A stretch of 64,000 nt of DNA from an uncultured Coriobacteriia bacterium (GTDB lineage: Bacteria; Actinomycetota; Coriobacteriia; Coriobacteriales; QAMH01), in assembly GCA_948466335.1 (NCBI GenBank), contig CAOKAE010000005.1, forward strand, positions 1-64,000, read 5' to 3'. Position numbers and translations under genes: made by a program. Numbering within the stretch: the first letter of the stretch is position 1; each line of letters begins with the position of its first letter. The notes under the pieces are model-generated. The model saw only the letters and a program-made list of their open reading frames with translations, ran no database searches and had not been told where the DNA came from. Positions 1 through 64,000 of the stretch are shown here, in pieces.

Positions 1-55
1 TGACCGGGAGAATGAGACAAATTCGTCAGACACGTTTGTCTCATTCTCCCGGTCA
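1..55. repeat. Perfect palindromic intergenic element, copy 1
   Basis: Two perfectly complementary 21-bp arms (1-21 and 35-55) enclose a 13-nt spacer. The inner half of each arm is the TGAGACAAA/TTTGTCTCA core that recurs at 3672, 3727, 29296, 29363 and 29759. It lies 40 bp downstream of the thiE stop codon and could act as a transcript-ending hairpin, but there is no T-run. Confidence 0.85.
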
Positions 56-95
56 CGGCCATGGGGTCCGGCGCAGACGATGTGACAGGTTGCGG

Positions 96-734
96 TCATC
101 GGCCTTCGCCTTCCGCAATGACCTTGTGCAGCTCAGCCGCGCTCGCCTCGATGTCGTCTGCGGCGATGATGGCCGAGACGACGGAATACCCGGCAAGCCC
201 GAGGCCGGCGAGCGTGGGGATGGTCTGCGCGTTGACGCCACCGATGGCGACGACGGGTATGTCGACGGCGTCGATGATGGCGGCGAGCTCGTCGCGGGTC
301 ACGATGCCGGCCTCCGGTTTGGTGGCCGTGGCGACGATGGCGCCGACGCCGAGGTAGTCCGCACCGGCAGCCTGCGCGGCTCGTGCCTCGGCAACGCTAG
401 CTGCCGACACGCCCACGATGGCGTCGGGCCCCACGATGTCGCGCACCCGCGACGCCTCGAGGTCCTCTTGCCCCACGTGCACGCCGGCAGCGTCTACGGC
501 GACGGCCACGTTTGGATTGTCGTTGATGATGAGGGGCACGCCATGCTTGTCGCAGATGGCCTTGACCTCGCGGGCAATCGCGACGTATTCGTCATCCGTG
601 ACGTGCTTCTCGCGCAGCTGCACAAGCGTCACGCCACCGGCGCAGGCGGCGTTCACGGCCTCGGCAAGCGTGGGCGTGGACATGAGCGCGCGGTCTGTCA
701 CGAGGTAGAGTGTGTAGTCGATGGTGGGCTTCAT
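96..734 (-). CDS. thiE: Thiamine-phosphate synthase ThiE
   Basis: Cytosolic enzyme that joins HMP pyrophosphate and thiazole phosphate to give thiamine phosphate. The 212-aa TIM-barrel protein has the usual family length. It shows the family landmarks QLREK (39-43), INDN (70-73), GVHVGQED (84-91), the ATATK phosphate loop (135-139), IGG (164-166) and VVSAI (185-189). The ATG overlaps the thiD stop by 4 bp, so the two genes are translationally coupled and share the candidate TPP riboswitch upstream of thiD. No thiM or thiazole synthesis gene is in the window. Confidence 0.96.
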   Translation of the reverse strand: MKPTIDYTLYLVTDRALMSTPTLAEAVNAACAGGVTLVQLREKHVTDDEYVAIAREVKAICDKHGVPLIINDNPNVAVAVDAAGVHVGQEDLEASRVRDIVGPDAIVGVSAASVAEARAAQAAGADYLGVGAIVATATKPEAGIVTRDELAAIIDAVDIPVVAIGGVNAQTIPTLAGLGLAGYSVVSAIIAADDIEASAAELHKVIAEGEGR

Positions 735-1540
735 GCGTCTGTCCTTTGCTCCCAGACGCTCGAGGCGCGCATTGGGTCGAAGATGCGCGTGCCGTGTCCG
801 AGCTCGAGGGGATAGAGCAGGGCGCGGGCGATGAAGTCATGCGCAGTGCTCACGGCTTGGACGAGTGGCTTGCCCAAGGCGAGGTTGCAGGCGATGGCCG
901 TGGACATGCAGCAGCCCGTGCCGTGGTATTCGCCCGGCAGGCGAGGCGAGAGAAACTCGTGCACCTCATCACCGATATAGAGGCGGTCGGCGATGACCTC
1001 GGCACGGTCGTGCCCACCCTTGATGAGCACTGCCTCGCAGCCCATCTCCAGGAATACCTGCGCGGCCTCGTGCATGCTTGCGGCATCGTGCACCTCGATG
1101 CCCGTGAGCTCGCTTGCCTCGGGTATGTTGGGCGTGATGACCATTGCCCGCGGGATGAGCGTATCGCGCACGAGCTCGAACACGCTTGCCTCCGTGAGCG
1201 TCGCACCCGATGTTGCGACGAGCACCGGATCGAGCACGACCGGCACTTCCGGATGTGCGGCCAGTGACGCAGCAACGGTCTGGGCGACATCGGCGCTGCC
1301 GAGCATGCCGATCTTGATGGCGGCAGGGGAGATGTCCGCGAATACGGCCTCGATCTGGGCCTGCACGACATCCGGGTCAATGGTCTGGATGGCCGTGACT
1401 TCGTAGGTGTTCTGCGCTGTCACGCCGCACACGGCGCAGCTGCCGTGCACGCCGTGGGCCGCGGCACACTTGAGGTCGACCTCGATGCCGGCCCCGCCAC
1501 AGCTATCCGATGTGGCGATAATGAGTACGGAAGTATCCAT
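731..1540 (-). CDS. thiD: Hydroxymethylpyrimidine (phosphate) kinase ThiD
   Basis: Phosphorylates HMP and HMP-P to supply the pyrimidine half of thiamine, feeding the overlapping thiE. The 269-aa ribokinase-fold protein has GGAG (15-18) near the N-terminus, DPV (104-106), TPN (136-138), KGGH (174-177) and the catalytic HGTGC anion-hole motif (206-210). The start at 1540 was preferred over an upstream in-frame ATG (1564) because AAAGGAA stands just ahead of it and because the residues before it are not family-like. The Shine-Dalgarno and ATG lie inside the candidate TPP riboswitch, so expression is probably repressed by thiamine pyrophosphate. Confidence 0.95.
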   Translation of the reverse strand: MDTSVLIIATSDSCGGAGIEVDLKCAAAHGVHGSCAVCGVTAQNTYEVTAIQTIDPDVVQAQIEAVFADISPAAIKIGMLGSADVAQTVAASLAAHPEVPVVLDPVLVATSGATLTEASVFELVRDTLIPRAMVITPNIPEASELTGIEVHDAASMHEAAQVFLEMGCEAVLIKGGHDRAEVIADRLYIGDEVHEFLSPRLPGEYHGTGCCMSTAIACNLALGKPLVQAVSTAHDFIARALLYPLELGHGTRIFDPMRASSVWEQRTDA

Positions 1541-1645
1541 GGGCGTTCCTTTCCGGCCCCGCATTACCGGAACCGTCTTGTCGGTCGCGGGCTTTCCCGC
1601 CTCTCAGCCGCGCGCAGCGCAGCTCCCGATATGTACGCACCCATG
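1538..1645 (-). promoter_or_regulatory. Candidate TPP riboswitch (THI box) of thiDE
   Basis: Read on the minus strand, the thiD leader contains GGGAGC (around 1628-1623), a short stem ending in GCTGAGAG (around 1608-1601), an ACC, and CCGGTAATGC (around 1570-1561). These appear in the order of THI-box landmarks, ahead of a thiamine gene. The outermost segment CATGGGTG (1645-1638) can pair with CGCCCATG (1545-1538), which includes the thiD start codon and encloses its Shine-Dalgarno. The 3' half (after TAATGC) departs from the consensus, so the call is moderate. Confidence 0.55.
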
Positions 1646-1652
1646 GTAACGC

Positions 1653-1689
1653 AACCAGACAAAACGTGCCCGGCACCTTTTGTCTGGTT
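1653..1689. repeat. Palindromic intergenic element, copy 2
   Basis: Perfect 12-bp arms (AACCAGACAAAA, 1653-1664, and its complement, 1678-1689) enclose a 13-nt spacer (1665-1677) that itself contains GTGC/GCAC. It lies between the divergent thiD leader and the rpsB promoter and could stop transcription from either side. Confidence 0.75.
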
Positions 1690-1723
1690 TTCGGTAGGGG
1701 CCTGTTGTATCCCAAATTAATCC

Positions 1724-1752
1724 TTGCACCTGCCTTGGTGCAGAGATAGAAT
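1724..1752 (+). promoter_or_regulatory. Promoter of rpsB-tsf
   Basis: TTGCAC (1724-1729), a 17-bp spacer and TAGAAT (1747-1752) give a near-consensus sigma-70-type promoter. The transcript would carry a GC-rich leader of about 140 nt before the rpsB ATG. It includes C- and G-runs able to fold, a reasonable place for S2 autoregulation, although I cannot identify a named leader family. Confidence 0.75.
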
Positions 1753-1895
1753 TGGCAAGCTATGCGAAAACGCATGGCAGTAGCTTTTATTTCACATGCG
1801 AGGGGAGCCGCCCCGCTAGTGGCCCCGATGGGGGTTGCGGGCAGCACGGCGATGATCCGAGCAGAGGACTAACGAAAACTGGAGGTTTACCCACA

Positions 1896-2732
1896 ATGGC
1901 TACAACTGTGTCCATCAAGTCCCTTCTGGAGGCCGGCGTTCACTTCGGTCACCAGACCCGCCGCTGGAACCCGAAGATGAAGCCCTATATCTTCGGCGAG
2001 CGCAACGGCATCTACATCCTCGATCTCAAGAAGACGCTTTACGCCATCGACGATGCGTACAGCTTCCTCATGAACCTCGGCGCCGCTGGCAAGAAGGTCC
2101 TCTTCGTCGGCACCAAGAAGCAGGCCCAGGAGCCCATCAAGACCGCTGCCGAGCGCTGCGGCATGCCCTACGTCAACTACCGTTGGATGGGCGGCATGCT
2201 CACCAACTTCGCCACGATTCGCACGCGCGTCCAGCGCATGGAGGAGATCGAGGCCATGAAGGCCGACGGCCGTTTCGACGCCTACACCAAGAAGGAACAG
2301 GCCGGTCTCAACAAGGAGCACACCAAGCTCGAGCTCGCCCTGGGCGGCATTCGCAACATGCACGACCTGCCCGACGCGCTATTCATCGTCGACACCAAGC
2401 ACGAGGACAACGCCGTGCGCGAGGCCCATCGCCTGCACATCCCCATCGTCGGCCTCATCGACACCAACGCCGATCCCGACGATATCGATTACGGCATCCC
2501 CGCCAACGACGATGCCATCCGTTCGGTCAACCTCCTGTGCCAGCTTGCCGCCGATGCGCTCATCGCCGGTTCCGGCGTGACCGTCACCGAGCAGGAGATG
2601 ACCGCTGGTAGTGCTGACGAGAACAAGCAAGTCCCCGCCATCGCCGAGGAGCCCGAGGTTTCCGAGCGTGTCGAGGTTTCCGAGTCCACCATCAAAGAGA
2701 TCGAAGAGACGACCGAGGAGGTTGCAGAGTAA
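1896..2732 (+). CDS. rpsB: 30S ribosomal protein S2
   Basis: Component of the small ribosomal subunit. The 278-aa protein opens with the S2 signature ([19 protein letters not shown], about 10-28) and carries the family core through about residue 235. An acidic tail rich in Glu, Val and Ser follows. The ATG at 1896 follows GGAGGT; the open frame upstream (from 1752) is leader sequence. The stop overlaps the tsf start (TAATG), the usual S2-EF-Ts operon. Confidence 0.98.
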
Positions 2733-3607
2733 TGGCAGAGATCACCGCAAAGATGGTCAAGGAGCTCCGTGAGGCTACCGGAGCTGGCATGATGGAGTGC
2801 AAGAAGGCTCTCACCGAGGCCGAGGGCGATTTCGAGAAGGCCGTCGACGTGCTGCGCACCCACGGTCTTGCCAAGGCTGCCAAGAAGGCCGGCCGCGCCA
2901 CCAACGAGGGTCGTGTCAATGTCGCCGTCTGCAAGAAGGACGCCCGCAAGGGTGCCGTCGTCGAGGTCAACTGCGAGACCGACTTCGTCGCGCTCACCGA
3001 CAAGTTCCAGGACTACTGCGACACCTTCACGCGTGCCGTGGTCCATGGCAACCCCGCCAACGTCGACGAGCTCCTCGAGAGCGAGTACGAGGGCGAGAAG
3101 GTCGGTGACACGCTCACCGAGGCCATCCACATCATCGGCGAGAACATGCAGATCTCGAACTTCAAGCGTCTCGAGATCGACGGCATGGGCGCCCTGGTTC
3201 CCTACATCCACATGAACGGCCGCATCGGCGTGCTCGTGGGCTTCACCTTCAACAACGAGGCCACGGCTACCGACGAGCGCTTCCTGGCCATGGGCAAGGA
3301 CGTCGCCATGCAGATCGCGGCGACCAATCCCGTTTCGCTCGACAAGGACAGCGTGCCGGCGGACATCCGCGAGCACGAGTTCGAGATCTACAAGGCCCAG
3401 GCCGCCGAGTCCGGCAAGCCCGAGAACATCCAGGAGAAGATTGCCACGGGTCGTATGGAGAAGTTCTACAAGGAGAACTGCCTCGTGGAGCAGGAGTTCG
3501 TGAAGGATCCGGACACGACCGTCGGCGCCTACATCGCCAAGTGCGCCAAGGAAATCGGCGACGACATCAAGGTCGTCGAGTTTGCCCGCATCGAGCTTGG
3601 CGAGTAA
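2732..3607 (+). CDS. tsf: Translation elongation factor Ts
   Basis: Guanine-nucleotide exchange factor for EF-Tu. The 291-aa protein has the N-terminal UBA-like region (LREATGAGMMECKKAL) and the CETDFVA motif of the core, at normal family length. It starts inside the rpsB stop codon (TAATG) and is followed by a strong hairpin terminator, so rpsB-tsf is a two-gene operon. Confidence 0.98.
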   Translation: MAEITAKMVKELREATGAGMMECKKALTEAEGDFEKAVDVLRTHGLAKAAKKAGRATNEGRVNVAVCKKDARKGAVVEVNCETDFVALTDKFQDYCDTFTRAVVHGNPANVDELLESEYEGEKVGDTLTEAIHIIGENMQISNFKRLEIDGMGALVPYIHMNGRIGVLVGFTFNNEATATDERFLAMGKDVAMQIAATNPVSLDKDSVPADIREHEFEIYKAQAAESGKPENIQEKIATGRMEKFYKENCLVEQEFVKDPDTTVGAYIAKCAKEIGDDIKVVEFARIELGE

Positions 3608-3633
3608 AGCTGACGTCAATCAGCACGAATGAG

Positions 3634-3671
3634 GAGAGGGGATGGCGCGCATGCGTTGTCCCCTCTCTTTT
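3634..3671 (+). terminator. Terminator of rpsB-tsf
   Basis: A 9-bp stem GAGAGGGGA/TCCCCTCTC (3634-3642 and 3659-3667) followed by TTTTA, 26 bp after the tsf stop. Confidence 0.85.
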
Positions 3672-3774
3672 ATGAGACAATTTGGTCAGACAGATTTGTC
3701 TCATTATCAATTGGTACCAGCAAAATATGAGACAGTTTGGTCAGACACGTTTGTCTCAGACACGTTTGTCTCAT
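3672..3774. repeat. Palindromic elements, copies 3 and 4 (one partly duplicated)
   Basis: Copy 3 has ATGAGACAA (3672-3680) facing TTGTCTCAT (3696-3704). Copy 4 begins at 3727 with ATGAGACA and its right arm is present twice in tandem (GACACGTTTGTCTCA, ending at 3758 and again at 3773). Both spacers share GGTCAGACA. The pair fills the space between the tsf terminator and gltX. Confidence 0.75.
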
Positions 3775-3793
3775 CGGAAGGGTTGAGGGCATT

Positions 3794-5260
3794 ATGAGTG
3801 AGGTTCGAGTTCGCTTTGCCCCGTCGCCGACGGGCAAGTTGCATATCGGTGGTGCGCGCACCGCTATCTACAACTGGGCGTTTGCGCGTGCGACGGGCGG
3901 CACCTTCGTCCTGCGCATCGAGGACACCGATCCGGAACGTTCCACGAAGGAGAACATCGACCTCATCATCCGCGCCATGAGGTGGCTCGGGTTGGACTGG
4001 GATGAGGGTCCGCACATCGGCGGAGACTATGGTCCCTACATGCAGACCGAGCGCTTTGACACCTACGCCGAGGCCCTCGAGCAGCTCAAGGCAAGCGGCA
4101 ACGTCTATCCCTGCTTCTGCACTTCCGAAGAGCTTGCGGCCCGTCGCGAGGCCGTGCAGGCCGGTGCTGCCAACGAGCCCGACCCGTGCCGATCCTTAAG
4201 CCACGAGGAGGCCCAGAAGCGCATCGACGCCGGTGAGCCCCATGTCTGGCGCCTCAAGGTCCCCGAGGACCGCGGCACTATCGTCGTGCACGACATCATC
4301 CACGGCGATGCCGAGTTCGATGCCGCCCTCATGGATGACATGATCCTCGTGCGCAGCGATGGCACGCCCACCTACAACTTCGCCGTCGTCTGCGACGACG
4401 TGAACATGAAGATGACGCACATCATTCGCGGCGACGACCATCTCTCCAACACCCCGCGTCAGGTGCTCGTCTACGAAGCGCTCGGCTATCCCACGCCGAC
4501 CTTCGCCCACCTGCCCATGATTTGCGGCCCGGATGGCAAGAAGCTCTCCAAGCGCCACGGCGCGGCAAGCGTCGAGGAGTACCGTGACATGGGCTATCTG
4601 CCCGACGCGCTGTTCAATTACCTCGCGCTGCTCGGCTGGGCGCCCGACGGCGAGACCACGCTGTTCACACGTGAGCAGATGGCCAAGCTCTTCACGCTCG
4701 AGCGCATCAGCAAGAATCCGAGCTCGCTCGATTACGACAAGCTCGAGTGGATCAACAGCCAGTACATCCAGCAGATGGGGGCGGCGGCCTTCGTCGACAC
4801 GCTTGCGCCGTATCTCATCGAGGCTGGGTATGCGGCTGACGAGACTGGCGTCGAGGCACTGCGTTCGCGCCTGGAGGCCATCTATCCGCTCGTGAACGAG
4901 CGTGTCAAGCTCATGACCGAGGCCGTTCCCATGATTGCCTACCTGCTCGATGACTCCATCGAGCTCGACGAGAAAAGCGTCGAGAAGGTGCTCCGCAAGG
5001 AGGGCAAGGGTGCGAAAACGGCGCTCGTCGAGGCCGCTGCCGTACTCGAGGATTGTCCGTGGACGGTCGAGGGCATCGAAGCGGCGCTGCGCGGCTTGTG
5101 CGAGAAGCTTGAGGCCAAGCCGAAGTTCGTCTTCCAGCCCATCCGCGTGGCCGTATGCGGCAACATGGTGAGCCCGCCGCTCTTCGAGTCCATCGAGCTT
5201 TTGGACCGTGGCGTTGTCGAGCAACGCCTCAGGGCCGCGGCCGAGCTTGCCGTCGATTAG
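3794..5260 (+). CDS. gltX: Glutamyl-tRNA synthetase
   Basis: Class I aminoacyl-tRNA synthetase charging tRNA with glutamate. The 488-aa protein carries the HIGH motif as HIGG (17-20) in the PSPTGKLHIGG context and the KMSKS loop as KLSKR (250-254), followed by an alpha-helical anticodon-binding half. The start at 3794 gives the standard N-terminus MSEVRVRFAPSPTG; longer frames run into the palindromic repeats. The 3' end overlaps the convergent ATP-grasp gene by 4 bp with no terminator between. Whether it also charges tRNA-Gln cannot be read from the sequence. Confidence 0.97.
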   Translation: MSEVRVRFAPSPTGKLHIGGARTAIYNWAFARATGGTFVLRIEDTDPERSTKENIDLIIRAMRWLGLDWDEGPHIGGDYGPYMQTERFDTYAEALEQLKASGNVYPCFCTSEELAARREAVQAGAANEPDPCRSLSHEEAQKRIDAGEPHVWRLKVPEDRGTIVVHDIIHGDAEFDAALMDDMILVRSDGTPTYNFAVVCDDVNMKMTHIIRGDDHLSNTPRQVLVYEALGYPTPTFAHLPMICGPDGKKLSKRHGAASVEEYRDMGYLPDALFNYLALLGWAPDGETTLFTREQMAKLFTLERISKNPSSLDYDKLEWINSQYIQQMGAAAFVDTLAPYLIEAGYAADETGVEALRSRLEAIYPLVNERVKLMTEAVPMIAYLLDDSIELDEKSVEKVLRKEGKGAKTALVEAAAVLEDCPWTVEGIEAALRGLCEKLEAKPKFVFQPIRVAVCGNMVSPPLFESIELLDRGVVEQRLRAAAELAVD

Positions 5261-6591
5261 TCAACTGCAAAGCTGTTCGCGCATAGACCGCCGTGGTCGA
5301 TGGCGATGACGCCCTCGTTGCCCAGACGGCAATAGAAGCCCGCGGGCTTGCCTTCGTAGAGGTAGACACCGGGCATGGACTGCCATGACTCGACGAGGCA
5401 CGGGTTATCGTCGTCGATGACCGTGTTGATGATGTCGACACGTGGCGGCTGGTAGAACTCCTGAACGATGTAGCCGGCATCGAGGTTCTCGTCCACGATG
5501 GACTCCCACTGTGCCTGGTCGAAATCCACTCCTGGGTAGACGCCGTGGGCGCCGTAGTCATCGGCTGGCTTGATGATCCAGGCGTCCTTGTCGCCTTTGA
5601 CCTCGTCCAGCGTAAAGCCGCTCGTGCCGCTTTCGAGGCGATAGGTGCGCGGCACGTGCGCATCCACGAAGGCGGCCTCCTCCTCGCTCAAAAAGGCCCG
5701 CGTGCGCTCGTCGAACAGGGCGATGTTGACCTCCTTGGAGTGCACGACCGTGGTACGGAAATGCCCGATGAGGCAGACCTTGCCCGCTGCCACGGCGTCG
5801 ATGAGGGCATCGCACTCGCCGGGATGCTGCAATATCTCGCTCGTGACTGCCCGGCGGTAAATGGCATCGACGACGCATCCATCGGTCGAGTCGACAAGAT
5901 GCTCGCCATCGAAGGCGAAGTCGCGTATGTCGGTGAAGCGCGCGTCGTGGCCCGCCTTCTGAAACGCCTCGATGAAGCGGTTGAAGTCGCTGAAGACGCC
6001 GCTTTCGCGAAAGTCGGTGACGGCGATGGTGGGGTGGGGGCGTGCGCCGGGGCGCGACTCGTATATGTTCATGAACGACTCGACCCAGCTATCGAAGAGC
6101 TCGAACTGCCTGAGCTCGTGGCTCTGCGCGAAGCGGCGATACGCTTCGCCCTGCATAAGCGCCTTGCCGATCATGAAGTCACGCGACATGGCACCGCTGC
6201 CGTCGGTGTTGAACTCGCAGAACTTGTAACTCAGGTCATCCTCGCTCAAGAAGAGGTCGAAGCGCGCCATGGGCAGAAGATCATCGTAGTCGCAGGGCAG
6301 CATGATGAGGCGATGCAGCTCGTCGGGGAAGTGGAAGAGCTCGCGATAGGTCTCGTCGTCAAGGTAGCGCCTGATGATCTTGCATAGAATGCGATGCATC
6401 GTCGTCACTTGCTCGGCTATGTAGGCGCGGTCATTGGCGTTGAACAGATAGGGCACGTAAGGAAACGGCGCTGGCTTGCCATGGACCCACACGTCGGAGT
6501 TCTCGATGAACGAAAGCGCCAGCCTTCTTCCCTCGATGTCTCCACCCAGGGCCTGGATACCGGCAATGTATTCGGCACGTTCCTCTTTCAT
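5257..6591 (-). CDS. ATP-grasp enzyme resembling the glutathionylspermidine synthase catalytic fold
   Basis: A 444-aa soluble protein. The C-terminal part reads like a permuted ATP-grasp ligase: KFCEFNTDGSGAM in the middle, WIIKPADDYGAHGV as a nucleotide-binding strand and loop, then YIVQEFYQPP and a Gly-rich end. This resembles glutathionylspermidine synthase-like proteins, but the substrate is unknown and no amidase domain is present. The start at 6591 follows GGAGGA; the 49 codons upstream look non-coding. It is divergent from yraN and convergent with gltX, so it is a single-gene unit. Its product may be a peptide or amine conjugate; this is inference only. Confidence 0.6.
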   Translation of the reverse strand: MKEERAEYIAGIQALGGDIEGRRLALSFIENSDVWVHGKPAPFPYVPYLFNANDRAYIAEQVTTMHRILCKIIRRYLDDETYRELFHFPDELHRLIMLPCDYDDLLPMARFDLFLSEDDLSYKFCEFNTDGSGAMSRDFMIGKALMQGEAYRRFAQSHELRQFELFDSWVESFMNIYESRPGARPHPTIAVTDFRESGVFSDFNRFIEAFQKAGHDARFTDIRDFAFDGEHLVDSTDGCVVDAIYRRAVTSEILQHPGECDALIDAVAAGKVCLIGHFRTTVVHSKEVNIALFDERTRAFLSEEEAAFVDAHVPRTYRLESGTSGFTLDEVKGDKDAWIIKPADDYGAHGVYPGVDFDQAQWESIVDENLDAGYIVQEFYQPPRVDIINTVIDDDNPCLVESWQSMPGVYLYEGKPAGFYCRLGNEGVIAIDHGGLCANSFAVD

Positions 6592-6804
6592 GGCTCCTCC
6601 ATACCATCGTCTGACCCGTTCAGTATCCCACGGGCCGCGACTCGTGCAAAGCGCGAAGAGGTCCGATTTCGCTTCGATTTCCGTTGGGAGGAGGTCTTGG
6701 AACCGCAGGGATTTGCTCCGTGTTTCAACCACGAACATTCGGCGTTTTTGTTAGATGCGCCTGAAAGAATTGCATCTACGAAAGACCGACGAGAAAGGAC
6801 GGAC

Positions 6805-7497
6805 ATGGTCGCGAAGGCACAGATTGCATATCCCACCAATGACGATGATGGTTCGGATGTCGAAGACGAAAAAGCCGGGATTGACGGGCCGGTTGCCGAA
6901 AAACAGGACATGACCGACGAACCCGGGGAGGACGTTGAAGACGGCCGTGACGACGGGCTTGCCCGCAAGCCGGGAAAGGTGGCACTCGAAGACGACGGGG
7001 AGGGATTCGATGATTCCCCTGACGATGGCCCCGCCTGCATGGAAGGTGTCCCGCCTGACCGCTGCTTCGACATCTCTCCGGAGGAGTTTTGCGGAGACCC
7101 CTACGAGCAGGAGGGGCATATCCAATCCCGTCAGGAGCTTGGCAGGAAGGGAGAGGAGGCAGCCGTTCGCTACCTGAGGTCGCGAGGATACGAGATCGTC
7201 AAGCGCAACTGGTTCTGCCGCTTCGGGGAGGCCGACATCATCGCCCGCGACCCGGAAGGTACCCTCTGCTTCATCGAGGTGAAGACGCGTCAGAGCGTCG
7301 AGGCGGGGCTTCCCGAGGAGGCGATCACGCATAGCAAGCAGAGCCGCTACGAACGCATCGCCCTGTGCTACATGATGGTCACGGATGACTGGGACGATAA
7401 CGAGAGCGTGCGCTTCGATGCCATCGCCATCTGCGTCACGGCACCCCATCGTGCGTTGCTGCGTCATCACAAGGGCTGCTTCAATGAGTGCTTCTAA
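6805..7497 (+). CDS. UPF0102 (YraN) endonuclease-like protein with acidic N-terminal extension
   Basis: The last ~125 residues of this 230-aa protein match the YraN/UPF0102 restriction-endonuclease-like fold: GRKGEEAAVRYLRSRGYEI, then FGEADIIARD...CFIEVKTR with the E-D-ExK metal-site pattern. The first ~100 residues are an Asp/Glu/Gly-rich, probably disordered, region that the family normally lacks. The start at 6805 follows GAAAGGA. The gene overlaps comM by 14 bp, and dprA follows; yraN, comM and dprA are often clustered, pointing to a DNA-processing role. Confidence 0.85.
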   Translation: MVAKAQIAYPTNDDDGSDVEDEKAGIDGPVAEKQDMTDEPGEDVEDGRDDGLARKPGKVALEDDGEGFDDSPDDGPACMEGVPPDRCFDISPEEFCGDPYEQEGHIQSRQELGRKGEEAAVRYLRSRGYEIVKRNWFCRFGEADIIARDPEGTLCFIEVKTRQSVEAGLPEEAITHSKQSRYERIALCYMMVTDDWDDNESVRFDAIAICVTAPHRALLRHHKGCFNECF

Positions 7498-8989
7498 GAC
7501 CGTACGTGCCTCCGTGCCAACCTGCGCCCTCCATGGCGTGCAGACCGTGCCCGTCACGGTCGAGATCGAGATTGGGCCGGGCCTGCCGGGCTGGCACATC
7601 GTGGGCATGCCCGATGCGGCCGTGCAGGAGGCACGCTTGCGCGTGCGCAGCGCCGTGAGGGCTGCCGGTTTCGACATGCCGAGCAGCCACGTCGTCATCA
7701 ACCTTGCGCCCGCCTGCGTGCGCAAGAGCGGTTCGGGCTTCGACCTGCCCATCGCCATTGCCTACCTGCTTGCCACGCGCCAGATCAATCCGAGCTTCGT
7801 CGAGGAGACCCTGGCGGTGGGCGAGCTCGCCCTCGACGGCGCCGTGCGCCGCGTCGATGGCCTGCTTGCCTACGCCATCGCGGCCCAACGAGACCGTTTG
7901 CGCCTGCTGTCGGCGTCTGATGCGACGTGCATGCCCAGGCTCACGGGGCTCGACCATGCGTGCATCGATCATCTCGCCCAGCTGCGTTCTGCCTCGTTCA
8001 CGTCACCGGACACGTCCGTGGCGGCGCCGGACGGCGAGCGGCTCGATTACCGTGACGTGGTCGGCCAGCAATTCGCCGTGCGCGCGCTCACCATCGCCGC
8101 TGCAGGCGGGCACGGGGCGTTGCTCATCGGGCCGCCTGGCGCGGGAAAGAGCATGCTTGCCAAGCGCCTGCCGAGCATTCTGCCGTCGCTCGACGAGGAT
8201 GAGCGCATCGAGACGGCGCTCATCCATTCGGTTGCCGGTCTCGACCTGCGCGCCATCACGGCGGGCGTGCGGCCCTTTCGCGCCCCGCATCATTCGGCCA
8301 CGGTCGCCTCGCTCGTCGGGGGAGGTTCGGGCAACGTGCGCCCCGGCGAGGTGTCGCTCGCCCATAACGGCGTGCTGTTCCTCGATGAGCTCGCCGAGTT
8401 CTCGAACAGTTCCCTGCAGGCCCTACGCCAGCCCATCGAGGATGGTGAGGTCATCGTAAGCAGGGTGGGATCGCGCGCGGTGTTCCCGGCGCGCTTCCAA
8501 CTCATCGCCGCGTCCAATCCCTGTCCCTGCGGGTACCTGGGTGATGTCGATCATGGCTGCCGTTGCAGCGAGCATCAGGTCAATCATTACCAGGCCAAAC
8601 TCGGAGGCCCGCTCAAGGATCGCATTGACCTCATCTGCGAGGTGTCTCGCGTCGATCCCGCACGTGTCCTACAGAGTGGCCAGGGGGTGACATCTGCGCG
8701 AATTGCCGACGAAGTACTCGCCGCTCGTGAGCGCGCGAAGTGGCGCGGAGAACGCGTGAGCTCGCTTGGAAACGTCACGCCGTACGAGGTCATCGAGTCG
8801 TGCGGTCTCACGCCGAGTGGTCGCAAACTCATCGAGGACATGGCGCGCAAGCACTTTCTCTCGGGACGTGGCATCGTGCGCATTCTGCGCGTGGCACGCA
8901 CCATCGCCGATCTCGATGACAGCGAAGTGGTGTGCGATGAGCATCTGCTCGAGTCGTGCATGTACCGCGTCGACAACAATCTGGAGTGA
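7484..8989 (+). CDS. comM: ComM/YifB family AAA+ Mg-chelatase-like helicase
   Basis: A 501-aa AAA+ ATPase that in competent bacteria promotes branch migration during integration of transforming DNA. The N-terminal Lon-protease-like domain (PGLPGWHIVGMPDAAVQEARLRV) is followed by Walker A GPPGAGKS (216-223), the Walker B region LFLDELAEF, and a Mg-chelatase C-terminal domain. The ATG at 7484 lies inside the yraN 3' end, and only 2 bp separate its stop from dprA, so the three genes are co-transcribed. Confidence 0.93.
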   Translation: MSASKTVRASVPTCALHGVQTVPVTVEIEIGPGLPGWHIVGMPDAAVQEARLRVRSAVRAAGFDMPSSHVVINLAPACVRKSGSGFDLPIAIAYLLATRQINPSFVEETLAVGELALDGAVRRVDGLLAYAIAAQRDRLRLLSASDATCMPRLTGLDHACIDHLAQLRSASFTSPDTSVAAPDGERLDYRDVVGQQFAVRALTIAAAGGHGALLIGPPGAGKSMLAKRLPSILPSLDEDERIETALIHSVAGLDLRAITAGVRPFRAPHHSATVASLVGGGSGNVRPGEVSLAHNGVLFLDELAEFSNSSLQALRQPIEDGEVIVSRVGSRAVFPARFQLIAASNPCPCGYLGDVDHGCRCSEHQVNHYQAKLGGPLKDRIDLICEVSRVDPARVLQSGQGVTSARIADEVLAARERAKWRGERVSSLGNVTPYEVIESCGLTPSGRKLIEDMARKHFLSGRGIVRILRVARTIADLDDSEVVCDEHLLESCMYRVDNNLE

Positions 8990-8991
8990 GC

Positions 8992-9909
8992 ATGGATGAC
9001 CCCTATCAGCTCGATGGCCCACGATTCGAGATCGACATCGCCTCGGCGGAGTATCCGGCCATCCTGCGTGACACGCCCGACCCGCCTCGCGTGCTGCGCG
9101 GCATCGGCAATCCGGATGCCTTGCAGCCGGGCATCGCCATCATCGGCTCGCGTAAGGCGACGCCCTATGGCCTGTCGTGCGCCGAGACCTTCGCCGCCCA
9201 CATCGCCTCGCGCGGCATACCCATCATCTCCGGTGGCGCGATGGGCTGCGACCAGCGTGCGCATCGTGCGGCGCTCGATGGTGGGTGTCCGACGGTCGTC
9301 GTCTTCGGCTCGGCTGCCGACGTGACTTACCCCAAGCGCGGCCGCGACTTGTTCCAGCGTGTTGTCGATGCCCAGGGCGCCATTATCTCCGAGCAACCGT
9401 GGGGCACGCAGCCGTTGCCCGGAACCTTCGTGCGGCGCAATCGCATCATCGCGGGGCTTGCGGCCCTCGTGCTCATCGTGGAGGCGGGGTTGCCGAGCGG
9501 GACCTTCTCGACGGCGGATGCGGCCTTGCGCGCCAACCGTGACGTGGCTGCCGTGCCTGGCTCGATCACCTCTCCCAACTCGCGGGGCACCAACTACCTC
9601 ATCGCCCAGGGAGCCTACACGGTCGTCGACAACGATACGCTCGATTCGGCCATTGACCTTGCCTGGGCACATTCGATGTACGCCCTGCTTGCCGACAGGG
9701 CGGCTGATGGCGGGGACATGACCAGCGAACTTGCGGGTGACGACCCCATCCTGCGTGCCCTGGCCGCCGAGGCGCTTTCCGCCCAGCAGCTCGCAGCCTA
9801 CTTCGACTTTTCGCCCGGCGAGCTCTCGCGTCGCCTTGCCCAATACGAGCTCGACAACCTCATCCAGCGCGGCATCGACGGCCGCTACCAGCTGTGTCCG
9901 AGACGATAG
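8992..9909 (+). CDS. dprA: DNA-processing protein DprA/Smf
   Basis: Loads RecA on incoming single-stranded DNA during transformation. The 305-aa protein has the Rossmann-like DprA core: IIGSRKATPYG (50-60), ISGGAMGCDQRAH (79-91), VVFGSAADVTYPK, and the later SGTF(S)TA and PGSI elements. A C-terminal winged-helix (about 245-300) follows. The usual SG(L/M)ARGID motif is altered to SGGAMGCDQ. Its position after comM supports a recombination role. No other competence gene is close except the dCMP deaminase-like ORF at 48379. Confidence 0.94.
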   Translation: MDDPYQLDGPRFEIDIASAEYPAILRDTPDPPRVLRGIGNPDALQPGIAIIGSRKATPYGLSCAETFAAHIASRGIPIISGGAMGCDQRAHRAALDGGCPTVVVFGSAADVTYPKRGRDLFQRVVDAQGAIISEQPWGTQPLPGTFVRRNRIIAGLAALVLIVEAGLPSGTFSTADAALRANRDVAAVPGSITSPNSRGTNYLIAQGAYTVVDNDTLDSAIDLAWAHSMYALLADRAADGGDMTSELAGDDPILRALAAEALSAQQLAAYFDFSPGELSRRLAQYELDNLIQRGIDGRYQLCPRR

Positions 9910-10016
9910 GGAAGGGGGTCAATTCGCACGCGAATCTTTTGCATCATGAGCCACGAAGATGCGAGCAATGGTAAGGTAAAGCGGTGAGTTCAAGTAGCTT
10001 GCCGAAAGGATGCACC

Positions 10017-10154
10017 ATGGAGGATCAGGAAATGACTAAAGAGGAAATGCAGAGGTACCTGAACCAGCAGGCTGAGGCAGGCATACCCGAGGAGCAGGCG
10101 CTCAAGAACCTCGCGGATGTCCTGGGCATTAGCTACCCCAAACTTGAGAAGTAG
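10017..10154 (+). CDS. Small acidic helical protein, 45 aa, unknown
   Basis: A short ORF starting at ATG 10017 with GAAAGGA 7 nt upstream and ending at TAG 10152-10154. It encodes 45 residues beginning MEDQEMTKEEMQRYLNQQ and ending SYPKLEK. The protein is charged and probably two helices, with no membrane segment or known motif. It lies between dprA and trmFO with 107 bp free on the left and 44 bp on the right. The good ribosome binding site and clean amphipathic composition support a real gene; the function is not recognised. Confidence 0.6.
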   Translation: MEDQEMTKEEMQRYLNQQAEAGIPEEQALKNLADVLGISYPKLEK

Positions 10155-10198
10155 AGCTTTAACGCGAGAAATCCCACATACTAGGTTATTCTGTGCCC

Positions 10199-11548
10199 AT
10201 GGTTGATAGAAGCTTTCCAACAGTAACAGTCATCGGCGCGGGGCTTGCCGGTTGCGAGGCAGCGCTGCAGCTTGCCGCGCGCGGCGTGCCCGTACGTCTT
10301 GTCGAGATGCGCCCCGAGCACCCCACGCCCGTGCACAAGACGGGCGATGTGGCCGAGCTCGTCTGCTCCAATTCCCTCAAGAGCACGGACCCTGAGACTG
10401 CCGCGGGTTCGCTCAAGTACGAGCTCGACGCCCTTGGCTCCAAGCTTCTTGCTTGCGCCTTCGACACGCGCGTCGCCGCCGGTGGTGCGCTTGCGGTCGA
10501 TCGCAACGAGTTTTCCGCCGCGGTGCAGCGCCTCATCGACGCGTCGCCGAACATCGAGCTCGTGCGCGAGGAGTGCACGAGCATCCCCGAAGGTCCCGCC
10601 ATCATCGCCACGGGCCCCCTCACCGCCGATGCGCTCGCAGCCCAGCTTTCCGACGAGCTCGGCTCTCAGGGCCTTGCGTTCTATGACGCGGCGGCCCCCA
10701 TCGTCGAGGCAGATTCCATCGACCGCTCCGTCGTCTTCGCCCAGTCGCGCTACGACAAGGGCGGCACGGCAGACTATCTCAACGCTCCTTTCAGCAAGGA
10801 GGAGTACGAGGCCTTCGTCGACGAGCTCGTCGCGGCGCGACGCGTCATCGAGAAGGACTTCGAGCGTCGCGAGCTCTTCGCGGCATGCCAGCCGGTCGAG
10901 GAGGTCGCCCGCACCGGGCGCGATGCGCTCTCCCATGGTGCCCTCAAGCCGGTCGGCCTCACCGATCCGCGTACGGGCAAGCGTCCCTGGGCCGCCGTGC
11001 AATTGCGCGCCGAGAACGCCGCGGCGAGTGCCTATAACCTCGTCGGCTTTCAGACCAACCTGCGCTTCGGCGAGCAGGAGCGTGTCTTCAGGATGATCCC
11101 CGGCCTCGAGAACGCCGAGTTCTCGCGCTACGGTGTCATGCACCGCAACACCTTCGTCGACACGCCCCACGTGCTCACGAAGACGCTCGCCATGCCCTCG
11201 CGGCCCGAGGTGCACTTGGCCGGACAGCTCACGGGTACCGAAGGCTACCTCGAGGCCGTCGCCTCGGGGCTCTTCGTGGCCCTGGCCGTCTATGCCGAGC
11301 TTGCCGGTCTTGTCGAGCCCACGCTGCCGCGCGAGTCCCTGTTCGGTTGCCTGCTCGCCTATGCGACCGATCCCGGCACCGTCGACTACCAGCCTATGCA
11401 CGTGAACTACGGCATCATCGATCCCATCGAGCCCAAGATTCGCAACAAGCGCGAACGTAAGGCCGCTTACGCCGCCCGCGCCCATAGGGCCATCGATGCG
11501 TTTGTCGCCGAGCGCGCAGACCTCTTCGAGGAGGCACTGGCCTCATGA
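10199..11548 (+). CDS. trmFO: Methylenetetrahydrofolate-tRNA(uracil-5-)-methyltransferase TrmFO
   Basis: Folate- and FAD-dependent enzyme making m5U54 in the tRNA T-loop. The 449-aa protein has the N-terminal dinucleotide motif VIGAGLAGCEAA (11-22), VCSNSLKS with Cys56 (matching the cysteine near residue 53 of characterised TrmFO), and ACQPVEE with Cys230 (matching the catalytic cysteine). The ATG at 10199 has no clear Shine-Dalgarno, and a GTG at 10193 is possible, so it may be leaderless. ATGA overlap with the xer gene is the usual trmFO-xerC arrangement of Gram-positive genomes. Confidence 0.96.
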   Translation: MVDRSFPTVTVIGAGLAGCEAALQLAARGVPVRLVEMRPEHPTPVHKTGDVAELVCSNSLKSTDPETAAGSLKYELDALGSKLLACAFDTRVAAGGALAVDRNEFSAAVQRLIDASPNIELVREECTSIPEGPAIIATGPLTADALAAQLSDELGSQGLAFYDAAAPIVEADSIDRSVVFAQSRYDKGGTADYLNAPFSKEEYEAFVDELVAARRVIEKDFERRELFAACQPVEEVARTGRDALSHGALKPVGLTDPRTGKRPWAAVQLRAENAAASAYNLVGFQTNLRFGEQERVFRMIPGLENAEFSRYGVMHRNTFVDTPHVLTKTLAMPSRPEVHLAGQLTGTEGYLEAVASGLFVALAVYAELAGLVEPTLPRESLFGCLLAYATDPGTVDYQPMHVNYGIIDPIEPKIRNKRERKAAYAARAHRAIDAFVAERADLFEEALAS

Positions 11549-12621
11549 CGCAGCCCTTCGTTCCGGAGGAATGTCTCGCCGACGATCGCTTCGATGCAGA
11601 TGCCGTGCGCTGGGCGTGTGCCTTCGCGCGCCATCTCGAAGTCGAGCGGGGACTCTCCGCCAACACGGTGCGTGCATACTGCATCGACCTGCGCAGCTAC
11701 CTTGACTGGGCCGCACGCAGCGGCCTTGACCCGCTCCAGGTGGAGTACCGGCGCTTTCGTCGCTACCTCGTCGAGCTCAACGGCGCGGGCTACACGCCCA
11801 AGACGGCTTCGCGACGTCTGTCGGCCATCCGCACCTTCTTCAAGTACCTCAACGTCCAGGGCGTAACCCAGCTCAACCCGGCGGCCGCCACCTCGTCGCC
11901 CAAGTTGGGGCGCGACCTGCCGCGTAAGACGAGCGATTCGGATATCGCCCGTCTGCTCGCCATTTGCGAAGACGATGCCATCGGTCTGCGCGACCAGGCA
12001 TTTCTCGAACTGCTCTACGCAAGCGGCGCCCGTATTGCCGAGCTTGCCCGCCTCGAGCTTGCCGATGTCGACTTCCCTGACGCGAGCATCCGCCTCTTTG
12101 GCAAGGGCTCCAAGGAGCGCATCGTGCCCCTGTACGACGTTGCCCTCGATGCCGTGGACCGCTATCTGCGGCAAGGTCGTCCGGATCTTCTGGGCGATGC
12201 CCGCAGTGACGCGCTCTTCATCTCGACGCGCGGCAACGCGATGTCGGCCGATAGCCTGCGTCGCGTCTTCAAGCAGCGCGCCACCCAAGCCGGTCTTGAC
12301 CCGAGCCTTCACCCGCACGACATGCGCCATGCCTTCGCCACCGACCTTGTCGAGGGAGGGGCGGATCTGCGCAGCGTCCAGGAGATGCTCGGCCATGCGA
12401 GCCTTTCGACGACCCAGGTCTACACGCATCTCTCGCTGCAGCACATGAAGGACGTCTACAAGGACGCCCATCCGCGGTCTTGTTGTGTCTGGGGGTCAGG
12501 CACCGTGGCTCCTTCTCGATGTGCCACGGTGCCTGACCCCCTGACACATCATTTCCCCGGTCAGCAAATTTCTCATTCCCGTTCCCGCGAGTTGTGCTAT
12601 AGTTCTGAATTCGCGTGGTGA
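11545..12621 (+). CDS. xerC: XerC/XerD-type tyrosine recombinase with repeat-derived C-terminal extension
   Basis: Site-specific recombinase for chromosome dimer resolution. The N-terminal SAM-like core-binding domain covers about 1-110. The catalytic domain carries R163, H258, R261, H284 and nucleophile Y293. Family members normally end a few residues after the DxAHPR sequence. Here that point is R311, but no stop follows: the frame runs through a palindromic element (12484-12548) and on toward the rpmB promoter, adding 47 unrelated residues (312-358). All catalytic residues are intact, so the enzyme may still work. XerC versus XerD cannot be decided. Confidence 0.93.
   Translation: MTQPFVPEECLADDRFDADAVRWACAFARHLEVERGLSANTVRAYCIDLRSYLDWAARSGLDPLQVEYRRFRRYLVELNGAGYTPKTASRRLSAIRTFFKYLNVQGVTQLNPAAATSSPKLGRDLPRKTSDSDIARLLAICEDDAIGLRDQAFLELLYASGARIAELARLELADVDFPDASIRLFGKGSKERIVPLYDVALDAVDRYLRQGRPDLLGDARSDALFISTRGNAMSADSLRRVFKQRATQAGLDPSLHPHDMRHAFATDLVEGGADLRSVQEMLGHASLSTTQVYTHLSLQHMKDVYKDAHPRSCCVWGSGTVAPSRCATVPDPLTHHFPGQQISHSRSRELCYSSEFAW
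12484..12548. repeat. Palindromic element, copy 5, within the xerC 3' end
   Basis: Arms of 26 bp (12484-12509 and 12523-12548) are complementary at 25 of 26 positions and enclose a 13-nt spacer. The core GGTCAGGCACCGTGG differs from the TGAGACAA type, but the spacer length is the same. It encodes the start of the abnormal xerC extension. Confidence 0.85.
12576..12603 (+). promoter_or_regulatory. Putative promoter of rpmB
   Basis: TATAGT (12598-12603) with TTCCCG 16 bp upstream (12576-12581). It overlaps the extended xerC frame, as expected if that extension is a recent accident over intergenic DNA. Confidence 0.5.
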
Positions 12622-12678
12622 CACGCTTAATCCGTATGGAAATCCGGCGCAAGCCGTTTGCAAGCAAGGAGAACGAAG

Positions 12679-12870
12679 ATGTCGAAGGTATGCGAAGTCT
12701 GCGGAAAGCATCCGGCAGCAGGCCGCAATGTCAGCCACTCCCACCGTGTGACCAACAGGGTCTTTCGTCCCAACATCCAGAAGGTCACCATCAAGGACGC
12801 CAAGGGCCACGTCCGCAAGGCCAACGTCTGCACGAGCTGCCTGAAGGCCGGCAAGGTCACCCGCGCCTAG
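12679..12870 (+). CDS. rpmB: 50S ribosomal protein L28 (zinc-binding form)
   Basis: Large-subunit protein of 63 aa. Two CxxC pairs (Cys5/Cys8 and Cys51/Cys54) mark the zinc-ribbon form of L28, with the conserved VSHSHRVTNRVFRPNIQ centre. The ATG at 12679 follows AAGGAG. A hairpin terminator comes directly after, so it is transcribed on its own or as the head of a leaky unit with the next three genes. Confidence 0.97.
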   Translation: MSKVCEVCGKHPAAGRNVSHSHRVTNRVFRPNIQKVTIKDAKGHVRKANVCTSCLKAGKVTRA

Positions 12871-12896
12871 CTTGCATGCATATATGCGTTACCTCG

Positions 12897-12919
12897 AGAG
12901 GCCCTATTGGGCCTCTTTT
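12897..12919 (+). terminator. Terminator of rpmB
   Basis: An 8-bp stem AGAGGCCC/GGGCCTCT (12897-12904 and 12909-12916) with a 4-nt loop followed by TTT. Confidence 0.8.
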
Positions 12920-12954
12920 GCATAAATGCCCACCACATGCGAAAGGAGTCGTGC

Positions 12955-13362
12955 ATGAGTTCGTTTCAGGAAACCGCCAGGGAACTGCTCGACAAGGGCG
13001 CCGGTTTCGTATCGGGGCTCGCGTCGACGGCGGGCGACGCCGCTTCCAAGGCCAAGATCAAGATGAAGATCGCCGATCTCTCGCTCGAAGAGGGCAAGCT
13101 CATGCAACAGCTCGGCCACGACGTCTACGAGCAGCTTGGAGATGACGCGGCGTTTCGCGAATCCCATGCCGAGCTCATCGGCCGCATCGAGGAAACCGTT
13201 GCGCACAGGCGGGCCTACGAGGACGAGCTCACGGCCATGAGCGCGACCGTCGAGGACGCCTGGACTCCGGACGAGCCGCAGCCCATCGATGTCGACGCGA
13301 TCATCGTGAATGACGAGACCATCGAGTCCGAGAAGCATTCGAAGGAAAAGGACGCAGAGTAA
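12955..13362 (+). CDS. Hypothetical cytosolic helical protein, 135 aa
   Basis: No family recognised. Residues about 1-90 are Ala-, Lys- and Glu-rich and likely form an amphipathic helix or coiled coil (SFQETARELLDKGAGFVSG, then KAKIKMKIADLSLEEGKLM). The C-terminus is acidic and probably disordered. No signal peptide or membrane span is seen. The ATG at 12955 follows GAAAGGAG. The stop overlaps the hisS start (TAATG), so it is coupled to histidyl-tRNA synthetase, but that does not assign a function. Confidence 0.75.
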   Translation: MSSFQETARELLDKGAGFVSGLASTAGDAASKAKIKMKIADLSLEEGKLMQQLGHDVYEQLGDDAAFRESHAELIGRIEETVAHRRAYEDELTAMSATVEDAWTPDEPQPIDVDAIIVNDETIESEKHSKEKDAE

Positions 13363-14672
13363 TGCGATACAAGGCATCAAAGGGCACCCAGGATTTGCTC
13401 CCCAGCCGCGCGAGCGCCTGGCTCGAGTTCATCGCCCGAGCCGACGAGGTGTTTTCCGCCTACGGCTACGAACCCATCCAGACACCGGTCTTCGAGAGCA
13501 CCGAGCTCTTCACCCGCAGCGTGGGCGAGACGAGTGACGTTGCGAGCAAGGAGCTCTTCTCGGTGCGCTCGATGGGTGCCATGCAGGCCATGCGCGAGAG
13601 CGGTAAGCTGAAGAGCGACCAGATCCTCTCGCTGCGCCCCGAGGGCACGGCTGGCGTCGTGCGTGCCATCGCCGAGCACACGCTCGTGCCTCAGGGCGCA
13701 GCTCCCGCAAAGCTCTGGTACGCGGGCCCCATGTTTCGCGCCGAGCGTCCGCAGAAGGGTCGCTACCGCGAGTTCAGGCAGGTCGGTGTCGAGTGCCTGG
13801 GTGCGACCGAGCCGATCGCCGATGCCGAGATGATCATTATGTGCATGCGCTTCTTCGCCGCGCTCGGCATTCCCGCCGAGCAGATGACCCTGCTCATCAA
13901 TTCCATGGGCGACGAGGCGTGCCGTCCTGCCTACACGCAGGCCGTGCGCGATTACGAGGCGGAGCATCTCGACGAGCTTTGCGACGAGTGCAGACGACGC
14001 ATCGACACCAACCCGCTGCGCTCCTTTGATTGCAAGAACGAGGCGTGCAAGCGCGTCATGGACGGTGCCCCGCGCTTCTCGGACCACCTGTGCGAGAGCT
14101 GTTCGGAGCGCTTCGAGCAGGTCAAGTCGTGCCTGAGCGCTGCCGGCATCTCGTACGTGGAAGATCCCCGTCTCGTGCGCGGTTTCGACTACTACACGGG
14201 CACCGTCTTCGAGGTGCAGGTCACGGCTGGCCTGGGAACGCAGACCGCCATTGGCGGCGGTGGCCATTACGACAAGCTCATGGGCGAGATCTCGGGCAAG
14301 GACCTGCCGGGCCTTGGCTTTGCCGTGGGCTTCGAGCGTATCGCGCTCGTGCTCGATGAACTCGGCATCGAGCTAGCCCCTGAGAAGCGCCCCTTCGTCT
14401 ACGTCGCGCTCGCGGATGCCGCCCTTGCCGAGCAGGCCTTTGGCATCGTCCAGGACCTGCGCGATGGAGGCATCGCCGCGCAGATGGACATGCAGGGCCG
14501 TTCGCTCAAGTCGCAGTTCAAGGTCGCCGGCAAGGCCGACGCCGCGTACGTCCTGGTCGTCGGCCCCGACGAGCTCGCCTCCGGTACGCTCGTGGCGCGC
14601 AACATGCGCACGCATGACGAGACACCCGTGGTCCTTGACACCCTCGTCGAGGATATGACGCGCTTGCTCTAG
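13362..14672 (+). CDS. hisS: Histidyl-tRNA synthetase
   Basis: Class II synthetase, 436 aa. Family landmarks are visible: the N-terminal KGTQDLLP motif, motif 2 with FRAERPQKGRYREFRQVGVE, the histidine-binding LVRGFDYYTGTVFE and GGGGHYDKL, and a C-terminal anticodon-binding domain. The Cys-rich segment around residues 205-255 lies in the insertion domain. The start overlaps the preceding stop, and aspS follows after 125 bp, as in many Gram-positive genomes. Confidence 0.97.
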   Translation: MRYKASKGTQDLLPSRASAWLEFIARADEVFSAYGYEPIQTPVFESTELFTRSVGETSDVASKELFSVRSMGAMQAMRESGKLKSDQILSLRPEGTAGVVRAIAEHTLVPQGAAPAKLWYAGPMFRAERPQKGRYREFRQVGVECLGATEPIADAEMIIMCMRFFAALGIPAEQMTLLINSMGDEACRPAYTQAVRDYEAEHLDELCDECRRRIDTNPLRSFDCKNEACKRVMDGAPRFSDHLCESCSERFEQVKSCLSAAGISYVEDPRLVRGFDYYTGTVFEVQVTAGLGTQTAIGGGGHYDKLMGEISGKDLPGLGFAVGFERIALVLDELGIELAPEKRPFVYVALADAALAEQAFGIVQDLRDGGIAAQMDMQGRSLKSQFKVAGKADAAYVLVVGPDELASGTLVARNMRTHDETPVVLDTLVEDMTRLL

Positions 14673-14797
14673 GTACGCTTGGCGAAATGCCCCTCGCACG
14701 GGCTTGTCGCTTGTTTCATAATAGCTAGCTTGTGAAAGCAGGAAAGACGCGGTCCTCCACTGTCTATGGCGGATCGCATGATGAAGGAGGGCATACA

Positions 14798-16585
<1,788 letters not shown>

Positions 16586-16666
16586 GCACGATTCATCGCG
16601 CATAGGCATTGCGAAGCGCATCGTCTCCGGCGGTGCGCTTGCTTGCTGTCGCACAGGGGAGTTTAC

Positions 16667-17602
16667 GTGGACATCAAGTACATCGACGAGTTTCTCTACA
16701 TTGCCGAGACGCTGAGCTTCAAGCAGACGGCCGAGCACTTCTACGTGAGCAGGTCCGTCATCAGCCGTCACATCTCCGCCCTCGAGGCGGCGATTGGCGT
16801 ACGTCTCCTCGAGCGCGACAGCCATGCGGTGCGCCTCACGAAGGCCGGCGAGGTCTTCCACCGCGAGGCGCAGATGCTTTCTCGTACCTGGGCGATGGCG
16901 ATGGAGCGCACGAGACAGGCCGGGGACGGCGACTACGTCCTCGTGCGCATCGGCTACCTGCGCAATGCGGCGCGACCCGTACTCGCCCATTTCGTGCGGG
17001 CCATGGAGGCCTTTCATCCGGATATCAAGCTCTCGCTCGCATGCATGGACCACCGGGAGCTCGTGCAGGCCATAGCCGACCAGGCCGTGGACATCGCCCT
17101 GGCAGTGAACGTCGACGCGAAGCTCTCGCGAAACTATCGTTTCACCCCCATCTACCATGACCACTTCACCGTGGTCTGCGCGAAGGACCATCCCCTTGCC
17201 GCCAAGGTCGACGGAATCGTCCTCGATGACCTCTACGACCAGACGCTCCTTCTGCCCGATAGCTTCGTCTACGGTCGCACCGCGGAGTTCATACGTGACC
17301 TCACGGACGAGGAGACCATGCACGTGTCGCGCTCGTCGTATAGCGATGCCGACATGCTCACCCTCAAGGTCGAGACCGAGGGCGTGCTCGCGTTTTCCTC
17401 GACGCGCAACAACGAGATCTTCCGCGACCGGCTCGCGGTGCTGCCGCTGCTCGGCATCGACACGGACTTCAGCGTGAGCGCCTTCTATCGCGAGGGCTTC
17501 GACGATGCCGCGTGCGATGCGTGCAGGGAGGTCTTCGAGTGGTGCCACGACAACATGTGCACGTGGTACCCGGACCTCTCGCTCGTCGACTGCGGAGAGT
17601 GA
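16667..17602 (+). CDS. LysR-family transcriptional regulator
   Basis: A 311-aa protein with an N-terminal winged helix-turn-helix (MDIKYIDEFLYIAETLSFKQ..., through about residue 60) and a periplasmic-binding-like effector domain. The DNA-binding helix reads VSRSVISRHISALE, typical of the family. The GTG at 16667 follows AGGGGAG. LysR regulators usually face the gene they control, but here the neighbours are aspS upstream on the same strand and a 56-aa ORF downstream, so the target is unknown. Confidence 0.88.
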   Translation: MDIKYIDEFLYIAETLSFKQTAEHFYVSRSVISRHISALEAAIGVRLLERDSHAVRLTKAGEVFHREAQMLSRTWAMAMERTRQAGDGDYVLVRIGYLRNAARPVLAHFVRAMEAFHPDIKLSLACMDHRELVQAIADQAVDIALAVNVDAKLSRNYRFTPIYHDHFTVVCAKDHPLAAKVDGIVLDDLYDQTLLLPDSFVYGRTAEFIRDLTDEETMHVSRSSYSDADMLTLKVETEGVLAFSSTRNNEIFRDRLAVLPLLGIDTDFSVSAFYREGFDDAACDACREVFEWCHDNMCTWYPDLSLVDCGE

Positions 17603-17816
17603 CCGACACGTCGGCGGTCGCGCCGCTTGCGAGCGTGCACGATTTGCATGGGGTGGCCGATTGGCGCAACCTAGGCGAAGACGGTGCGCGGAGCGGGGAA
17701 AACGGGAGACTCGGGTGCTGGATTCCCAAACCACCGCCCATGGTGCCGATGCATGTGCCTCATCGTTGTTGCTAAGGTGTGCCTGCTTTTGTTGGATGCC
17801 AGAAAAGGAGTACGTA

Positions 17817-17987
17817 ATGGCTTGCAATCACACCTTCCGTGACTATTCGAACATGACCGTCGAGGAGATCTGCGCGACCGTCGCCGCCGACGGCAAGATC
17901 CAGAGCACCTTTGCCGAGGACAACTACCGTGACGGCGCCCTGGCCTGCTCCGTCCGTGGCGCGTTCGTGGGCAACGAGGAGAAGTAA
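17817..17987 (+). CDS. Small protein of 56 aa, unknown
   Basis: Begins at ATG 17817 with AAAAGGAG 7 nt upstream. The 56 residues (MACNHTFRDYSNMTVEEICA... ending VGNEEK) are soluble, mildly acidic and contain three cysteines (3, 19, 44). No family is recognised. It stands alone: 214 bp separate it from the LysR gene, and strong hairpins follow its stop, so it is probably monocistronic. The very good ribosome binding site and own terminator argue that it is expressed. Confidence 0.65.
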   Translation: MACNHTFRDYSNMTVEEICATVAADGKIQSTFAEDNYRDGALACSVRGAFVGNEEK

Positions 17988-18027
17988 GGCAACCTCGAAG
18001 ATAATCGCCCTCGGGTATCGGGGGCTT

Positions 18028-18090
18028 GGGTTCGGCGACGAACCCCATGGAGAAGGGCAGGTGCTTCGCGCGCCTGCCCTTCTCGCTTTG
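18028..18090 (+). terminator. Tandem hairpins after the 56-aa ORF
   Basis: A GGGTTC/GAACCC stem at about 18028-18045 is followed by a perfect 12-bp stem GAGAAGGGCAGG/CCTGCCCTTCTC (18050-18061 and 18073-18084). The T-tract after it is weak (GCTTTG), so termination efficiency is uncertain. Confidence 0.6.
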
Positions 18091-18100
18091 TGCGCGCATG

Positions 18101-18158
18101 GCAAATTGCCCGGGTGAATTCGTCACATTGGCGTGACAAATCGCCCGGGTGAATTTGC
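18101..18158. repeat. Tandem near-palindromic 21-bp repeat upstream of proS
   Basis: Two direct copies (18102-18122 and 18137-18157) differ at 2 of 21 positions, 35 bp apart. Each is centred on CCCGGG with AATT on both sides. The whole block also folds back on itself (GCAAATT at 18101, AATTTGC ending at 18158; GTCAC/GTGAC in the centre). It may be a paired operator or another intergenic palindrome; it lies 68 bp before proS. Confidence 0.6.
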
Positions 18159-18225
18159 CGCGTTCCGCTCCGTGATACCATGGGCGGCAACTGATTTCGA
18201 GCACGAGCGCAAGCGAGGGTATGAC

Positions 18226-19962
18226 ATGAGCATCATGCGTATGAGCAAGACCTATTGTCCGACGTTGAAGGAAGATCCGGCGGGTGCCGACATTGCGAGT
18301 CACAGGTTGCTGCTGCGCGCAGGCATGATTCGCCAGATGGGATCGGGCACCTATACCTTCCTGCCGCTTGGCATGGCCGTGCTCAACAAGGTCCAGGCCA
18401 TCGTGCGCGAGGAGATGAACGCCACCGGCGCCCAGGAGATCCTCATGCCCATCTTGCAGCCTGCCGAGCTCTGGCACGAGTCGGGGCGCTGGGATGACTA
18501 CGGCCCCGAGCTCATGCGCCTCAACGACCGTCACGAGCGCGAGCTTTGCCTGGGTCCCACCCACGAGGAGCTCATCACGAGCCTCGTGCGCGACGAGCTG
18601 CGCAGCTACAAGGACCTGCCCTGCACGCTGTGGCAGATGCAGGTGAAGTTCCGCGATGAGATGCGCCCGCGCTTCGGCCTGTTCCGCACGCGCGAGTTTG
18701 TGATGAAGGACGCCTACAGCTTCAACGCCGACGAGGAGTCCCTGGACGAGAGCTACCGCGACATGGAGGTTGCCTACGCGCGCGTCTGCGAGAGGCTCGG
18801 CCTCGAGTACCGTATGGTCGAGGCTGACTCCGGTCAGATCGGCGGTTCGGAGACCTGCGAGTTCATGGCGCTTGCCGATGCCGGCGAGTCCGATCTCGTT
18901 CACTGCACCTGCGGCTTTGCGGCCGACGCCGAGGCCGCCGCGGTGGGCGTCGCGATGACGCTGGGCGATGAGCGCGAGCTCGAGAAGATCGAGACGCCGG
19001 GCGTGCACACCATCGCCGATCTGGCGGCCTTCCTCGACGTTCCCGAGACCGCGACCGTGAAGGCGCTTTCGGGCATCGGTGCCGACGGAAAGATCTACGC
19101 GCTGTTCATCCCGGGTGACCACGAGCTCAACGACATCAAGGCCGAGAAGGCCATCGAGGGATGGCGTCTGCTCACGGACGAGGAGATGCTCGACGCGGGC
19201 CTGCACAAGGGCTCCATGGGTCCGGTCGGCCTGCCCGAGGGCGTCGTCTGCATCTGCGACGCGGCTCTCGAGGGCACCCATGCCTGGGCCGTCGGGGCCA
19301 ACGAGGACGGCTACCACTTCCTTGGCGCCGAGCCGGGACGCGACTTCACGCCTGATGCCTGGGTCGACCTCGTGCTCGCCAAGCCGGGTGACCTGTGTCC
19401 TGCCTGCGGCAAGGTGCTGTCGGGTTCGCGTGGCATCGAGGTGAGCCAGGTCTTCAAGCTTGGCACCAAGTATTCCGAGGCCATGGGCGCGACTTACATG
19501 GACGCCGATGGCAGCGAGAAGCCCTACGTCATGGGTTGCTATGGCATTGGCGTGACGCGCTCCATGGCCGCCGTCGTCGAGCAGCGCAACGACGACAACG
19601 GCATCTACTGGCCCGCGAGCATCGCGCCGGCGCACGTCTGCGTGATTCCGCTGCAGATGGGCGACGACCTCGTCGAGCCGCTTGCGCTCAAGCTCGCCGA
19701 CGAACTCGCGGCCGCGGGCATCGAGGTGGCCCTCGACGATCGCGACGAGCGCGCGGGCGTCAAGTTCGCCGATGCCGACCTCGTTGGTTGGCCGTTCCAG
19801 CTCGTCATCGGCAAGCGCGGAGCGCAAAACGACGTCGTCGAGTTCAAGGACCGCGCGACGGGGGAGAAGGTCGAGCTTGACGTGAGCGGGGCCGTCTCGC
19901 ACATCCTGCGCGTCGTCCATGAGTCGCTCGAGTCCTTCGAGCCCGTGACCACCTCGATGTAG
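18226..19962 (+). CDS. proS: Prolyl-tRNA synthetase with editing insertion
   Basis: Class II synthetase of the bacterial type, 578 aa. It includes the class II motifs (RFGLFRTREFVMKDAYSF; the late GCYGIGVTRSMAAVVEQ) and the YbaK-like insertion that deacylates Ala-tRNA-Pro between them (about residues 230-400, containing ATVKALSGIGADGKIYALFIPGDHELNDIKAEK). The ATG at 18226 gives the standard start MSIMRMSKTYCPTLKEDPAGAD. It is separated from the preceding gene by the tandem repeats and is followed by the rpsP promoter. Confidence 0.97.
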   Translation: MSIMRMSKTYCPTLKEDPAGADIASHRLLLRAGMIRQMGSGTYTFLPLGMAVLNKVQAIVREEMNATGAQEILMPILQPAELWHESGRWDDYGPELMRLNDRHERELCLGPTHEELITSLVRDELRSYKDLPCTLWQMQVKFRDEMRPRFGLFRTREFVMKDAYSFNADEESLDESYRDMEVAYARVCERLGLEYRMVEADSGQIGGSETCEFMALADAGESDLVHCTCGFAADAEAAAVGVAMTLGDERELEKIETPGVHTIADLAAFLDVPETATVKALSGIGADGKIYALFIPGDHELNDIKAEKAIEGWRLLTDEEMLDAGLHKGSMGPVGLPEGVVCICDAALEGTHAWAVGANEDGYHFLGAEPGRDFTPDAWVDLVLAKPGDLCPACGKVLSGSRGIEVSQVFKLGTKYSEAMGATYMDADGSEKPYVMGCYGIGVTRSMAAVVEQRNDDNGIYWPASIAPAHVCVIPLQMGDDLVEPLALKLADELAAAGIEVALDDRDERAGVKFADADLVGWPFQLVIGKRGAQNDVVEFKDRATGEKVELDVSGAVSHILRVVHESLESFEPVTTSM

Positions 19963-19973
19963 GAAAAAATCTG

Positions 19974-20001
19974 TTCCATGGCGCGCGGTTTGCGTTACAA
20001 T
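19974..20001 (+). promoter_or_regulatory. Putative promoter of the rpsP operon
   Basis: TACAAT (19996-20001) with TTCCAT 16 bp upstream (19974-19979), just after the proS stop codon. Confidence 0.6.
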
Positions 20002-20045
20002 GTCGGTTCGTGCGCGACCCGTCATCGCGCCAGGTCTCAATTTCA

Positions 20046-20066
20046 CGCCTGCAATGGGTGCAGGCG
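20046..20066 (+). promoter_or_regulatory. Leader stem-loop upstream of rpsP
   Basis: A perfect 8-bp stem CGCCTGCA/TGCAGGCG (20046-20053 and 20059-20066) with a 5-nt loop ends 8 nt before the AAGGAG of rpsP. It is placed where it could modulate ribosome access or serve S16 autoregulation; no T-run follows, so it is not a terminator. Confidence 0.5.
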
Positions 20067-20085
20067 ATAGATTGAAGGAGAAGTT

Positions 20086-20511
20086 TTGGTAGTCATCCGT
20101 CTGGCACGTCATGGTGCCCACAAGGCCCCGTTCTATCGCATCGTGGTCGCCGATCAGCGCAAGAAGCGCGACGGTCGCATCATCGAGCAGGTTGGTACCT
20201 ACGACCCCGCAGGCGACCCGTCGGTCATCGACCTCGACATCGCCAAGGTCGACGAGTGGATCGCCAAGGGCGCGCAGCCGTCCGACCGTGTCGCGAAGAT
20301 CATCGCGAGCGTGAAGAACGAGCCGCTGCCCGAGAAGCTTGCCAAGCGCATCGCCGACAAGACCGAGGCCAACCGCATCGCCGCCGAGGAGGCAGCCAAG
20401 AAGGCAGCCGAAGAGGCAGCGCGCAAGGCGGCTGAGGAAGCCGCTGCGGCCGCCGAGGCAGAGGCCGAGGAAGCCGAGGCCGAGCAGACCGAAGAGGCCG
20501 GGGAAGAGTAG
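20086..20511 (+). CDS. rpsP: 30S ribosomal protein S16 with Ala/Glu-rich tail
   Basis: Small-subunit protein. Residues 1 to about 85 are the S16 core ([30 protein letters not shown]). Residues about 90-141 are a charged Ala/Glu/Lys helix not found in the usual 80-90-aa S16. The start is TTG at 20086, 5 nt after AAGGAG. It heads the conserved rpsP-khpA-rimM-trmD operon for ribosome and tRNA maturation; khpA follows after 3 bp. Confidence 0.96.
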
Positions 20512-20514
20512 ACC

Positions 20515-20769
20515 ATGGTCGATTCGTTCGAAGACGTGACGCAACTCGTCCGCACGCTTGTCGAGCAGATCGTCGAGAATCCCGAGGCGGCGACCGTCAC
20601 CGGCACCGATCAGGAGAACGGCGAGCTGTTCATCGAGATCGAGGTCGACGAGGGCGATATCGGCAAGATCATCGGCCGACAGGGCCGCATCATCAAGGCA
20701 ATCCGCACGCTCGCGCGCGCGGCTGCCTCGCAAGACGGTTTCCGTGTCGAGGTCGAGCTCGCCGAGTAG
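20515..20769 (+). CDS. khpA: KH-domain RNA-binding protein KhpA
   Basis: An 84-aa single KH-domain protein. The GxxG loop is GRQG (54-57) within KIIGRQGRIIKAIRTLARAA. KhpA family members bind RNA, partner with KhpB/EloR in Gram-positive bacteria, and are encoded between rpsP and rimM as here. The ATG at 20515 lies 3 bp from the rpsP stop. The KhpB partner is not in this window. Confidence 0.94.
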   Translation: MVDSFEDVTQLVRTLVEQIVENPEAATVTGTDQENGELFIEIEVDEGDIGKIIGRQGRIIKAIRTLARAAASQDGFRVEVELAE

Positions 20770-20777
20770 CGGCTTTC

Positions 20778-21293
20778 ATGGCTAACACGGAATACGAACT
20801 TGTCGCCCGCGTGGGAAAGGCCCGCGGGCTTGAAGGGGAGGTTACGGCCACGACGGCCGGTGACCTTCCCTTTTCCGTCTATGCGGGACTGCATGTCCAT
20901 GTTGTTCCGCCCACCTTGCAGGGCCCGCGCGAGCTCGATGTCGTTTCGGTGTGCGAGGGGGCGGGCAATACCTACCAGTTGCGCTTCGAGGGCGTCGACA
21001 CCATCGACGCAGCCGAGCAGATTGCCGGACGCTTCCTGCTGGCCGACGTGCGCGACCTCGAAGGTCTCGACATGCCGCTGCGCGAGATCGGCCGCATGGT
21101 CATCGACGAGCGCCATGGCGAGCTCGGCGAGATTCGCGAGGTCATCGAGACGGCGGCCCACGACGTATGGGTCATCGACGGGCCCTTCGGCGAGGTGCTC
21201 GTCCCGGTCGTAGACGAGGTCATCGTCACCTATCCCGAAGACGAGAGCGAACCTGTCTGCACCCGCGTCATGGACGGCTTGCTCGAATCATGA
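20778..21293 (+). CDS. rimM: 16S rRNA processing protein RimM
   Basis: Assembly factor for the 30S head that binds S19. The 171-aa protein has the N-terminal RimM beta-barrel (VARVGKARGLEGEVTA) and the C-terminal PRC-barrel (LGEIREVIETAAHDVWVIDGP...GEVLVPVVDEVIV). Its stop overlaps the trmD start (ATGA), so the two are translationally coupled. Confidence 0.95.
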   Translation: MANTEYELVARVGKARGLEGEVTATTAGDLPFSVYAGLHVHVVPPTLQGPRELDVVSVCEGAGNTYQLRFEGVDTIDAAEQIAGRFLLADVRDLEGLDMPLREIGRMVIDERHGELGEIREVIETAAHDVWVIDGPFGEVLVPVVDEVIVTYPEDESEPVCTRVMDGLLES

Positions 21294-22021
21294 TCGTCGA
21301 GACGCTTTCCGTATTTCCCGAGATGTTCGAGCAGGTCATGGCGACCTCCATTCTCGGCCGTGCGCGCAAGAAGGGCATACTGGACTTTCGCGCCCATGAC
21401 CTGCGCGATTGGACCCACGACAGGCATCGCAGCACCGATGACGAGATCTACGGGGGAGGCGCGGGCCTGCTCATGTGCTGCCCGCCCATCTTCGAGGCCA
21501 TCGACGACATCACCTCGACAGGGCCTGCACCGCACGTCATCTTCTTCACGCCCACGGGTCAGCCCTTCGACCAGGACATGGCCCTCGAGCTTTCGGGCTA
21601 CGAGCGCCTGGTCATGGTCTGCGGGCGCTACGAGGGCTTCGACGAGCGCGTCTACACGCTGGCCGACCGCTGCATCAGCCTGGGCGACTACGTCCTGACG
21701 GGCGGCGAACTTGCCGCCATGGTCGTGACCGACGCGGTGGTCCGGCTACTTCCCGGTGCGCTGGGAGACGAGAACAGTGCCGTCGAGGAGTCCTTTGCCG
21801 AAGGCCTTCTGGAGTTCCCGCAGTACACGCGCCCCGCGAGCTATCGCGGCATGGAAGTTCCCGAGGTGTTGCTCTCGGGAAACCACGGGGCCATCGCGCA
21901 GTGGCGCCGCCGGGCTGCCATCGAGAAGACGGCCCGCCTGCGTCCCGACATGATTGACACGGCCCCCCTTGCGGACGAGGAACGTGCCTACGCGGATACC
22001 ATTCGCGCCGATTCTGACTGA
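21290..22021 (+). CDS. trmD: tRNA (guanine-37-N1)-methyltransferase TrmD
   Basis: Uses S-adenosylmethionine to make m1G37, preventing frameshifts. The 243-aa protein has the SPOUT knot signatures: YGGGAGLLM near residues 60-70, FFTPTGQPF, CGRYEGFDERV, and SLGDYVLTGGELAAMV. The start at 21290 (ATGA overlap with rimM) matches the family N-terminus (MIVETLSVFPEMF); the longer upstream frame is a rimM shadow. Confidence 0.97.
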   Translation: MIVETLSVFPEMFEQVMATSILGRARKKGILDFRAHDLRDWTHDRHRSTDDEIYGGGAGLLMCCPPIFEAIDDITSTGPAPHVIFFTPTGQPFDQDMALELSGYERLVMVCGRYEGFDERVYTLADRCISLGDYVLTGGELAAMVVTDAVVRLLPGALGDENSAVEESFAEGLLEFPQYTRPASYRGMEVPEVLLSGNHGAIAQWRRRAAIEKTARLRPDMIDTAPLADEERAYADTIRADSD

Positions 22022-22088
22022 GATACCGTCACTCTCGCGCTATCATATACGCTTACATGTCCGTTTGAAGGAACGAGGGGGTGCATAC

Positions 22089-22622
22089 GTGAAGAAGAGT
22101 TCGCCATTACGCCTGGTCATCGAGATTCTTCTCATCATCGTCGTCGCGGTTGGCCTCGCCACGCTCTTCACGCGCTTCGTCATGCAGCCCTACGAGATTC
22201 CTTCGGGCTCCATGGAGCAGACCATCGAGATCGGCGACCGCATCTTCTCCGAGAAGGTGAGCTACGCCTTTGGCGAGCCCGCGCAGGGGGATATCATCAC
22301 CTTCGAGGACCCGTCGGATCCCGAGCGCGTGCTCATCAAGCGCGTCATCGCCACGGGCGGTCAGACGGTCGACCTGCGCGATGGGGCCGTGTACGTTGAC
22401 GGTGTGCGTCTCGACGAGCCATATACGCAGGGCAAGCCGAGCAACGACCTGAACTCCGGCATCGAGTATCCCTACACGGTACCCGAGGGCTATGTCTGGG
22501 TCATGGGCGATAACCGCACGAACTCCGCGGATAGCCGCGCGTTCGGCGCCGTCGACCTCGACGGCGTCACGGGGCGTGCCGTCTTTAGGTACTGGCCCCT
22601 CGACCGCATAGGAACGTTATAG
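22089..22622 (+). CDS. lepB: Signal peptidase I
   Basis: Membrane-anchored serine protease that removes Sec/Tat signal peptides. The 177-aa protein has one N-terminal transmembrane segment (about 8-30), the nucleophile Ser41 in PSGSM (39-42-type box B), the general base Lys84 in VLIKRVIA (box D), and the [11 protein letters not shown] box E. The GTG at 22089 follows GAGGGGG; earlier in-frame starts would place trmD-overlapping sequence before the anchor. It ends the rpsP-trmD gene cluster. Confidence 0.94.
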
Positions 22623-22669
22623 GAACTAGCCGGGCCACTTCGCATGGCACGCACGATTGGATAGGGAAC

Positions 22670-23607
<938 letters not shown>

Positions 23608-23608
<1 letters not shown>

Positions 23609-25683
23609 TGAGCACGTGCAAGCTTGTCTTCGAGATCGGAACCGAGGAAATCCCCGCCATGCCGCTGTACGCGGCGACGCGTGACCTTGCAACGGCCGCC
23701 GAGGCGGCCCTTGACGAGGCTCGCATCGCCCATGGCGAGGTCGTGACCTACTCGACGCCGCGCCGCATGATTCTCGTCGTCGACGACCTTGCCGACGCGA
23801 GCGAGGCGCTCTCCATGCGCGCCAAGGGTCCCGCTGCCGCCATCGCCTTCGATGACGACGGCAACCCCACGAAGGCCGCCGAGGGCTTTGCCCGTGGCAA
23901 GGGTGTCACCGCCGATGCTCTCGTGCGCGAAGCCGACGAGAGTGGCAAGGAGTACGTCTACGCCCTGGTCGAGAAGCCCTCGCGCAAGACGGCCGACCTG
24001 CTGCCCGAGCTGCTTGCCGGGCTCGTTGCCGGCATCGGGTGGCCCAAGTCCCAGCGCTGGGGTAGCGGACACGTGACCTTCTCGCGTCCCATTCGCTGGC
24101 TCATGGCCCTCTACGGAGACGAGGTCGTTCCCGTCGAATACGCCGGCCTTGTCGCGGGTCGTGTTTCCCGAGGCAACCGCCTCATGGCCGACCGCGAGTT
24201 CGAGTTCGCGAGTGCCGCCGACCTGCCGGGCGCCTACGAGGAGATGAAGGTCATCCCCAACGCCAAGAAGCGCGCCCAGGCCATTCGCGGCCAGATCAAC
24301 GCCATCGAGGCCGAGACGGGCCTCAAGGCCGACACGCCCAAGGGCACCTTCGACGAGGTCGTGAACCTCGTCGAGTATCCCACCGTCCTGCTCGCGCATT
24401 TCGACGAGCGCTTCCTCGACGTTCCGCCCGAGATCATCACCGACGCGATGCTCGAGCATCAGCGCTACTTCCCGATGTACCAGCCCGATGGCACGCTCGA
24501 CAACGGCTTCCTCATCGTGAGCAACGGCGATCCCGCCTACGCCGAGACCATTGCCGACGGCAACGAGCGCGTCGTGCGCGCCCGCCTCGACGATGCGGCC
24601 TTCTTCGTGGTCGAGGACCGGCGCAAGCCGCTGGAGGACTACGTCGAGGGGCTCAAGCGCGTCGTGTTCCAGGAAAAGCTCGGAAGCGTCTACGACAAGA
24701 CCATGCGCATCGTGGCCGACGCCGAGGCCGTCTGCGACGCCGCCGGCATCGCGGGCACCGAGCGCGACGACGTTCTGCGCACCGCGCTGCTGTGCAAGGC
24801 CGACCTCATCACGAGCGCGGTCGTGGAGTTCACGTCGTTGCAGGGCATCATGGGAGGGCATTACGCGCGCTTTGCGGGCGAGACCCCCGAGGTCGCCCTC
24901 GGCATCACCGATCACTACCGTCCGCGTTTCGCCGACGACGAGCTGCCCCGCAACCTCGCGGGCACGGTCACGGCGCTTTCCGACAAGCTCGACACCGTGT
25001 GCGGCATCTTCGCCATCGGGGCGGGTCCCACGGGCTCTTCCGATCCCTTCGCCCTGCGTCGCAGCGCCATCGGCATCATCAACATCCTGCTCGACGGCCT
25101 CGACGTCTCGCTTTCCGATCTCATCGACGTGGCGCTTGGCAACTATCGCGACGTCGTCGAATTCGACTTCGATGCCGTGCGCGAGCAGGTTCGCACGTTC
25201 TTTGCGACGCGTCTCGAGGTCATCGCTCGTGACCGCGGCTACGCTCCCGATTGCATCGCCGCCGTCATGGTGACGGGCATGTTCGAGCCGGCCGAGACGC
25301 TGGCGCGCATCGATGCGCTGCAGACGGCACGCGAGCAGCAGCTCGAGACCTTCGAGAACCTGGCGACCGCCTATACCCGCGCGGCAAACCTCGCCGACGC
25401 CTCCCTCGGCCGCGACGCCGACACCGCGCTCATGGGCACGAGCGAGCGCGCGCTGGCCGATGCCGTGGCGTCTGCCCAGGCGGCGGTCGAGACCGCGATT
25501 GCATCTGGTGCCCATGCCGATGCCATCGAGGCCCTCGCGAGCCTGCGCGCACCCATCGACAACTTCTTCGACGAAGTGCTCGTCATGGACGAGGACAGGG
25601 CATTGCGCGAGATGCGCCTCAAGCTGCTCAACAGCTTCGTTGCCGTGTTCGCAAACGTTGCCGATATCAGCAAGCTGTCGTAG
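23608..25683 (+). CDS. glyS: Glycyl-tRNA synthetase beta subunit
   Basis: tRNA-binding subunit of glycyl-tRNA synthetase, 691 aa, typical length. It shows the N-terminal LVFEIGTEEIPAMPL, the HD-like region (MLEHQRYFP... and GIMGGHYAR) and a C-terminal anticodon-binding helical domain. It directly follows glyQ; ppsR begins 14 bp later, so read-through into the PEP synthase regulator is likely. Confidence 0.97.
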
Positions 25684-25697
25684 GAACGAAGGACGCC

Positions 25698-26558
25698 ATG
25701 AGCGACATGCCCACGTTGCCGACCATACACGTCATCAGCGATTCCATGGGCAACACGGCAAAGACCGTCGCTCGCTCGGCGGCAAGCCATTTCGGGGAAC
25801 TCGACCCGAACATCACGGTGCTTGCGCACGTCAGGTCCTTCGAGCAGATTCGCTCGTTTCTCGAGAAGGAGCAGTGCACGCATCGCCAGATGTATGGCGA
25901 CGACAGGATCATCGTTTACTACACCCTGGTCATCCAGGAGCTGAAGGACGCGCTGGAGTCCTACCTTGCCCAGCATCCCAACATCCACGCCGTCGACGTC
26001 CTGTCGGGGTCCATCGCCGCAATCGAGCAGGTGAGCGGCAAGGTGCACAATCCGGTTCCCGGCGAGCAGCACAAGATCAACGACCAGTACTTCCAGAGGA
26101 TCGAGGCCATTGAGTTCACGGTCAATCATGACGATGGCTTGCGCCCGCAAGACCTCACCGATGCCGACATCGTCATCATTGGCGTCTCCCGCACGAGCAA
26201 GACGCCAACGTCCATCTACCTGGGACAGCAGGGCTACAAGGTCGCGAACGTGCCCATTGTCGAGGGGCTCGAGCTTCCCAGGGAAATCTACGATGTCGAT
26301 CGCGAGAGGCTCTTCGGTCTCATAACCGACCCGTCCGTGCTCGTCGGCGTGCGAAAGACGCGCATGGGCGGCCAACTGGGAGAGCAGTCGAGGTACTCGG
26401 ACATCGATACCGTGACGTTGGAGCTCGACCGTGCGCGCACCATCATGCGTGGGCTCGGCTGCGTCATCATCAACACGAAGGACCGCGCCATCGAGGAGAC
26501 GGCCCAGGAGATACTGCGCCATTACAACGCCGCGTTTCCCCGCATTCCATCTGTCTGA
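25698..26558 (+). CDS. ppsR: PEP synthase regulatory protein (DUF299, kinase/phosphorylase)
   Basis: Bifunctional regulator that inactivates PEP synthase by ADP-dependent threonine phosphorylation and reactivates it by Pi-dependent dephosphorylation. The 286-aa protein has the family start (IHVISDSMGNTAKTVARSA) and the P-loop-like GVSRTSKTPTSIYL beginning at residue 162. The target gene ppsA is the next gene downstream, although separated by a hairpin element and its own promoter. The related regulator of pyruvate phosphate dikinase is the alternative; ppsA next door favours PpsR. Confidence 0.93.
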   Translation: MSDMPTLPTIHVISDSMGNTAKTVARSAASHFGELDPNITVLAHVRSFEQIRSFLEKEQCTHRQMYGDDRIIVYYTLVIQELKDALESYLAQHPNIHAVDVLSGSIAAIEQVSGKVHNPVPGEQHKINDQYFQRIEAIEFTVNHDDGLRPQDLTDADIVIIGVSRTSKTPTSIYLGQQGYKVANVPIVEGLELPREIYDVDRERLFGLITDPSVLVGVRKTRMGGQLGEQSRYSDIDTVTLELDRARTIMRGLGCVIINTKDRAIEETAQEILRHYNAAFPRIPSV

Positions 26559-26570
26559 AGCTATATGCCC

Positions 26571-26680
26571 GGGAGCGTTGGATAGCCGCCTCGCCTCGAT
26601 GGTCGCTTCCCGACGGTCCGTTTCGCGGCCCTTACGGCGCGCTCCCTTAAACCTCGGCTCGACGGCTATCCAACGCTCCC
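26571..26680. repeat. 110-bp inverted-repeat element
   Basis: Perfect 18-bp terminal inverted repeats (GGGAGCGTTGGATAGCCG, 26571-26588, and its complement, 26663-26680) enclose 74 bp of GC-rich sequence without an ORF. It lies 12 bp after the ppsR stop and 54 bp before the ppsA promoter. It could terminate ppsR, but the long loop looks more like a non-autonomous mobile or structural element. Confidence 0.7.
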
Positions 26681-26733
26681 TGTCACATTTTTGGCTCTTG
26701 CCCCTCACGCGCTTGCCGTGTCACAAAGCCGAC

Positions 26734-26760
26734 TTGAATGTCCCTCAAATACCCTATAAT
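26734..26760 (+). promoter_or_regulatory. Promoter of ppsA
   Basis: A consensus TATAAT (26755-26760) preceded by TTGAAT (26734-26739) at 15 bp, or by ACTTGA at 17 bp. It gives ppsA its own transcript with a leader of about 85 nt. Confidence 0.65.
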
Positions 26761-26850
26761 GGTGAACGTTGTGGTGAATGAAGGAGACGGGGATTCTCGT
26801 ACTACATAACGCACCGCATCCTCTCCGACGTGAATGAAAGGACAGGCAAG

Positions 26851-29238
26851 ATGGATCGTGATAAGGCATATGTTCTCTGGTTCGACGAGCTTCGCCGCGA
26901 AGATGTCGAAATCGTGGGCGGAAAGTCCTCGTCTTTGGGCGAGATGACCTCGCAGACCGACGTTCCCGTGCCCTATGGCTTTGCCACCACGGCTTACGCC
27001 TACCGTCAGTTCATGGAGAGGACGGGTCTGGACAAGCAGATCCGCGAGGAGCTTAAGAAGCTCACCGACGTCGAGGACTCCGCGTTGCTGCGCGAGGTGA
27101 CCGACAACATCCGCGCCATGATCGTCGCCGAGGAGATGCCCGCGGACATCGTCGAGGCCATCAAGGACGCCTATGACGAGCTTGGCAAGAAGATGAACGT
27201 GGACGACCCGTTCGTCGCCGTGCGCTCCTCCGCCACCGCCGAGGACCTTCCCGACGCCAGCTTTGCCGGCCAGCAGGACACCTACCTCAACGTCCATGGC
27301 CCCGACATGGTCGTGCAGAAGATCAAGGAATGTTACGCCTCCACCTTCACCGACCGCGCCACCTACTACCGCGAGAAGACGGGTTTCGATCACCTGTCCA
27401 TCGCGCTTTCCGCGACCGTCCAGATGATGGTCTTCTCCAAGGCCGCCGGCGTCATGTTCTCGCTCGACGTCACCAATGGCAACGACAAGGTCGTCACCAT
27501 CGAGGGTTCCTACGGCCTGGGCGAGATGGTCGTGCAGGGCGCCGTCACGCCCGACAACTTCGTGGTCGACAAGGCCACGGGCGACATCACGCGTCGCATC
27601 ATCTCCGACAAGCACATCAAGATGATCCGCAAGCCCGAAGGCGACGTCGAGGAAGTCGACGTTCCCGCTGACGAGCGCAAGCAGCAGGTCATCACCGATG
27701 ACCAGATCAAGGAGCTCGCAAACTACGCCAAGCAGCTCGAGAAGCACTACGGCTGCTACATGGACATGGAGTGGGGCATCGACGAGCGCGACGGCAAGGT
27801 CTGGCTGCTCCAGGCACGTCCCGAGACGGTCTGGTCGCGCAAGAAGGCCGACGGCGACGTCGCCGACGTGGCAGACACCGCCGGTACCGAGAACCTCGAC
27901 GTCATCGTGACCGGTCTGCCGGCCTCTCCCGGCAAGGTTGCCGGCAAGGCCCACGTCATCACCGACCCGGCCCTCATCGACGAGTTCAAGGACGGCGAGA
28001 TCCTCGTCACCACCATGACCGCGCCTGACTGGGTGCCCGCCATGCAGAAGGCGCTCGCCATCGTCACCGACGCCGGCGGCATGACCTGCCACGCGGCCAT
28101 CGTCAGCCGCGAGATGGGCATTCCCTGCATCGTCGGCACGGCAAGTCGCTCGCAAGAGGCCACGGCCTCCATCGCCGACGGCCAGGAGATCACGGTCGAT
28201 GCCTCCAACGGCACCGTGTACGCGGGCATCGTCAAGAGCATGGTGGCCGAGAGCCCGGCCGAGCAGTCCGCCCCTGCGGCTGCGGCCTACGTGGCTCCCG
28301 TCACCGGCACCAAGATCTACATGAACCTCGGCAACCCCGACCTGGCCGAAAAGCACGGCAAGCTTCCGTGCGACGGCGTGGGCCTCATGCGCGAGGAGTT
28401 CATCTGGACCACCTTCATCCACGAGCATCCCATGCACCTCATCGAGACCGGTCGCGCCGACGAGGCCGTCGACAAGCTCGCCGAGGGCATGCGCAAGGTC
28501 GCGAGCGCCCTTTCCCCGCGTCAGGTCGTGCTGCGCCTCTCCGACTTCAAGTCCAGCGAGTACCGCGGTCTCACCGGCGGTGACAAGTACGAGCCCGAGG
28601 AGCCCAGCGCGCTTCTGGGTTGGCGTGGTGCCTCGCGCTACTACGATCCCAAGTACCTGCCCGCCTTCAAGCTCGAACTCCAGGCCATCAAGAAGGTCCG
28701 CGACGAGTACGGCTTCAAGAACCTCCAGGTCATGATTCCGTTCTGCCGCACCGTCCAGGAGGCCGAGATCGTCACGGGCATCATGGCCGAGGAAGGCCTC
28801 GTGCGTAGCGCGGACTTCAAGATCTGGCTTATGGCCGAGATCCCCAGCAACATCATCATGGCCGACCAGTTCAACAAGTTCGTCGACGGCTACTCCATCG
28901 GCAGCAACGACCTCACCATGTTGATCCTGGGTCTCGACCGCGACAACGAGATCATCCAGGACGTCGCCGACGGCCGTGACCTCGCCGTCAAGCGCGCCAT
29001 CCGCCACCTCATCGAGGTCGCCCACAGGGACGGCAAGACCGTGTCCATCTGCGGCCAGCTTCCCAGCATCTATCCGGAGTTCTGCGAGTTCCTCATCAAG
29101 AGCGGCATCGACTCCATCTCGGTCAACCCCGATGCGGTCATCCACACCAAGCAGATCGCTGCCCAGATCGAGCACAAGATGATGCTCGACAAGCTCACGG
29201 GCCGCGGCAAGGTAGAGGCCGAGGACCTCACCTGGTAA
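26851..29238 (+). CDS. ppsA: Phosphoenolpyruvate synthase
   Basis: Converts pyruvate plus ATP to PEP, AMP and Pi for gluconeogenesis. The 795-aa protein has the N-terminal ATP-grasp domain (VRSSATAEDLPDASFAGQQDTYLNV), the swivelling phosphohistidine domain with His414 in GGMTCHAAIVSREMGIPC, and a TIM-barrel PEP domain with the catalytic Cys734 in SICGQLPS. Length and the TCHA context indicate PEP synthase and not pyruvate phosphate dikinase (about 880 aa, TSHA). ATG 26851 has AAGG upstream; an ATG at 26830 is an alternative. The upstream ppsR is its regulator. Confidence 0.95.
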   Translation: MDRDKAYVLWFDELRREDVEIVGGKSSSLGEMTSQTDVPVPYGFATTAYAYRQFMERTGLDKQIREELKKLTDVEDSALLREVTDNIRAMIVAEEMPADIVEAIKDAYDELGKKMNVDDPFVAVRSSATAEDLPDASFAGQQDTYLNVHGPDMVVQKIKECYASTFTDRATYYREKTGFDHLSIALSATVQMMVFSKAAGVMFSLDVTNGNDKVVTIEGSYGLGEMVVQGAVTPDNFVVDKATGDITRRIISDKHIKMIRKPEGDVEEVDVPADERKQQVITDDQIKELANYAKQLEKHYGCYMDMEWGIDERDGKVWLLQARPETVWSRKKADGDVADVADTAGTENLDVIVTGLPASPGKVAGKAHVITDPALIDEFKDGEILVTTMTAPDWVPAMQKALAIVTDAGGMTCHAAIVSREMGIPCIVGTASRSQEATASIADGQEITVDASNGTVYAGIVKSMVAESPAEQSAPAAAAYVAPVTGTKIYMNLGNPDLAEKHGKLPCDGVGLMREEFIWTTFIHEHPMHLIETGRADEAVDKLAEGMRKVASALSPRQVVLRLSDFKSSEYRGLTGGDKYEPEEPSALLGWRGASRYYDPKYLPAFKLELQAIKKVRDEYGFKNLQVMIPFCRTVQEAEIVTGIMAEEGLVRSADFKIWLMAEIPSNIIMADQFNKFVDGYSIGSNDLTMLILGLDRDNEIIQDVADGRDLAVKRAIRHLIEVAHRDGKTVSICGQLPSIYPEFCEFLIKSGIDSISVNPDAVIHTKQIAAQIEHKMMLDKLTGRGKVEAEDLTW

Positions 29239-29262
29239 GTTTCCGGTTCATAGCTCGTAGGG

Positions 29263-29300
29263 GAGGGGGCGTTCGCGAAGGCGAGCGCCCCCTCTTTTTT
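29263..29300 (+). terminator. Terminator of ppsA
   Basis: A 14-bp stem with one G-T pair (29263-29276 and 29281-29294), GAAG loop, and a run of six T. Its T-run is shared with the left arm of the adjoining palindromic element. Confidence 0.9.
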
Positions 29301-29391
29301 GAGACAACGTCTCAGGCACCTTGTCTCAAAAACTCGTCAAATGCGAGATAATGTCGACATTATGAGACAGCGTGCCTGAGACGTTGCCTCA
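29296..29391. repeat. Two inverted palindromic elements (copies 6 and 7) around a 16-bp palindrome
   Basis: Copy 6 has perfect 12-bp arms TTTTTGAGACAA (29296-29307 and 29321-29332) and a 13-nt spacer. Copy 7 has imperfect 8-bp arms (29363-29370 and 29384-29391) and a 13-nt spacer. Over 28 bp, copy 7 matches the reverse complement of copy 6 at 25 positions. Between them is a perfect palindrome ATAATGTCGACATTAT (29348-29363). The TGA stop of the MGMT-like gene lies inside copy 7. Confidence 0.8.
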
Positions 29392-29742
29392 CGCATCCCA
29401 CTGGTAGCGCTTCATGTCCACGTGGCCGTCGGCCTTGAGCTCGACGCCCTCCTCGGCCAGCAGCGCGGCCTGCTCGTTCCAGCCGGGAACGAGGCGCCCC
29501 GCGTGGTTCACCACGCGATGGCACGGGTACTCGCCGTAGAACTGTGCATCCTTCAGCACCCTGCCCACGAGCCGCGAGTTCTTGGGACGTCCGATGAGCC
29601 GGGCGATCTGCCCGTAGCTCGCGACGCATCCCGATGGGATTTCCGCGACGAGCTCGAGCACCTCGTAGGCCAGCTCGTCAACAAGACCGCGCTTTTCGCC
29701 GCCATCGTGCGCCTCGCGCGAAAACCAATCATCGAAGTCCAA
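29389..29742 (-). CDS. MGMT-family / alkyltransferase-like DNA-binding protein
   Basis: A 117-aa protein consisting only of the C-terminal DNA-binding domain of O6-alkylguanine-DNA methyltransferases: PSGCVASYGQIARLIG helix-turn-helix region, NSRLVGRVL, and PCHRVV with Cys74, the methyl-acceptor position. Because Cys is retained it could be a small active methyltransferase, but the N-terminal domain is missing, as in alkyltransferase-like proteins that flag lesions for excision repair. The start is TTG at 29742, 5 nt after GAGGAG. It is convergent with ppsA. Confidence 0.85.
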   Translation of the reverse strand: MDFDDWFSREAHDGGEKRGLVDELAYEVLELVAEIPSGCVASYGQIARLIGRPKNSRLVGRVLKDAQFYGEYPCHRVVNHAGRLVPGWNEQAALLAEEGVELKADGHVDMKRYQWDA

Positions 29743-29758
29743 CGGTGCTCCTCATGAA

Positions 29759-29789
29759 ATGAGACAAACGCCCTGTGTATTTGTCTCAT
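29759..29789. repeat. Palindromic element, copy 8
   Basis: Perfect 10-bp arms ATGAGACAAA (29759-29768) and TTTGTCTCAT (29780-29789); counted on 9-bp arms the spacer is 13 nt. It lies between the divergent MGMT-like gene and the asp23 promoter. The spacer CGCCCTGTG closely matches copy 9 at 36044. Confidence 0.75.
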
Positions 29790-29820
29790 CTGGAAAGTAT
29801 ACGCAAAATTGCACAGGCGA

Positions 29821-29850
29821 TTGTGAACGAAGTGTCGCCTGAATTACAAT
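29821..29850 (+). promoter_or_regulatory. Promoter of the asp23-fakA-fakB operon
   Basis: TTGTGA (29821-29826), an 18-bp spacer and TACAAT (29845-29850), 40 bp before the asp23 start. Confidence 0.7.
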
Positions 29851-29890
29851 TACCGCAACTACGTAATCTCAACCATGAAGGAGCTTGCAT

Positions 29891-30238
29891 ATGGCTGACG
29901 CTATTGCTGGCGAACTGACCATCACCGAGGACGTCATCACGGACTTGGCCGGATACGCTGCCCTCGAGAGCTACGGCGTCGTGGGCATGGCCGCCCCGAC
30001 GCTTTCCGATGGCATCGCCAAGCTGTTGCCCGCGAGTCGCCTACGCCGCGGCATCAACGTCGAGATGACCGACGGCGCCATCGACATCGACCTCTATATC
30101 ATCATCGAGCATGGGACCAACCTCGCCGAGGTGAGCCGCATGCTCGCCGACAAGGTCAAGTTCACGCTCGAGGACGGCGCCCAGCTGCCCGTCCGCAACG
30201 TGAACGTTCACGTACAGGGCGTGAAGGTCCGCGACTAG
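29891..30238 (+). CDS. Asp23/Gls24 family envelope stress protein (first paralogue)
   Basis: A 115-aa Asp23/Gls24-fold protein (ELTITEDVITDLAGYAALESYGVVGMA at the N-terminus, LPVRNVNVHVQGVKV at the end), lacking signal peptide and membrane span. Family members are abundant cell-envelope-associated proteins of Gram-positive bacteria. The ATG at 29891 with AAGGAG 7 nt upstream was preferred to the in-frame TTG at 29885. The order asp23 (yloU)-fakA (yloV)-recG is conserved in Firmicutes and hints at a membrane-lipid link. Confidence 0.92.
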   Translation: MADAIAGELTITEDVITDLAGYAALESYGVVGMAAPTLSDGIAKLLPASRLRRGINVEMTDGAIDIDLYIIIEHGTNLAEVSRMLADKVKFTLEDGAQLPVRNVNVHVQGVKVRD

Positions 30239-30275
30239 CAACTTACCGGCAACGATACTCAACAGGGATACATCC

Positions 30276-31901
30276 ATGAACATTGACGATATACGCACAT
30301 GCATCGCCACGGCCTCCGCGGAGCTGTCCGCCCGCAAGGAGGAGATCAACCGATTGAACGTCTTTCCGGTGCCCGATGGCGATACGGGAACGAACATGTC
30401 GCTGACGATGGAGTCCGTGGCGCGAGAGGTCGCCGCCTTGCCGGCAGGAGCCGATGGCGCAGCGCTTCGCAAAGCCGTGACCCATGGTTCGCTCATGGGC
30501 GCCCGCGGCAATTCGGGCGTCATCACGAGCCAGATCCTGCGTGGTCTGTGCGAGGGGCTCGCAGACGTTACCGATTACAGCACCGAGACGGTCGCCCACG
30601 CATTGGCACGTGCCGTCGAGGTCGCGTTCCAGGCCGTGCGCAAGCCGGTGAAGGGCACCATCCTCACCGTGCTCGAGGACTGCGCCAACGTCGCGCAACG
30701 GGCCTGCGAGGATGGCCTCGACGTCACCTCGACGCTGCATGCCATCTCCGACGAGGCGCTTGCCTCCGTCAAGCGCACCCCGGAGCTTCTGCCCGTCCTC
30801 AAGGAAAACGGCGTCGTGGATTCCGGCGGCTTCGGTCTGGCCGTTCTCATCCAGAGCTTCATCGCCGCCCTCACCGGCGAGCAGGCGCATCTTGCCTCCG
30901 CCGAGGACTTCACCCACGCCGAGGCGAAGGTCGCCATCGAGCACGTGCGCGACTGGGCTGGGTCGGATTACATGTACTGCACCGAATTCCTCCTGCACAG
31001 CGACGAGGTTGACCCGGTCGAGGCGCTCGAGTTTCTTGCGTCGATTGGCGATTGCGAGTTGCTCGTGGGTGCCCATCCCGACTTCAAGGTGCACGTGCAT
31101 ACGGATACGCCGGGCACGGTGCTCACCTACATGACCGATCGCGGCCAGGTGTCCGAGGTCTTCATCCACAACATGGTGCTCGAGAGCGAGGAGCGTGCCG
31201 ACGGCATCGCCGCCGACGAGGCCGCGGCCAAGCCTGCCGAGCGCAAGCCCATCGCGTTCATCGCTGTCGCCGCGGGCGAGGGCATGGCAAACATCCTGCG
31301 CTCGCTCGGCGTCGATTACGTCGTCTCCGGCGGCCAGACCATGAATCCCTCGACGAAGGACCTTCTCGATGCCATCGATCAGGTCAACGCCGATTCGGTG
31401 ATACTGCTTCCCAACAACAAGAACATCATCATGGCCGCCAACGCGGCCGCCGACAACGCCGCGATTCCCTGCAGGGTCATTCCCACGACCTCGGTACCCG
31501 CGTCGTTTTCGGCCATGCTCGTCGCCGACCTCGAGGGTGACCTCGAAGATAACGTCGAGGCCATGACGGAGGTGCTTGACGAAGTCAAGTGCGGCGAGGT
31601 GACGACGGCCATAAAGGACTCCAAGACCTCGGATGGCCGCGAGATTCGCCCCGACGACGTCATCGGCATCGCCGACGGGTCGCTCGACGTCGTGGGCCAG
31701 AGCGTCGAGGAGGTCACGCTTGCGCTCATCGACAAGCTCAACGATGACCTCGATTCGCTTACGCTCCTCGCGGGCGCAGACCTTTCGCAGGAGGACTTCG
31801 AGAGCCTCGTCGAGCAGGTCGAGGAACTGCATCCCGACCTCGAAGTCGACGCGCAGCGCGGCGAGCAGCCTTTGTATCCCATCGTGTTCTCGATCGAGTA
31901 G
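30276..31901 (+). CDS. fakA: Fatty acid kinase catalytic subunit FakA (DhaL-domain protein)
   Basis: Phosphorylates fatty acids carried by FakB, so exogenous fatty acids can enter phospholipids. The 541-aa protein has the N-terminal DhaL ATP-binding domain with DGDTGTN (34-40) supplying Mg-binding aspartates, SLMGARGNSGVITSQILRG, and a C-terminal DegV-like half (ADSVILLPNNKNIIMAA, VIPTTSVPASFSAML). A glycerone kinase is unlikely because that domain layout and the FakB neighbour 24 bp downstream fit fatty acid kinase. Confidence 0.92.
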   Translation: MNIDDIRTCIATASAELSARKEEINRLNVFPVPDGDTGTNMSLTMESVAREVAALPAGADGAALRKAVTHGSLMGARGNSGVITSQILRGLCEGLADVTDYSTETVAHALARAVEVAFQAVRKPVKGTILTVLEDCANVAQRACEDGLDVTSTLHAISDEALASVKRTPELLPVLKENGVVDSGGFGLAVLIQSFIAALTGEQAHLASAEDFTHAEAKVAIEHVRDWAGSDYMYCTEFLLHSDEVDPVEALEFLASIGDCELLVGAHPDFKVHVHTDTPGTVLTYMTDRGQVSEVFIHNMVLESEERADGIAADEAAAKPAERKPIAFIAVAAGEGMANILRSLGVDYVVSGGQTMNPSTKDLLDAIDQVNADSVILLPNNKNIIMAANAAADNAAIPCRVIPTTSVPASFSAMLVADLEGDLEDNVEAMTEVLDEVKCGEVTTAIKDSKTSDGREIRPDDVIGIADGSLDVVGQSVEEVTLALIDKLNDDLDSLTLLAGADLSQEDFESLVEQVEELHPDLEVDAQRGEQPLYPIVFSIE

Positions 31902-31925
31902 GCTCGGGTGATTCAGGAGATGCAG

Positions 31926-32807
31926 ATGGAGAAGATAGCGATCGTGACGGACAACTCGTGCGATGCGTCTGATGCCGAGCTTGCCGAACTGGGTGTCGAG
32001 TGCGTGCATCTGAGGGTCATCAGACCCGATGGGACGCATTTTCCCGAAGACAACACACCCGATAACATCGAGGCCTTCTACGATTACGTCGTCGACTGCG
32101 ACGAGTTGCCCTCGACATCCATGCCGCCTTTGCTCGACTTCGCCCAGCTCTACACCGACCTCGCCCTCGACGGTTATACCCACGTCATCTCCATGCACAT
32201 ATCCTCGCGCATGTCCGGAACGGTTCATACGGCTCGCATGGCCGCCGAGAGCGCTCCCATTCCCGTCGAGGTCATCGACACGCGCTGCAACACCGTCGCC
32301 CAGTACCTCTTCGTGCGTCGTATCGCCCAATTGCGCGCATATGGCCTGGGCTTCGACGAGCTCGTCGAAGCGGCCCATGACCTCGTGGGCAAGACGAGTG
32401 TCTGCTTCATGCTCGACAAGCTGAGGAATCTCATAAAGGGCGGTCGTACGGGCAAGGCCACTGGTCTGGCCGCGACCCTGCTCAAGATCAAGCCGCTTCT
32501 GACGGTTGATCCGGAAGGCGAGGTCGAGACCTTCGGAAAGGCCAAATCGCCCAAACGCGCTGTCATCAAGCTCGTAGAGCGCTACAAGGAACTCGAGGAG
32601 AGCTTCGGCCCGCTCGAGTGCTGCTTTGCCCACACGCGCAACATGGGTGGCGTGGACGATCTGCGCAATGCCATGATCGAGGCGGGCATCAACCTGCTCG
32701 AGGTCGGCGTGCGCATGGTCGGTCCGGTCATCACCACGCATGTCTCGACCGGCTGTTTCGGCTTTGCCTACATTCCGCAAGACGAACGGGTGCTGGGGCT
32801 TGCCTGA
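31926..32807 (+). CDS. fakB: DegV-family fatty-acid-binding protein FakB
   Basis: Binds a fatty acid and presents it to FakA. The 293-aa DegV-fold protein starts IAIVTDNSCDA and has the LPSTSMPP and HISSRMSGTVHTA motifs that bind the carboxylate, plus the LRNLIKGGRTGKATG segment typical of the family. The ATG at 31926 is 6 nt after AGGAG; a GTG at 31908 and ATG at 31920 are less likely. Its stop overlaps the recG start by 1 bp. Its position directly after fakA makes the pairing firm; which fatty acid it prefers is unknown. Confidence 0.92.
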   Translation: MEKIAIVTDNSCDASDAELAELGVECVHLRVIRPDGTHFPEDNTPDNIEAFYDYVVDCDELPSTSMPPLLDFAQLYTDLALDGYTHVISMHISSRMSGTVHTARMAAESAPIPVEVIDTRCNTVAQYLFVRRIAQLRAYGLGFDELVEAAHDLVGKTSVCFMLDKLRNLIKGGRTGKATGLAATLLKIKPLLTVDPEGEVETFGKAKSPKRAVIKLVERYKELEESFGPLECCFAHTRNMGGVDDLRNAMIEAGINLLEVGVRMVGPVITTHVSTGCFGFAYIPQDERVLGLA

Positions 32808-34966
32808 TGGTGTCACGCGGGGATTCCGATTTTCTGCTCGATCGCGGTGCCGGCAAGGTGCGCGCCGTGAGCCCGGCGCGCGCGAAGAACCTTTCCAAGA
32901 TGGGCATCGTCACGGTACGTGACCTTCTCGAGAACTATCCGCGCCGCTACATCGACCTGTCGAACGTCGAGAGCGCCGCACGGGCGCCCATCGGCCAGTT
33001 CGTGACCGTCGTGGGCACCGTCGACGAGATAACCGAGAAGCAGCCGCGCCGTCGCCTGCACATCCTCGAGGTCTCCATTTTCGACGGTACGGGAATCATC
33101 ATCGCCACCTGGTTTCGGCAACCGTGGATGGCCGCCAAGTTCGAGCGGGGCATGCGCGTCGCCTTTTCGGGCAAGGTGAGCTTCGAGTACGGTTTCAAGC
33201 GCATGAGCAACCCCTACGTCGCCTTCCTGGGCGAGCCCGGCCAACCGCAGGCGCGCCTTGCCCAGATGATTGCCGTGCATCCCACCACCGAGGGCATCTC
33301 GACGACGTGGATGCGTCGCTTCGTCGCAAACGCGCTCGAGCAGACCGCCGACATGACCGATGCGTTGCCCGTTGATCTGCGGCTCAAGCACGGACTCATC
33401 GGCAAGAAGGCGGCTCTGCGCCAGATTCACTTTCCCGAAGACCGCACGCAGATGCTCCAAGCTCGCAAACGCCTGGCCTACGAGGAGGTGCTGCGCCTGC
33501 AGCTCGAGATGATGCGGCTGCGTCGCGCCGAGACCCTCGACGCCGCCCCCATCGTGCACGTGCCGGGTGCGTGCATGGAGAGCCTGCGTGCTCGGCTGCC
33601 CTACACGCTGACCGAAGAGCAGGAGCGTGCCGTCGCCGACATCGTGGGCGACATGGGCGCGCCGCGCTGCATGAACCGCATGCTGCTCGGCGACGTGGGC
33701 ACCGGCAAGACCATCGTCGCGGCCTTCGGGCTGGCCCTTGCCGCCGATAGCGGCTGCCAGGCGGCTATGATGGCGCCGACCGAAGTGCTCGCGCGCCAGT
33801 ACGCAGGCAAGCTCGGGCCGCTCTTCGACGCGGCGGGTATCAGCTGGGGCACGCTCACGGGTTCGACTGCGCCCGAGGAGCGCGAGCGACTGCTTGCCGG
33901 GGCGCAAGACGGAACCCTGCAGGTGCTCTTCGGCACCCATGCGCTCATCGAGCCCACCGTGAGCTTCGCGCGCCTCTCGCTCGTCGTCATCGACGAGCAG
34001 CACCGCTTCGGCGTCAACCAGCGCGCGGCGCTGCGCATGAAGGGGCCGGGTTGCGACCTGCTCGTCATGACGGCCACGCCCATTCCGCGTACGCTTGCGC
34101 TCACCCTCTACGGCGACCTCGACACGAGCTACATTCGCACGCGTCCCGGCAACGTCACGCCCACGCGCACCGAGCTCGTCTCGCGCGATGCGCGCGGTAG
34201 GGCCTACGAGGCGATCAAGGAGGCGCTGGCACAGGGCAGGCAAGCCTATGTCATCTGCCCGCTTGTGGGGCTTTCGCGCGAGCGCAGGGCCGAGCGTGCC
34301 GAGGATGGCTCGCTGTTTGCCTCGCTTGCGAGCGGCAGCGACATCTCCGATCCCAAGGCCGCCGAGGAGGAGGCCACGCGCCTGCAGCGCGAGGTCTTTG
34401 CCGGATATACCGTCGGGCTTCTCACCGGCCGCATGAGCGCGGCCGAGAAACAACAGGTCATGGATGCCTTCAACGCGGGAGAAATCGACGTGCTCGTTGC
34501 CACCACGGTGGTCGAGGTCGGCGTCGACGTGCCCAACGCGACGATGATGCTCATCGAGGACGCCGAACGCTTCGGCCTCTCGCAGCTGCACCAGCTGCGC
34601 GGCCGCGTCGGTCGCGGCGAGCATCCGGGCACGGTCTTTCTCGTGGCGGACCCCGGCAAGGACGATGTCGAGACGCGAGCCCGCATGGATGCCTTCGTGA
34701 GCACGACGGATGGCTTCGAGCTCGCCGAGGCCGATTTGCGCACGCGTCACGAGGGTGACGTGCTCGGCAGCAGGCAGCATGGCGCCGAGACGCTCAAGCT
34801 CGTCAACGTCATCGATGATGCGAAGCTCATCGCCTGCGCACATGCCGATGCGCTCGAGATTCTCGAGAGTGATCCCGACCTGCGCGCACCCGAGCACGTG
34901 GCGTTGGCCGCCGACATCGAGCGCGTGTTCGCGGATTTGGACGAGACGGCAAGTAGAGGAGCATGA
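32807..34966 (+). CDS. recG: ATP-dependent DNA helicase RecG
   Basis: Remodels stalled replication forks and Holliday junctions. The 719-aa protein has the N-terminal wedge/OB fold (PIGQFVTVVGTVDEI...), Walker A GDVGTGKT (295-302), DEQH box (396-399), QRAALRMKG, and the C-terminal helicase motifs (ATTVVEVGVDVPNATMMLIEDAERFGLSQLHQLRGRVGRG). It overlaps fakB by 1 bp, and rsmD follows after 1 bp, so it belongs to the asp23-coaD operon. Confidence 0.96.
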   Translation: MVSRGDSDFLLDRGAGKVRAVSPARAKNLSKMGIVTVRDLLENYPRRYIDLSNVESAARAPIGQFVTVVGTVDEITEKQPRRRLHILEVSIFDGTGIIIATWFRQPWMAAKFERGMRVAFSGKVSFEYGFKRMSNPYVAFLGEPGQPQARLAQMIAVHPTTEGISTTWMRRFVANALEQTADMTDALPVDLRLKHGLIGKKAALRQIHFPEDRTQMLQARKRLAYEEVLRLQLEMMRLRRAETLDAAPIVHVPGACMESLRARLPYTLTEEQERAVADIVGDMGAPRCMNRMLLGDVGTGKTIVAAFGLALAADSGCQAAMMAPTEVLARQYAGKLGPLFDAAGISWGTLTGSTAPEERERLLAGAQDGTLQVLFGTHALIEPTVSFARLSLVVIDEQHRFGVNQRAALRMKGPGCDLLVMTATPIPRTLALTLYGDLDTSYIRTRPGNVTPTRTELVSRDARGRAYEAIKEALAQGRQAYVICPLVGLSRERRAERAEDGSLFASLASGSDISDPKAAEEEATRLQREVFAGYTVGLLTGRMSAAEKQQVMDAFNAGEIDVLVATTVVEVGVDVPNATMMLIEDAERFGLSQLHQLRGRVGRGEHPGTVFLVADPGKDDVETRARMDAFVSTTDGFELAEADLRTRHEGDVLGSRQHGAETLKLVNVIDDAKLIACAHADALEILESDPDLRAPEHVALAADIERVFADLDETASRGA

Positions 34967-34967
34967 C

Positions 34968-35570
34968 ATGCGCATTGTCGCAGGCGAATTCAAGAGTCGC
35001 ATCATCGACAGCCCGAGCGAGAAGACGACGCGTCCCACGACCGACCGCGTGCGCGAGTCCATCTTCTCGTCCGTCTACTCGCGGCTGTCCGAGATGGAAG
35101 ACGTCGACGTGCTCGACGCGTTCGCGGGAAGCGGCGCGCTGGGCATCGAGGCGCTTTCGCGTGGTGCCCGCAGCTGCACTTTCATCGAGCATGACCGCGC
35201 GGCACGCGACGTGCTCGAGCACAATCTCGCCATGCTCGGGCTCAAGGCCCCGCGCGTGCGCGTCGTCGCCGGCGACAGCTTCGACCTTGCCAATCGCCCC
35301 GCATCCCAAAACCACTTCGGGCTCGTGCTGCTCGACCCGCCCTATGCCGAAGAGCCCGCGCGCATCCACGGCCTGCTCCTCGAGCTCTCGAATCATGAGA
35401 GTCTCGTCGACGGCTGCGTCATCGTCTACGAGCATGACCTCGCCAATCGCCAGGGCGTCGCCGAGGAGTTTGAGGCAGATAGGCGCTTCGCGCTCGATGG
35501 CCAGAAGAAGTATGGCAAAATCGGCGTGAGCTACCTGAAGTACCGCGATTGTGAGGAGAGCCATGCATAG
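34968..35570 (+). CDS. rsmD: 16S rRNA (guanine-966-N2)-methyltransferase RsmD
   Basis: SAM-dependent methyltransferase acting on assembled 30S particles. The 200-aa protein has the family start MRIVAGEFKSR, the SAM-binding DAFAGSGALGIEALSRGA, and the catalytic DPPY (123-126). Its 3' end overlaps coaD by 8 bp; the rsmD-coaD pair is widely conserved. Confidence 0.95.
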   Translation: MRIVAGEFKSRIIDSPSEKTTRPTTDRVRESIFSSVYSRLSEMEDVDVLDAFAGSGALGIEALSRGARSCTFIEHDRAARDVLEHNLAMLGLKAPRVRVVAGDSFDLANRPASQNHFGLVLLDPPYAEEPARIHGLLLELSNHESLVDGCVIVYEHDLANRQGVAEEFEADRRFALDGQKKYGKIGVSYLKYRDCEESHA

Positions 35571-36045
35571 GGTGCTGGTCCCCGGAACCTTCGATCCCAT
35601 AACCCTCGGTCACCTTGATGTCATTCGGCGTGCCGCCGACATGTTCGACGAGGTCGTCGTCGGTGTCGCCGCCTCGACCAACAAGCGTGGCGGGACGCTC
35701 TTCACCCTCGACGAGCGCATCGAGCTTGCCCGTGAGGTTACGGTAGAGTTTGAAAACGTCGAGGTCGTGGGTTTCGACAACCTGCTTGTGGACTTCGCCG
35801 CCTCCATCGGTGCCACCGCCGTCGTCAAGGGGCTGCGCGCGACGACGGACTTCGAGTACGAGTTCCAGATGGCCATGCTCAACTTCCGCCTCGCCCCGGA
35901 TCTCGAGACCTTCTTCGTCATGTCCTCGCCCGACTACATGTACGTCTCCTCGTCCATTGCCAAGGAGCTCGCCTCGATGCATGGCAGCACCGAGGGCATC
36001 GTGCCGTCCGTGGTGGGGGAGGCCCTCGCCAAGCGCCTCGGCTAA
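35563..36045 (+). CDS. coaD: Pantetheine-phosphate adenylyltransferase
   Basis: Penultimate step of coenzyme A synthesis, transferring AMP from ATP to 4'-phosphopantetheine. The 160-aa protein has the nucleotidyltransferase signature GTFDPITLGHLDVI and the C-terminal YVSSSIAKELA (the ISSTxVR-like region). The ATG at 35563 follows GAGGAG. The stop codon touches palindromic element copy 9, which ends the operon begun at asp23. Confidence 0.96.
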   Translation: MHRVLVPGTFDPITLGHLDVIRRAADMFDEVVVGVAASTNKRGGTLFTLDERIELAREVTVEFENVEVVGFDNLLVDFAASIGATAVVKGLRATTDFEYEFQMAMLNFRLAPDLETFFVMSSPDYMYVSSSIAKELASMHGSTEGIVPSVVGEALAKRLG

Positions 36046-36076
36046 TAGAACAAATGCCCTGTGCGCTTGTCCTATT
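36044..36076. repeat. Palindromic element, copy 9, at the coaD stop codon
   Basis: Arms AATAGAACAA (36044-36053) and TTGTCCTATT (36067-36076) pair at 9 of 10 positions around a 13-nt spacer. The left arm begins within the TAA stop of coaD. It may serve as the operon's terminator. Confidence 0.65.
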
Positions 36077-36160
36077 CTCCATTCAATCCGTTTCCGTCCG
36101 CATTCGTCACGATTCACTGTCAATCGCCCAAATGCAGCTCACGGCCTAAATTGCTTCGTA

Positions 36161-36166
36161 TATAAT
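36161..36166 (+). promoter_or_regulatory. Putative -10 element of the carboxylase-nusB-recN operon
   Basis: A consensus TATAAT lies 69 bp before the first gene of the long operon. No good -35 is visible at the normal distance, so an activator or another start may be involved. Confidence 0.5.
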
Positions 36167-36234
36167 CGAAGGCTCTATAGCCAAATCTTCCGGGTCGATC
36201 ATGGCCCGCGCAACTTGAGAAAAGGAGGCGATAC

Positions 36235-38094
<1,860 letters not shown>

Positions 38095-38112
38095 GAAAGG
38101 CCCAGGTCTCGA

Positions 38113-39468
38113 ATGCTTGACAAGATTCTCATCGCCAACCGCGGCGAAATCGCCCTGCGCGTCGTGCGTGCCGCGCACGAGCTCGGCATCAAGTGCGTCG
38201 TCGTGTATTCGGAAGCGGACAAGGACACGCGCGCCGTCGAGATGGCCGACGAGAGCGTCTGCATAGGGCCGGCGCCCTCCGCGCTCTCGTACCTCAACAT
38301 CTCCAACATCATCGCGGCCGCCAACATCACCGGTGCGCAGGCCATCCATCCCGGCTACGGCTTCCTTTCCGAAAACGCCGATTTCGCCCGCGCCTGCGCC
38401 GACAACGACATCATCTTCATCGGTCCGTCGCCCGAGTGCATCGACTCGCTCGGCAACAAGGCGGCCGCCAAGGCCACGATGAAGGAGCTCGGCGTTCCCA
38501 CTGTGCCCGGTAGCGATGGTCCGGTGGCAACCGTCGAGGAGGCCCGCGCGTTTGCCCACGAGGTTGGCTATCCCGTGCTCATCAAGGCATCCGCCGGTGG
38601 CGGCGGCAAGGGCATGCGCGAGGCAAACGACGACGAGGAACTCGAGAAGATGTTCGTCGCCGCCCGAACCGAGGCGGCCAATGCCTTCGGCAACGACGAG
38701 GTCTACCTCGAGAAGCTCATCCGCCGTCCGCGCCACGTCGAGATCCAGATCATCGCCGACACCCATGGCAACGCCATGCACCTGTGCGAGCGCGATTGCT
38801 CGATTCAGCGTCGACACCAGAAGCTCATCGAGGAGGCCCCGTGCCCCGTCATAGACGAGGCCACGCGCCAGGCCATGGGCGAGGCGGCCCTCAAGGCCGT
38901 GCGCGGCGTGGGGTACGTCAACGCCGGCACCATCGAGTTCCTGCTCGACACGGACGGCAGCTTCTACTTCATGGAGATGAACACGCGCGTCCAGGTCGAG
39001 CATCCCGTGTCCGAGCAGATCACGGGCGTTGACATCATCAAGCAGCAGCTCATCGTCGCTTCTGGCGACCCCATCACGTGCGCCGACCTTGCGCCCATGT
39101 CGCCCAGGGCCTGCGCCATCGAGTTTCGCATCAACGCCGAGGATCCCGCGCACGACTTCCGTCCCTGCCCGGGTACCATCACGCGCTTCGACATGCCGGG
39201 TGGTCCCGGCGTACGCGTCGACACGCACCTGCGTGCTGGCGACGTGATTCCGCCCACCTACGACTCGCTTATGGCCAAGCTCATCGTATGGGGCGACACG
39301 CGCGAGGAGGCCATCGCTCGGGGCAAGCGCGCCCTCGACGAATTCGTCATCGAAGGCGTTGCCACGACGATTCCCTTCCATCGTCGCGTGCTCGATAACG
39401 CGACCTTCAATTCAGGCATGGTCTACACGGACTTCATCGAATCCGAAACGAATGGGGGACAGCTGTGA
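38113..39468 (+). CDS. accC: Biotin carboxylase (AccC / pyruvate carboxylase subunit A)
   Basis: ATP-dependent carboxylation of the biotin on the BCCP encoded just upstream. The 451-aa ATP-grasp enzyme has IANRGEIALRVVRAAHELG at the N-terminus, the glycine-rich KASAGGGGKGMR loop, the EKLIRRPRHVEIQI segment, and FMEMNTRVQVEHPVSE in the active site. It may serve the fused carboxyltransferase, a separate acetyl-CoA carboxylase, or both. It overlaps the next gene by 4 bp (GTGA). Confidence 0.96.
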   Translation: MLDKILIANRGEIALRVVRAAHELGIKCVVVYSEADKDTRAVEMADESVCIGPAPSALSYLNISNIIAAANITGAQAIHPGYGFLSENADFARACADNDIIFIGPSPECIDSLGNKAAAKATMKELGVPTVPGSDGPVATVEEARAFAHEVGYPVLIKASAGGGGKGMREANDDEELEKMFVAARTEAANAFGNDEVYLEKLIRRPRHVEIQIIADTHGNAMHLCERDCSIQRRHQKLIEEAPCPVIDEATRQAMGEAALKAVRGVGYVNAGTIEFLLDTDGSFYFMEMNTRVQVEHPVSEQITGVDIIKQQLIVASGDPITCADLAPMSPRACAIEFRINAEDPAHDFRPCPGTITRFDMPGGPGVRVDTHLRAGDVIPPTYDSLMAKLIVWGDTREEAIARGKRALDEFVIEGVATTIPFHRRVLDNATFNSGMVYTDFIESETNGGQL

Positions 39469-39833
39469 AGGAAATCGACCAGGGCTACACCATCGATGGC
39501 ATAACCATCGCTCCCGGCGTCGTCGAGACCATCATCTCGCTTGCCGCGGCCGAGGTGCCCGGAGTCGCCGGCGTGGGTACGGCCGGTGCCATCTCGACCA
39601 TCAAGTCGGCATTCAATGCCGGCAACGCGATTCCCACCAATGGCGTGCGCATCGAGCCGCAGGGTGACAAGCAGGTGGCCGTCACCATCTCCATCCAGGC
39701 GTACTACGGGTACCGCCTCGTCGAGATCGCCGAGAACGTACGCAAGGCCGTCGCCGACGCGCTTGCCGCCCAGATCGGTGTGACAGCGTCCTCCGTCGAC
39801 GTGCACGTCGACGCGCTGTCCTTCGAGGCATAG
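39465..39833 (+). CDS. Asp23/Gls24 family protein (second paralogue, YqhY-like)
   Basis: A 122-aa Asp23-fold protein starting at GTG 39465 within the accC stop. It has APGVVETIISLAAAEVPGVAGVG and the C-terminal VTASSVDVHVDALSF typical of the family. In Bacillus the same position between accC and nusB is held by yqhY, whose loss disturbs acetyl-CoA carboxylase activity. A role in tuning biotin carboxylase or envelope lipid supply is therefore plausible but inferred from position. It is distinct from the paralogue at 29891. Confidence 0.92.
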   Translation: MKEIDQGYTIDGITIAPGVVETIISLAAAEVPGVAGVGTAGAISTIKSAFNAGNAIPTNGVRIEPQGDKQVAVTISIQAYYGYRLVEIAENVRKAVADALAAQIGVTASSVDVHVDALSFEA

Positions 39834-39839
39834 GCAGCC

Positions 39840-40334
39840 ATGACCTCGGTTCGACACGAACACACGGCCGCCCGTCGCGAGGCGCTGCAGCTGCTCTACA
39901 CCGGCGAGCTCACCGGCCTTGCCCTGGAAGACCTCGTGAGCGGTGACGTCTCCGAGCTCCTGCTCGTTCCGGAGTGCCCCCAGGGCGTGAGCGACGCCGA
40001 CCTGGTTGGCGTCGGCCTCGTCGAATACGCGTCATCTCTCGTCAACGGCATCGTCGACCACATCGACGCGCTCGACGAGCGCATCGCGTCGACGGCCGAG
40101 AACTGGACGCTCGAACGCATGCCCATCGTCGACCGCAACATCATCCGCATCGCCACCTACGAAATCGTCTACTGCGACGAGATTCCCACGGGCGTTGCCA
40201 TCAACGAGGCCGTCGAGATGGCCAAGGCGTTCGGCACCGACGAGTCCCCGAAGTTCGTGAACGGCGTCCTGGGACGCATCGCGAGCGAGACCTGCGGCGA
40301 GGATGTCGCCGAACTTGACGAGTCCGCGCTGTAG
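39840..40334 (+). CDS. nusB: Transcription antitermination factor NusB
   Basis: Binds boxA RNA with S10 in rRNA antitermination. The 164-aa all-helical protein has the family pattern RREALQLLYTGEL, VDRNIIRIATYEIVYCDEIPTGVAINEAVEMAKAFGTDESPKFVNGVLGRI. It lies 6 bp after the asp23 gene, in the conserved accC-asp23-nusB order. Confidence 0.96.
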   Translation: MTSVRHEHTAARREALQLLYTGELTGLALEDLVSGDVSELLLVPECPQGVSDADLVGVGLVEYASSLVNGIVDHIDALDERIASTAENWTLERMPIVDRNIIRIATYEIVYCDEIPTGVAINEAVEMAKAFGTDESPKFVNGVLGRIASETCGEDVAELDESAL

Positions 40335-40357
40335 CGCGTGTTCCGACAGATTGGGTT

Positions 40358-40606
40358 ATGACGATGACAGGTAGTTCACCGGAAACGTTTGGCGAGGTCC
40401 GCGCGCGTCTGGACGAGATTGTCTCGGAGGTGCGCAGCAAGGACGTCTCGCTCGAGAAGAGCCTCGACCTCTACGAGGAGGCAATCAAGCTCGGCAACCG
40501 ATGCGCCGAGCTCATCGACAAGCCCGATTACACGGCAGCCGAAATCGCGGAGGCCAACGAGGTGGTCGAGGCGGGCCAGGAAGAGGGACCGGAGATCACC
40601 ATCTGA
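40358..40606 (+). CDS. xseB: Exodeoxyribonuclease VII small subunit
   Basis: An 82-aa helical protein with the XseB core (FGEVRARLDEIVSEVRSKDVSLEKSLDLYEEAIKLGNRCAELI). XseB binds several-fold to XseA to form the single-strand exonuclease. The large subunit gene xseA normally precedes it in this operon and is absent here. The start is 40358 or the ATG two codons later; neither has a strong ribosome binding site. The stop overlaps the dxs start (TGATG). Confidence 0.92.
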   Translation: MTMTGSSPETFGEVRARLDEIVSEVRSKDVSLEKSLDLYEEAIKLGNRCAELIDKPDYTAAEIAEANEVVEAGQEEGPEITI

Positions 40607-42498
40607 TGTCGGGGAGCGGACGGGATTTGACCGAGAAGATTCTGGATACCATAGGTTCGCCTGCGGATCTCAAGGACCTGAGCTACGAGCAGCTCGAGCG
40701 TCTCGCCTTCGAGATGCGCGCCGAGATGATCGCGGCCACCTCGCTGCATGGCGGGCATCTTGCGCCGTCGCTCGGTGCCGTCGAGCTCATCATCGCCCTG
40801 CACCGCGTGCTCGACTGTCCGCGTGACCGCCTCGTCTTCGATGTCGGGCACCAGGCGTACGCCCACAAGCTCCTGACGGGACGTCGCGCGCAGTTCAAGA
40901 CCCTGCGCACCTTCGAGGGCATCTCCGGGTTTCCCAAGATTACGGAAAGCGAATACGACGCCCATGACTCGGGCCATGCATCCGACTCGCTGTCCACGGC
41001 ACTCGGCTACGCCCTCGCGCGTGACCTCGACGGTTCGGACGCGACCATCGCCGCGCTCATCGGCGATGCCTCCTTCACCGGCGGCATGGCGCTCGAGGCG
41101 CTCAATGACATCGGGCGCGCCAACACGCCGCTCATCATCGTGCTCAATGACAACGGCATGTCCATTTCGCCCAATGTCGGCGGATTTTCCGCCTACCTCG
41201 CCAAGGTGCGCATGTCGAGCCAATACACCCACCTGCGCAATCAGGTCGAGGACGCCTTCAACGCGAGCGGCACCCTCGGCCGCCTGCTCATGCGCGGCGG
41301 CAACGCCGCGAAGGAATCCATCAAGCAGTTCGTCCTTCCCGGGGCGACCTTCCTCGAGGGTTTTGGCGTCACCTACGTGGGGCCGGTGGACGGCCATGAC
41401 ATCCAGACGCTCGAGGAGATCCTTCGCGATGCCAGGGAACTCGATGGCCCCGTCGTCATCCATGCGGTGACGGTGAAAGGCAAGGGTTACGGGCCCGCCG
41501 AGCAAAATCCCGCCCTCTTCCATGGCGTCGCTCCCTTCGACATCGCCACCGGAAAGCTCAAACCCAAGCCGAACAGCGATCCCACATGGACGCAGGTCTT
41601 CTCCGACGAACTCGCCAAGCTCGCCGAAGACGATTCCGACATCGTCGCCATCACCGCGGCAATGGCGGGGGGCACGGGTCTTTCCGCCTTCGCGAAAGCC
41701 CATCCGAAGCGCTTCTTCGACGTCGGCATCGCCGAGGAACATGCCGTCGGCATGGCGAGCTCGCTCGCGCTTGCGGGCAAGAAGCCCGTCGTCGCCATCT
41801 ATTCGACTTTCATGCAACGTGCCATCGACCAGGCCATCGTCAACGTCGGCCTGCAAAAGGCCCATGTCATCTTCTGTCTGGACCGTGCCGGTCTCGTCGG
41901 TGACGATGGTCCCACGCACCACGGGGTCTTCGACCTTGCCTACCTTCGCATGATTCCCGGCATGCGCGTCCTCGCGCCCTCCAACGACGAGGAGCTTCGC
42001 GCCGCCTTGCGCTGCGCGGTTGACCTCGAAGGTCCGGTTGCCATCCGCTATCCGCGCGGAAACGCGCCGGTTGCCAAAGGCCCGTGCGAACCCTGGCATG
42101 AGGGGCGGGCCGTCAAGATACGCGAAGGCGCCGATGGTGCCCTGCTTGCCCTGGGTCGCATGGTCGGTATCGCGCGCGAGGTCGCCGAGACGGTCGCGGA
42201 ACATGGCATCGAGCTCGCCGTATGGGACATGCGCTGGGCCAAGCCCGTCGACGTGTCCGCCGTGTGCGAAGCGGCTCGTACGGGCCATGTCTTCACCCTC
42301 GAGGACGGGGCCATCACCGGTGGATTTGGATCGGGTGTGCTCGAAGTGCTTTCCGAGATGGACGTGAACTGCGCGACCAAGCGCTTTGGCATCCCCGACA
42401 ACTTCGTGTCCCAAGGCTCGGTCGATAGGCTCTTCGAGGAGCTTGGCCTGGATGCACCGAGCATCAGCGCCGAGATTGCCGGCTCCTATCGGGACTAG
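40606..42498 (+). CDS. dxs: 1-deoxy-D-xylulose-5-phosphate synthase
   Basis: First enzyme of the MEP isoprenoid route; condenses pyruvate and glyceraldehyde-3-phosphate with thiamine diphosphate, the cofactor made from ThiE's product. The 630-aa protein has VFDVGHQAYAHKLLTGR, the ThDP motif GDASFTGGMALEALND...NDN, the PTHHGVFDLAYLR segment, and the transketolase C-terminal domain. In Bacillus ispA stands directly before dxs; it is missing here. Confidence 0.97.
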   Translation: MSGSGRDLTEKILDTIGSPADLKDLSYEQLERLAFEMRAEMIAATSLHGGHLAPSLGAVELIIALHRVLDCPRDRLVFDVGHQAYAHKLLTGRRAQFKTLRTFEGISGFPKITESEYDAHDSGHASDSLSTALGYALARDLDGSDATIAALIGDASFTGGMALEALNDIGRANTPLIIVLNDNGMSISPNVGGFSAYLAKVRMSSQYTHLRNQVEDAFNASGTLGRLLMRGGNAAKESIKQFVLPGATFLEGFGVTYVGPVDGHDIQTLEEILRDARELDGPVVIHAVTVKGKGYGPAEQNPALFHGVAPFDIATGKLKPKPNSDPTWTQVFSDELAKLAEDDSDIVAITAAMAGGTGLSAFAKAHPKRFFDVGIAEEHAVGMASSLALAGKKPVVAIYSTFMQRAIDQAIVNVGLQKAHVIFCLDRAGLVGDDGPTHHGVFDLAYLRMIPGMRVLAPSNDEELRAALRCAVDLEGPVAIRYPRGNAPVAKGPCEPWHEGRAVKIREGADGALLALGRMVGIAREVAETVAEHGIELAVWDMRWAKPVDVSAVCEAARTGHVFTLEDGAITGGFGSGVLEVLSEMDVNCATKRFGIPDNFVSQGSVDRLFEELGLDAPSISAEIAGSYRD

Positions 42499-42507
42499 GG
42501 GCCAATC

Positions 42508-43329
42508 ATGCGACTTGACGAGCTGCTCGTGGCCCGCGGCCTCGTGAGTGACCTGCATGACGCCCAGGCCCGCATCATCGCGGGCGAGGTCGTGGTGGGC
42601 GAGCATCGCGCCACGAGCGCGGGCATGAACGTGAAATCCGACACACCGGTACGCCTCAAGGCGGGCAAGCGCCGTGGTGGTTACGTGTCGCGTGGCGGCC
42701 TCAAGCTGCAACGGGCGCTCGATGCCTTCGACCTGGATGTCACGGGGCTAACCTGCGCCGACTTGGGCGCCTCGAGCGGGGGGTTCACCGACTGCCTGCT
42801 GCAGCGGGGCGCACAACACGTGAGCGCCGTCGACGTCGGGGTGGGGCAGTTCGACTGGGGATTGAGAAACGACCCGCGGGTCAGCCTCTTCGAGCGCACG
42901 AACGTGCGCAACGTGGACGCCGACGACATCGGCGGTCCCTTCGACCTTGTCGTCGCCGACCTCTCCTTCATCAGCCTTCGCTCGGTCATGACCGACGTCG
43001 CGGGCTTCCTGAAACCACAGGGCAGTTTCGTCTCCCTCATCAAGCCGCAGTTCGAGGCGGACCGTGCGGACATCGGGGAAGGGGGAGTCGTGCGTGATCC
43101 GCACGTGCACGCGCGATGCATCGAATCCGTGTTCGCGAGCGCCCGTGCCTGCGGATTCGAGGTCTGCGACCTCGCGCATTCTCCCGTCAAGGGGCCGGCG
43201 GGCAACATCGAGTTTCTCTTTTGGGCAAAATGCCATAGCGTCAATTCGCCGCAAGAGGGTAGTATGTGCCTCGACGAAATCGAACGCGTCGTCGCCGAGG
43301 CGCACGCGAAGCTGGAGGATGATTCGTGA
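42508..43329 (+). CDS. tlyA: TlyA family rRNA methyltransferase
   Basis: S4 plus FtsJ-type SAM methyltransferase that 2'-O-methylates 16S and 23S rRNA in mycobacteria. The 273-aa protein has an N-terminal S4 RNA-binding domain (MRLDELLVARGLVSDLHDAQARIIAGEVVV), the VSRGGLKLQRALDAF linker, the SAM motif DLGASSGGFTDCLLQRGA, and KPQFEA near the C-terminus. Its stop overlaps the nadK start (GTGA). Confidence 0.94.
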   Translation: MRLDELLVARGLVSDLHDAQARIIAGEVVVGEHRATSAGMNVKSDTPVRLKAGKRRGGYVSRGGLKLQRALDAFDLDVTGLTCADLGASSGGFTDCLLQRGAQHVSAVDVGVGQFDWGLRNDPRVSLFERTNVRNVDADDIGGPFDLVVADLSFISLRSVMTDVAGFLKPQGSFVSLIKPQFEADRADIGEGGVVRDPHVHARCIESVFASARACGFEVCDLAHSPVKGPAGNIEFLFWAKCHSVNSPQEGSMCLDEIERVVAEAHAKLEDDS

Positions 43330-44171
43330 AGGTCCTGATCGTACCGAGCGCCCTGGACGAGGTCGGGGCGGAGGCCCGCTATCTTGCCTCCCGTCTCGTC
43401 ATCTCGGGCATCGACGCGCTCGTCCATGACCCGAAGACGCCCGACAAGTTGTCAATTGACGTCGATGACCTCGCACTTGTCGTCTGCATGGGCGGCGACG
43501 GCACCTTCCTGCGTGCCGTGCGTCTCGTCGACTTCGCCCCCGTGCCCATGCTCGCCCTCAACTACGGCACCCTTGCGTTCCTCGCAGGCAATCCCGCGCG
43601 CGATGACGTCGAGCTCGTCATGAACGCGCTGGCCGGTGACATGGTCTTCGAGCATCGCTCCACGGCCGATATCACGATAGAGCAGGCAGACGGCCAGCTT
43701 ATCCGGACGACGGCCCTCAACGAGGTCGCCTACACGCGCGGGCGGAGCGGGCGCGTGGTCGAGTACCGCTATGGCATCAACGGCATCACCATTGCCCAGC
43801 TCAAGGCAGATGGTCTGGTCGTCGCCACGCCCACGGGATCGACGGGCTATGCGCTCTCGGCCGGCGGCCCCATCGTGTCGCCTGCCTACACGGGACTTGT
43901 CGTCGTGCCCGTGGCACCCCATGCGCTCAACACGCGCGCCATCGTGCTCGCACCCTCGGACGTGCTCGAGGTGGTCATGGACACGTCGCGCTCGCGCGAT
44001 GCCTCGGTGTTCGTGGACGGGACGATGATCGACGTCGACCAGCCGGTCGCGATCGAGGTGCGTCGTGGCGAACGCGACCTGTTGCTCGCCCGCGGTGGCG
44101 ATGACTTCTTCCGCAACGTCTCGCGCGTCTTCTTCGGTGGCCCGTATCCGGACATGCCCGACAGGCAGTGA
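43326..44171 (+). CDS. nadK: NAD kinase
   Basis: Phosphorylates NAD to NADP. The 281-aa protein has the GGDGTFLRAVR motif, NYGTLAFLAG (the NxGxLGFL element in varied form), TALNEVAYTRG and the glycine-rich TPTGSTGYALSAGGPIVSP. GTG start within the tlyA stop. The position between tlyA and recN is conserved; the arginine repressor gene often found here is absent. Confidence 0.95.
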   Translation: MKVLIVPSALDEVGAEARYLASRLVISGIDALVHDPKTPDKLSIDVDDLALVVCMGGDGTFLRAVRLVDFAPVPMLALNYGTLAFLAGNPARDDVELVMNALAGDMVFEHRSTADITIEQADGQLIRTTALNEVAYTRGRSGRVVEYRYGINGITIAQLKADGLVVATPTGSTGYALSAGGPIVSPAYTGLVVVPVAPHALNTRAIVLAPSDVLEVVMDTSRSRDASVFVDGTMIDVDQPVAIEVRRGERDLLLARGGDDFFRNVSRVFFGGPYPDMPDRQ

Positions 44172-44182
44172 GGGGACGTTTC

Positions 44183-45808
44183 ATGCTTGACGAGCTCCAC
44201 GTATCAAACATCGCCCTCATCGAAGACGCCACGATTGCCTTCGCACCTGGCCTCACCGTGCTCACGGGCGAGACGGGCGCGGGAAAGACGGCGCTTCTGG
44301 CCGCCCTCAGGCTCATATGCGGTGCCCGTGCGGACAATTCGGTCGTGCGAGACGGGGCCGACGAGGCACTTGCCGAGGCATGCCTCGTAGACGATGACGA
44401 ACACGTCGTGCGCAGGCGCTTGAGCGCGAGCGGGCGTAGCCGCTGCACGGTTGACGGCGCCATGGCGACGGTGGGCGAGCTCGCCGCAATCACCTCCTCC
44501 ATCGAGGTGCACGGTCAGCACGAGCAGGTGCTCTTGCTCGAGCCGGCCCGGCAGCTCGCCTATCTCGATGCCTGGGCGGACGATGACGAACTTCGCGCGC
44601 GTTACGCTGACGCGCGCCTTGCCTACCAGGAGGCGCGAGCCGCCCTCGACGAGCTCGAGCAAGCGCGGGGCAAGGACCAACAGGAGCTCGAGTTCATGGG
44701 CTTTACCTGCGAGCAGATCGAGAAGGTCAACCCGCAACCGGGCGAGCTCGAGGAACTCGAGGAGGAGCTGCCGCGGCTGCAACACGCCGACCAACTGGCA
44801 CAGGCCCTGCAGGGTGCCCGTGCCGCCCTGCACGACGATGGGGGAGCACTCGACCTCATCGCCCAGGCGGCTTCCGACCTCATGCACCAGCAGGGCATCG
44901 ACGACGAGCTCGACGAACTCGCCGCCAGGCTCGACGGACAGATGCGCGACCTCGAGGACCTCACGCGTGACCTGAGCGCCTACGCGCAGTCCATCGATAC
45001 CGACCCGGCACGGCTCGAGGACACGCTCGAACGCCTCGACAAGCTCAACGGCCTCATGAAACGCTTCGGTCCCGGCATGGAGCAGGTCTTTGCGACCTGG
45101 CAAGCCGCCAAGCGCGCCATCGAGTCCGCCCAGGACTCCCCGCAGCGCATGGAAGAGGCCCGTGCCCGCGTCGCGCGGGCGCAAGATGCCTACCGCCAAG
45201 CCGCCGCCGCGCTCTGTGCCGCGCGTCACGATGCCGCCCGTACCTTCTGCGAGCAGCTCGGGCAAGCCGTTGCCGAGCTCGCGATGGAAGGTGCGCGCTT
45301 CGAGTTCTCGTTTGCCGAGCTCGCGTTCGAGCGTTGGGGAGAATCCGGTTCCGAACAGGTCGAGCTGCTGTACCAGCCTGCCCCCACGGCCAAGGCGCGT
45401 CCCTTGCGCCGCATCGCGAGCGGAGGCGAGCTCTCGCGCATCCTGCTCGTCCTCGAGTGCATCCACTACGATTCGTGCGAATCCGACGCCTCGCGTTCCA
45501 CGATCGTCTTCGACGAGGTCGACTCCGGTATCGGAGGCGTCACGGGCAATGCCGTGGCAAAGCGTCTCGCCGCGCTCTCGAAGGGGGCCCAGGTCATCGT
45601 CGTCACCCACCTGGCCCAGGTCGCAGCCCTCGCCGACGAGCACTACGTGGTGAGAAAGCAGGGCGTTGCCGATGCCTTGCCTCATACGAGCGTTGCGCCC
45701 GTCACGGGCGAGGCGCGTGTGGCGGAAATCGCCCGCATGCTCTCGGGCGACGATGACGAGCGTGCCCTCGACCATGCCCGCGCCCTACTCGAGGGAGCGC
45801 GTCCATGA
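44183..45808 (+). CDS. recN: DNA repair protein RecN
   Basis: SMC-like ATPase acting in double-strand break repair. The 541-aa protein has an N-terminal Walker A (GETGAGKTALLAAL), a long coiled-coil middle (about 150-350, Glu/Leu/Arg-rich), and the C-terminal signature RRIASGGELSRILLVLE with Walker B TIVFDEVDSGIGG. The ATG at 44183, 6 nt after GAGGGGA, was preferred to the GTG at 44168. Confidence 0.95.
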   Translation: MLDELHVSNIALIEDATIAFAPGLTVLTGETGAGKTALLAALRLICGARADNSVVRDGADEALAEACLVDDDEHVVRRRLSASGRSRCTVDGAMATVGELAAITSSIEVHGQHEQVLLLEPARQLAYLDAWADDDELRARYADARLAYQEARAALDELEQARGKDQQELEFMGFTCEQIEKVNPQPGELEELEEELPRLQHADQLAQALQGARAALHDDGGALDLIAQAASDLMHQQGIDDELDELAARLDGQMRDLEDLTRDLSAYAQSIDTDPARLEDTLERLDKLNGLMKRFGPGMEQVFATWQAAKRAIESAQDSPQRMEEARARVARAQDAYRQAAAALCAARHDAARTFCEQLGQAVAELAMEGARFEFSFAELAFERWGESGSEQVELLYQPAPTAKARPLRRIASGGELSRILLVLECIHYDSCESDASRSTIVFDEVDSGIGGVTGNAVAKRLAALSKGAQVIVVTHLAQVAALADEHYVVRKQGVADALPHTSVAPVTGEARVAEIARMLSGDDDERALDHARALLEGARP

Positions 45809-46419
45809 TGGCCCCGCTCGTGGCGACGCTGCGCGACGGGCAGGCCGTGATTGTCGCGACTGACACCGTCTATGGCCTTGCCGCACGTCCCGGTTCTGCG
45901 GGCTACGCCCATATCTTCGAACTCAAGAATCGCCCCATGGGCCAGGTGCTGCCCTGGCTCGTCTCGGGTGCAGACGCCCTTGATGCGCTTGCCATCGACG
46001 TGCCCGCCTACGCATATCGCCTGGCGCAAATGTTTTGGCCCGGTGCCCTCACCCTCGTGCTGCGCGCCTCCGATGCCGCATGCGAGCTGGGTGGCGTCGC
46101 CGTCGACAAGACCATCGCGCTGCGCTGTCCCGATGACGCCGACCTGCTCGCCCTGCTCGGCGAGCTCGAGGGCCCACTTGCCTGCACGAGCGCCAACATC
46201 CACGGGCAAACCGCGGTGTCATCCAAAGACGAGCTGCACGAATCCTTGGCGGTGCTTCCGGGTGCCGATGAGCTTCCGGCATACTGCCAAGGCGGCCAGG
46301 CATCCACGATCGTCGATTGCACGGGCACTTATCCGAAGATCCTGCGTGAAGGGCCGATACCCGAGCAAGTCATCCTCGATGTGGCCATGTTCGGTGCTAC
46401 ACTTACGAGCCACGAGTAA
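45805..46419 (+). CDS. tsaC: Sua5/YciO/YrdC family threonylcarbamoyl-AMP synthase
   Basis: Makes threonylcarbamoyl-adenylate for t6A37 in tRNA. The 204-aa YrdC-fold protein has VIVATDTVYGLAARPG, ELKNRPMGQVLPWLVS, FWPGALTLVLRA and ACTSANIHG. It lacks the extra Sua5 domain. It overlaps recN by 4 bp and ends the long operon. MtaB at 56062 would further modify the same t6A residue. Confidence 0.9.
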   Translation: MMAPLVATLRDGQAVIVATDTVYGLAARPGSAGYAHIFELKNRPMGQVLPWLVSGADALDALAIDVPAYAYRLAQMFWPGALTLVLRASDAACELGGVAVDKTIALRCPDDADLLALLGELEGPLACTSANIHGQTAVSSKDELHESLAVLPGADELPAYCQGGQASTIVDCTGTYPKILREGPIPEQVILDVAMFGATLTSHE

Positions 46420-46434
46420 TATGGCATCACCAGT

Positions 46435-46599
46435 AGATACGCGCCACATTTTCGAGCATCTGGAGCAGATGAGCGATTGTCGCGAAGCGGTTTTGCGAGG
46501 ACTGTCTAAGCGCGCTGTTCTTGCGCGCGAGTTCCGCAGCGGCTTCGCGACAATCGCTCATCGGGTGCGAGAGCAAGCTCGAAAATGCGGCGCGTATCT
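46435..46599. repeat. 165-bp long hairpin element
   Basis: Arms of about 54 and 58 bp (46435-46488 and 46542-46599) form a long, nearly continuous inverted repeat. The ends are AGATACGCGCC(A/G)CATTTTCGAGC, with an inner perfect 21-bp block (46468-46488 and 46542-46562). The 53-nt centre contains a further GCGCGC hairpin. It occupies most of the 211-bp gap between tsaC and rpiB and has no ORF of its own. It resembles a non-autonomous transposable element or a structured RNA. Confidence 0.8.
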
Positions 46600-46630
46600 T
46601 AACTAGATTTGCGCACGACAAGGGGGCACA

Positions 46631-47083
46631 ATGGCGCAGATACGCATCGCGTTGGCATCAGACCACGGTGGCTTTGGCCAGAAGGACGATTTGAAGCTCT
46701 GGCTCGAGAGCCAAGGCTTCGCGGTTGACGACTTTGGCTGCGATGATGACAGCAGCGTCGACTATCCCGATTACGCCAAGCTCGCCGCCCGTGCCGTCGC
46801 ACAAGGTGATGACGACTATGGCGTGCTCATCTGCGGCACCGGCATCGGCATGATGATCGCCGCCAACAAGGTGCGCGGCATTCGCGCCGCTAACCTCACG
46901 TCCCCCGAATTCGCCAGGCTTTCGCGCGAACACAACAACGCCAACGTCGCGACGCTTTCGGGGCGCTTCACGTCCCTCGAGGACAACAAGAAGATCCTCG
47001 AGACCTTCCTCGGTACCGAGTTCTCGGGCGACAGGCACACCCGTCGCGTCGAGAAGATCATGTCCATCGAAAACGAAGAGTAG
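46631..47083 (+). CDS. rpiB: Ribose-5-phosphate isomerase B
   Basis: Interconverts ribose- and ribulose-5-phosphate. The 150-aa RpiB/LacAB-fold protein has IALASDHGGFGQKDDL, DYPDYAKLAARAV and CGTGIGMMIAANKVRGIRAA with the catalytic Cys, then REHNNANVATLSGRF. It is followed by glyA after 12 bp, an arrangement common in actinobacteria and Firmicutes. Confidence 0.95.
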   Translation: MAQIRIALASDHGGFGQKDDLKLWLESQGFAVDDFGCDDDSSVDYPDYAKLAARAVAQGDDDYGVLICGTGIGMMIAANKVRGIRAANLTSPEFARLSREHNNANVATLSGRFTSLEDNKKILETFLGTEFSGDRHTRRVEKIMSIENEE

Positions 47084-47095
47084 GAGAGCTTGTCC

Positions 47096-48349
47096 ATGAA
47101 CAACGAGCTGCTTGCCCAGGCCGACCCCGAGATTTCCGCCGCCATCCATGACGAGCTGACGCGCCAGCGCAACACCCTCGAGCTCATCGCGTCCGAGAAC
47201 ATCCCCTCGCTGCCTGTCATCGAGACGATGGGCACGATCCTCACGAACAAGTACGCCGAAGGCTATCCCGGCAAGCGCTACTACGGTGGGTGCGCCAACG
47301 TCGACACCATCGAGACGATCGCGCGCAACCGTGCCTGCGAGGTTTTCGGGGCCGCCTATGCCAACGTGCAGCCGCATTCGGGCGTATGCGCCAATTCGGC
47401 CGCCTACTTCGCCCTGCTCGAGCCGGGTGCCAGGATCCTCGGCATGTCGCTGCCCGCCGGCGGCCATCTGTCCCATGGCGCGAAGTTCTCGTTGTCGGGT
47501 CGGTTCTACGATGCCCATTCCTACGGCCTGAATCCCGAGACCGAGCGCATCGACATGGACGAGGTCCGAGCCATCGCCCGCGAGGTCAAGCCCGACCTCA
47601 TCGTCGCCGGTGCGTCCGCGTACCCACGTATCATCGATTTCGAGGCATTCGCCGACATCGCCCATGAGGTGGGGGCGTACCTCATGGTCGACATGGCGCA
47701 CATCGCGGGCCTGGTTGCCGGCGGTGCCCATCCCTCGCCGGTGCCCTTTGCCGATATCGTCACCTCCACCTCGCACAAGACCCTGCGCGGGCCGCGAGGC
47801 GGCTTCATGGTCACCAACAGCGAGGAAGTGTACGAGAAGTACAACAAGGCGGTCTTTCCCGGCTGGCAAGGCGGTCCGCTCATGCACGTCATCGCCGCCA
47901 AGGCCGTCGCCTTCGGCGAGGCCGCGCAACCGGCGTTTTCCGAGTACGCGCATGCGGTCGTCGAAAACGCCGCCGCTCTGGGCGAGGGCCTGGTCGAGGG
48001 CGGCCTGCGCCTCGTCTCGGGCGGTACCGACAACCACCTTTGCCTCGTCGACCTCACGCCCGCCGGAATCACCGGCAAGGATGCCGAGGCGCTGCTCGAG
48101 CCGCTCGGCATCACGACCAACAAGAACGCCATTCCCAACGACCCGCTGCCCACCACCGTCACGAGTGGCGTGCGCGTGGGAAGCGCCACGATCACCTCGC
48201 GCGGGTTCGACGCCGAGGAGTCCCGTGCCATCGGCGGGTTCATCGCCCGGGTCATCTTCAACCGGGACGACCAGTCCGTTCTCGATCACGTGGCGCGCGA
48301 GGTGCACGACATGCTCGAGGCGCATCCGCTGTATCCCGAAATCGCCTAG
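47096..48349 (+). CDS. glyA: Serine hydroxymethyltransferase
   Basis: PLP enzyme converting serine and THF to glycine and methylene-THF, the one-carbon donor used by TrmFO. The 417-aa protein has the family start ([16 protein letters not shown]), [25 protein letters not shown] and the PLP lysine in [16 protein letters not shown] 47096 after TAGGAG was chosen over an in-frame TTG at 47090. Confidence 0.97.
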
Positions 48350-48378
48350 GGCGACGAATCGCGGAAAGGGGAGGACCC

Positions 48379-48831
48379 ATGGCCGACACACGCCCGAGCT
48401 GGGACGAGTACTTCATGGACATCACGAGGCGCGTCGCCACGCGCTCGACGTGCCTGCGCCGTGCCGTGGGCGCCATACTCGTGCACGACAAGCGCATCAT
48501 CGCCAGCGGCTACAACGGTGGGCCCACGGGGCTTGCCCATTGCCTGGACATCGGCTGCCTGCGCGAGAAGCTCGGCATCCCGTCCGGGCAGCAGCACGAG
48601 CTGTGCCGCGGCATCCACGCCGAGCAAAACGCCATCATCCAGGCCGCGCGCTATGGCGTGCCCATTGACGGTGCCGTGCTCTATTGCACCACGCAGCCCT
48701 GCACCCAGTGCACCAAGATGCTCATCAACGCGGGCATCAGCGAGATCGTCTACGCGGAGGGCTATCCCGACGAGCTCGCGCGCGAGCTTCTGGACGAGTC
48801 GGGCATCATCGTGCGCAGGTTCGAGAGCTGA
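48379..48831 (+). CDS. dCMP / deoxycytidylate deaminase family protein (ComEB-like)
   Basis: A 150-aa zinc cytidine-deaminase-fold protein with HAEQN (80-84) and PCTQC (107-111) zinc ligands His80, Cys108, Cys111 and the proton-shuttling Glu82. The long [13 protein letters not shown] region (43-55) is typical of dCMP deaminases, which supply dUMP for thymidylate. Family members are called ComEB in Bacillus but are not needed for competence. The ATG at 48379 follows GGGGAGG. It ends the rpiB-glyA unit. Confidence 0.93.
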
Positions 48832-49005
48832 CGGACATTCTCGTCTTTCTGTAGGCTTTGACCTCTGGTTTTTCAAGCCCTATCTTGCGCTTGCCGTTCA
48901 CCTGAAAAAAGGGCGGTTCACTGGGATTGCTGGCATGAAGCAAATTCGCCAAGCTTATACTTGGAGTGTTTTGTGTGAGTGCTGTCTTTGGGGAGAACTG
49001 GCTAC

Positions 49006-49290
49006 ATGGCGATAGCGATCATCGCGGGCATTCTCGCGGGTTTGGTGAGCTTGGTTCCCATGTGGGCTGGTGTTCACAGCGCAAAGCGAATGGATGCGCA
49101 GTCATCGGCTGCCGGGTACCTCACACCGGTGCTGCTGGCCGTCGGAGGCTCGTTCATCGTCCTTGCTTTGGCGACAGTCATTTGCGTGGTCGTGGCTCGA
49201 CCGAGTGTGGTTCCCTTCGCCTTGGCGGAGGCGTGCACGCTCGTCGTTGCGGCACTCGGTTATGGAATAGCGAAAGCTATACGCAAGTAG
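49006..49290 (+). CDS. Small membrane protein at the AtpI position
   Basis: A 94-aa hydrophobic protein with about three predicted membrane spans (near residues 2-22, 42-64 and 68-86) and a basic C-terminus (KAIRK). It precedes atpB by 16 bp, the place of AtpI, a chaperone for c-ring assembly, in many F-ATPase operons, but sequence similarity to AtpI is not evident. ATG 49006 lies 10 nt after GGGGAG; a GTG at 48979 would add 9 residues. A TATACT at 48956 may be the operon's -10 box. Confidence 0.65.
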   Translation: MAIAIIAGILAGLVSLVPMWAGVHSAKRMDAQSSAAGYLTPVLLAVGGSFIVLALATVICVVVARPSVVPFALAEACTLVVAALGYGIAKAIRK

Positions 49291-49306
49291 AACGGAGAGG
49301 GCGAAA

Positions 49307-50107
49307 GTGGATATCAATCCGTTAGAGGTGCTTCAGGGCGAGCCTCTCGAGCACCTGCAACACTCGTTCGATTCGATGTACCTCATCAGCGGAGGCGGCG
49401 AAGTCGGCCTCACGCAGTACATCTTCTGGATGATCATCTCGGTGGTGCTCACCGCGCTGATCGTCATCCTCGCCGGCAAGCGCCTGCGCCTCATACCCAC
49501 CGACAAGTTCGCGAACATGGTCGAGTGGGGCTACGAGCGCATCTGCGTCAACATGGGCGAGAACGCCATCGGCAAGGGCTACCAGAAGTACATGCCCATC
49601 ATCCTCACCTTCTTCTTCTTCATCCTCGTCTCCAACATCATCGGACTCATCCCGGGATGCAAGACGCCCACCGGCTCCCTTTCCGTCACGTGGGCCCTCG
49701 CGACCGTCGCCTTCCTCTACTTCAACTGGCAGGGCATCAAGACCAAGGGCGGCTTGGGCTACCTCAAGTCCATCGCTCCCTCGGGCCTGCCCGTCGTGAT
49801 GGTTCCCATCATCTGGCTCTTCGAGTTCATCTCGCTGGTCCTGCGCTGGCTCACGCTTGCCGTCCGACTTTACGGCAACATGTTCGCCGGCCACATGATT
49901 CTCGGCATCTTCGCCCTCATGACCACCATCTTCCTGCAGTGCAGCATCGAGGCCATGAACTTCGTCATCGGTCTGCCTGCCATCGCATGGGTTCTTCTGC
50001 TCATCGTCATGTACGCCATGGAGTGCCTCGTCGCGTTCCTGCAGGCGTACGTGTTCTCGATACTCACGGCCGTCTACGTCGGTCTCGCGGTTTCCGAATC
50101 GCACTAA
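49307..50107 (+). CDS. atpB: F-type ATP synthase subunit a
   Basis: Membrane half-channel subunit of the F0 motor. The 266-aa protein has five to six hydrophobic segments and the conserved Arg in LTLAVRLYGNMFAGH that faces the c-ring carboxylate. It starts at GTG 49307 after GGAGAGG. It begins the standard a-c-b-delta-alpha-gamma-beta-epsilon order. Confidence 0.96.
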   Translation: MDINPLEVLQGEPLEHLQHSFDSMYLISGGGEVGLTQYIFWMIISVVLTALIVILAGKRLRLIPTDKFANMVEWGYERICVNMGENAIGKGYQKYMPIILTFFFFILVSNIIGLIPGCKTPTGSLSVTWALATVAFLYFNWQGIKTKGGLGYLKSIAPSGLPVVMVPIIWLFEFISLVLRWLTLAVRLYGNMFAGHMILGIFALMTTIFLQCSIEAMNFVIGLPAIAWVLLLIVMYAMECLVAFLQAYVFSILTAVYVGLAVSESH

Positions 50108-50202
50108 TTTCGGTTCTCGGCCGGGTACGGTGCCCGGCTGGTTCATAGGAAGTTTGACTTGCGCGGAGAAGGCCGTGCGGGTCGTCACTTAAGGAGGAAC
50201 AA

Positions 50203-50421
50203 GTGGAAACAACTCTTATTATCGCCGCCCTCAAGGTTGTCGGCTACGGTCTCGGCGCCATCGGCCCAGGCATCGGCATCGGCATCGCCTGCTATGGCTG
50301 CTGCGTCGGCTCTGCCCGTCAGCCCGAGCTCGCGGGTCGTCTCTTCACCAACTTCATCATTGGTGCGGCACTTGCTGAGGCCCTCGCGCTCATCGGCTTC
50401 GTGCTCTTCTTCCTTGCCTAG
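50203..50421 (+). CDS. atpE: F-type ATP synthase subunit c
   Basis: c-ring proteolipid of 72 aa with two membrane helices, the RQPE polar loop (39-42) and the ion-binding Glu59 in GAALAEALALIG. Glu59 is followed by Ala, and the Na+-type Gln and Ser/Thr ligands are missing, so proton coupling is likely. The first helix has an unusual ACYGCC with Cys30, Cys33 and Cys34. GTG start after AAGGAGG. Confidence 0.95.
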   Translation: METTLIIAALKVVGYGLGAIGPGIGIGIACYGCCVGSARQPELAGRLFTNFIIGAALAEALALIGFVLFFLA

Positions 50422-50465
50422 TCCAGGTTTTCGTATTGTTGGAAACAGTTACTAGGGAGGGATCA

Positions 50466-51080
50466 GTGAAAGCACAGTTCAAGAAATTTGCCACTCGCGG
50501 CACCGCCGCTTGCGCGCTCGCGAGTGCCATGGCTTTCGCAGCTCCCACGCTTGCCTTTGCGGCCGAAAGGGAAACCGCGGGTATCTCGGCTATTCTGCCG
50601 GCGATGGACGAGTTCATCCCGATGCTCGTGGCCTTCCTCATCCTGCTTGCGATTCTCGTCAAGTTCGGATGGCCCATGTTCAATGGCATTCTCGAGAAAC
50701 GCGAGACGACCATCCGCGAGGCTCTCGAGAAGTCGGAGCAAGCTCGTATCGAGTCCGAGCGTGTGCTTGCCGAGTACCAGGACAAGCTCATCGAGGCTCG
50801 CCAGGAAGCAGCCACGATCATCTCCGAGGCCAAGCAGCAGGCCGAGGCGCAGCGCGCCGCGACCACTGCCAAGGCTCAGGAGGAGGCCGAGAAGATCATC
50901 GCCAAGGCACGCGAAGCCATGGAGTCCGAGAAGACGGCCGCCATCGCCGAGCTGCAGGCATCCGTCGCTGACATCGCATGCGCTGCCATGGCACGCGTCG
51001 TGCAGGAGGACTTCAGCGATGCGGATCATCGTAGGCTCATCGAGAAGAGCATCGAAGAGATAGGTACGCTCAATGCCTAG
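50466..51080 (+). CDS. atpF: F-type ATP synthase subunit b with N-terminal signal peptide
   Basis: Peripheral-stalk subunit, 204 aa. A standard membrane span (about 48-66, IPMLVAFLILLAILVKFGWP) and a long Ala/Glu/Lys coiled coil follow. Ahead of them is a Sec-type signal peptide (MKAQFKKFATRGTAACALAS..., AFA-A cleavage site near residue 32), which most b subunits lack. GTG 50466 follows GGGAGGG; the TTG at 50436 is unlikely. The 3' end overlaps atpH by 8 bp. Confidence 0.93.
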   Translation: MKAQFKKFATRGTAACALASAMAFAAPTLAFAAERETAGISAILPAMDEFIPMLVAFLILLAILVKFGWPMFNGILEKRETTIREALEKSEQARIESERVLAEYQDKLIEARQEAATIISEAKQQAEAQRAATTAKAQEEAEKIIAKAREAMESEKTAAIAELQASVADIACAAMARVVQEDFSDADHRRLIEKSIEEIGTLNA

Positions 51081-51642
51081 GAATCGTCTGCTCATCAAGA
51101 AGGAAATCGACGCGTACGCCGAGGTCTTGCTCGAAATGGGCGAGTCCAACGATTCCGTGTACTCGATTTCCGCCCAGCTCGAGGAGATGAAGAAGGTCGT
51201 CAACATGCATCCCGGTCTCAGGGAGGTGCTCGCCAACGATTCCATCGACGAGAACACCCGCGTGACGGTGATGCACGAGGTCTTCAAGGAGTTCGATGTC
51301 GAGCTCATCAAGTTCGTCATCTTCATGGCGGAGCGTCGTGACATCGCGCTTCTTCCCCGTGTGGCCGAGCGCTACGATCAGATGGTGCAGGACAAGTTCG
51401 ACGTCGCCATTCTCGACGTCGCCACCGTCATTCCGCTCGACGACGAGCTGCGAGAGAAGATTAAGAATAAGTTTGCCGCCCAGTTTGGCAAGGAAATCGT
51501 CCTGCGCGAGCATGTCGATGCCTGGCTGCTCGGTGGCATGAACGTGAGAGCAAATGGTAGGCGTGTCGATTGTTGCACCGCTACGCGAATCGAGAGGATT
51601 CGCGCCGAGCTCTCTTCAGTATCGACTGGAGGTGAAAGGTAA
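51073..51642 (+). CDS. atpH: F-type ATP synthase subunit delta
   Basis: Connects the peripheral stalk to the alpha subunits. The 189-aa protein has the helical N-terminal domain (EIDAYAEVLLEMGE) and the C-terminal signature region (VATVIPLDDELREKIKNKFAAQFGKEIVLREHVDAWLLGGMNVRANGRRVD). It overlaps atpF by 8 bp, and its stop directly precedes the atpA ATG. Confidence 0.94.
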   Translation: MPRNRLLIKKEIDAYAEVLLEMGESNDSVYSISAQLEEMKKVVNMHPGLREVLANDSIDENTRVTVMHEVFKEFDVELIKFVIFMAERRDIALLPRVAERYDQMVQDKFDVAILDVATVIPLDDELREKIKNKFAAQFGKEIVLREHVDAWLLGGMNVRANGRRVDCCTATRIERIRAELSSVSTGGER

Positions 51643-53211
51643 ATGGCGGAAATCACCGCGAGCGATATCGATAAGATTCTGCGTGAGAAGCTTGCTTCCC
51701 TGCAGACCAACGTCGAAACTCGTGAGTTTGGTCAAGTCATTCAGATCGGCGACGGCATCGCGCGCGTCAATGGTCTGAAAAGCGCTATGGCAGGCGAGCT
51801 CCTCGAGTTCGTCGCGCACGATGGCACGACTGTCTACGGTCTCGCCCAGAACCTTGAAGAAGACGAAGTAGGCGCCGTTCTCCTGGGCGACTACACCCTT
51901 ATCAAGGAGAACGACGAGGTCCACACCACGGGCCGCGTCGTCGAGGTTCCCTGCGGCAAGAGCCTGCTCGGCCGTGTCGTCAACCCGCTCGGCATCCCGC
52001 TGGACGGCAAGGGTCCCATCGAGGCCGAGGGCTATCGCCCCGTCGAGTTCCGTGCCCCGGGCGTCATCGAGCGCCAGCCCGTCCATGAGCCCGTCCAGAC
52101 CGGCCTCATCGCCATCGACGCGATGATCCCCATCGGACGTGGCCAGCGCGAGCTGATCATCGGCGATCGCCAGACGGGCAAGACGTCCATCGGCATCGAC
52201 ACGATCATCAACCAAAAGGGCAAGGGCATGATCTGCATCTATGTCGCCATCGGCCAGAAGGCCTCCACGGTCGCAACCGTGGTCGAGGCCCTCGAGAGCC
52301 ACGGCGCACTGGATTACACGATCATCGTCTCCGCGCCCGCATCCACGTCCGCGCCGCTGCAGTACATCGCCCCCATGGCCGGTGCCGCAATGGGCGAGTA
52401 CTTCATGTACAACGGCGATGACGGTCAGCCGGCAAGTGCCACCAACCCCGGTGGTCACGTGCTCTGCGTCTACGACGACCTCTCCAAGCAGGCCGTCGCC
52501 TACCGCCAGATGTCGCTGACGCTTCGTCGTCCGCCGGGACGCGAGGCCTATCCTGGCGACGTCTTCTACCTGCACTCCCGTCTGCTGGAGCGCGCCGTCA
52601 AGCTCAACGACAAGAACGGTGCCGGTTCGCTCACGGCCCTTCCCATCATCGAGACCCAGGGCGGTGACGTCTCCGCATACATTCCGACGAACGTCATCTC
52701 CATTACCGATGGCCAGATCTTCCTGCAACAGGACCTGTTCATGCAGGGCCAGCGCCCGGCCGTCAACGTCGGTATCTCGGTTTCCCGCGTCGGTGGTTCC
52801 GCGCAGATCAAGGCCATGAAGCAGGTTGCCGGCACGCTGCGCCTCGACCTGGCCGCCTATCGCGAGCTGCAGGCGTTCTCGCAGTTCGGTAGCGACCTGG
52901 ACAAGGCCACGCAGCAGCAGCTCTCCCGTGGCGCTCGCATGACCGAGCTCCTCAAGCAGGGCCGTTTTGCCGCCATGGACGTCGAGGACCAGGTCGTCGC
53001 GATCTTCGCGGGCGATCAGGGCTTCCTCGATGGCATGCCCGTGTCCGACACGCTGCGCTTCCGCGATGACCTCGTGCAGTACATGCACACGGTTCGCAAG
53101 GACCTCAAGGACAAGATCGCGACTGAGAAGCAGCTGACCGACCAGATCAAAGAGGAGCTCCTCGAGGCCATCACGACCTTCAAGCAGAGCTTCATCATTG
53201 CGAAGAAATAG
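51643..53211 (+). CDS. atpA: F-type ATP synthase subunit alpha
   Basis: Regulatory nucleotide-binding subunit of F1, 522 aa. It has the beta-barrel N-terminus ([13 protein letters not shown]), the P-loop GDRQTGKTS, and the family signature [13 protein letters not shown]-like segment ([17 protein letters not shown]). Length and order are normal. Confidence 0.98.
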
Positions 53212-53221
53212 AGGTTAGCGC

Positions 53222-54112
53222 ATGCCCAGTCAACGCGATATCAAGAGGCGTAAGCTCTCCGTCGAGAGCACGAAGCAGATCACGCGCACCATGGAAATGG
53301 TCGCCACTGCCAAGATTCGCCATGCGACTGAGCGCATCGCCGCGGCTACCCCGTATTCCGAAGCTATGGTCAAGACCCTTTCCGGCGTGGCTGCTCATTC
53401 GCTGAGCGTCGAGCATCCACTGCTGGAAGAGCATGAGGACAAGAAGGCCGCAATCGCCATCGTCGTGGTATCCGACCGTGGACTGGCCGGTGGTTTCAAC
53501 AGCAACGTCTTTCGCCAGGTCGAGAAGTACCGGGCGAAGAACGACGCTGCCGGAATCAAGACCAATGTCATCGTCTGCGGAAAGAAGGGCGCAAGCTACT
53601 TCCACTACCGCAGGCTCGAACCGCTCATGGTGTTTCGAGACATGTCCGCGGATCCCACGATCCAGGAGGCACGCGAGATTTCCTCGTACGTGCGCAGCAG
53701 CTTCCTCGACCACGCGGTCGACGAGGTCGTGATCTTCTACAATCACGCCCGCAACGCCGCCGATCAGGACCTGCGCGAAGAGGTCATCCTGCCTGTCCAG
53801 GCCGATGCGCTGAAGGCAAGCGAAGACGAGAGTGGCGAGGCGGAAATCGCCGCCGACACGAGCTTCGAGCCTTCGTCAGAAGAAGTACTTGACCGCCTGC
53901 TCCCGGCCTACGTCGAGACGGTGGTCTATCACGCGCTCATCGATTCAGCCGCTGCCGAGCAGGGCGCTCGCCGCAAGGCGATGAAGTCCGCGACCGACAA
54001 CGCGACCGAGATGATCGAAACGCTGGATCGCTTGTACAACCGCGTGCGCCAAGGTGCCATCACCACTGAGATTACCGAAATCGTCGGTGGCGCTGCCGCT
54101 TTGGAGGAATAG
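53222..54112 (+). CDS. atpG: F-type ATP synthase subunit gamma
   Basis: Rotor shaft of F1, 296 aa. The N-terminal coiled coil (DIKRRKLSVESTKQITRTMEMVATAKIRHA) and the C-terminal helix with the family pattern (AMKSATDNATEMIETLDRLYNRVRQGAITTEITEIVGGAAAL) are present. An acidic insertion lies near residue 200. Confidence 0.97.
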   Translation: MPSQRDIKRRKLSVESTKQITRTMEMVATAKIRHATERIAAATPYSEAMVKTLSGVAAHSLSVEHPLLEEHEDKKAAIAIVVVSDRGLAGGFNSNVFRQVEKYRAKNDAAGIKTNVIVCGKKGASYFHYRRLEPLMVFRDMSADPTIQEAREISSYVRSSFLDHAVDEVVIFYNHARNAADQDLREEVILPVQADALKASEDESGEAEIAADTSFEPSSEEVLDRLLPAYVETVVYHALIDSAAAEQGARRKAMKSATDNATEMIETLDRLYNRVRQGAITTEITEIVGGAAALEE

Positions 54113-55543
<1,431 letters not shown>

Positions 55544-55563
55544 AGAAAGGGTGCTACCGAACC

Positions 55564-55962
55564 ATGCTGCAATGTGAAATCGTCACTCCCGAACGCAAGC
55601 TGTACTCCGACGAGGTCAACTTCGTGGTCATCCCCGCATCTGAGGGCGAGATGGGCATCTATGCCAAGCACGAGCCCGTGGTCACCACGCTCAAGTCGGG
55701 TACCGTACGCGTGACCGAGGCAGAGGGCCAGGAGCCGGTTCGCTACATTGTGGCCGGTGGGTATGCACAGATCGAGGCGAATCGCGTCATCGTGCTCGCC
55801 GATCACGCCGCCGCCTTGCAAGAGCTCGACGAGACTGCCATCAAGGTCCATATTGACGACCTCAAGGAGAAGATGGCCGACCTTAAGGATGACGATCCTA
55901 ATCGTGCGTTCATCGAAGACGAGGTCAAGTGGAACCAGGTTCTTCTCGAGCAGACCAGGTAA
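55564..55962 (+). CDS. atpC: F-type ATP synthase subunit epsilon
   Basis: 132-aa central-stalk subunit with the N-terminal beta-sandwich (CEIVTPERKLYSDEVNFVVIPASEGEMGIYAKHEPVVT) and a C-terminal helical hairpin that can inhibit ATP hydrolysis. It ends the operon; a hairpin terminator follows. Confidence 0.95.
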   Translation: MLQCEIVTPERKLYSDEVNFVVIPASEGEMGIYAKHEPVVTTLKSGTVRVTEAEGQEPVRYIVAGGYAQIEANRVIVLADHAAALQELDETAIKVHIDDLKEKMADLKDDDPNRAFIEDEVKWNQVLLEQTR

Positions 55963-55993
55963 GTTCACACGCGAGCAAGTTTCCACTTATGCG

Positions 55994-56024
55994 AGGGGCC
56001 GCCATCATGGCGGCCCCTTTCGTT
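55994..56024. terminator. Bidirectional terminator between atpC and mtaB
   Basis: A perfect 10-bp stem AGGGGCCGCC/GGCGGCCCCT (55994-56003 and 56009-56018) with a 5-nt loop and TTTCGTTTT on the + side. It can also stop the converging rsmE-mtaB transcript. Confidence 0.85.
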
Positions 56025-56061
56025 TTGGGAAAGACAGGGGAGACGTTTGCCTCGCTGCCGC

Positions 56062-57354
56062 CTAGCGTGCGATGAGGCGCATGTTCTCCGTGTCGATGTC
56101 GGCGAATTCCACGGTGACGAGCTCGCCGATGGGAAGGGCGGCATTGCAGGCAACCGTGTGGTACGACTCGCTCGTGCCCAGACCAGGCCGCTCGACGATC
56201 ACCTGCTCGAAGCTGCCCAGGCGACGCTCCATGTCCTCGAGGGCAAGGCGCCGTCCGAGTTCCATGAGCGTCTGCGAGCGTGTCGCCTTGACTTGGGGGT
56301 CAACCTGGTCGGCGCGCTCGGCTGCGGGCGTGCCGGGCCTTCTCGAGTAGCGAAACACGTGAAGGCGCATGAAGCCGCAGCGTTCGATGAGACGATAACT
56401 TTCCTCGAAGTCCTCGTCTGTCTCGCCGGGAAAGCCGACGATGACGTCGGTCGAGAGCGCGAGCTGCGGTGCCGCGTCACGCAGGCGAGCAACGAGTTTT
56501 GCGAATGCTGCGGCGTCGTAGTGGCGGTTCATCTCGTGCAGCACCTTGGACGAGCCCGATTGCAGACAAAGGTGCAGGTGCCGGCACAGGCGCCCGTCCG
56601 AGTGTCCCAGCGCGCCGATGAGCGAGGGCGTGACGCTCTGGGGCTCTACCGACGAGATGCGCACGCGACCGATCTTCGTCTGCCCGAGCAGCATGGCTGC
56701 GAGCTGCGCGAGGTCGGTGTCACCATCCTTGTAGGCGGCCAAGTCGATGCCGACGAGCACGAGTTCGCGCGTACCGGCGTTGGCGAGGACGCGTGCCTGT
56801 TCGAGTATCTTGCGGGCCGGAACGGAGCGTGCCGGCCCGCGTGCGACGTGGACGATGCAGTAGCTGCAGGCGTTGTCACAGCCGTCCTGGATCTTGAGGT
56901 CCACCCGCGTCCTGAACGCCCCGTCTTTGCGGGCGCGCAGGGCGACCTGCGTAAGATTATCCGCGCCTGGGCTCGATTCCCCGTGCACGAGGCGCGACGC
57001 GAGTGTCGGGATTTTGGCCTTGTCCGTCTCGCAGCGAACGCGTGCGTCCATATCGCCATAGCGATTGGCGTCGATGTTGATGGCGCAGCCGGTCACGATG
57101 ATGGGCGCGGTGTCGTTCGCGCGTAGCAGCATGCGAATCGCCTTGCGGTTCTTCGCATCGGCCTCACCGGTGACCGTGCACGTGTTGAGGATGGCCACAT
57201 CGCAGTCGGCAGCGCCCCCGGCTTTCTCCCATCCGGCGGCGAGCAACGCGGCGGCCATGGTCTCGGACTCGGCCTGGTTGACCTTGCAGCCCAGGGTGTG
57301 GATGTGAAAGCGCGGGAGCAAGGTGTCTCCCGCGCGATGACGTGCGTCTGGCAT
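56062..57354 (-). CDS. mtaB: tRNA (t6A37) methylthiotransferase MtaB
   Basis: Radical-SAM enzyme that turns t6A37 into ms2t6A37. The 430-aa protein has the N-terminal UPF0004 domain (HTLGCKVNQAESETM, ILNTCTVTGEADAK, VTGCA giving three cluster cysteines), the radical SAM CDNACSYC motif, TDVIVGFPGETDEDF, and a C-terminal TRAM domain. The start has no strong ribosome binding site but is the only ATG ahead of the domain. It is 12 bp downstream of rsmE. Confidence 0.93.
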   Translation of the reverse strand: MPDARHRAGDTLLPRFHIHTLGCKVNQAESETMAAALLAAGWEKAGGAADCDVAILNTCTVTGEADAKNRKAIRMLLRANDTAPIIVTGCAINIDANRYGDMDARVRCETDKAKIPTLASRLVHGESSPGADNLTQVALRARKDGAFRTRVDLKIQDGCDNACSYCIVHVARGPARSVPARKILEQARVLANAGTRELVLVGIDLAAYKDGDTDLAQLAAMLLGQTKIGRVRISSVEPQSVTPSLIGALGHSDGRLCRHLHLCLQSGSSKVLHEMNRHYDAAAFAKLVARLRDAAPQLALSTDVIVGFPGETDEDFEESYRLIERCGFMRLHVFRYSRRPGTPAAERADQVDPQVKATRSQTLMELGRRLALEDMERRLGSFEQVIVERPGLGTSESYHTVACNAALPIGELVTVEFADIDTENMRLIAR

Positions 57355-57366
57355 GGGCGCGTACGC

Positions 57367-58143
57367 CTACTTGTGGTTGCCGAGGCCGCCCAGGGTGTAC
57401 ATGCACAGGGCGGTGGCCACCGTGCCGGCCGTCTCGGTGCGCAAGATCAGCTCGCCGAGCGAGACGATCTTGACGAAGCTCCCCAGGGCCTTGATCGCCT
57501 CGACCTCCTCGGCCGTGAGGCCACCCTCGGGACCGATGACGAGTGCGACATGGCTATCGATGTCGCAGCCCTCGAGCGCGTCTCCGACGGAAAGCGGCAT
57601 GCCATCGGCGCGCTTGTCCGCCTCTTCCCAGGCGATGACGACGCGGTCGTATTCGGCGAGCTCGCGACAGATGTCCTCGAGACCCGTCGGGTCATCGACG
57701 ACGGGCAGGATGTTGCGTCCCGACTGCTTGGCGGCCGAAAGCGCGATGCGGCGCCAGCGCTCGCCCTTGCGCCCGCGTTCGTCGACGGCGAGGCGCACGA
57801 CCGTGCGCGCGGAGAGGAAGGGGATGATGCGTCCGATGCCCAGCTCGGTGGTCTGGCGAATCGTCTGCCCCATGCGATCGCCCTTCGAGACGCCTTGCAC
57901 GAGCGTGAGGTCGGGTAGCTTCTCGAGAGGCATCTCCCGGATGCAGCGGCCCGTTACCTCGAACTCGTCGATGGTGATGACCTCGACTTCCCAGCATTTG
58001 ACGCCGGCGGCGACGGCGGCGATGTGCTCGCCTTCCTTGATGCGGCGCACCACGAGGTGGTGAAGCTCCTTATCGGAGAAGGGGAGGGTGACGATATCCC
58101 CTTCGGGCAGTTCGCCTTCCATGAAAAAACGAGGTATGGACAT
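57367..58143 (-). CDS. rsmE: 16S rRNA (uracil-1498-N3)-methyltransferase RsmE
   Basis: SPOUT methyltransferase with an N-terminal PUA-like domain (PRFFMEGEL...LHHLVVRRIKEGEHI). The C-terminal knot carries LVIGPEGGLTAEEVEAI and SLGELILRTETAGTVA. The ATG at 58143, 6 nt after GGGAG, gives 258 aa; an in-frame TTG two codons earlier is less likely. It forms an operon with mtaB. Confidence 0.95.
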   Translation of the reverse strand: MSIPRFFMEGELPEGDIVTLPFSDKELHHLVVRRIKEGEHIAAVAAGVKCWEVEVITIDEFEVTGRCIREMPLEKLPDLTLVQGVSKGDRMGQTIRQTTELGIGRIIPFLSARTVVRLAVDERGRKGERWRRIALSAAKQSGRNILPVVDDPTGLEDICRELAEYDRVVIAWEEADKRADGMPLSVGDALEGCDIDSHVALVIGPEGGLTAEEVEAIKALGSFVKIVSLGELILRTETAGTVATALCMYTLGGLGNHK

Positions 58144-58213
58144 GTGCAACTCCCATTGGCATGCGTGCGAAACGCACTTGCTGATTGGTATCCGGGGTAT
58201 CTAAACAGGTGTA

Positions 58214-58242
58214 TTGTAGCCGTTTTCAGGTCATGCTATAGT
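58214..58242 (+). promoter_or_regulatory. Promoter of tal-rho
   Basis: TTGTAG (58214-58219), a 17-bp spacer and TATAGT (58237-58242). The transcript has a leader of about 125 nt before the transaldolase GTG. Confidence 0.7.
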
Positions 58243-58373
58243 GACAGCGTCAAAAGGCGCGGTAAGCGTCTCGACTTTCCTTTTCACAGTCTCCCCGTTT
58301 GACATTTCGTTCCTTGCATGTCCCTGCTCAGGTTCTCGAACGGTGAAGACAATCAATGTACGGAGGAGCAACA

Positions 58374-59036
58374 GTGAAGTTTTTCCTGGATACTGCCGAC
58401 CTGTCCGAAATCGAGGAGGTGGCGTCGTGGGGAGCCCTTGCCGGCGTCACGACCAATCCGAGCCTCTATGCCCGCATCGGCGGCAAGCTCGAGGACTTCG
58501 AGGGCCATCTTGCCAAGATCTGCAATCTGGTCGACGGGCCCGTGAGCGGTGAGGTCACCGCCGAGGACCGCGAGGGCATGATCGAACAGGGCCGTTCCCT
58601 GGCGGCGTTGGCCGACAACATGGTCGTCAAGATTCCGGTCTGCGTCGAGGGCCTTGCCGCGACGCGCGTCCTTTCCGAGGAGGGCATCGACGTGAACATG
58701 ACGCTCGTGTTCACCGTACCCCAGGCCCTGCTGGCCGCCCGTGCCGGCGCACGCTACATCAGCCCCTTCGTGGGTCGTTTCGACGACATCGCCGAAGATG
58801 GCCTGGACCAGCTCGGGGATATCGTCACGGCCATCCAGAACTACGACTTCGGCCACCCGGTCGAGATCATCGCGGCTTCCATCCGCTCTGCCAACCACGT
58901 GACGCAGGCGGCCCTCATGGGCGCCGACATCGCGACCGTTCCCTATGGCGCGATGAAGAAGTGCGTGTATCACCCCCTTACCGAACAGGGACTCGAGAAG
59001 TTCAAGGCCGACTGGGAAAAGGTTGAGAACGCATGA
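58374..59036 (+). CDS. Transaldolase / fructose-6-phosphate aldolase family protein
   Basis: A 220-aa class I aldolase of the short (TalC/Fsa) subfamily: MKFFLDTADLSEIEEV, GVTTNPSL (24-31), and the Schiff-base Lys86 in VVKIPV. Such proteins interconvert fructose-6-phosphate, erythrose-4-phosphate and sedoheptulose-7-phosphate or cleave fructose-6-phosphate. Transaldolase activity fits with rpiB in the pentose phosphate pathway. GTG 58374 follows GGAGGA. It overlaps rho by 4 bp. Confidence 0.93.
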   Translation: MKFFLDTADLSEIEEVASWGALAGVTTNPSLYARIGGKLEDFEGHLAKICNLVDGPVSGEVTAEDREGMIEQGRSLAALADNMVVKIPVCVEGLAATRVLSEEGIDVNMTLVFTVPQALLAARAGARYISPFVGRFDDIAEDGLDQLGDIVTAIQNYDFGHPVEIIAASIRSANHVTQAALMGADIATVPYGAMKKCVYHPLTEQGLEKFKADWEKVENA

Positions 59037-60925
59037 GTGAAGATACCGTAGCAAACGCCGAGGCTGGCGAGGAGAAGCCCGCGGCAAAGAAGACCACACG
59101 CAAGCCCGCCGCCAAGAAGACCACGGCAACAAAGAGCACAACCGCCAAGAAGTCGACGACTGCCGCCAAGAAGACCACGACGCGCAAGACGACGACCCGC
59201 AAGACCGCCGCGAAGAAGGCCGATGAGGCGCAGGAGGCCGTGGTCGTCACCGAGGAGCAGCTCTCCCTCGTCGACGTGCCCGAGCAGGTACCTGCAGACA
59301 ACGGTGCAGAGCCGGAACACGAGAAGAAGCCGGTGCGCAGGCGCAGGACCACCAAGAAGGCCGAGGAGTCCGAGAAGGCAGCCGAGGCCGAGCAGAAGCA
59401 GGACGCCGGGAAGCCCGAGGAGCCGGCGAAGGCCGAAGAGTCCGATGCGACCGCGAAGGACGAGGCAAAGCCCCAAGACAAGGCCGAGGAGCCGTCGCAG
59501 GCAAGCGCCGAAGAACCTGCCGCATCCGATGCCCCGGCGGCCACGGAAGGATCCGAGGACGCCGAGAGTGGCGAGCAACGCGAGGGCAAGCGCAACAGGC
59601 GCCGCAACCGCCGCAGCCGCAACAACCACCAGCGCAAGGAGATCGTGCCGTCCGCCACGCGTGACGAGCTCGCCCTGCTCGAGGACGACGAGCTCACCGC
59701 CAAGGCGTTCGAGCTGGGAGTGGACGCCGCCGAATACGGCGAACGGGATGACCTCGTCTCGGCCGTCTACGACGCGCTGCTCCAGGCCGAGGGCTTCGTC
59801 ATGGTCGAGGGCATACTCGACCTGCTGCCCGACGGCTATGGCTTCATCCGCACCGACGGCTACCTTCCGGGCGAGCATGACGCCTACGTGGGCGTGAGCA
59901 CGGTGCGCCGCCAGGGTCTGCGCAAGGGCGACTACATCACCGGTCGCGTGCGTCCGCCGCGCGAAAACGAGAAGTACCCCGCGCTCAACACCATCGTCAC
60001 CCTCAACGACGAGCCGTACCAAGGCCCCACCCATCGCGTGAAGTTCGCGAACCTCACGCCGGTCTATCCCGACGAACGTCTCATCATGGAGCACGGCAAG
60101 GACACGCTCACCGCCCGTTCCATCGACCTGGTCGCGCCCATCGGCAAGGGCCAGCGTGGCCTCATCGTCTCGCCGCCCAAGGCCGGCAAGACCACGGTCC
60201 TCAAGGACATCGCGGCCGCCATCAGCGCCAACAACCCCGAGGTGCACCTCATGTGCCTGCTCGTGGACGAGCGTCCCGAGGAAGTCACCGACATGGAGCG
60301 CAGCATCAACGGCGAGGTCATCTCCTCGACCTTCGACATGCCCTGCGAAAACCACATCGCCGTGGCCGAGCTCGTCATCGAGCGCGCCAAGCGACTCGTG
60401 GAAAACGGCCAGGACGTCGTCATCCTGCTGGATTCCATCACGCGCCTCGCGCGCGCCTACAACCTCGGTCAGCCCGCTTCCGGTCGCATCCTCTCCGGTG
60501 GCGTCGACTCCACGGCGCTGTACCCGCCCAAGAAGTTCCTCGGCGCGGCGCGCAATATCGAGGACGGCGGCTCGCTCACCATTCTGGGTACCGCCCTGGT
60601 GGATACGGGCTCGAAGATGGACGAGGTCATCTTCGAGGAGTTCAAGGGCACGGGCAACATGGAGCTCAAGCTCGACCGCACCTTGGCGGACAAGCGCATC
60701 TTCCCCGCCATCGATCCGGTCACGTCCGGCACGCGCAAGGAGGAACTGCTCATCGATCCGCAGGAGGCACCGCTCATCTGGGGCGTGCGCAGCCTGCTCG
60801 CCAACATGAACAACACCGAGCGCGCCATGAAGATGCTCGTCTCCTCGCTCAAGGCCACCGAGACCAACCGCGAGTTCCTCGTGAAGTCGGCCCGCAAGGC
60901 GTCCAAGGCAGCGCAGAGCCTCTAG
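59033..60925 (+). CDS. rho: Transcription termination factor Rho with long N-terminal insert
   Basis: Hexameric RNA helicase that ends transcription. The 630-aa protein starts with about 200 residues of low-complexity sequence: a Lys/Thr/Ala stretch (AAKKTTRKPAAKKTT...) then Glu/Ala and an Arg/Asn-rich patch (KRNRRRNRRSRNN). The normal Rho follows: RNA-binding cold-shock fold (GILDLLPDGYGFIRT), P-loop PPKAGKTT (381-388), and the Q and R loops. Such inserts are typical of high-GC Gram-positives and bind RNA. Confidence 0.96.
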   Translation: MSEDTVANAEAGEEKPAAKKTTRKPAAKKTTATKSTTAKKSTTAAKKTTTRKTTTRKTAAKKADEAQEAVVVTEEQLSLVDVPEQVPADNGAEPEHEKKPVRRRRTTKKAEESEKAAEAEQKQDAGKPEEPAKAEESDATAKDEAKPQDKAEEPSQASAEEPAASDAPAATEGSEDAESGEQREGKRNRRRNRRSRNNHQRKEIVPSATRDELALLEDDELTAKAFELGVDAAEYGERDDLVSAVYDALLQAEGFVMVEGILDLLPDGYGFIRTDGYLPGEHDAYVGVSTVRRQGLRKGDYITGRVRPPRENEKYPALNTIVTLNDEPYQGPTHRVKFANLTPVYPDERLIMEHGKDTLTARSIDLVAPIGKGQRGLIVSPPKAGKTTVLKDIAAAISANNPEVHLMCLLVDERPEEVTDMERSINGEVISSTFDMPCENHIAVAELVIERAKRLVENGQDVVILLDSITRLARAYNLGQPASGRILSGGVDSTALYPPKKFLGAARNIEDGGSLTILGTALVDTGSKMDEVIFEEFKGTGNMELKLDRTLADKRIFPAIDPVTSGTRKEELLIDPQEAPLIWGVRSLLANMNNTERAMKMLVSSLKATETNREFLVKSARKASKAAQSL

Positions 60926-60950
60926 ACCTGCACGCAAGCTATGCAATGAC

Positions 60951-60985
60951 AACGCCCCGGTTTCCTTGAGCCGGGGCGTTTTCGT
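60951..60985 (+). terminator. Terminator of tal-rho
   Basis: A perfect 10-bp stem AACGCCCCGG/CCGGGGCGTT (60951-60960 and 60971-60980) followed by TTCGTTT. The gene for Rho thus ends with an intrinsic terminator. Confidence 0.85.
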
Positions 60986-61084
60986 TTGCTGAAAAAAGAC
61001 TGGCTAAGCGGCGTAGGTGCTGGTATCATATTCCGGACTGTTTCAAGCCTTGGTCGGAAACTAAGGCATAAAGAAGGAGCAACA

Positions 61085-61609
61085 ATGAAACCCGATATCC
61101 ATCCCGATTACGTCGAGTGCACGGTGCGCTGCAGCTGCGGTAACACCTTCAAGACCCATTCGACCAAGTCCGAGCTCGTCGTCGACCTCTGCAACGAGTG
61201 CCACCCGTTCTTCACGGGTCAGCAGAAGTTCGTCGACACCGGCGGACGTGTCCAGCGCTTCTCCAACAAGTTCGGTTCCGCTGCCGATCAGCTCAAGGAG
61301 CGCAAGGCCGCCGAGAAGGCCGCCAAGCAGGCCGCTGCTGCCGAGGCCGCTGCCAAGGCCGCCGAGGAGCGCGCTGCCAAGCAGGCCGCCAAGGAAGAGC
61401 GTGCCAAGAAGTACGCCGAGAAGGCTGCTCGCGACGCCGAGAAGGCCGAGAAGGAAGCCGCCGCTGCCGAGGACGAGGCCAAGGAAGAGGAGTCTGTGTC
61501 CGAGGTCGCCGAGGCTGCTGCCGAGGCCGCTGAGGCCGAGCAGGCCACTGCCGAGGCTAACGAGGAGGCCGCTGCCGAGGTCGCCGCTGCCGAGGAGAGC
61601 GCCGAGTAA
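61085..61609 (+). CDS. rpmE: 50S ribosomal protein L31 with long Ala/Glu helical tail
   Basis: Residues 1 to about 68 are zinc-type L31 ([24 protein letters not shown]) with ligands Cys16, Cys18, Cys36 and Cys39. Residues about 70-174 are an Ala/Glu/Lys-rich segment expected to form a long charged helix. Normal L31 is about 70 aa. ATG 61085 follows AGGAG. It is monocistronic with its own terminator. The order rho-rpmE is widely conserved. Confidence 0.95.
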
Positions 61610-61634
61610 TCTTGCGCAACATCATGCGATGCGA

Positions 61635-61663
61635 AGAGCCGCCCATCGGGCGGCTCTTTTTTC
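61635..61663 (+). terminator. Terminator of rpmE
   Basis: A perfect 10-bp stem AGAGCCGCCC/GGGCGGCTCT (61635-61644 and 61648-61657), 3-nt loop and a T-run. Confidence 0.92.
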
Positions 61664-61753
61664 AGGTGCACGGGGAACGTTCCTGAAGCCACCTTCGCCT
61701 CCCGAAAGAGGCTACTATGTAAGGGTGCAACGGGAAACGCAAGGGAGCGTGTC

Positions 61754-62398
61754 ATGGCATTCGACTTCAAGAAGGGATACAAGGAGCTCTATCTGCCCAA
61801 ACGCAAGCCGGCAATCGTCGAGGTGCCTCCTGCGACCTTCGTGGCCGTGCGCGGCTGCGGGGACCCCAACGAGGAAGATGGTGCCTACAAACAGGCCATA
61901 GGCGTCCTGTATGCGGTCGCCTACACGGTGAAGATGTCCAAGATGGGCGACCATCGCATGGATGGCTACTTCGACTTCGTGGTGCCGCCGCTCGAGGGCT
62001 TCTGGTGGCAACCCGGCGTGGAGGGCTTCGACTACGGCAACAAGGCGTCGTTCGAATGGATATCGGCCATCCGCTTGCCCGAGTTCGTCACGGCCGATGA
62101 GCTCGACTGGGCCAAGGGCGAGGCATCGCGCAAAAAGGGCATCGACACCGCCAACGCCGAATTGCTCCGCATCGACGAGGGCCTGTGTGTCCAGGCCCTG
62201 CACCTCGGCCCGTACGATGACGAGCCCGCCACGGTCGCGCTCATGGACGCTCTCATCGCCGAGGAGGGCTACGAGAACGACATGTCCGATACGGACGAGG
62301 GCAGGCATCACCACGAGATCTACCTTTCGGATGCCCGCCGGGTCGATCCTGCCAAGTGGAAGACGGTGGTGCGCCATCCCATCAGGACGATGGGATAG
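61754..62398 (+). CDS. GyrI-like small-molecule-binding domain protein
   Basis: A 214-aa stand-alone SHS2/GyrI-like effector-binding domain protein, similar in layout to proteins that bind hydrophobic drugs (KGYKELYLPKRKPAIVEVPPATFVAVRGCGDPNEE, then YDDEPATVALMDALIAEEGY and HHEIYLSDARRVDPAKWKTVVRHPI). No HTH is present. Its own ribosome binding site (AAGGGAG) is seen, and it is convergent with the YbaK gene. The ligand is unknown. Confidence 0.8.
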   Translation: MAFDFKKGYKELYLPKRKPAIVEVPPATFVAVRGCGDPNEEDGAYKQAIGVLYAVAYTVKMSKMGDHRMDGYFDFVVPPLEGFWWQPGVEGFDYGNKASFEWISAIRLPEFVTADELDWAKGEASRKKGIDTANAELLRIDEGLCVQALHLGPYDDEPATVALMDALIAEEGYENDMSDTDEGRHHHEIYLSDARRVDPAKWKTVVRHPIRTMG

Positions 62399-62441
62399 GC
62401 GGCGGTCTGAGACTAGACAACTCGCGAACGCGAGAGCATCG

Positions 62442-62918
62442 TCATCTGGTCTCGGGTAGCTTGCAGACGTCCACCCATTTGCTGTTGGGCGTGATCGTCT
62501 CGAGCTCCTCTGGTGTCAGCGCGATGGCGCTGTTGGAGCTTCCGCAAGCTGGATAGATCACGTCGAAACGGCGCAGGGAATCGTCGAGGTAGACGTCGCA
62601 TTCCTCGTTCACGCCGAAGGGACACACGCCGCCGACACCGTGGCCGATGCGCTCCTCCGCCTCGTCAGCCGCGAGCATCTTCGCCTTGCGCCCGAAGCGC
62701 TCCTTGAACTTGGGGTTGGCGATGCGGGCGTCCCCAGCACATACGATGAGTGTCACGCGCTCTCCCATGTCGAACGACAGCGTCTTGGCGATGCGTGCGG
62801 GCTCGCAGCCCACTGCCTCCGCGGCCAACTCGACGGTGGCGCTCGAGCTGTCGAACTCCATTACGTCGGCGTCGCGTCCATACTGCGCGAGATGCGCTTT
62901 TGCTCGTTCGAGGGACAT
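62442..62918 (-). CDS. YbaK/EbsC family aminoacyl-tRNA deacylase
   Basis: A 158-aa YbaK-fold protein that hydrolyses mischarged Cys- or Ala-tRNA. Family features are VGCEPARIAKTLSF (the substrate lysine), VVxxGD-like VCAGDARIANPKFKERFG, and GGVCPFGV. The ATG at 62918 follows AAAGGAG. It has the same fold as the insertion in ProS at 18226. Confidence 0.92.
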   Translation of the reverse strand: MSLERAKAHLAQYGRDADVMEFDSSSATVELAAEAVGCEPARIAKTLSFDMGERVTLIVCAGDARIANPKFKERFGRKAKMLAADEAEERIGHGVGGVCPFGVNEECDVYLDDSLRRFDVIYPACGSSNSAIALTPEELETITPNSKWVDVCKLPETR

Positions 62919-62957
62919 GGGATCTCCTTTCTGACATTGAAGAATTTATAGCATTGC

Positions 62958-63575
62958 CTAGTATTTCGCACCAAGCCAGATGTCATCGTCGCATATGGCA
63001 TCCATGAGCCACGGTCCGTGCTTGGCGATATTGCCAACCCAGGACAGCACGCCTCTTGTCCAACGGGCTAAGGCGACGAACTCCACAGAATTGTCGAGAA
63101 CGGTAACCTCGTCGCACAGGCTGATGACGCGGGAGAGATTGCGTAGGGATGCAGCATAGCGACGACGCACGGCTTTTTCATCTATGGGATGTCCGCCCAT
63201 GGATACTCGATAGGCTATACGCTCAAGAGCGAGCTGGGGAGAGGCAACGCCAACGTAGTAGAGCACAATGCGGAAGCCGCTTTCGCGGGCACGTTGAATG
63301 GTCTTGATGCAAGAGCGACCCGTCAGAGTAGTTTCCTGATTGAAGCTCTTGTGTTGTGAGAGACAAGCATCGATGCGACGAAGCGCCTCGCGGCCGGCTT
63401 GAAATTGATCGCCGCCTGAATGCGGATCACCCTTGTTTTCAACTACGATTTCATCGGAGTTTACGCGTATGAGCGAATGTGGCACGTCTGGGTCTTTCCA
63501 GAAATTGGTATGGTAGAACGTCGATTTTCCGGCTCCGTTCACACCGGCAAAGACGATATACACGGGCCGTTTCAT
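62958..63575 (-). CDS. Zeta-toxin-like P-loop kinase
   Basis: A 205-aa protein with the Walker A GVNGAGKST starting near residue 11 (VYIVFAGVNGAGKSTFY), the Asp/Glu after strand 2 (VNSDEIV), QETTLTGRS, and the YYVGVASPQLALERIAYRVSMGGH region seen in zeta toxin family ATPases. Zeta toxins phosphorylate UDP-N-acetylglucosamine, but relatives can have other substrates. The ATG overlaps the stop of the HTH gene (TGATG), so the two are coupled. Confidence 0.85.
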   Translation of the reverse strand: MKRPVYIVFAGVNGAGKSTFYHTNFWKDPDVPHSLIRVNSDEIVVENKGDPHSGGDQFQAGREALRRIDACLSQHKSFNQETTLTGRSCIKTIQRARESGFRIVLYYVGVASPQLALERIAYRVSMGGHPIDEKAVRRRYAASLRNLSRVISLCDEVTVLDNSVEFVALARWTRGVLSWVGNIAKHGPWLMDAICDDDIWLGAKY

Positions 63576-63961
63576 CAATACACGCCAGACTTCACGAGCT
63601 CGGCTTGCCGCTGCTGCAGGAAGAAATCTGTCATGGCCATGTAAAAGCTAGCTTCCTCTTTACTCTTGGCCTGTGCCATCATTTCACTGGTGGGAAGATG
63701 TCGAAACAGTTTGCGGCATTCTTCGTACAGTTCATGAAGCGATCCGACATCTACATTTTGTTGGGGGCTCTTATCTTCGGAGCTGCTTGCTCTGGGGCGC
63801 CCGGAGCGAGGTCGTTGCGACAGACGTTGCAAGACATCTTCTTCATGAAGTATCCAGGCGCGACCGCTTTTGGTCGCCATGAGCTGCCCCGATTTGATGA
63901 GAGCGCGCACGCGGGCAGTGCTGACTCCCAGTAGTTCTGCACTTTCGGATACTGATAGCAT
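63575..63961 (-). CDS. HTH (excisionase-type) protein, probable antitoxin or regulator of the zeta-like gene
   Basis: A 128-aa protein with an N-terminal MerR/excisionase-like helix-turn-helix (SVSESAELLGVSTARVRALIKSGQL...GRAWILHEEDVLQRL, about 3-47), a linker rich in Ser/Arg/Pro, and a helical C-terminal domain (SLHELYEECRKLF...QQRQAELVKSG) that probably contacts the toxin. The ATG at 63961 follows AGGGAG. A palindrome in its promoter region suggests autoregulation. Confidence 0.8.
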   Translation of the reverse strand: MLSVSESAELLGVSTARVRALIKSGQLMATKSGRAWILHEEDVLQRLSQRPRSGRPRASSSEDKSPQQNVDVGSLHELYEECRKLFRHLPTSEMMAQAKSKEEASFYMAMTDFFLQQRQAELVKSGVY

Positions 63962-63979
63962 GAGGACTCCCTTTAAAAC

Positions 63980-63997
63980 TATTGCGCTATCGCAATA
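63980..63997. promoter_or_regulatory. Putative operator of the HTH-zeta operon
   Basis: A perfect inverted repeat TATTGCG/CGCAATA around CTAT, centred 27 bp upstream of the HTH start codon. Its position near the expected promoter fits binding by the HTH protein. The window ends 3 bp later, so the full promoter is not visible. Confidence 0.6.
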
Positions 63998-64000
63998 ATA

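Follow-up and report, generated by a model that had tools for sequence, protein, structure and literature searches.

The intergenic region between tsaC (45805-46419, plus strand) and rpiB (46631-47083, plus strand) of this Coriobacteriia genome contains a long palindrome, and the question raised by the locus is whether this is a mobile element, as a preliminary description had suggested, or a structured RNA. The gene names are taken from that description, and the gene order is the same in relatives. Positions are those of the window, the whole stretch of 64,000 nucleotides that was analysed, unless a locus is named.

Architecture of the hairpin

The palindromic element occupies positions 46435-46599, 15 bp downstream of the tsaC stop and 31 bp upstream of the rpiB start, and was delimited by folding, arm pairing and a covariance model match (46437-46597, 162.4 bits); its core reads on the plus strand, to which all parts are referred here. 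RNA folding of 46425-46610 gave -109.8 kcal/mol compared to -65.1 +/- 4.3 in a set of 200 dinucleotide-shuffled sequences, none of which folded as well (z = -10.4). The long near-perfect hairpin of the preliminary description, with its arms and ends, is therefore real, as is the separate GC hairpin within its 53-nt centre.

From the outside inwards, the element consists of an outer helix (P1; 46435-46457 and 46577-46599) identified by arm pairing, whose 23-nt arms are 96% complementary and whose sequence differs at other loci; a conserved block, with ATCT.GAGCA at 46458-46467 (mostly invariant in the ten copies of model A1, below) and GGGTGCGAGAGCAA at 46563-46576 (seen in the A1 copies and in folds), the latter containing an unpaired GGG; a middle helix (P2; 46468-46488 and 46542-46562) of ~20 bp and variable sequence, whose 21-nt arms are 100% complementary; and a widespread core made up of GCGAGGACTGTCTAAG (46495-46510; one base off the consensus ...TGAG) and CGAGTTCCGCAGC (46528-46540), which encloses an apical stem-loop (GCGCGC...GCGCGC; 46510-46528) that covaries between taxa. 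The GGG bulge was visible by eye in folds of copies from several other genera. Judged by its sequence pattern alone, the core resembles a tandem G-A (kink-turn-like) internal loop.

The claim that the hairpin holds no ORF was only loosely true, as a 251-aa frame with a TTG start (45851-46606, plus strand, not the tsaC frame) and a 64-aa frame on the minus strand cross it, neither of which looks gene-like. The sequence GNTGCTACACT, located near the end of tsaC (46393-46403) and recurring in G001, G002 and G005, may be an rpiB promoter element, which would place the hairpin in the rpiB 5' leader; a promoter scan detected nothing for this region. An L31-Coriobacteria ribosomal protein leader (Rfam RF03128) lies elsewhere in the window (61047-61079) and points to membership of the genome in the Coriobacteriia.

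Dispersed copies with common blocks and locus-specific arms

A BLAST search within the same genome returned 18 matches, two of which were the element itself on either strand. A covariance model (A1) built from ten copies gave 26 matches in this genome at E<=10, with 22 distinct full-length places at E<=2e-6, and 24 copies in the sister species G001; the search for further copies that had been proposed for the genome thus found 22 strong places. Sixteen other copies were folded and all formed long hairpins. The features common to the copies are short inner blocks, not ends, foremost the tip core GAGGACTGTYTGAG-stem-CGAGTTCCGCAG, present either as TTGCGAGGACTGTYTGAG / CGAGTTCCGCAGC or in a sister form (TTAGCGAAAGGTGTYTGAG / GTTCTTTCGCGGC), together with the inner blocks ATCTCGAGCAGA / TCGGGTGCGAGAGC, for which a minority of copies have a different junction.

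Between these blocks the arm sequence varies by locus, yet is almost perfectly Watson-Crick complementary. In A1, 36 of 60 pairs had changed on both sides (20 of 21 in the P1 helix), 93.1% of cells were paired and 127 cells carried changes on both sides, compared to 40 +/- 5 in shuffles (none of 500 reached 127) and at most 31 in a control in which partners were slid by 1-3 columns. P1 is mostly 18-28 bp long in this genus, while P2, judged by eye, is near 20 bp in several genera; in another family (G008; four copies examined of six model matches) the arms measured 52, 68, 69 and 105 bp, and none had more than one mismatch. One G008 locus (L049, 1414-1741) is a palindrome of ~328 bp which adjoins a gene end and has arms perfect over at least 105 bp. 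The conserved unpaired blocks and the near-constant length of P2 speak for recognition, in some manner, of the folded strand, either as RNA or as single-stranded DNA.

Concerted change was counted in nine orthologous hairpin pairs (G000 vs G001; those more than 78% alike among 15, six being omitted as too different). Both partners had changed and were still Watson-Crick at 16 of 710 base pairs (four by transversion), compared to about 1-2 expected under independent change by a hand estimate; a further four pairs showed two-sided changes of other kinds and 67 had changed on one side. This excess fits the copying of one arm from the other. Isolated arm mismatches in 66 hairpins, a set that contains orthologs and is not independent, comprised 33 G-U, 21 A-C and 28 of other kinds, compared to 3,276 Watson-Crick pairs. 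G-U is not in clear excess over A-C, so that the wobble tolerance expected under selection on RNA pairing is not clearly evident, and the mismatch pattern also fits arm-from-arm copying.

The hairpin probably represents one copy of a palindromic mobile element, dispersed and non-autonomous, in which template switching both generates the arms and maintains their complementarity. The mobile constant would be the short tip core (in this genus together with the second, internal-loop block), the presumed target of a mobilising machinery. As the element settles, the hairpin would cause the strand being replicated to turn back on itself and use its own flank as template, giving rise to the arms, and a later arm mutation would be re-matched by the same fold-back copying. 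The arms would then be DNA private to each site, one an inverted copy of the other, and not terminal repeats. Template switching in replication is a proposed source of hairpins and of their maintenance (PMC8794818), and the perfect stems and concerted changes that it explains in the available text of that paper resemble those described here, as do the long palindromes tolerated in genes of Nematomorpha mitochondria (PMC6649704, available text). Those cases are either mitochondrial or confined to local changes within RNA genes, whereas here the palindromes are tied to a conserved dispersed core.

Other dispersed hairpins were also encountered. A second family (core CGGTCGCTTCCCGACGGCCCGCTTCGCGGTCCTTACGGCGCGCTCCCTTAACCTCGGCTCGACG; window 26563-26688, also L126-L145, L119 and L030) is of similar design, with locus-specific palindromic arms and dozens of matches in the two genomes, and a third, smaller type (TGTGnCAnGGGGTCAGACCCCnTGnCACA-like; window 12472-12560, and about 1440-1475 of L040) occupies the same kind of sites.

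Gain, loss and distribution of copies

The flanks of the copies in G001 are 80-98% identical to those of this genome, and 15 of its 24 copies occupy orthologous sites. Likeness between the hairpins exceeds 78% at nine of the 15 shared sites and is lower at six despite similar flanks; the core is reversed at three of these six (L025/L086, L029/L075, L033/L072) and has the same direction at the 12 remaining sites. Three orthologous pairs (L023/L084, L041/L090, L044/L088) differ by the presence or absence, at the same position, of one common apical block of 26-27 nt (TCCCTAAAGGGACTAGCTTCGCGTCGC), also noted at L039 and L040, as if it were exchanged between copies.

At ten sites the core was present in one species only (L031, L038, L039 and L045 in this genome; L048, L074, L077, L080, L081 and L091 in G001), and seven further private copies (L024, L030, L036, L043, L055, L085, L087) stand outside that list. 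At L074 and L077 the other species keeps an apparent arm remnant and the change there is probably a deletion, so that loss as well as gain appears to be at work. This genome holds a hairpin of the second family in place of L081, and G001 holds unrelated sequence in place of L045; some core-less alleles carry small terminator-like hairpins instead. No clean insertion with target-site duplication was seen; most core-less alleles also diverge from their core-bearing counterparts over tens of bases around the junction. Between tsaC and rpiB the hairpin is kept in G001, with four double Watson-Crick changes in its stem, while the more distant relatives G002, G004 and G005 have both genes and no hairpin. 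Sites lacking the core, the preliminary description having asked for empty ones, were thus found both here and at the ten sites, and conservation at the same place in distant relatives, which it had named as pointing to a regulatory RNA, was not seen in any of the three compared.

The exact pattern GAGGACTGTYTGAGN{10,40}CGAGTTCCGCAG, which misses core variants, was found in at least 120 stretches of a species-genome collection. By record titles, and among the matches listed, these belonged to at least 11 phyla (Pseudomonadota, Actinomycetota, Bacillota, Bacteroidota, Myxococcota, Patescibacteria, Omnitrophota, Nitrospirota, Desulfobacterota, Spirochaetota and Melainabacteria), many of the records being metagenome bins and possibly contaminated. 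Twenty chosen genomes had 2-52 exact cores each, while a reversed-pattern control gave 0 in all 20. Within the Coriobacteriia the exact core has a scattered distribution (17 of 396 genomes, 10 of 153 genera). One viral contig record had a match, and a plasmid search gave no match to the window hairpin or to a Dechloromonas double element. No Rfam family matched at the window hairpin (gathering score) or at the cores of 12 core-bearing loci (E<=1). A literature search by core strings and keywords, with figures and supplements outside its reach, found no description of the core in the text available, and the string matches were unrelated by title.

Conservation beside the widespread core drops within a few bases (left C 98%, G 82%, then at most 61%; right at most 76%). 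Among 126 of 135 unique copies (nine without enough flank were left out), 45 had arms scoring at least 14 near the core and 81 scored below, compared to 0 in five trials of a swapped-partner control. Many of the short-armed copies are Betaproteobacterial, with only 6-11 bp beside the core, and some are double elements; in Rhodocyclaceae (L182 at 3680-4100, L151 and L179) two inverted cores lie in a super-hairpin of ~400 bp with AAAGTAGCCAAA-like ends, an arrangement resembling ordinary MITEs assembled around the core. In the apical stem, Watson-Crick pairs made up 389 of 533 cells (112 distinct inserts), compared to about 185 expected.

Placement was assessed for 136 cores using genes from a simple ORF caller, 37 being dropped (31 without a gene on one side and six in gaps >900 bp). 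Of the 99 classified cores, 52 lay in tandem, 34 in convergent and 13 in divergent gaps, compared to 101, 39 and 57 of 197 control gaps from those loci. Where the flanking genes were in tandem, the core ran along their direction in 19 cases and against it in 33, giving no sense bias. The corresponding tandem/convergent/divergent counts for model copies were 8/9/4 in G000 (of 21, too small a number for a verdict), 15/6/1 in G001 and 7/6/2 in five other genomes, with same-to-opposite orientations of 4:4, 8:7 and 4:3, respectively. Copies are commoner in intergenic DNA at gene ends, where they do least harm, than in that on the promoter side, and the proposed explanation requires no host function.

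Copies also occur in frame inside genes. A scan of 202 element regions (66 model and 136 pattern copies) identified 15 long frames crossing the repeat, four of which were judged to be coding on the basis of third-position G+C plus known domains or homologs. L040 and its ortholog L073 (G000 and G001) have the hairpin in frame inside a membrane-protein gene, P0001, whose homolog in G002 is without the insert (...KLVKDASRRKDNALALVCFLAG... vs ...RIVRH[insert]RLRDCIPLLCFLFG...). The right arm encodes the residues leading into a conserved membrane segment, so that at least 12 outer bp look native; the left arm is its inverted copy, and one I-to-V codon difference in the right arm is mirrored in the left. 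In an Eggerthellaceae bin (L195, 6028-7773, minus strand), murD carries one in-frame palindromic insert of ~87 aa in a variable loop, at a position where 12 relatives have 3-5 residues, and neither arm looks native. In G052 (L065, 3-3086, minus strand), mfd is interrupted in frame by the hairpin, which lies between its UvrB-interaction and RID domains, as judged by frame and domains only. The element may also be able to enter essential and repair genes while leaving them functional. An arm made from native flank is supported in P0001, suggested at L039/L114 and not supported in murD, and one arm is likely to be native flank at some sites only.

Candidate drivers and rival explanations

Of the explanations in which the element is moved by a known kind of enzyme, that of a REP element mobilised by a RAYT (Y1) transposase now acting in trans is quite improbable. 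Gene-end placement is like that of REPs (PMC3733652), and Y1 genes were present in 10 of 12 core-bearing genomes searched. However, the available text of PMC2817692 reports RAYT genes as always flanked by their REPs, and the core was absent from the flanks of all 37 Y1_Tnp loci examined (a subset of the Y1 matches in 20 genomes; two mismatches per half allowed; flanks of ~1.5-2 kb, shorter at contig ends; 32 loci from genomes with a core or model match). Five core-bearing genomes (G002, G004, G052, G061 and G071) gave no Y1 match. The GTAG tag was found within 14 nt of 136 cores five times to the left and six to the right (about 5.8 expected per side), and the CGTC tag three and six times, which is not above chance. 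A RAYT was accordingly rejected as driver. Reverse transcriptase was likewise set aside, as RVT_1 was found in 13 of 30 genomes and gave no match in G000, G001, G002, G071 or G075, and so was a shared neighbour gene: among protein clusters over 121 core loci, one of 46 loci overlaps the repeat itself and the next span 7, 6, 6 and 4 loci.

The miniature inverted-repeat element proposed in the preliminary description was right as to the mobile kind and not as to the classic form. A classical MITE, with terminal inverted repeats and moved in trans by a DDE-type transposase, would fit the size, palindromy, intergenic sites and copy number, and MITEs, according to the available text of PMC10969869, are short, non-coding, palindromic and numerous, with no transposase of their own. 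Nevertheless, the outer arms differ between the loci compared (some share a few inner bases), so that no constant terminal repeat was seen to which a transposase might bind, and no target duplication was observed; this reading was abandoned once P1 proved to be locus-specific, and is now very improbable. That the copies are ordinary transcription terminators, alike by chance, is scarcely credible. Copies do tend to lie downstream of genes, and the terminator-like hairpins of some core-less alleles would agree with it, but no terminator-like site (a G+C stem then a T-run) was found at the window copy, the one scanned (46300-46700), and a 26-base core that is exact across phyla and gave none in the reversed control refutes chance likeness.

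The main rival is a structured non-coding RNA, either as its own transcript or as part of an mRNA, with conserved internal loops and stems held paired by selection, which we regard as rather unlikely. The conserved unpaired blocks between covarying stems, the middle stem near 20 bp in several genera and the covariation of the apical stem are as expected of such an RNA, and in that respect count against the mobile element. On the other hand, the cores had no Rfam match, and a host RNA gene would not usually show such patchy occurrence, so many copies, their gain or loss between species, or their presence within murD and mfd. The lack of sense bias, together with the lack of a clear G-U excess, means that an mRNA-borne role, such as that of the putative double-stranded RNase III substrate in the preliminary description, is not favoured. 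Against the mobile element stand also the failure to find a driver or a clean insertion with target duplication, the 81 widespread copies below the arm score and the murD arms.

Among known systems, the mobile element proposed here is placed near REPs and Rickettsia palindromic elements (RPEs), and apparently forms a separate superfamily. Like REPs of the GTAG and CGTC super-families, as described in the available text of PMC3733652, it is palindromic and dispersed, occurs in several phyla, lies mostly in tandem and convergent gaps and less often in divergent ones, and is sometimes found inside genes, repair genes included. REPs are, however, 20-40 bp in length, carry a GTAG or CGTC tag and have stems mostly of 6-9 bp, whereas this element fails the tags and has a 26-base core with locus-specific arms (~20 bp in this genus, up to ~100 bp elsewhere). 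The arrangement of GTAG REPs with RAYTs, a transposase gene between two inverted copies, was not found here, nor was the CGTC form (an unpaired CGTC end, a stem of 8-9 bp and a loop of 4-5 nt), the arms being longer in many copies. RPEs, compared by description only, are ~150 bp long, palindromic and in frame in unrelated genes (PMC10969869), as are the copies in murD, P0001 and, by frame and domains, mfd; they are described from Rickettsia, the core here from many phyla, and the available text of that paper does not mention site-specific perfect arms.

It may tentatively be proposed, at somewhat less than even confidence, that these repeats form a further superfamily of dispersed bacterial palindromes, neither GTAG nor CGTC, in at least 11 phyla, of which the core alone is mobile and writes private arms from host flank. 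If right, this would be a very widespread class of palindromic repeat that is as yet unlisted, and, with dozens of hairpins per genome, a natural and replicated record of template switching. Perfect covariation, usually the best proof of a functional RNA, could then arise without selection on RNA. The core would also serve as a probe for the enzyme that spreads it, a question shared by the CGTC REPs, which have no known transposase according to the available text of PMC3733652.
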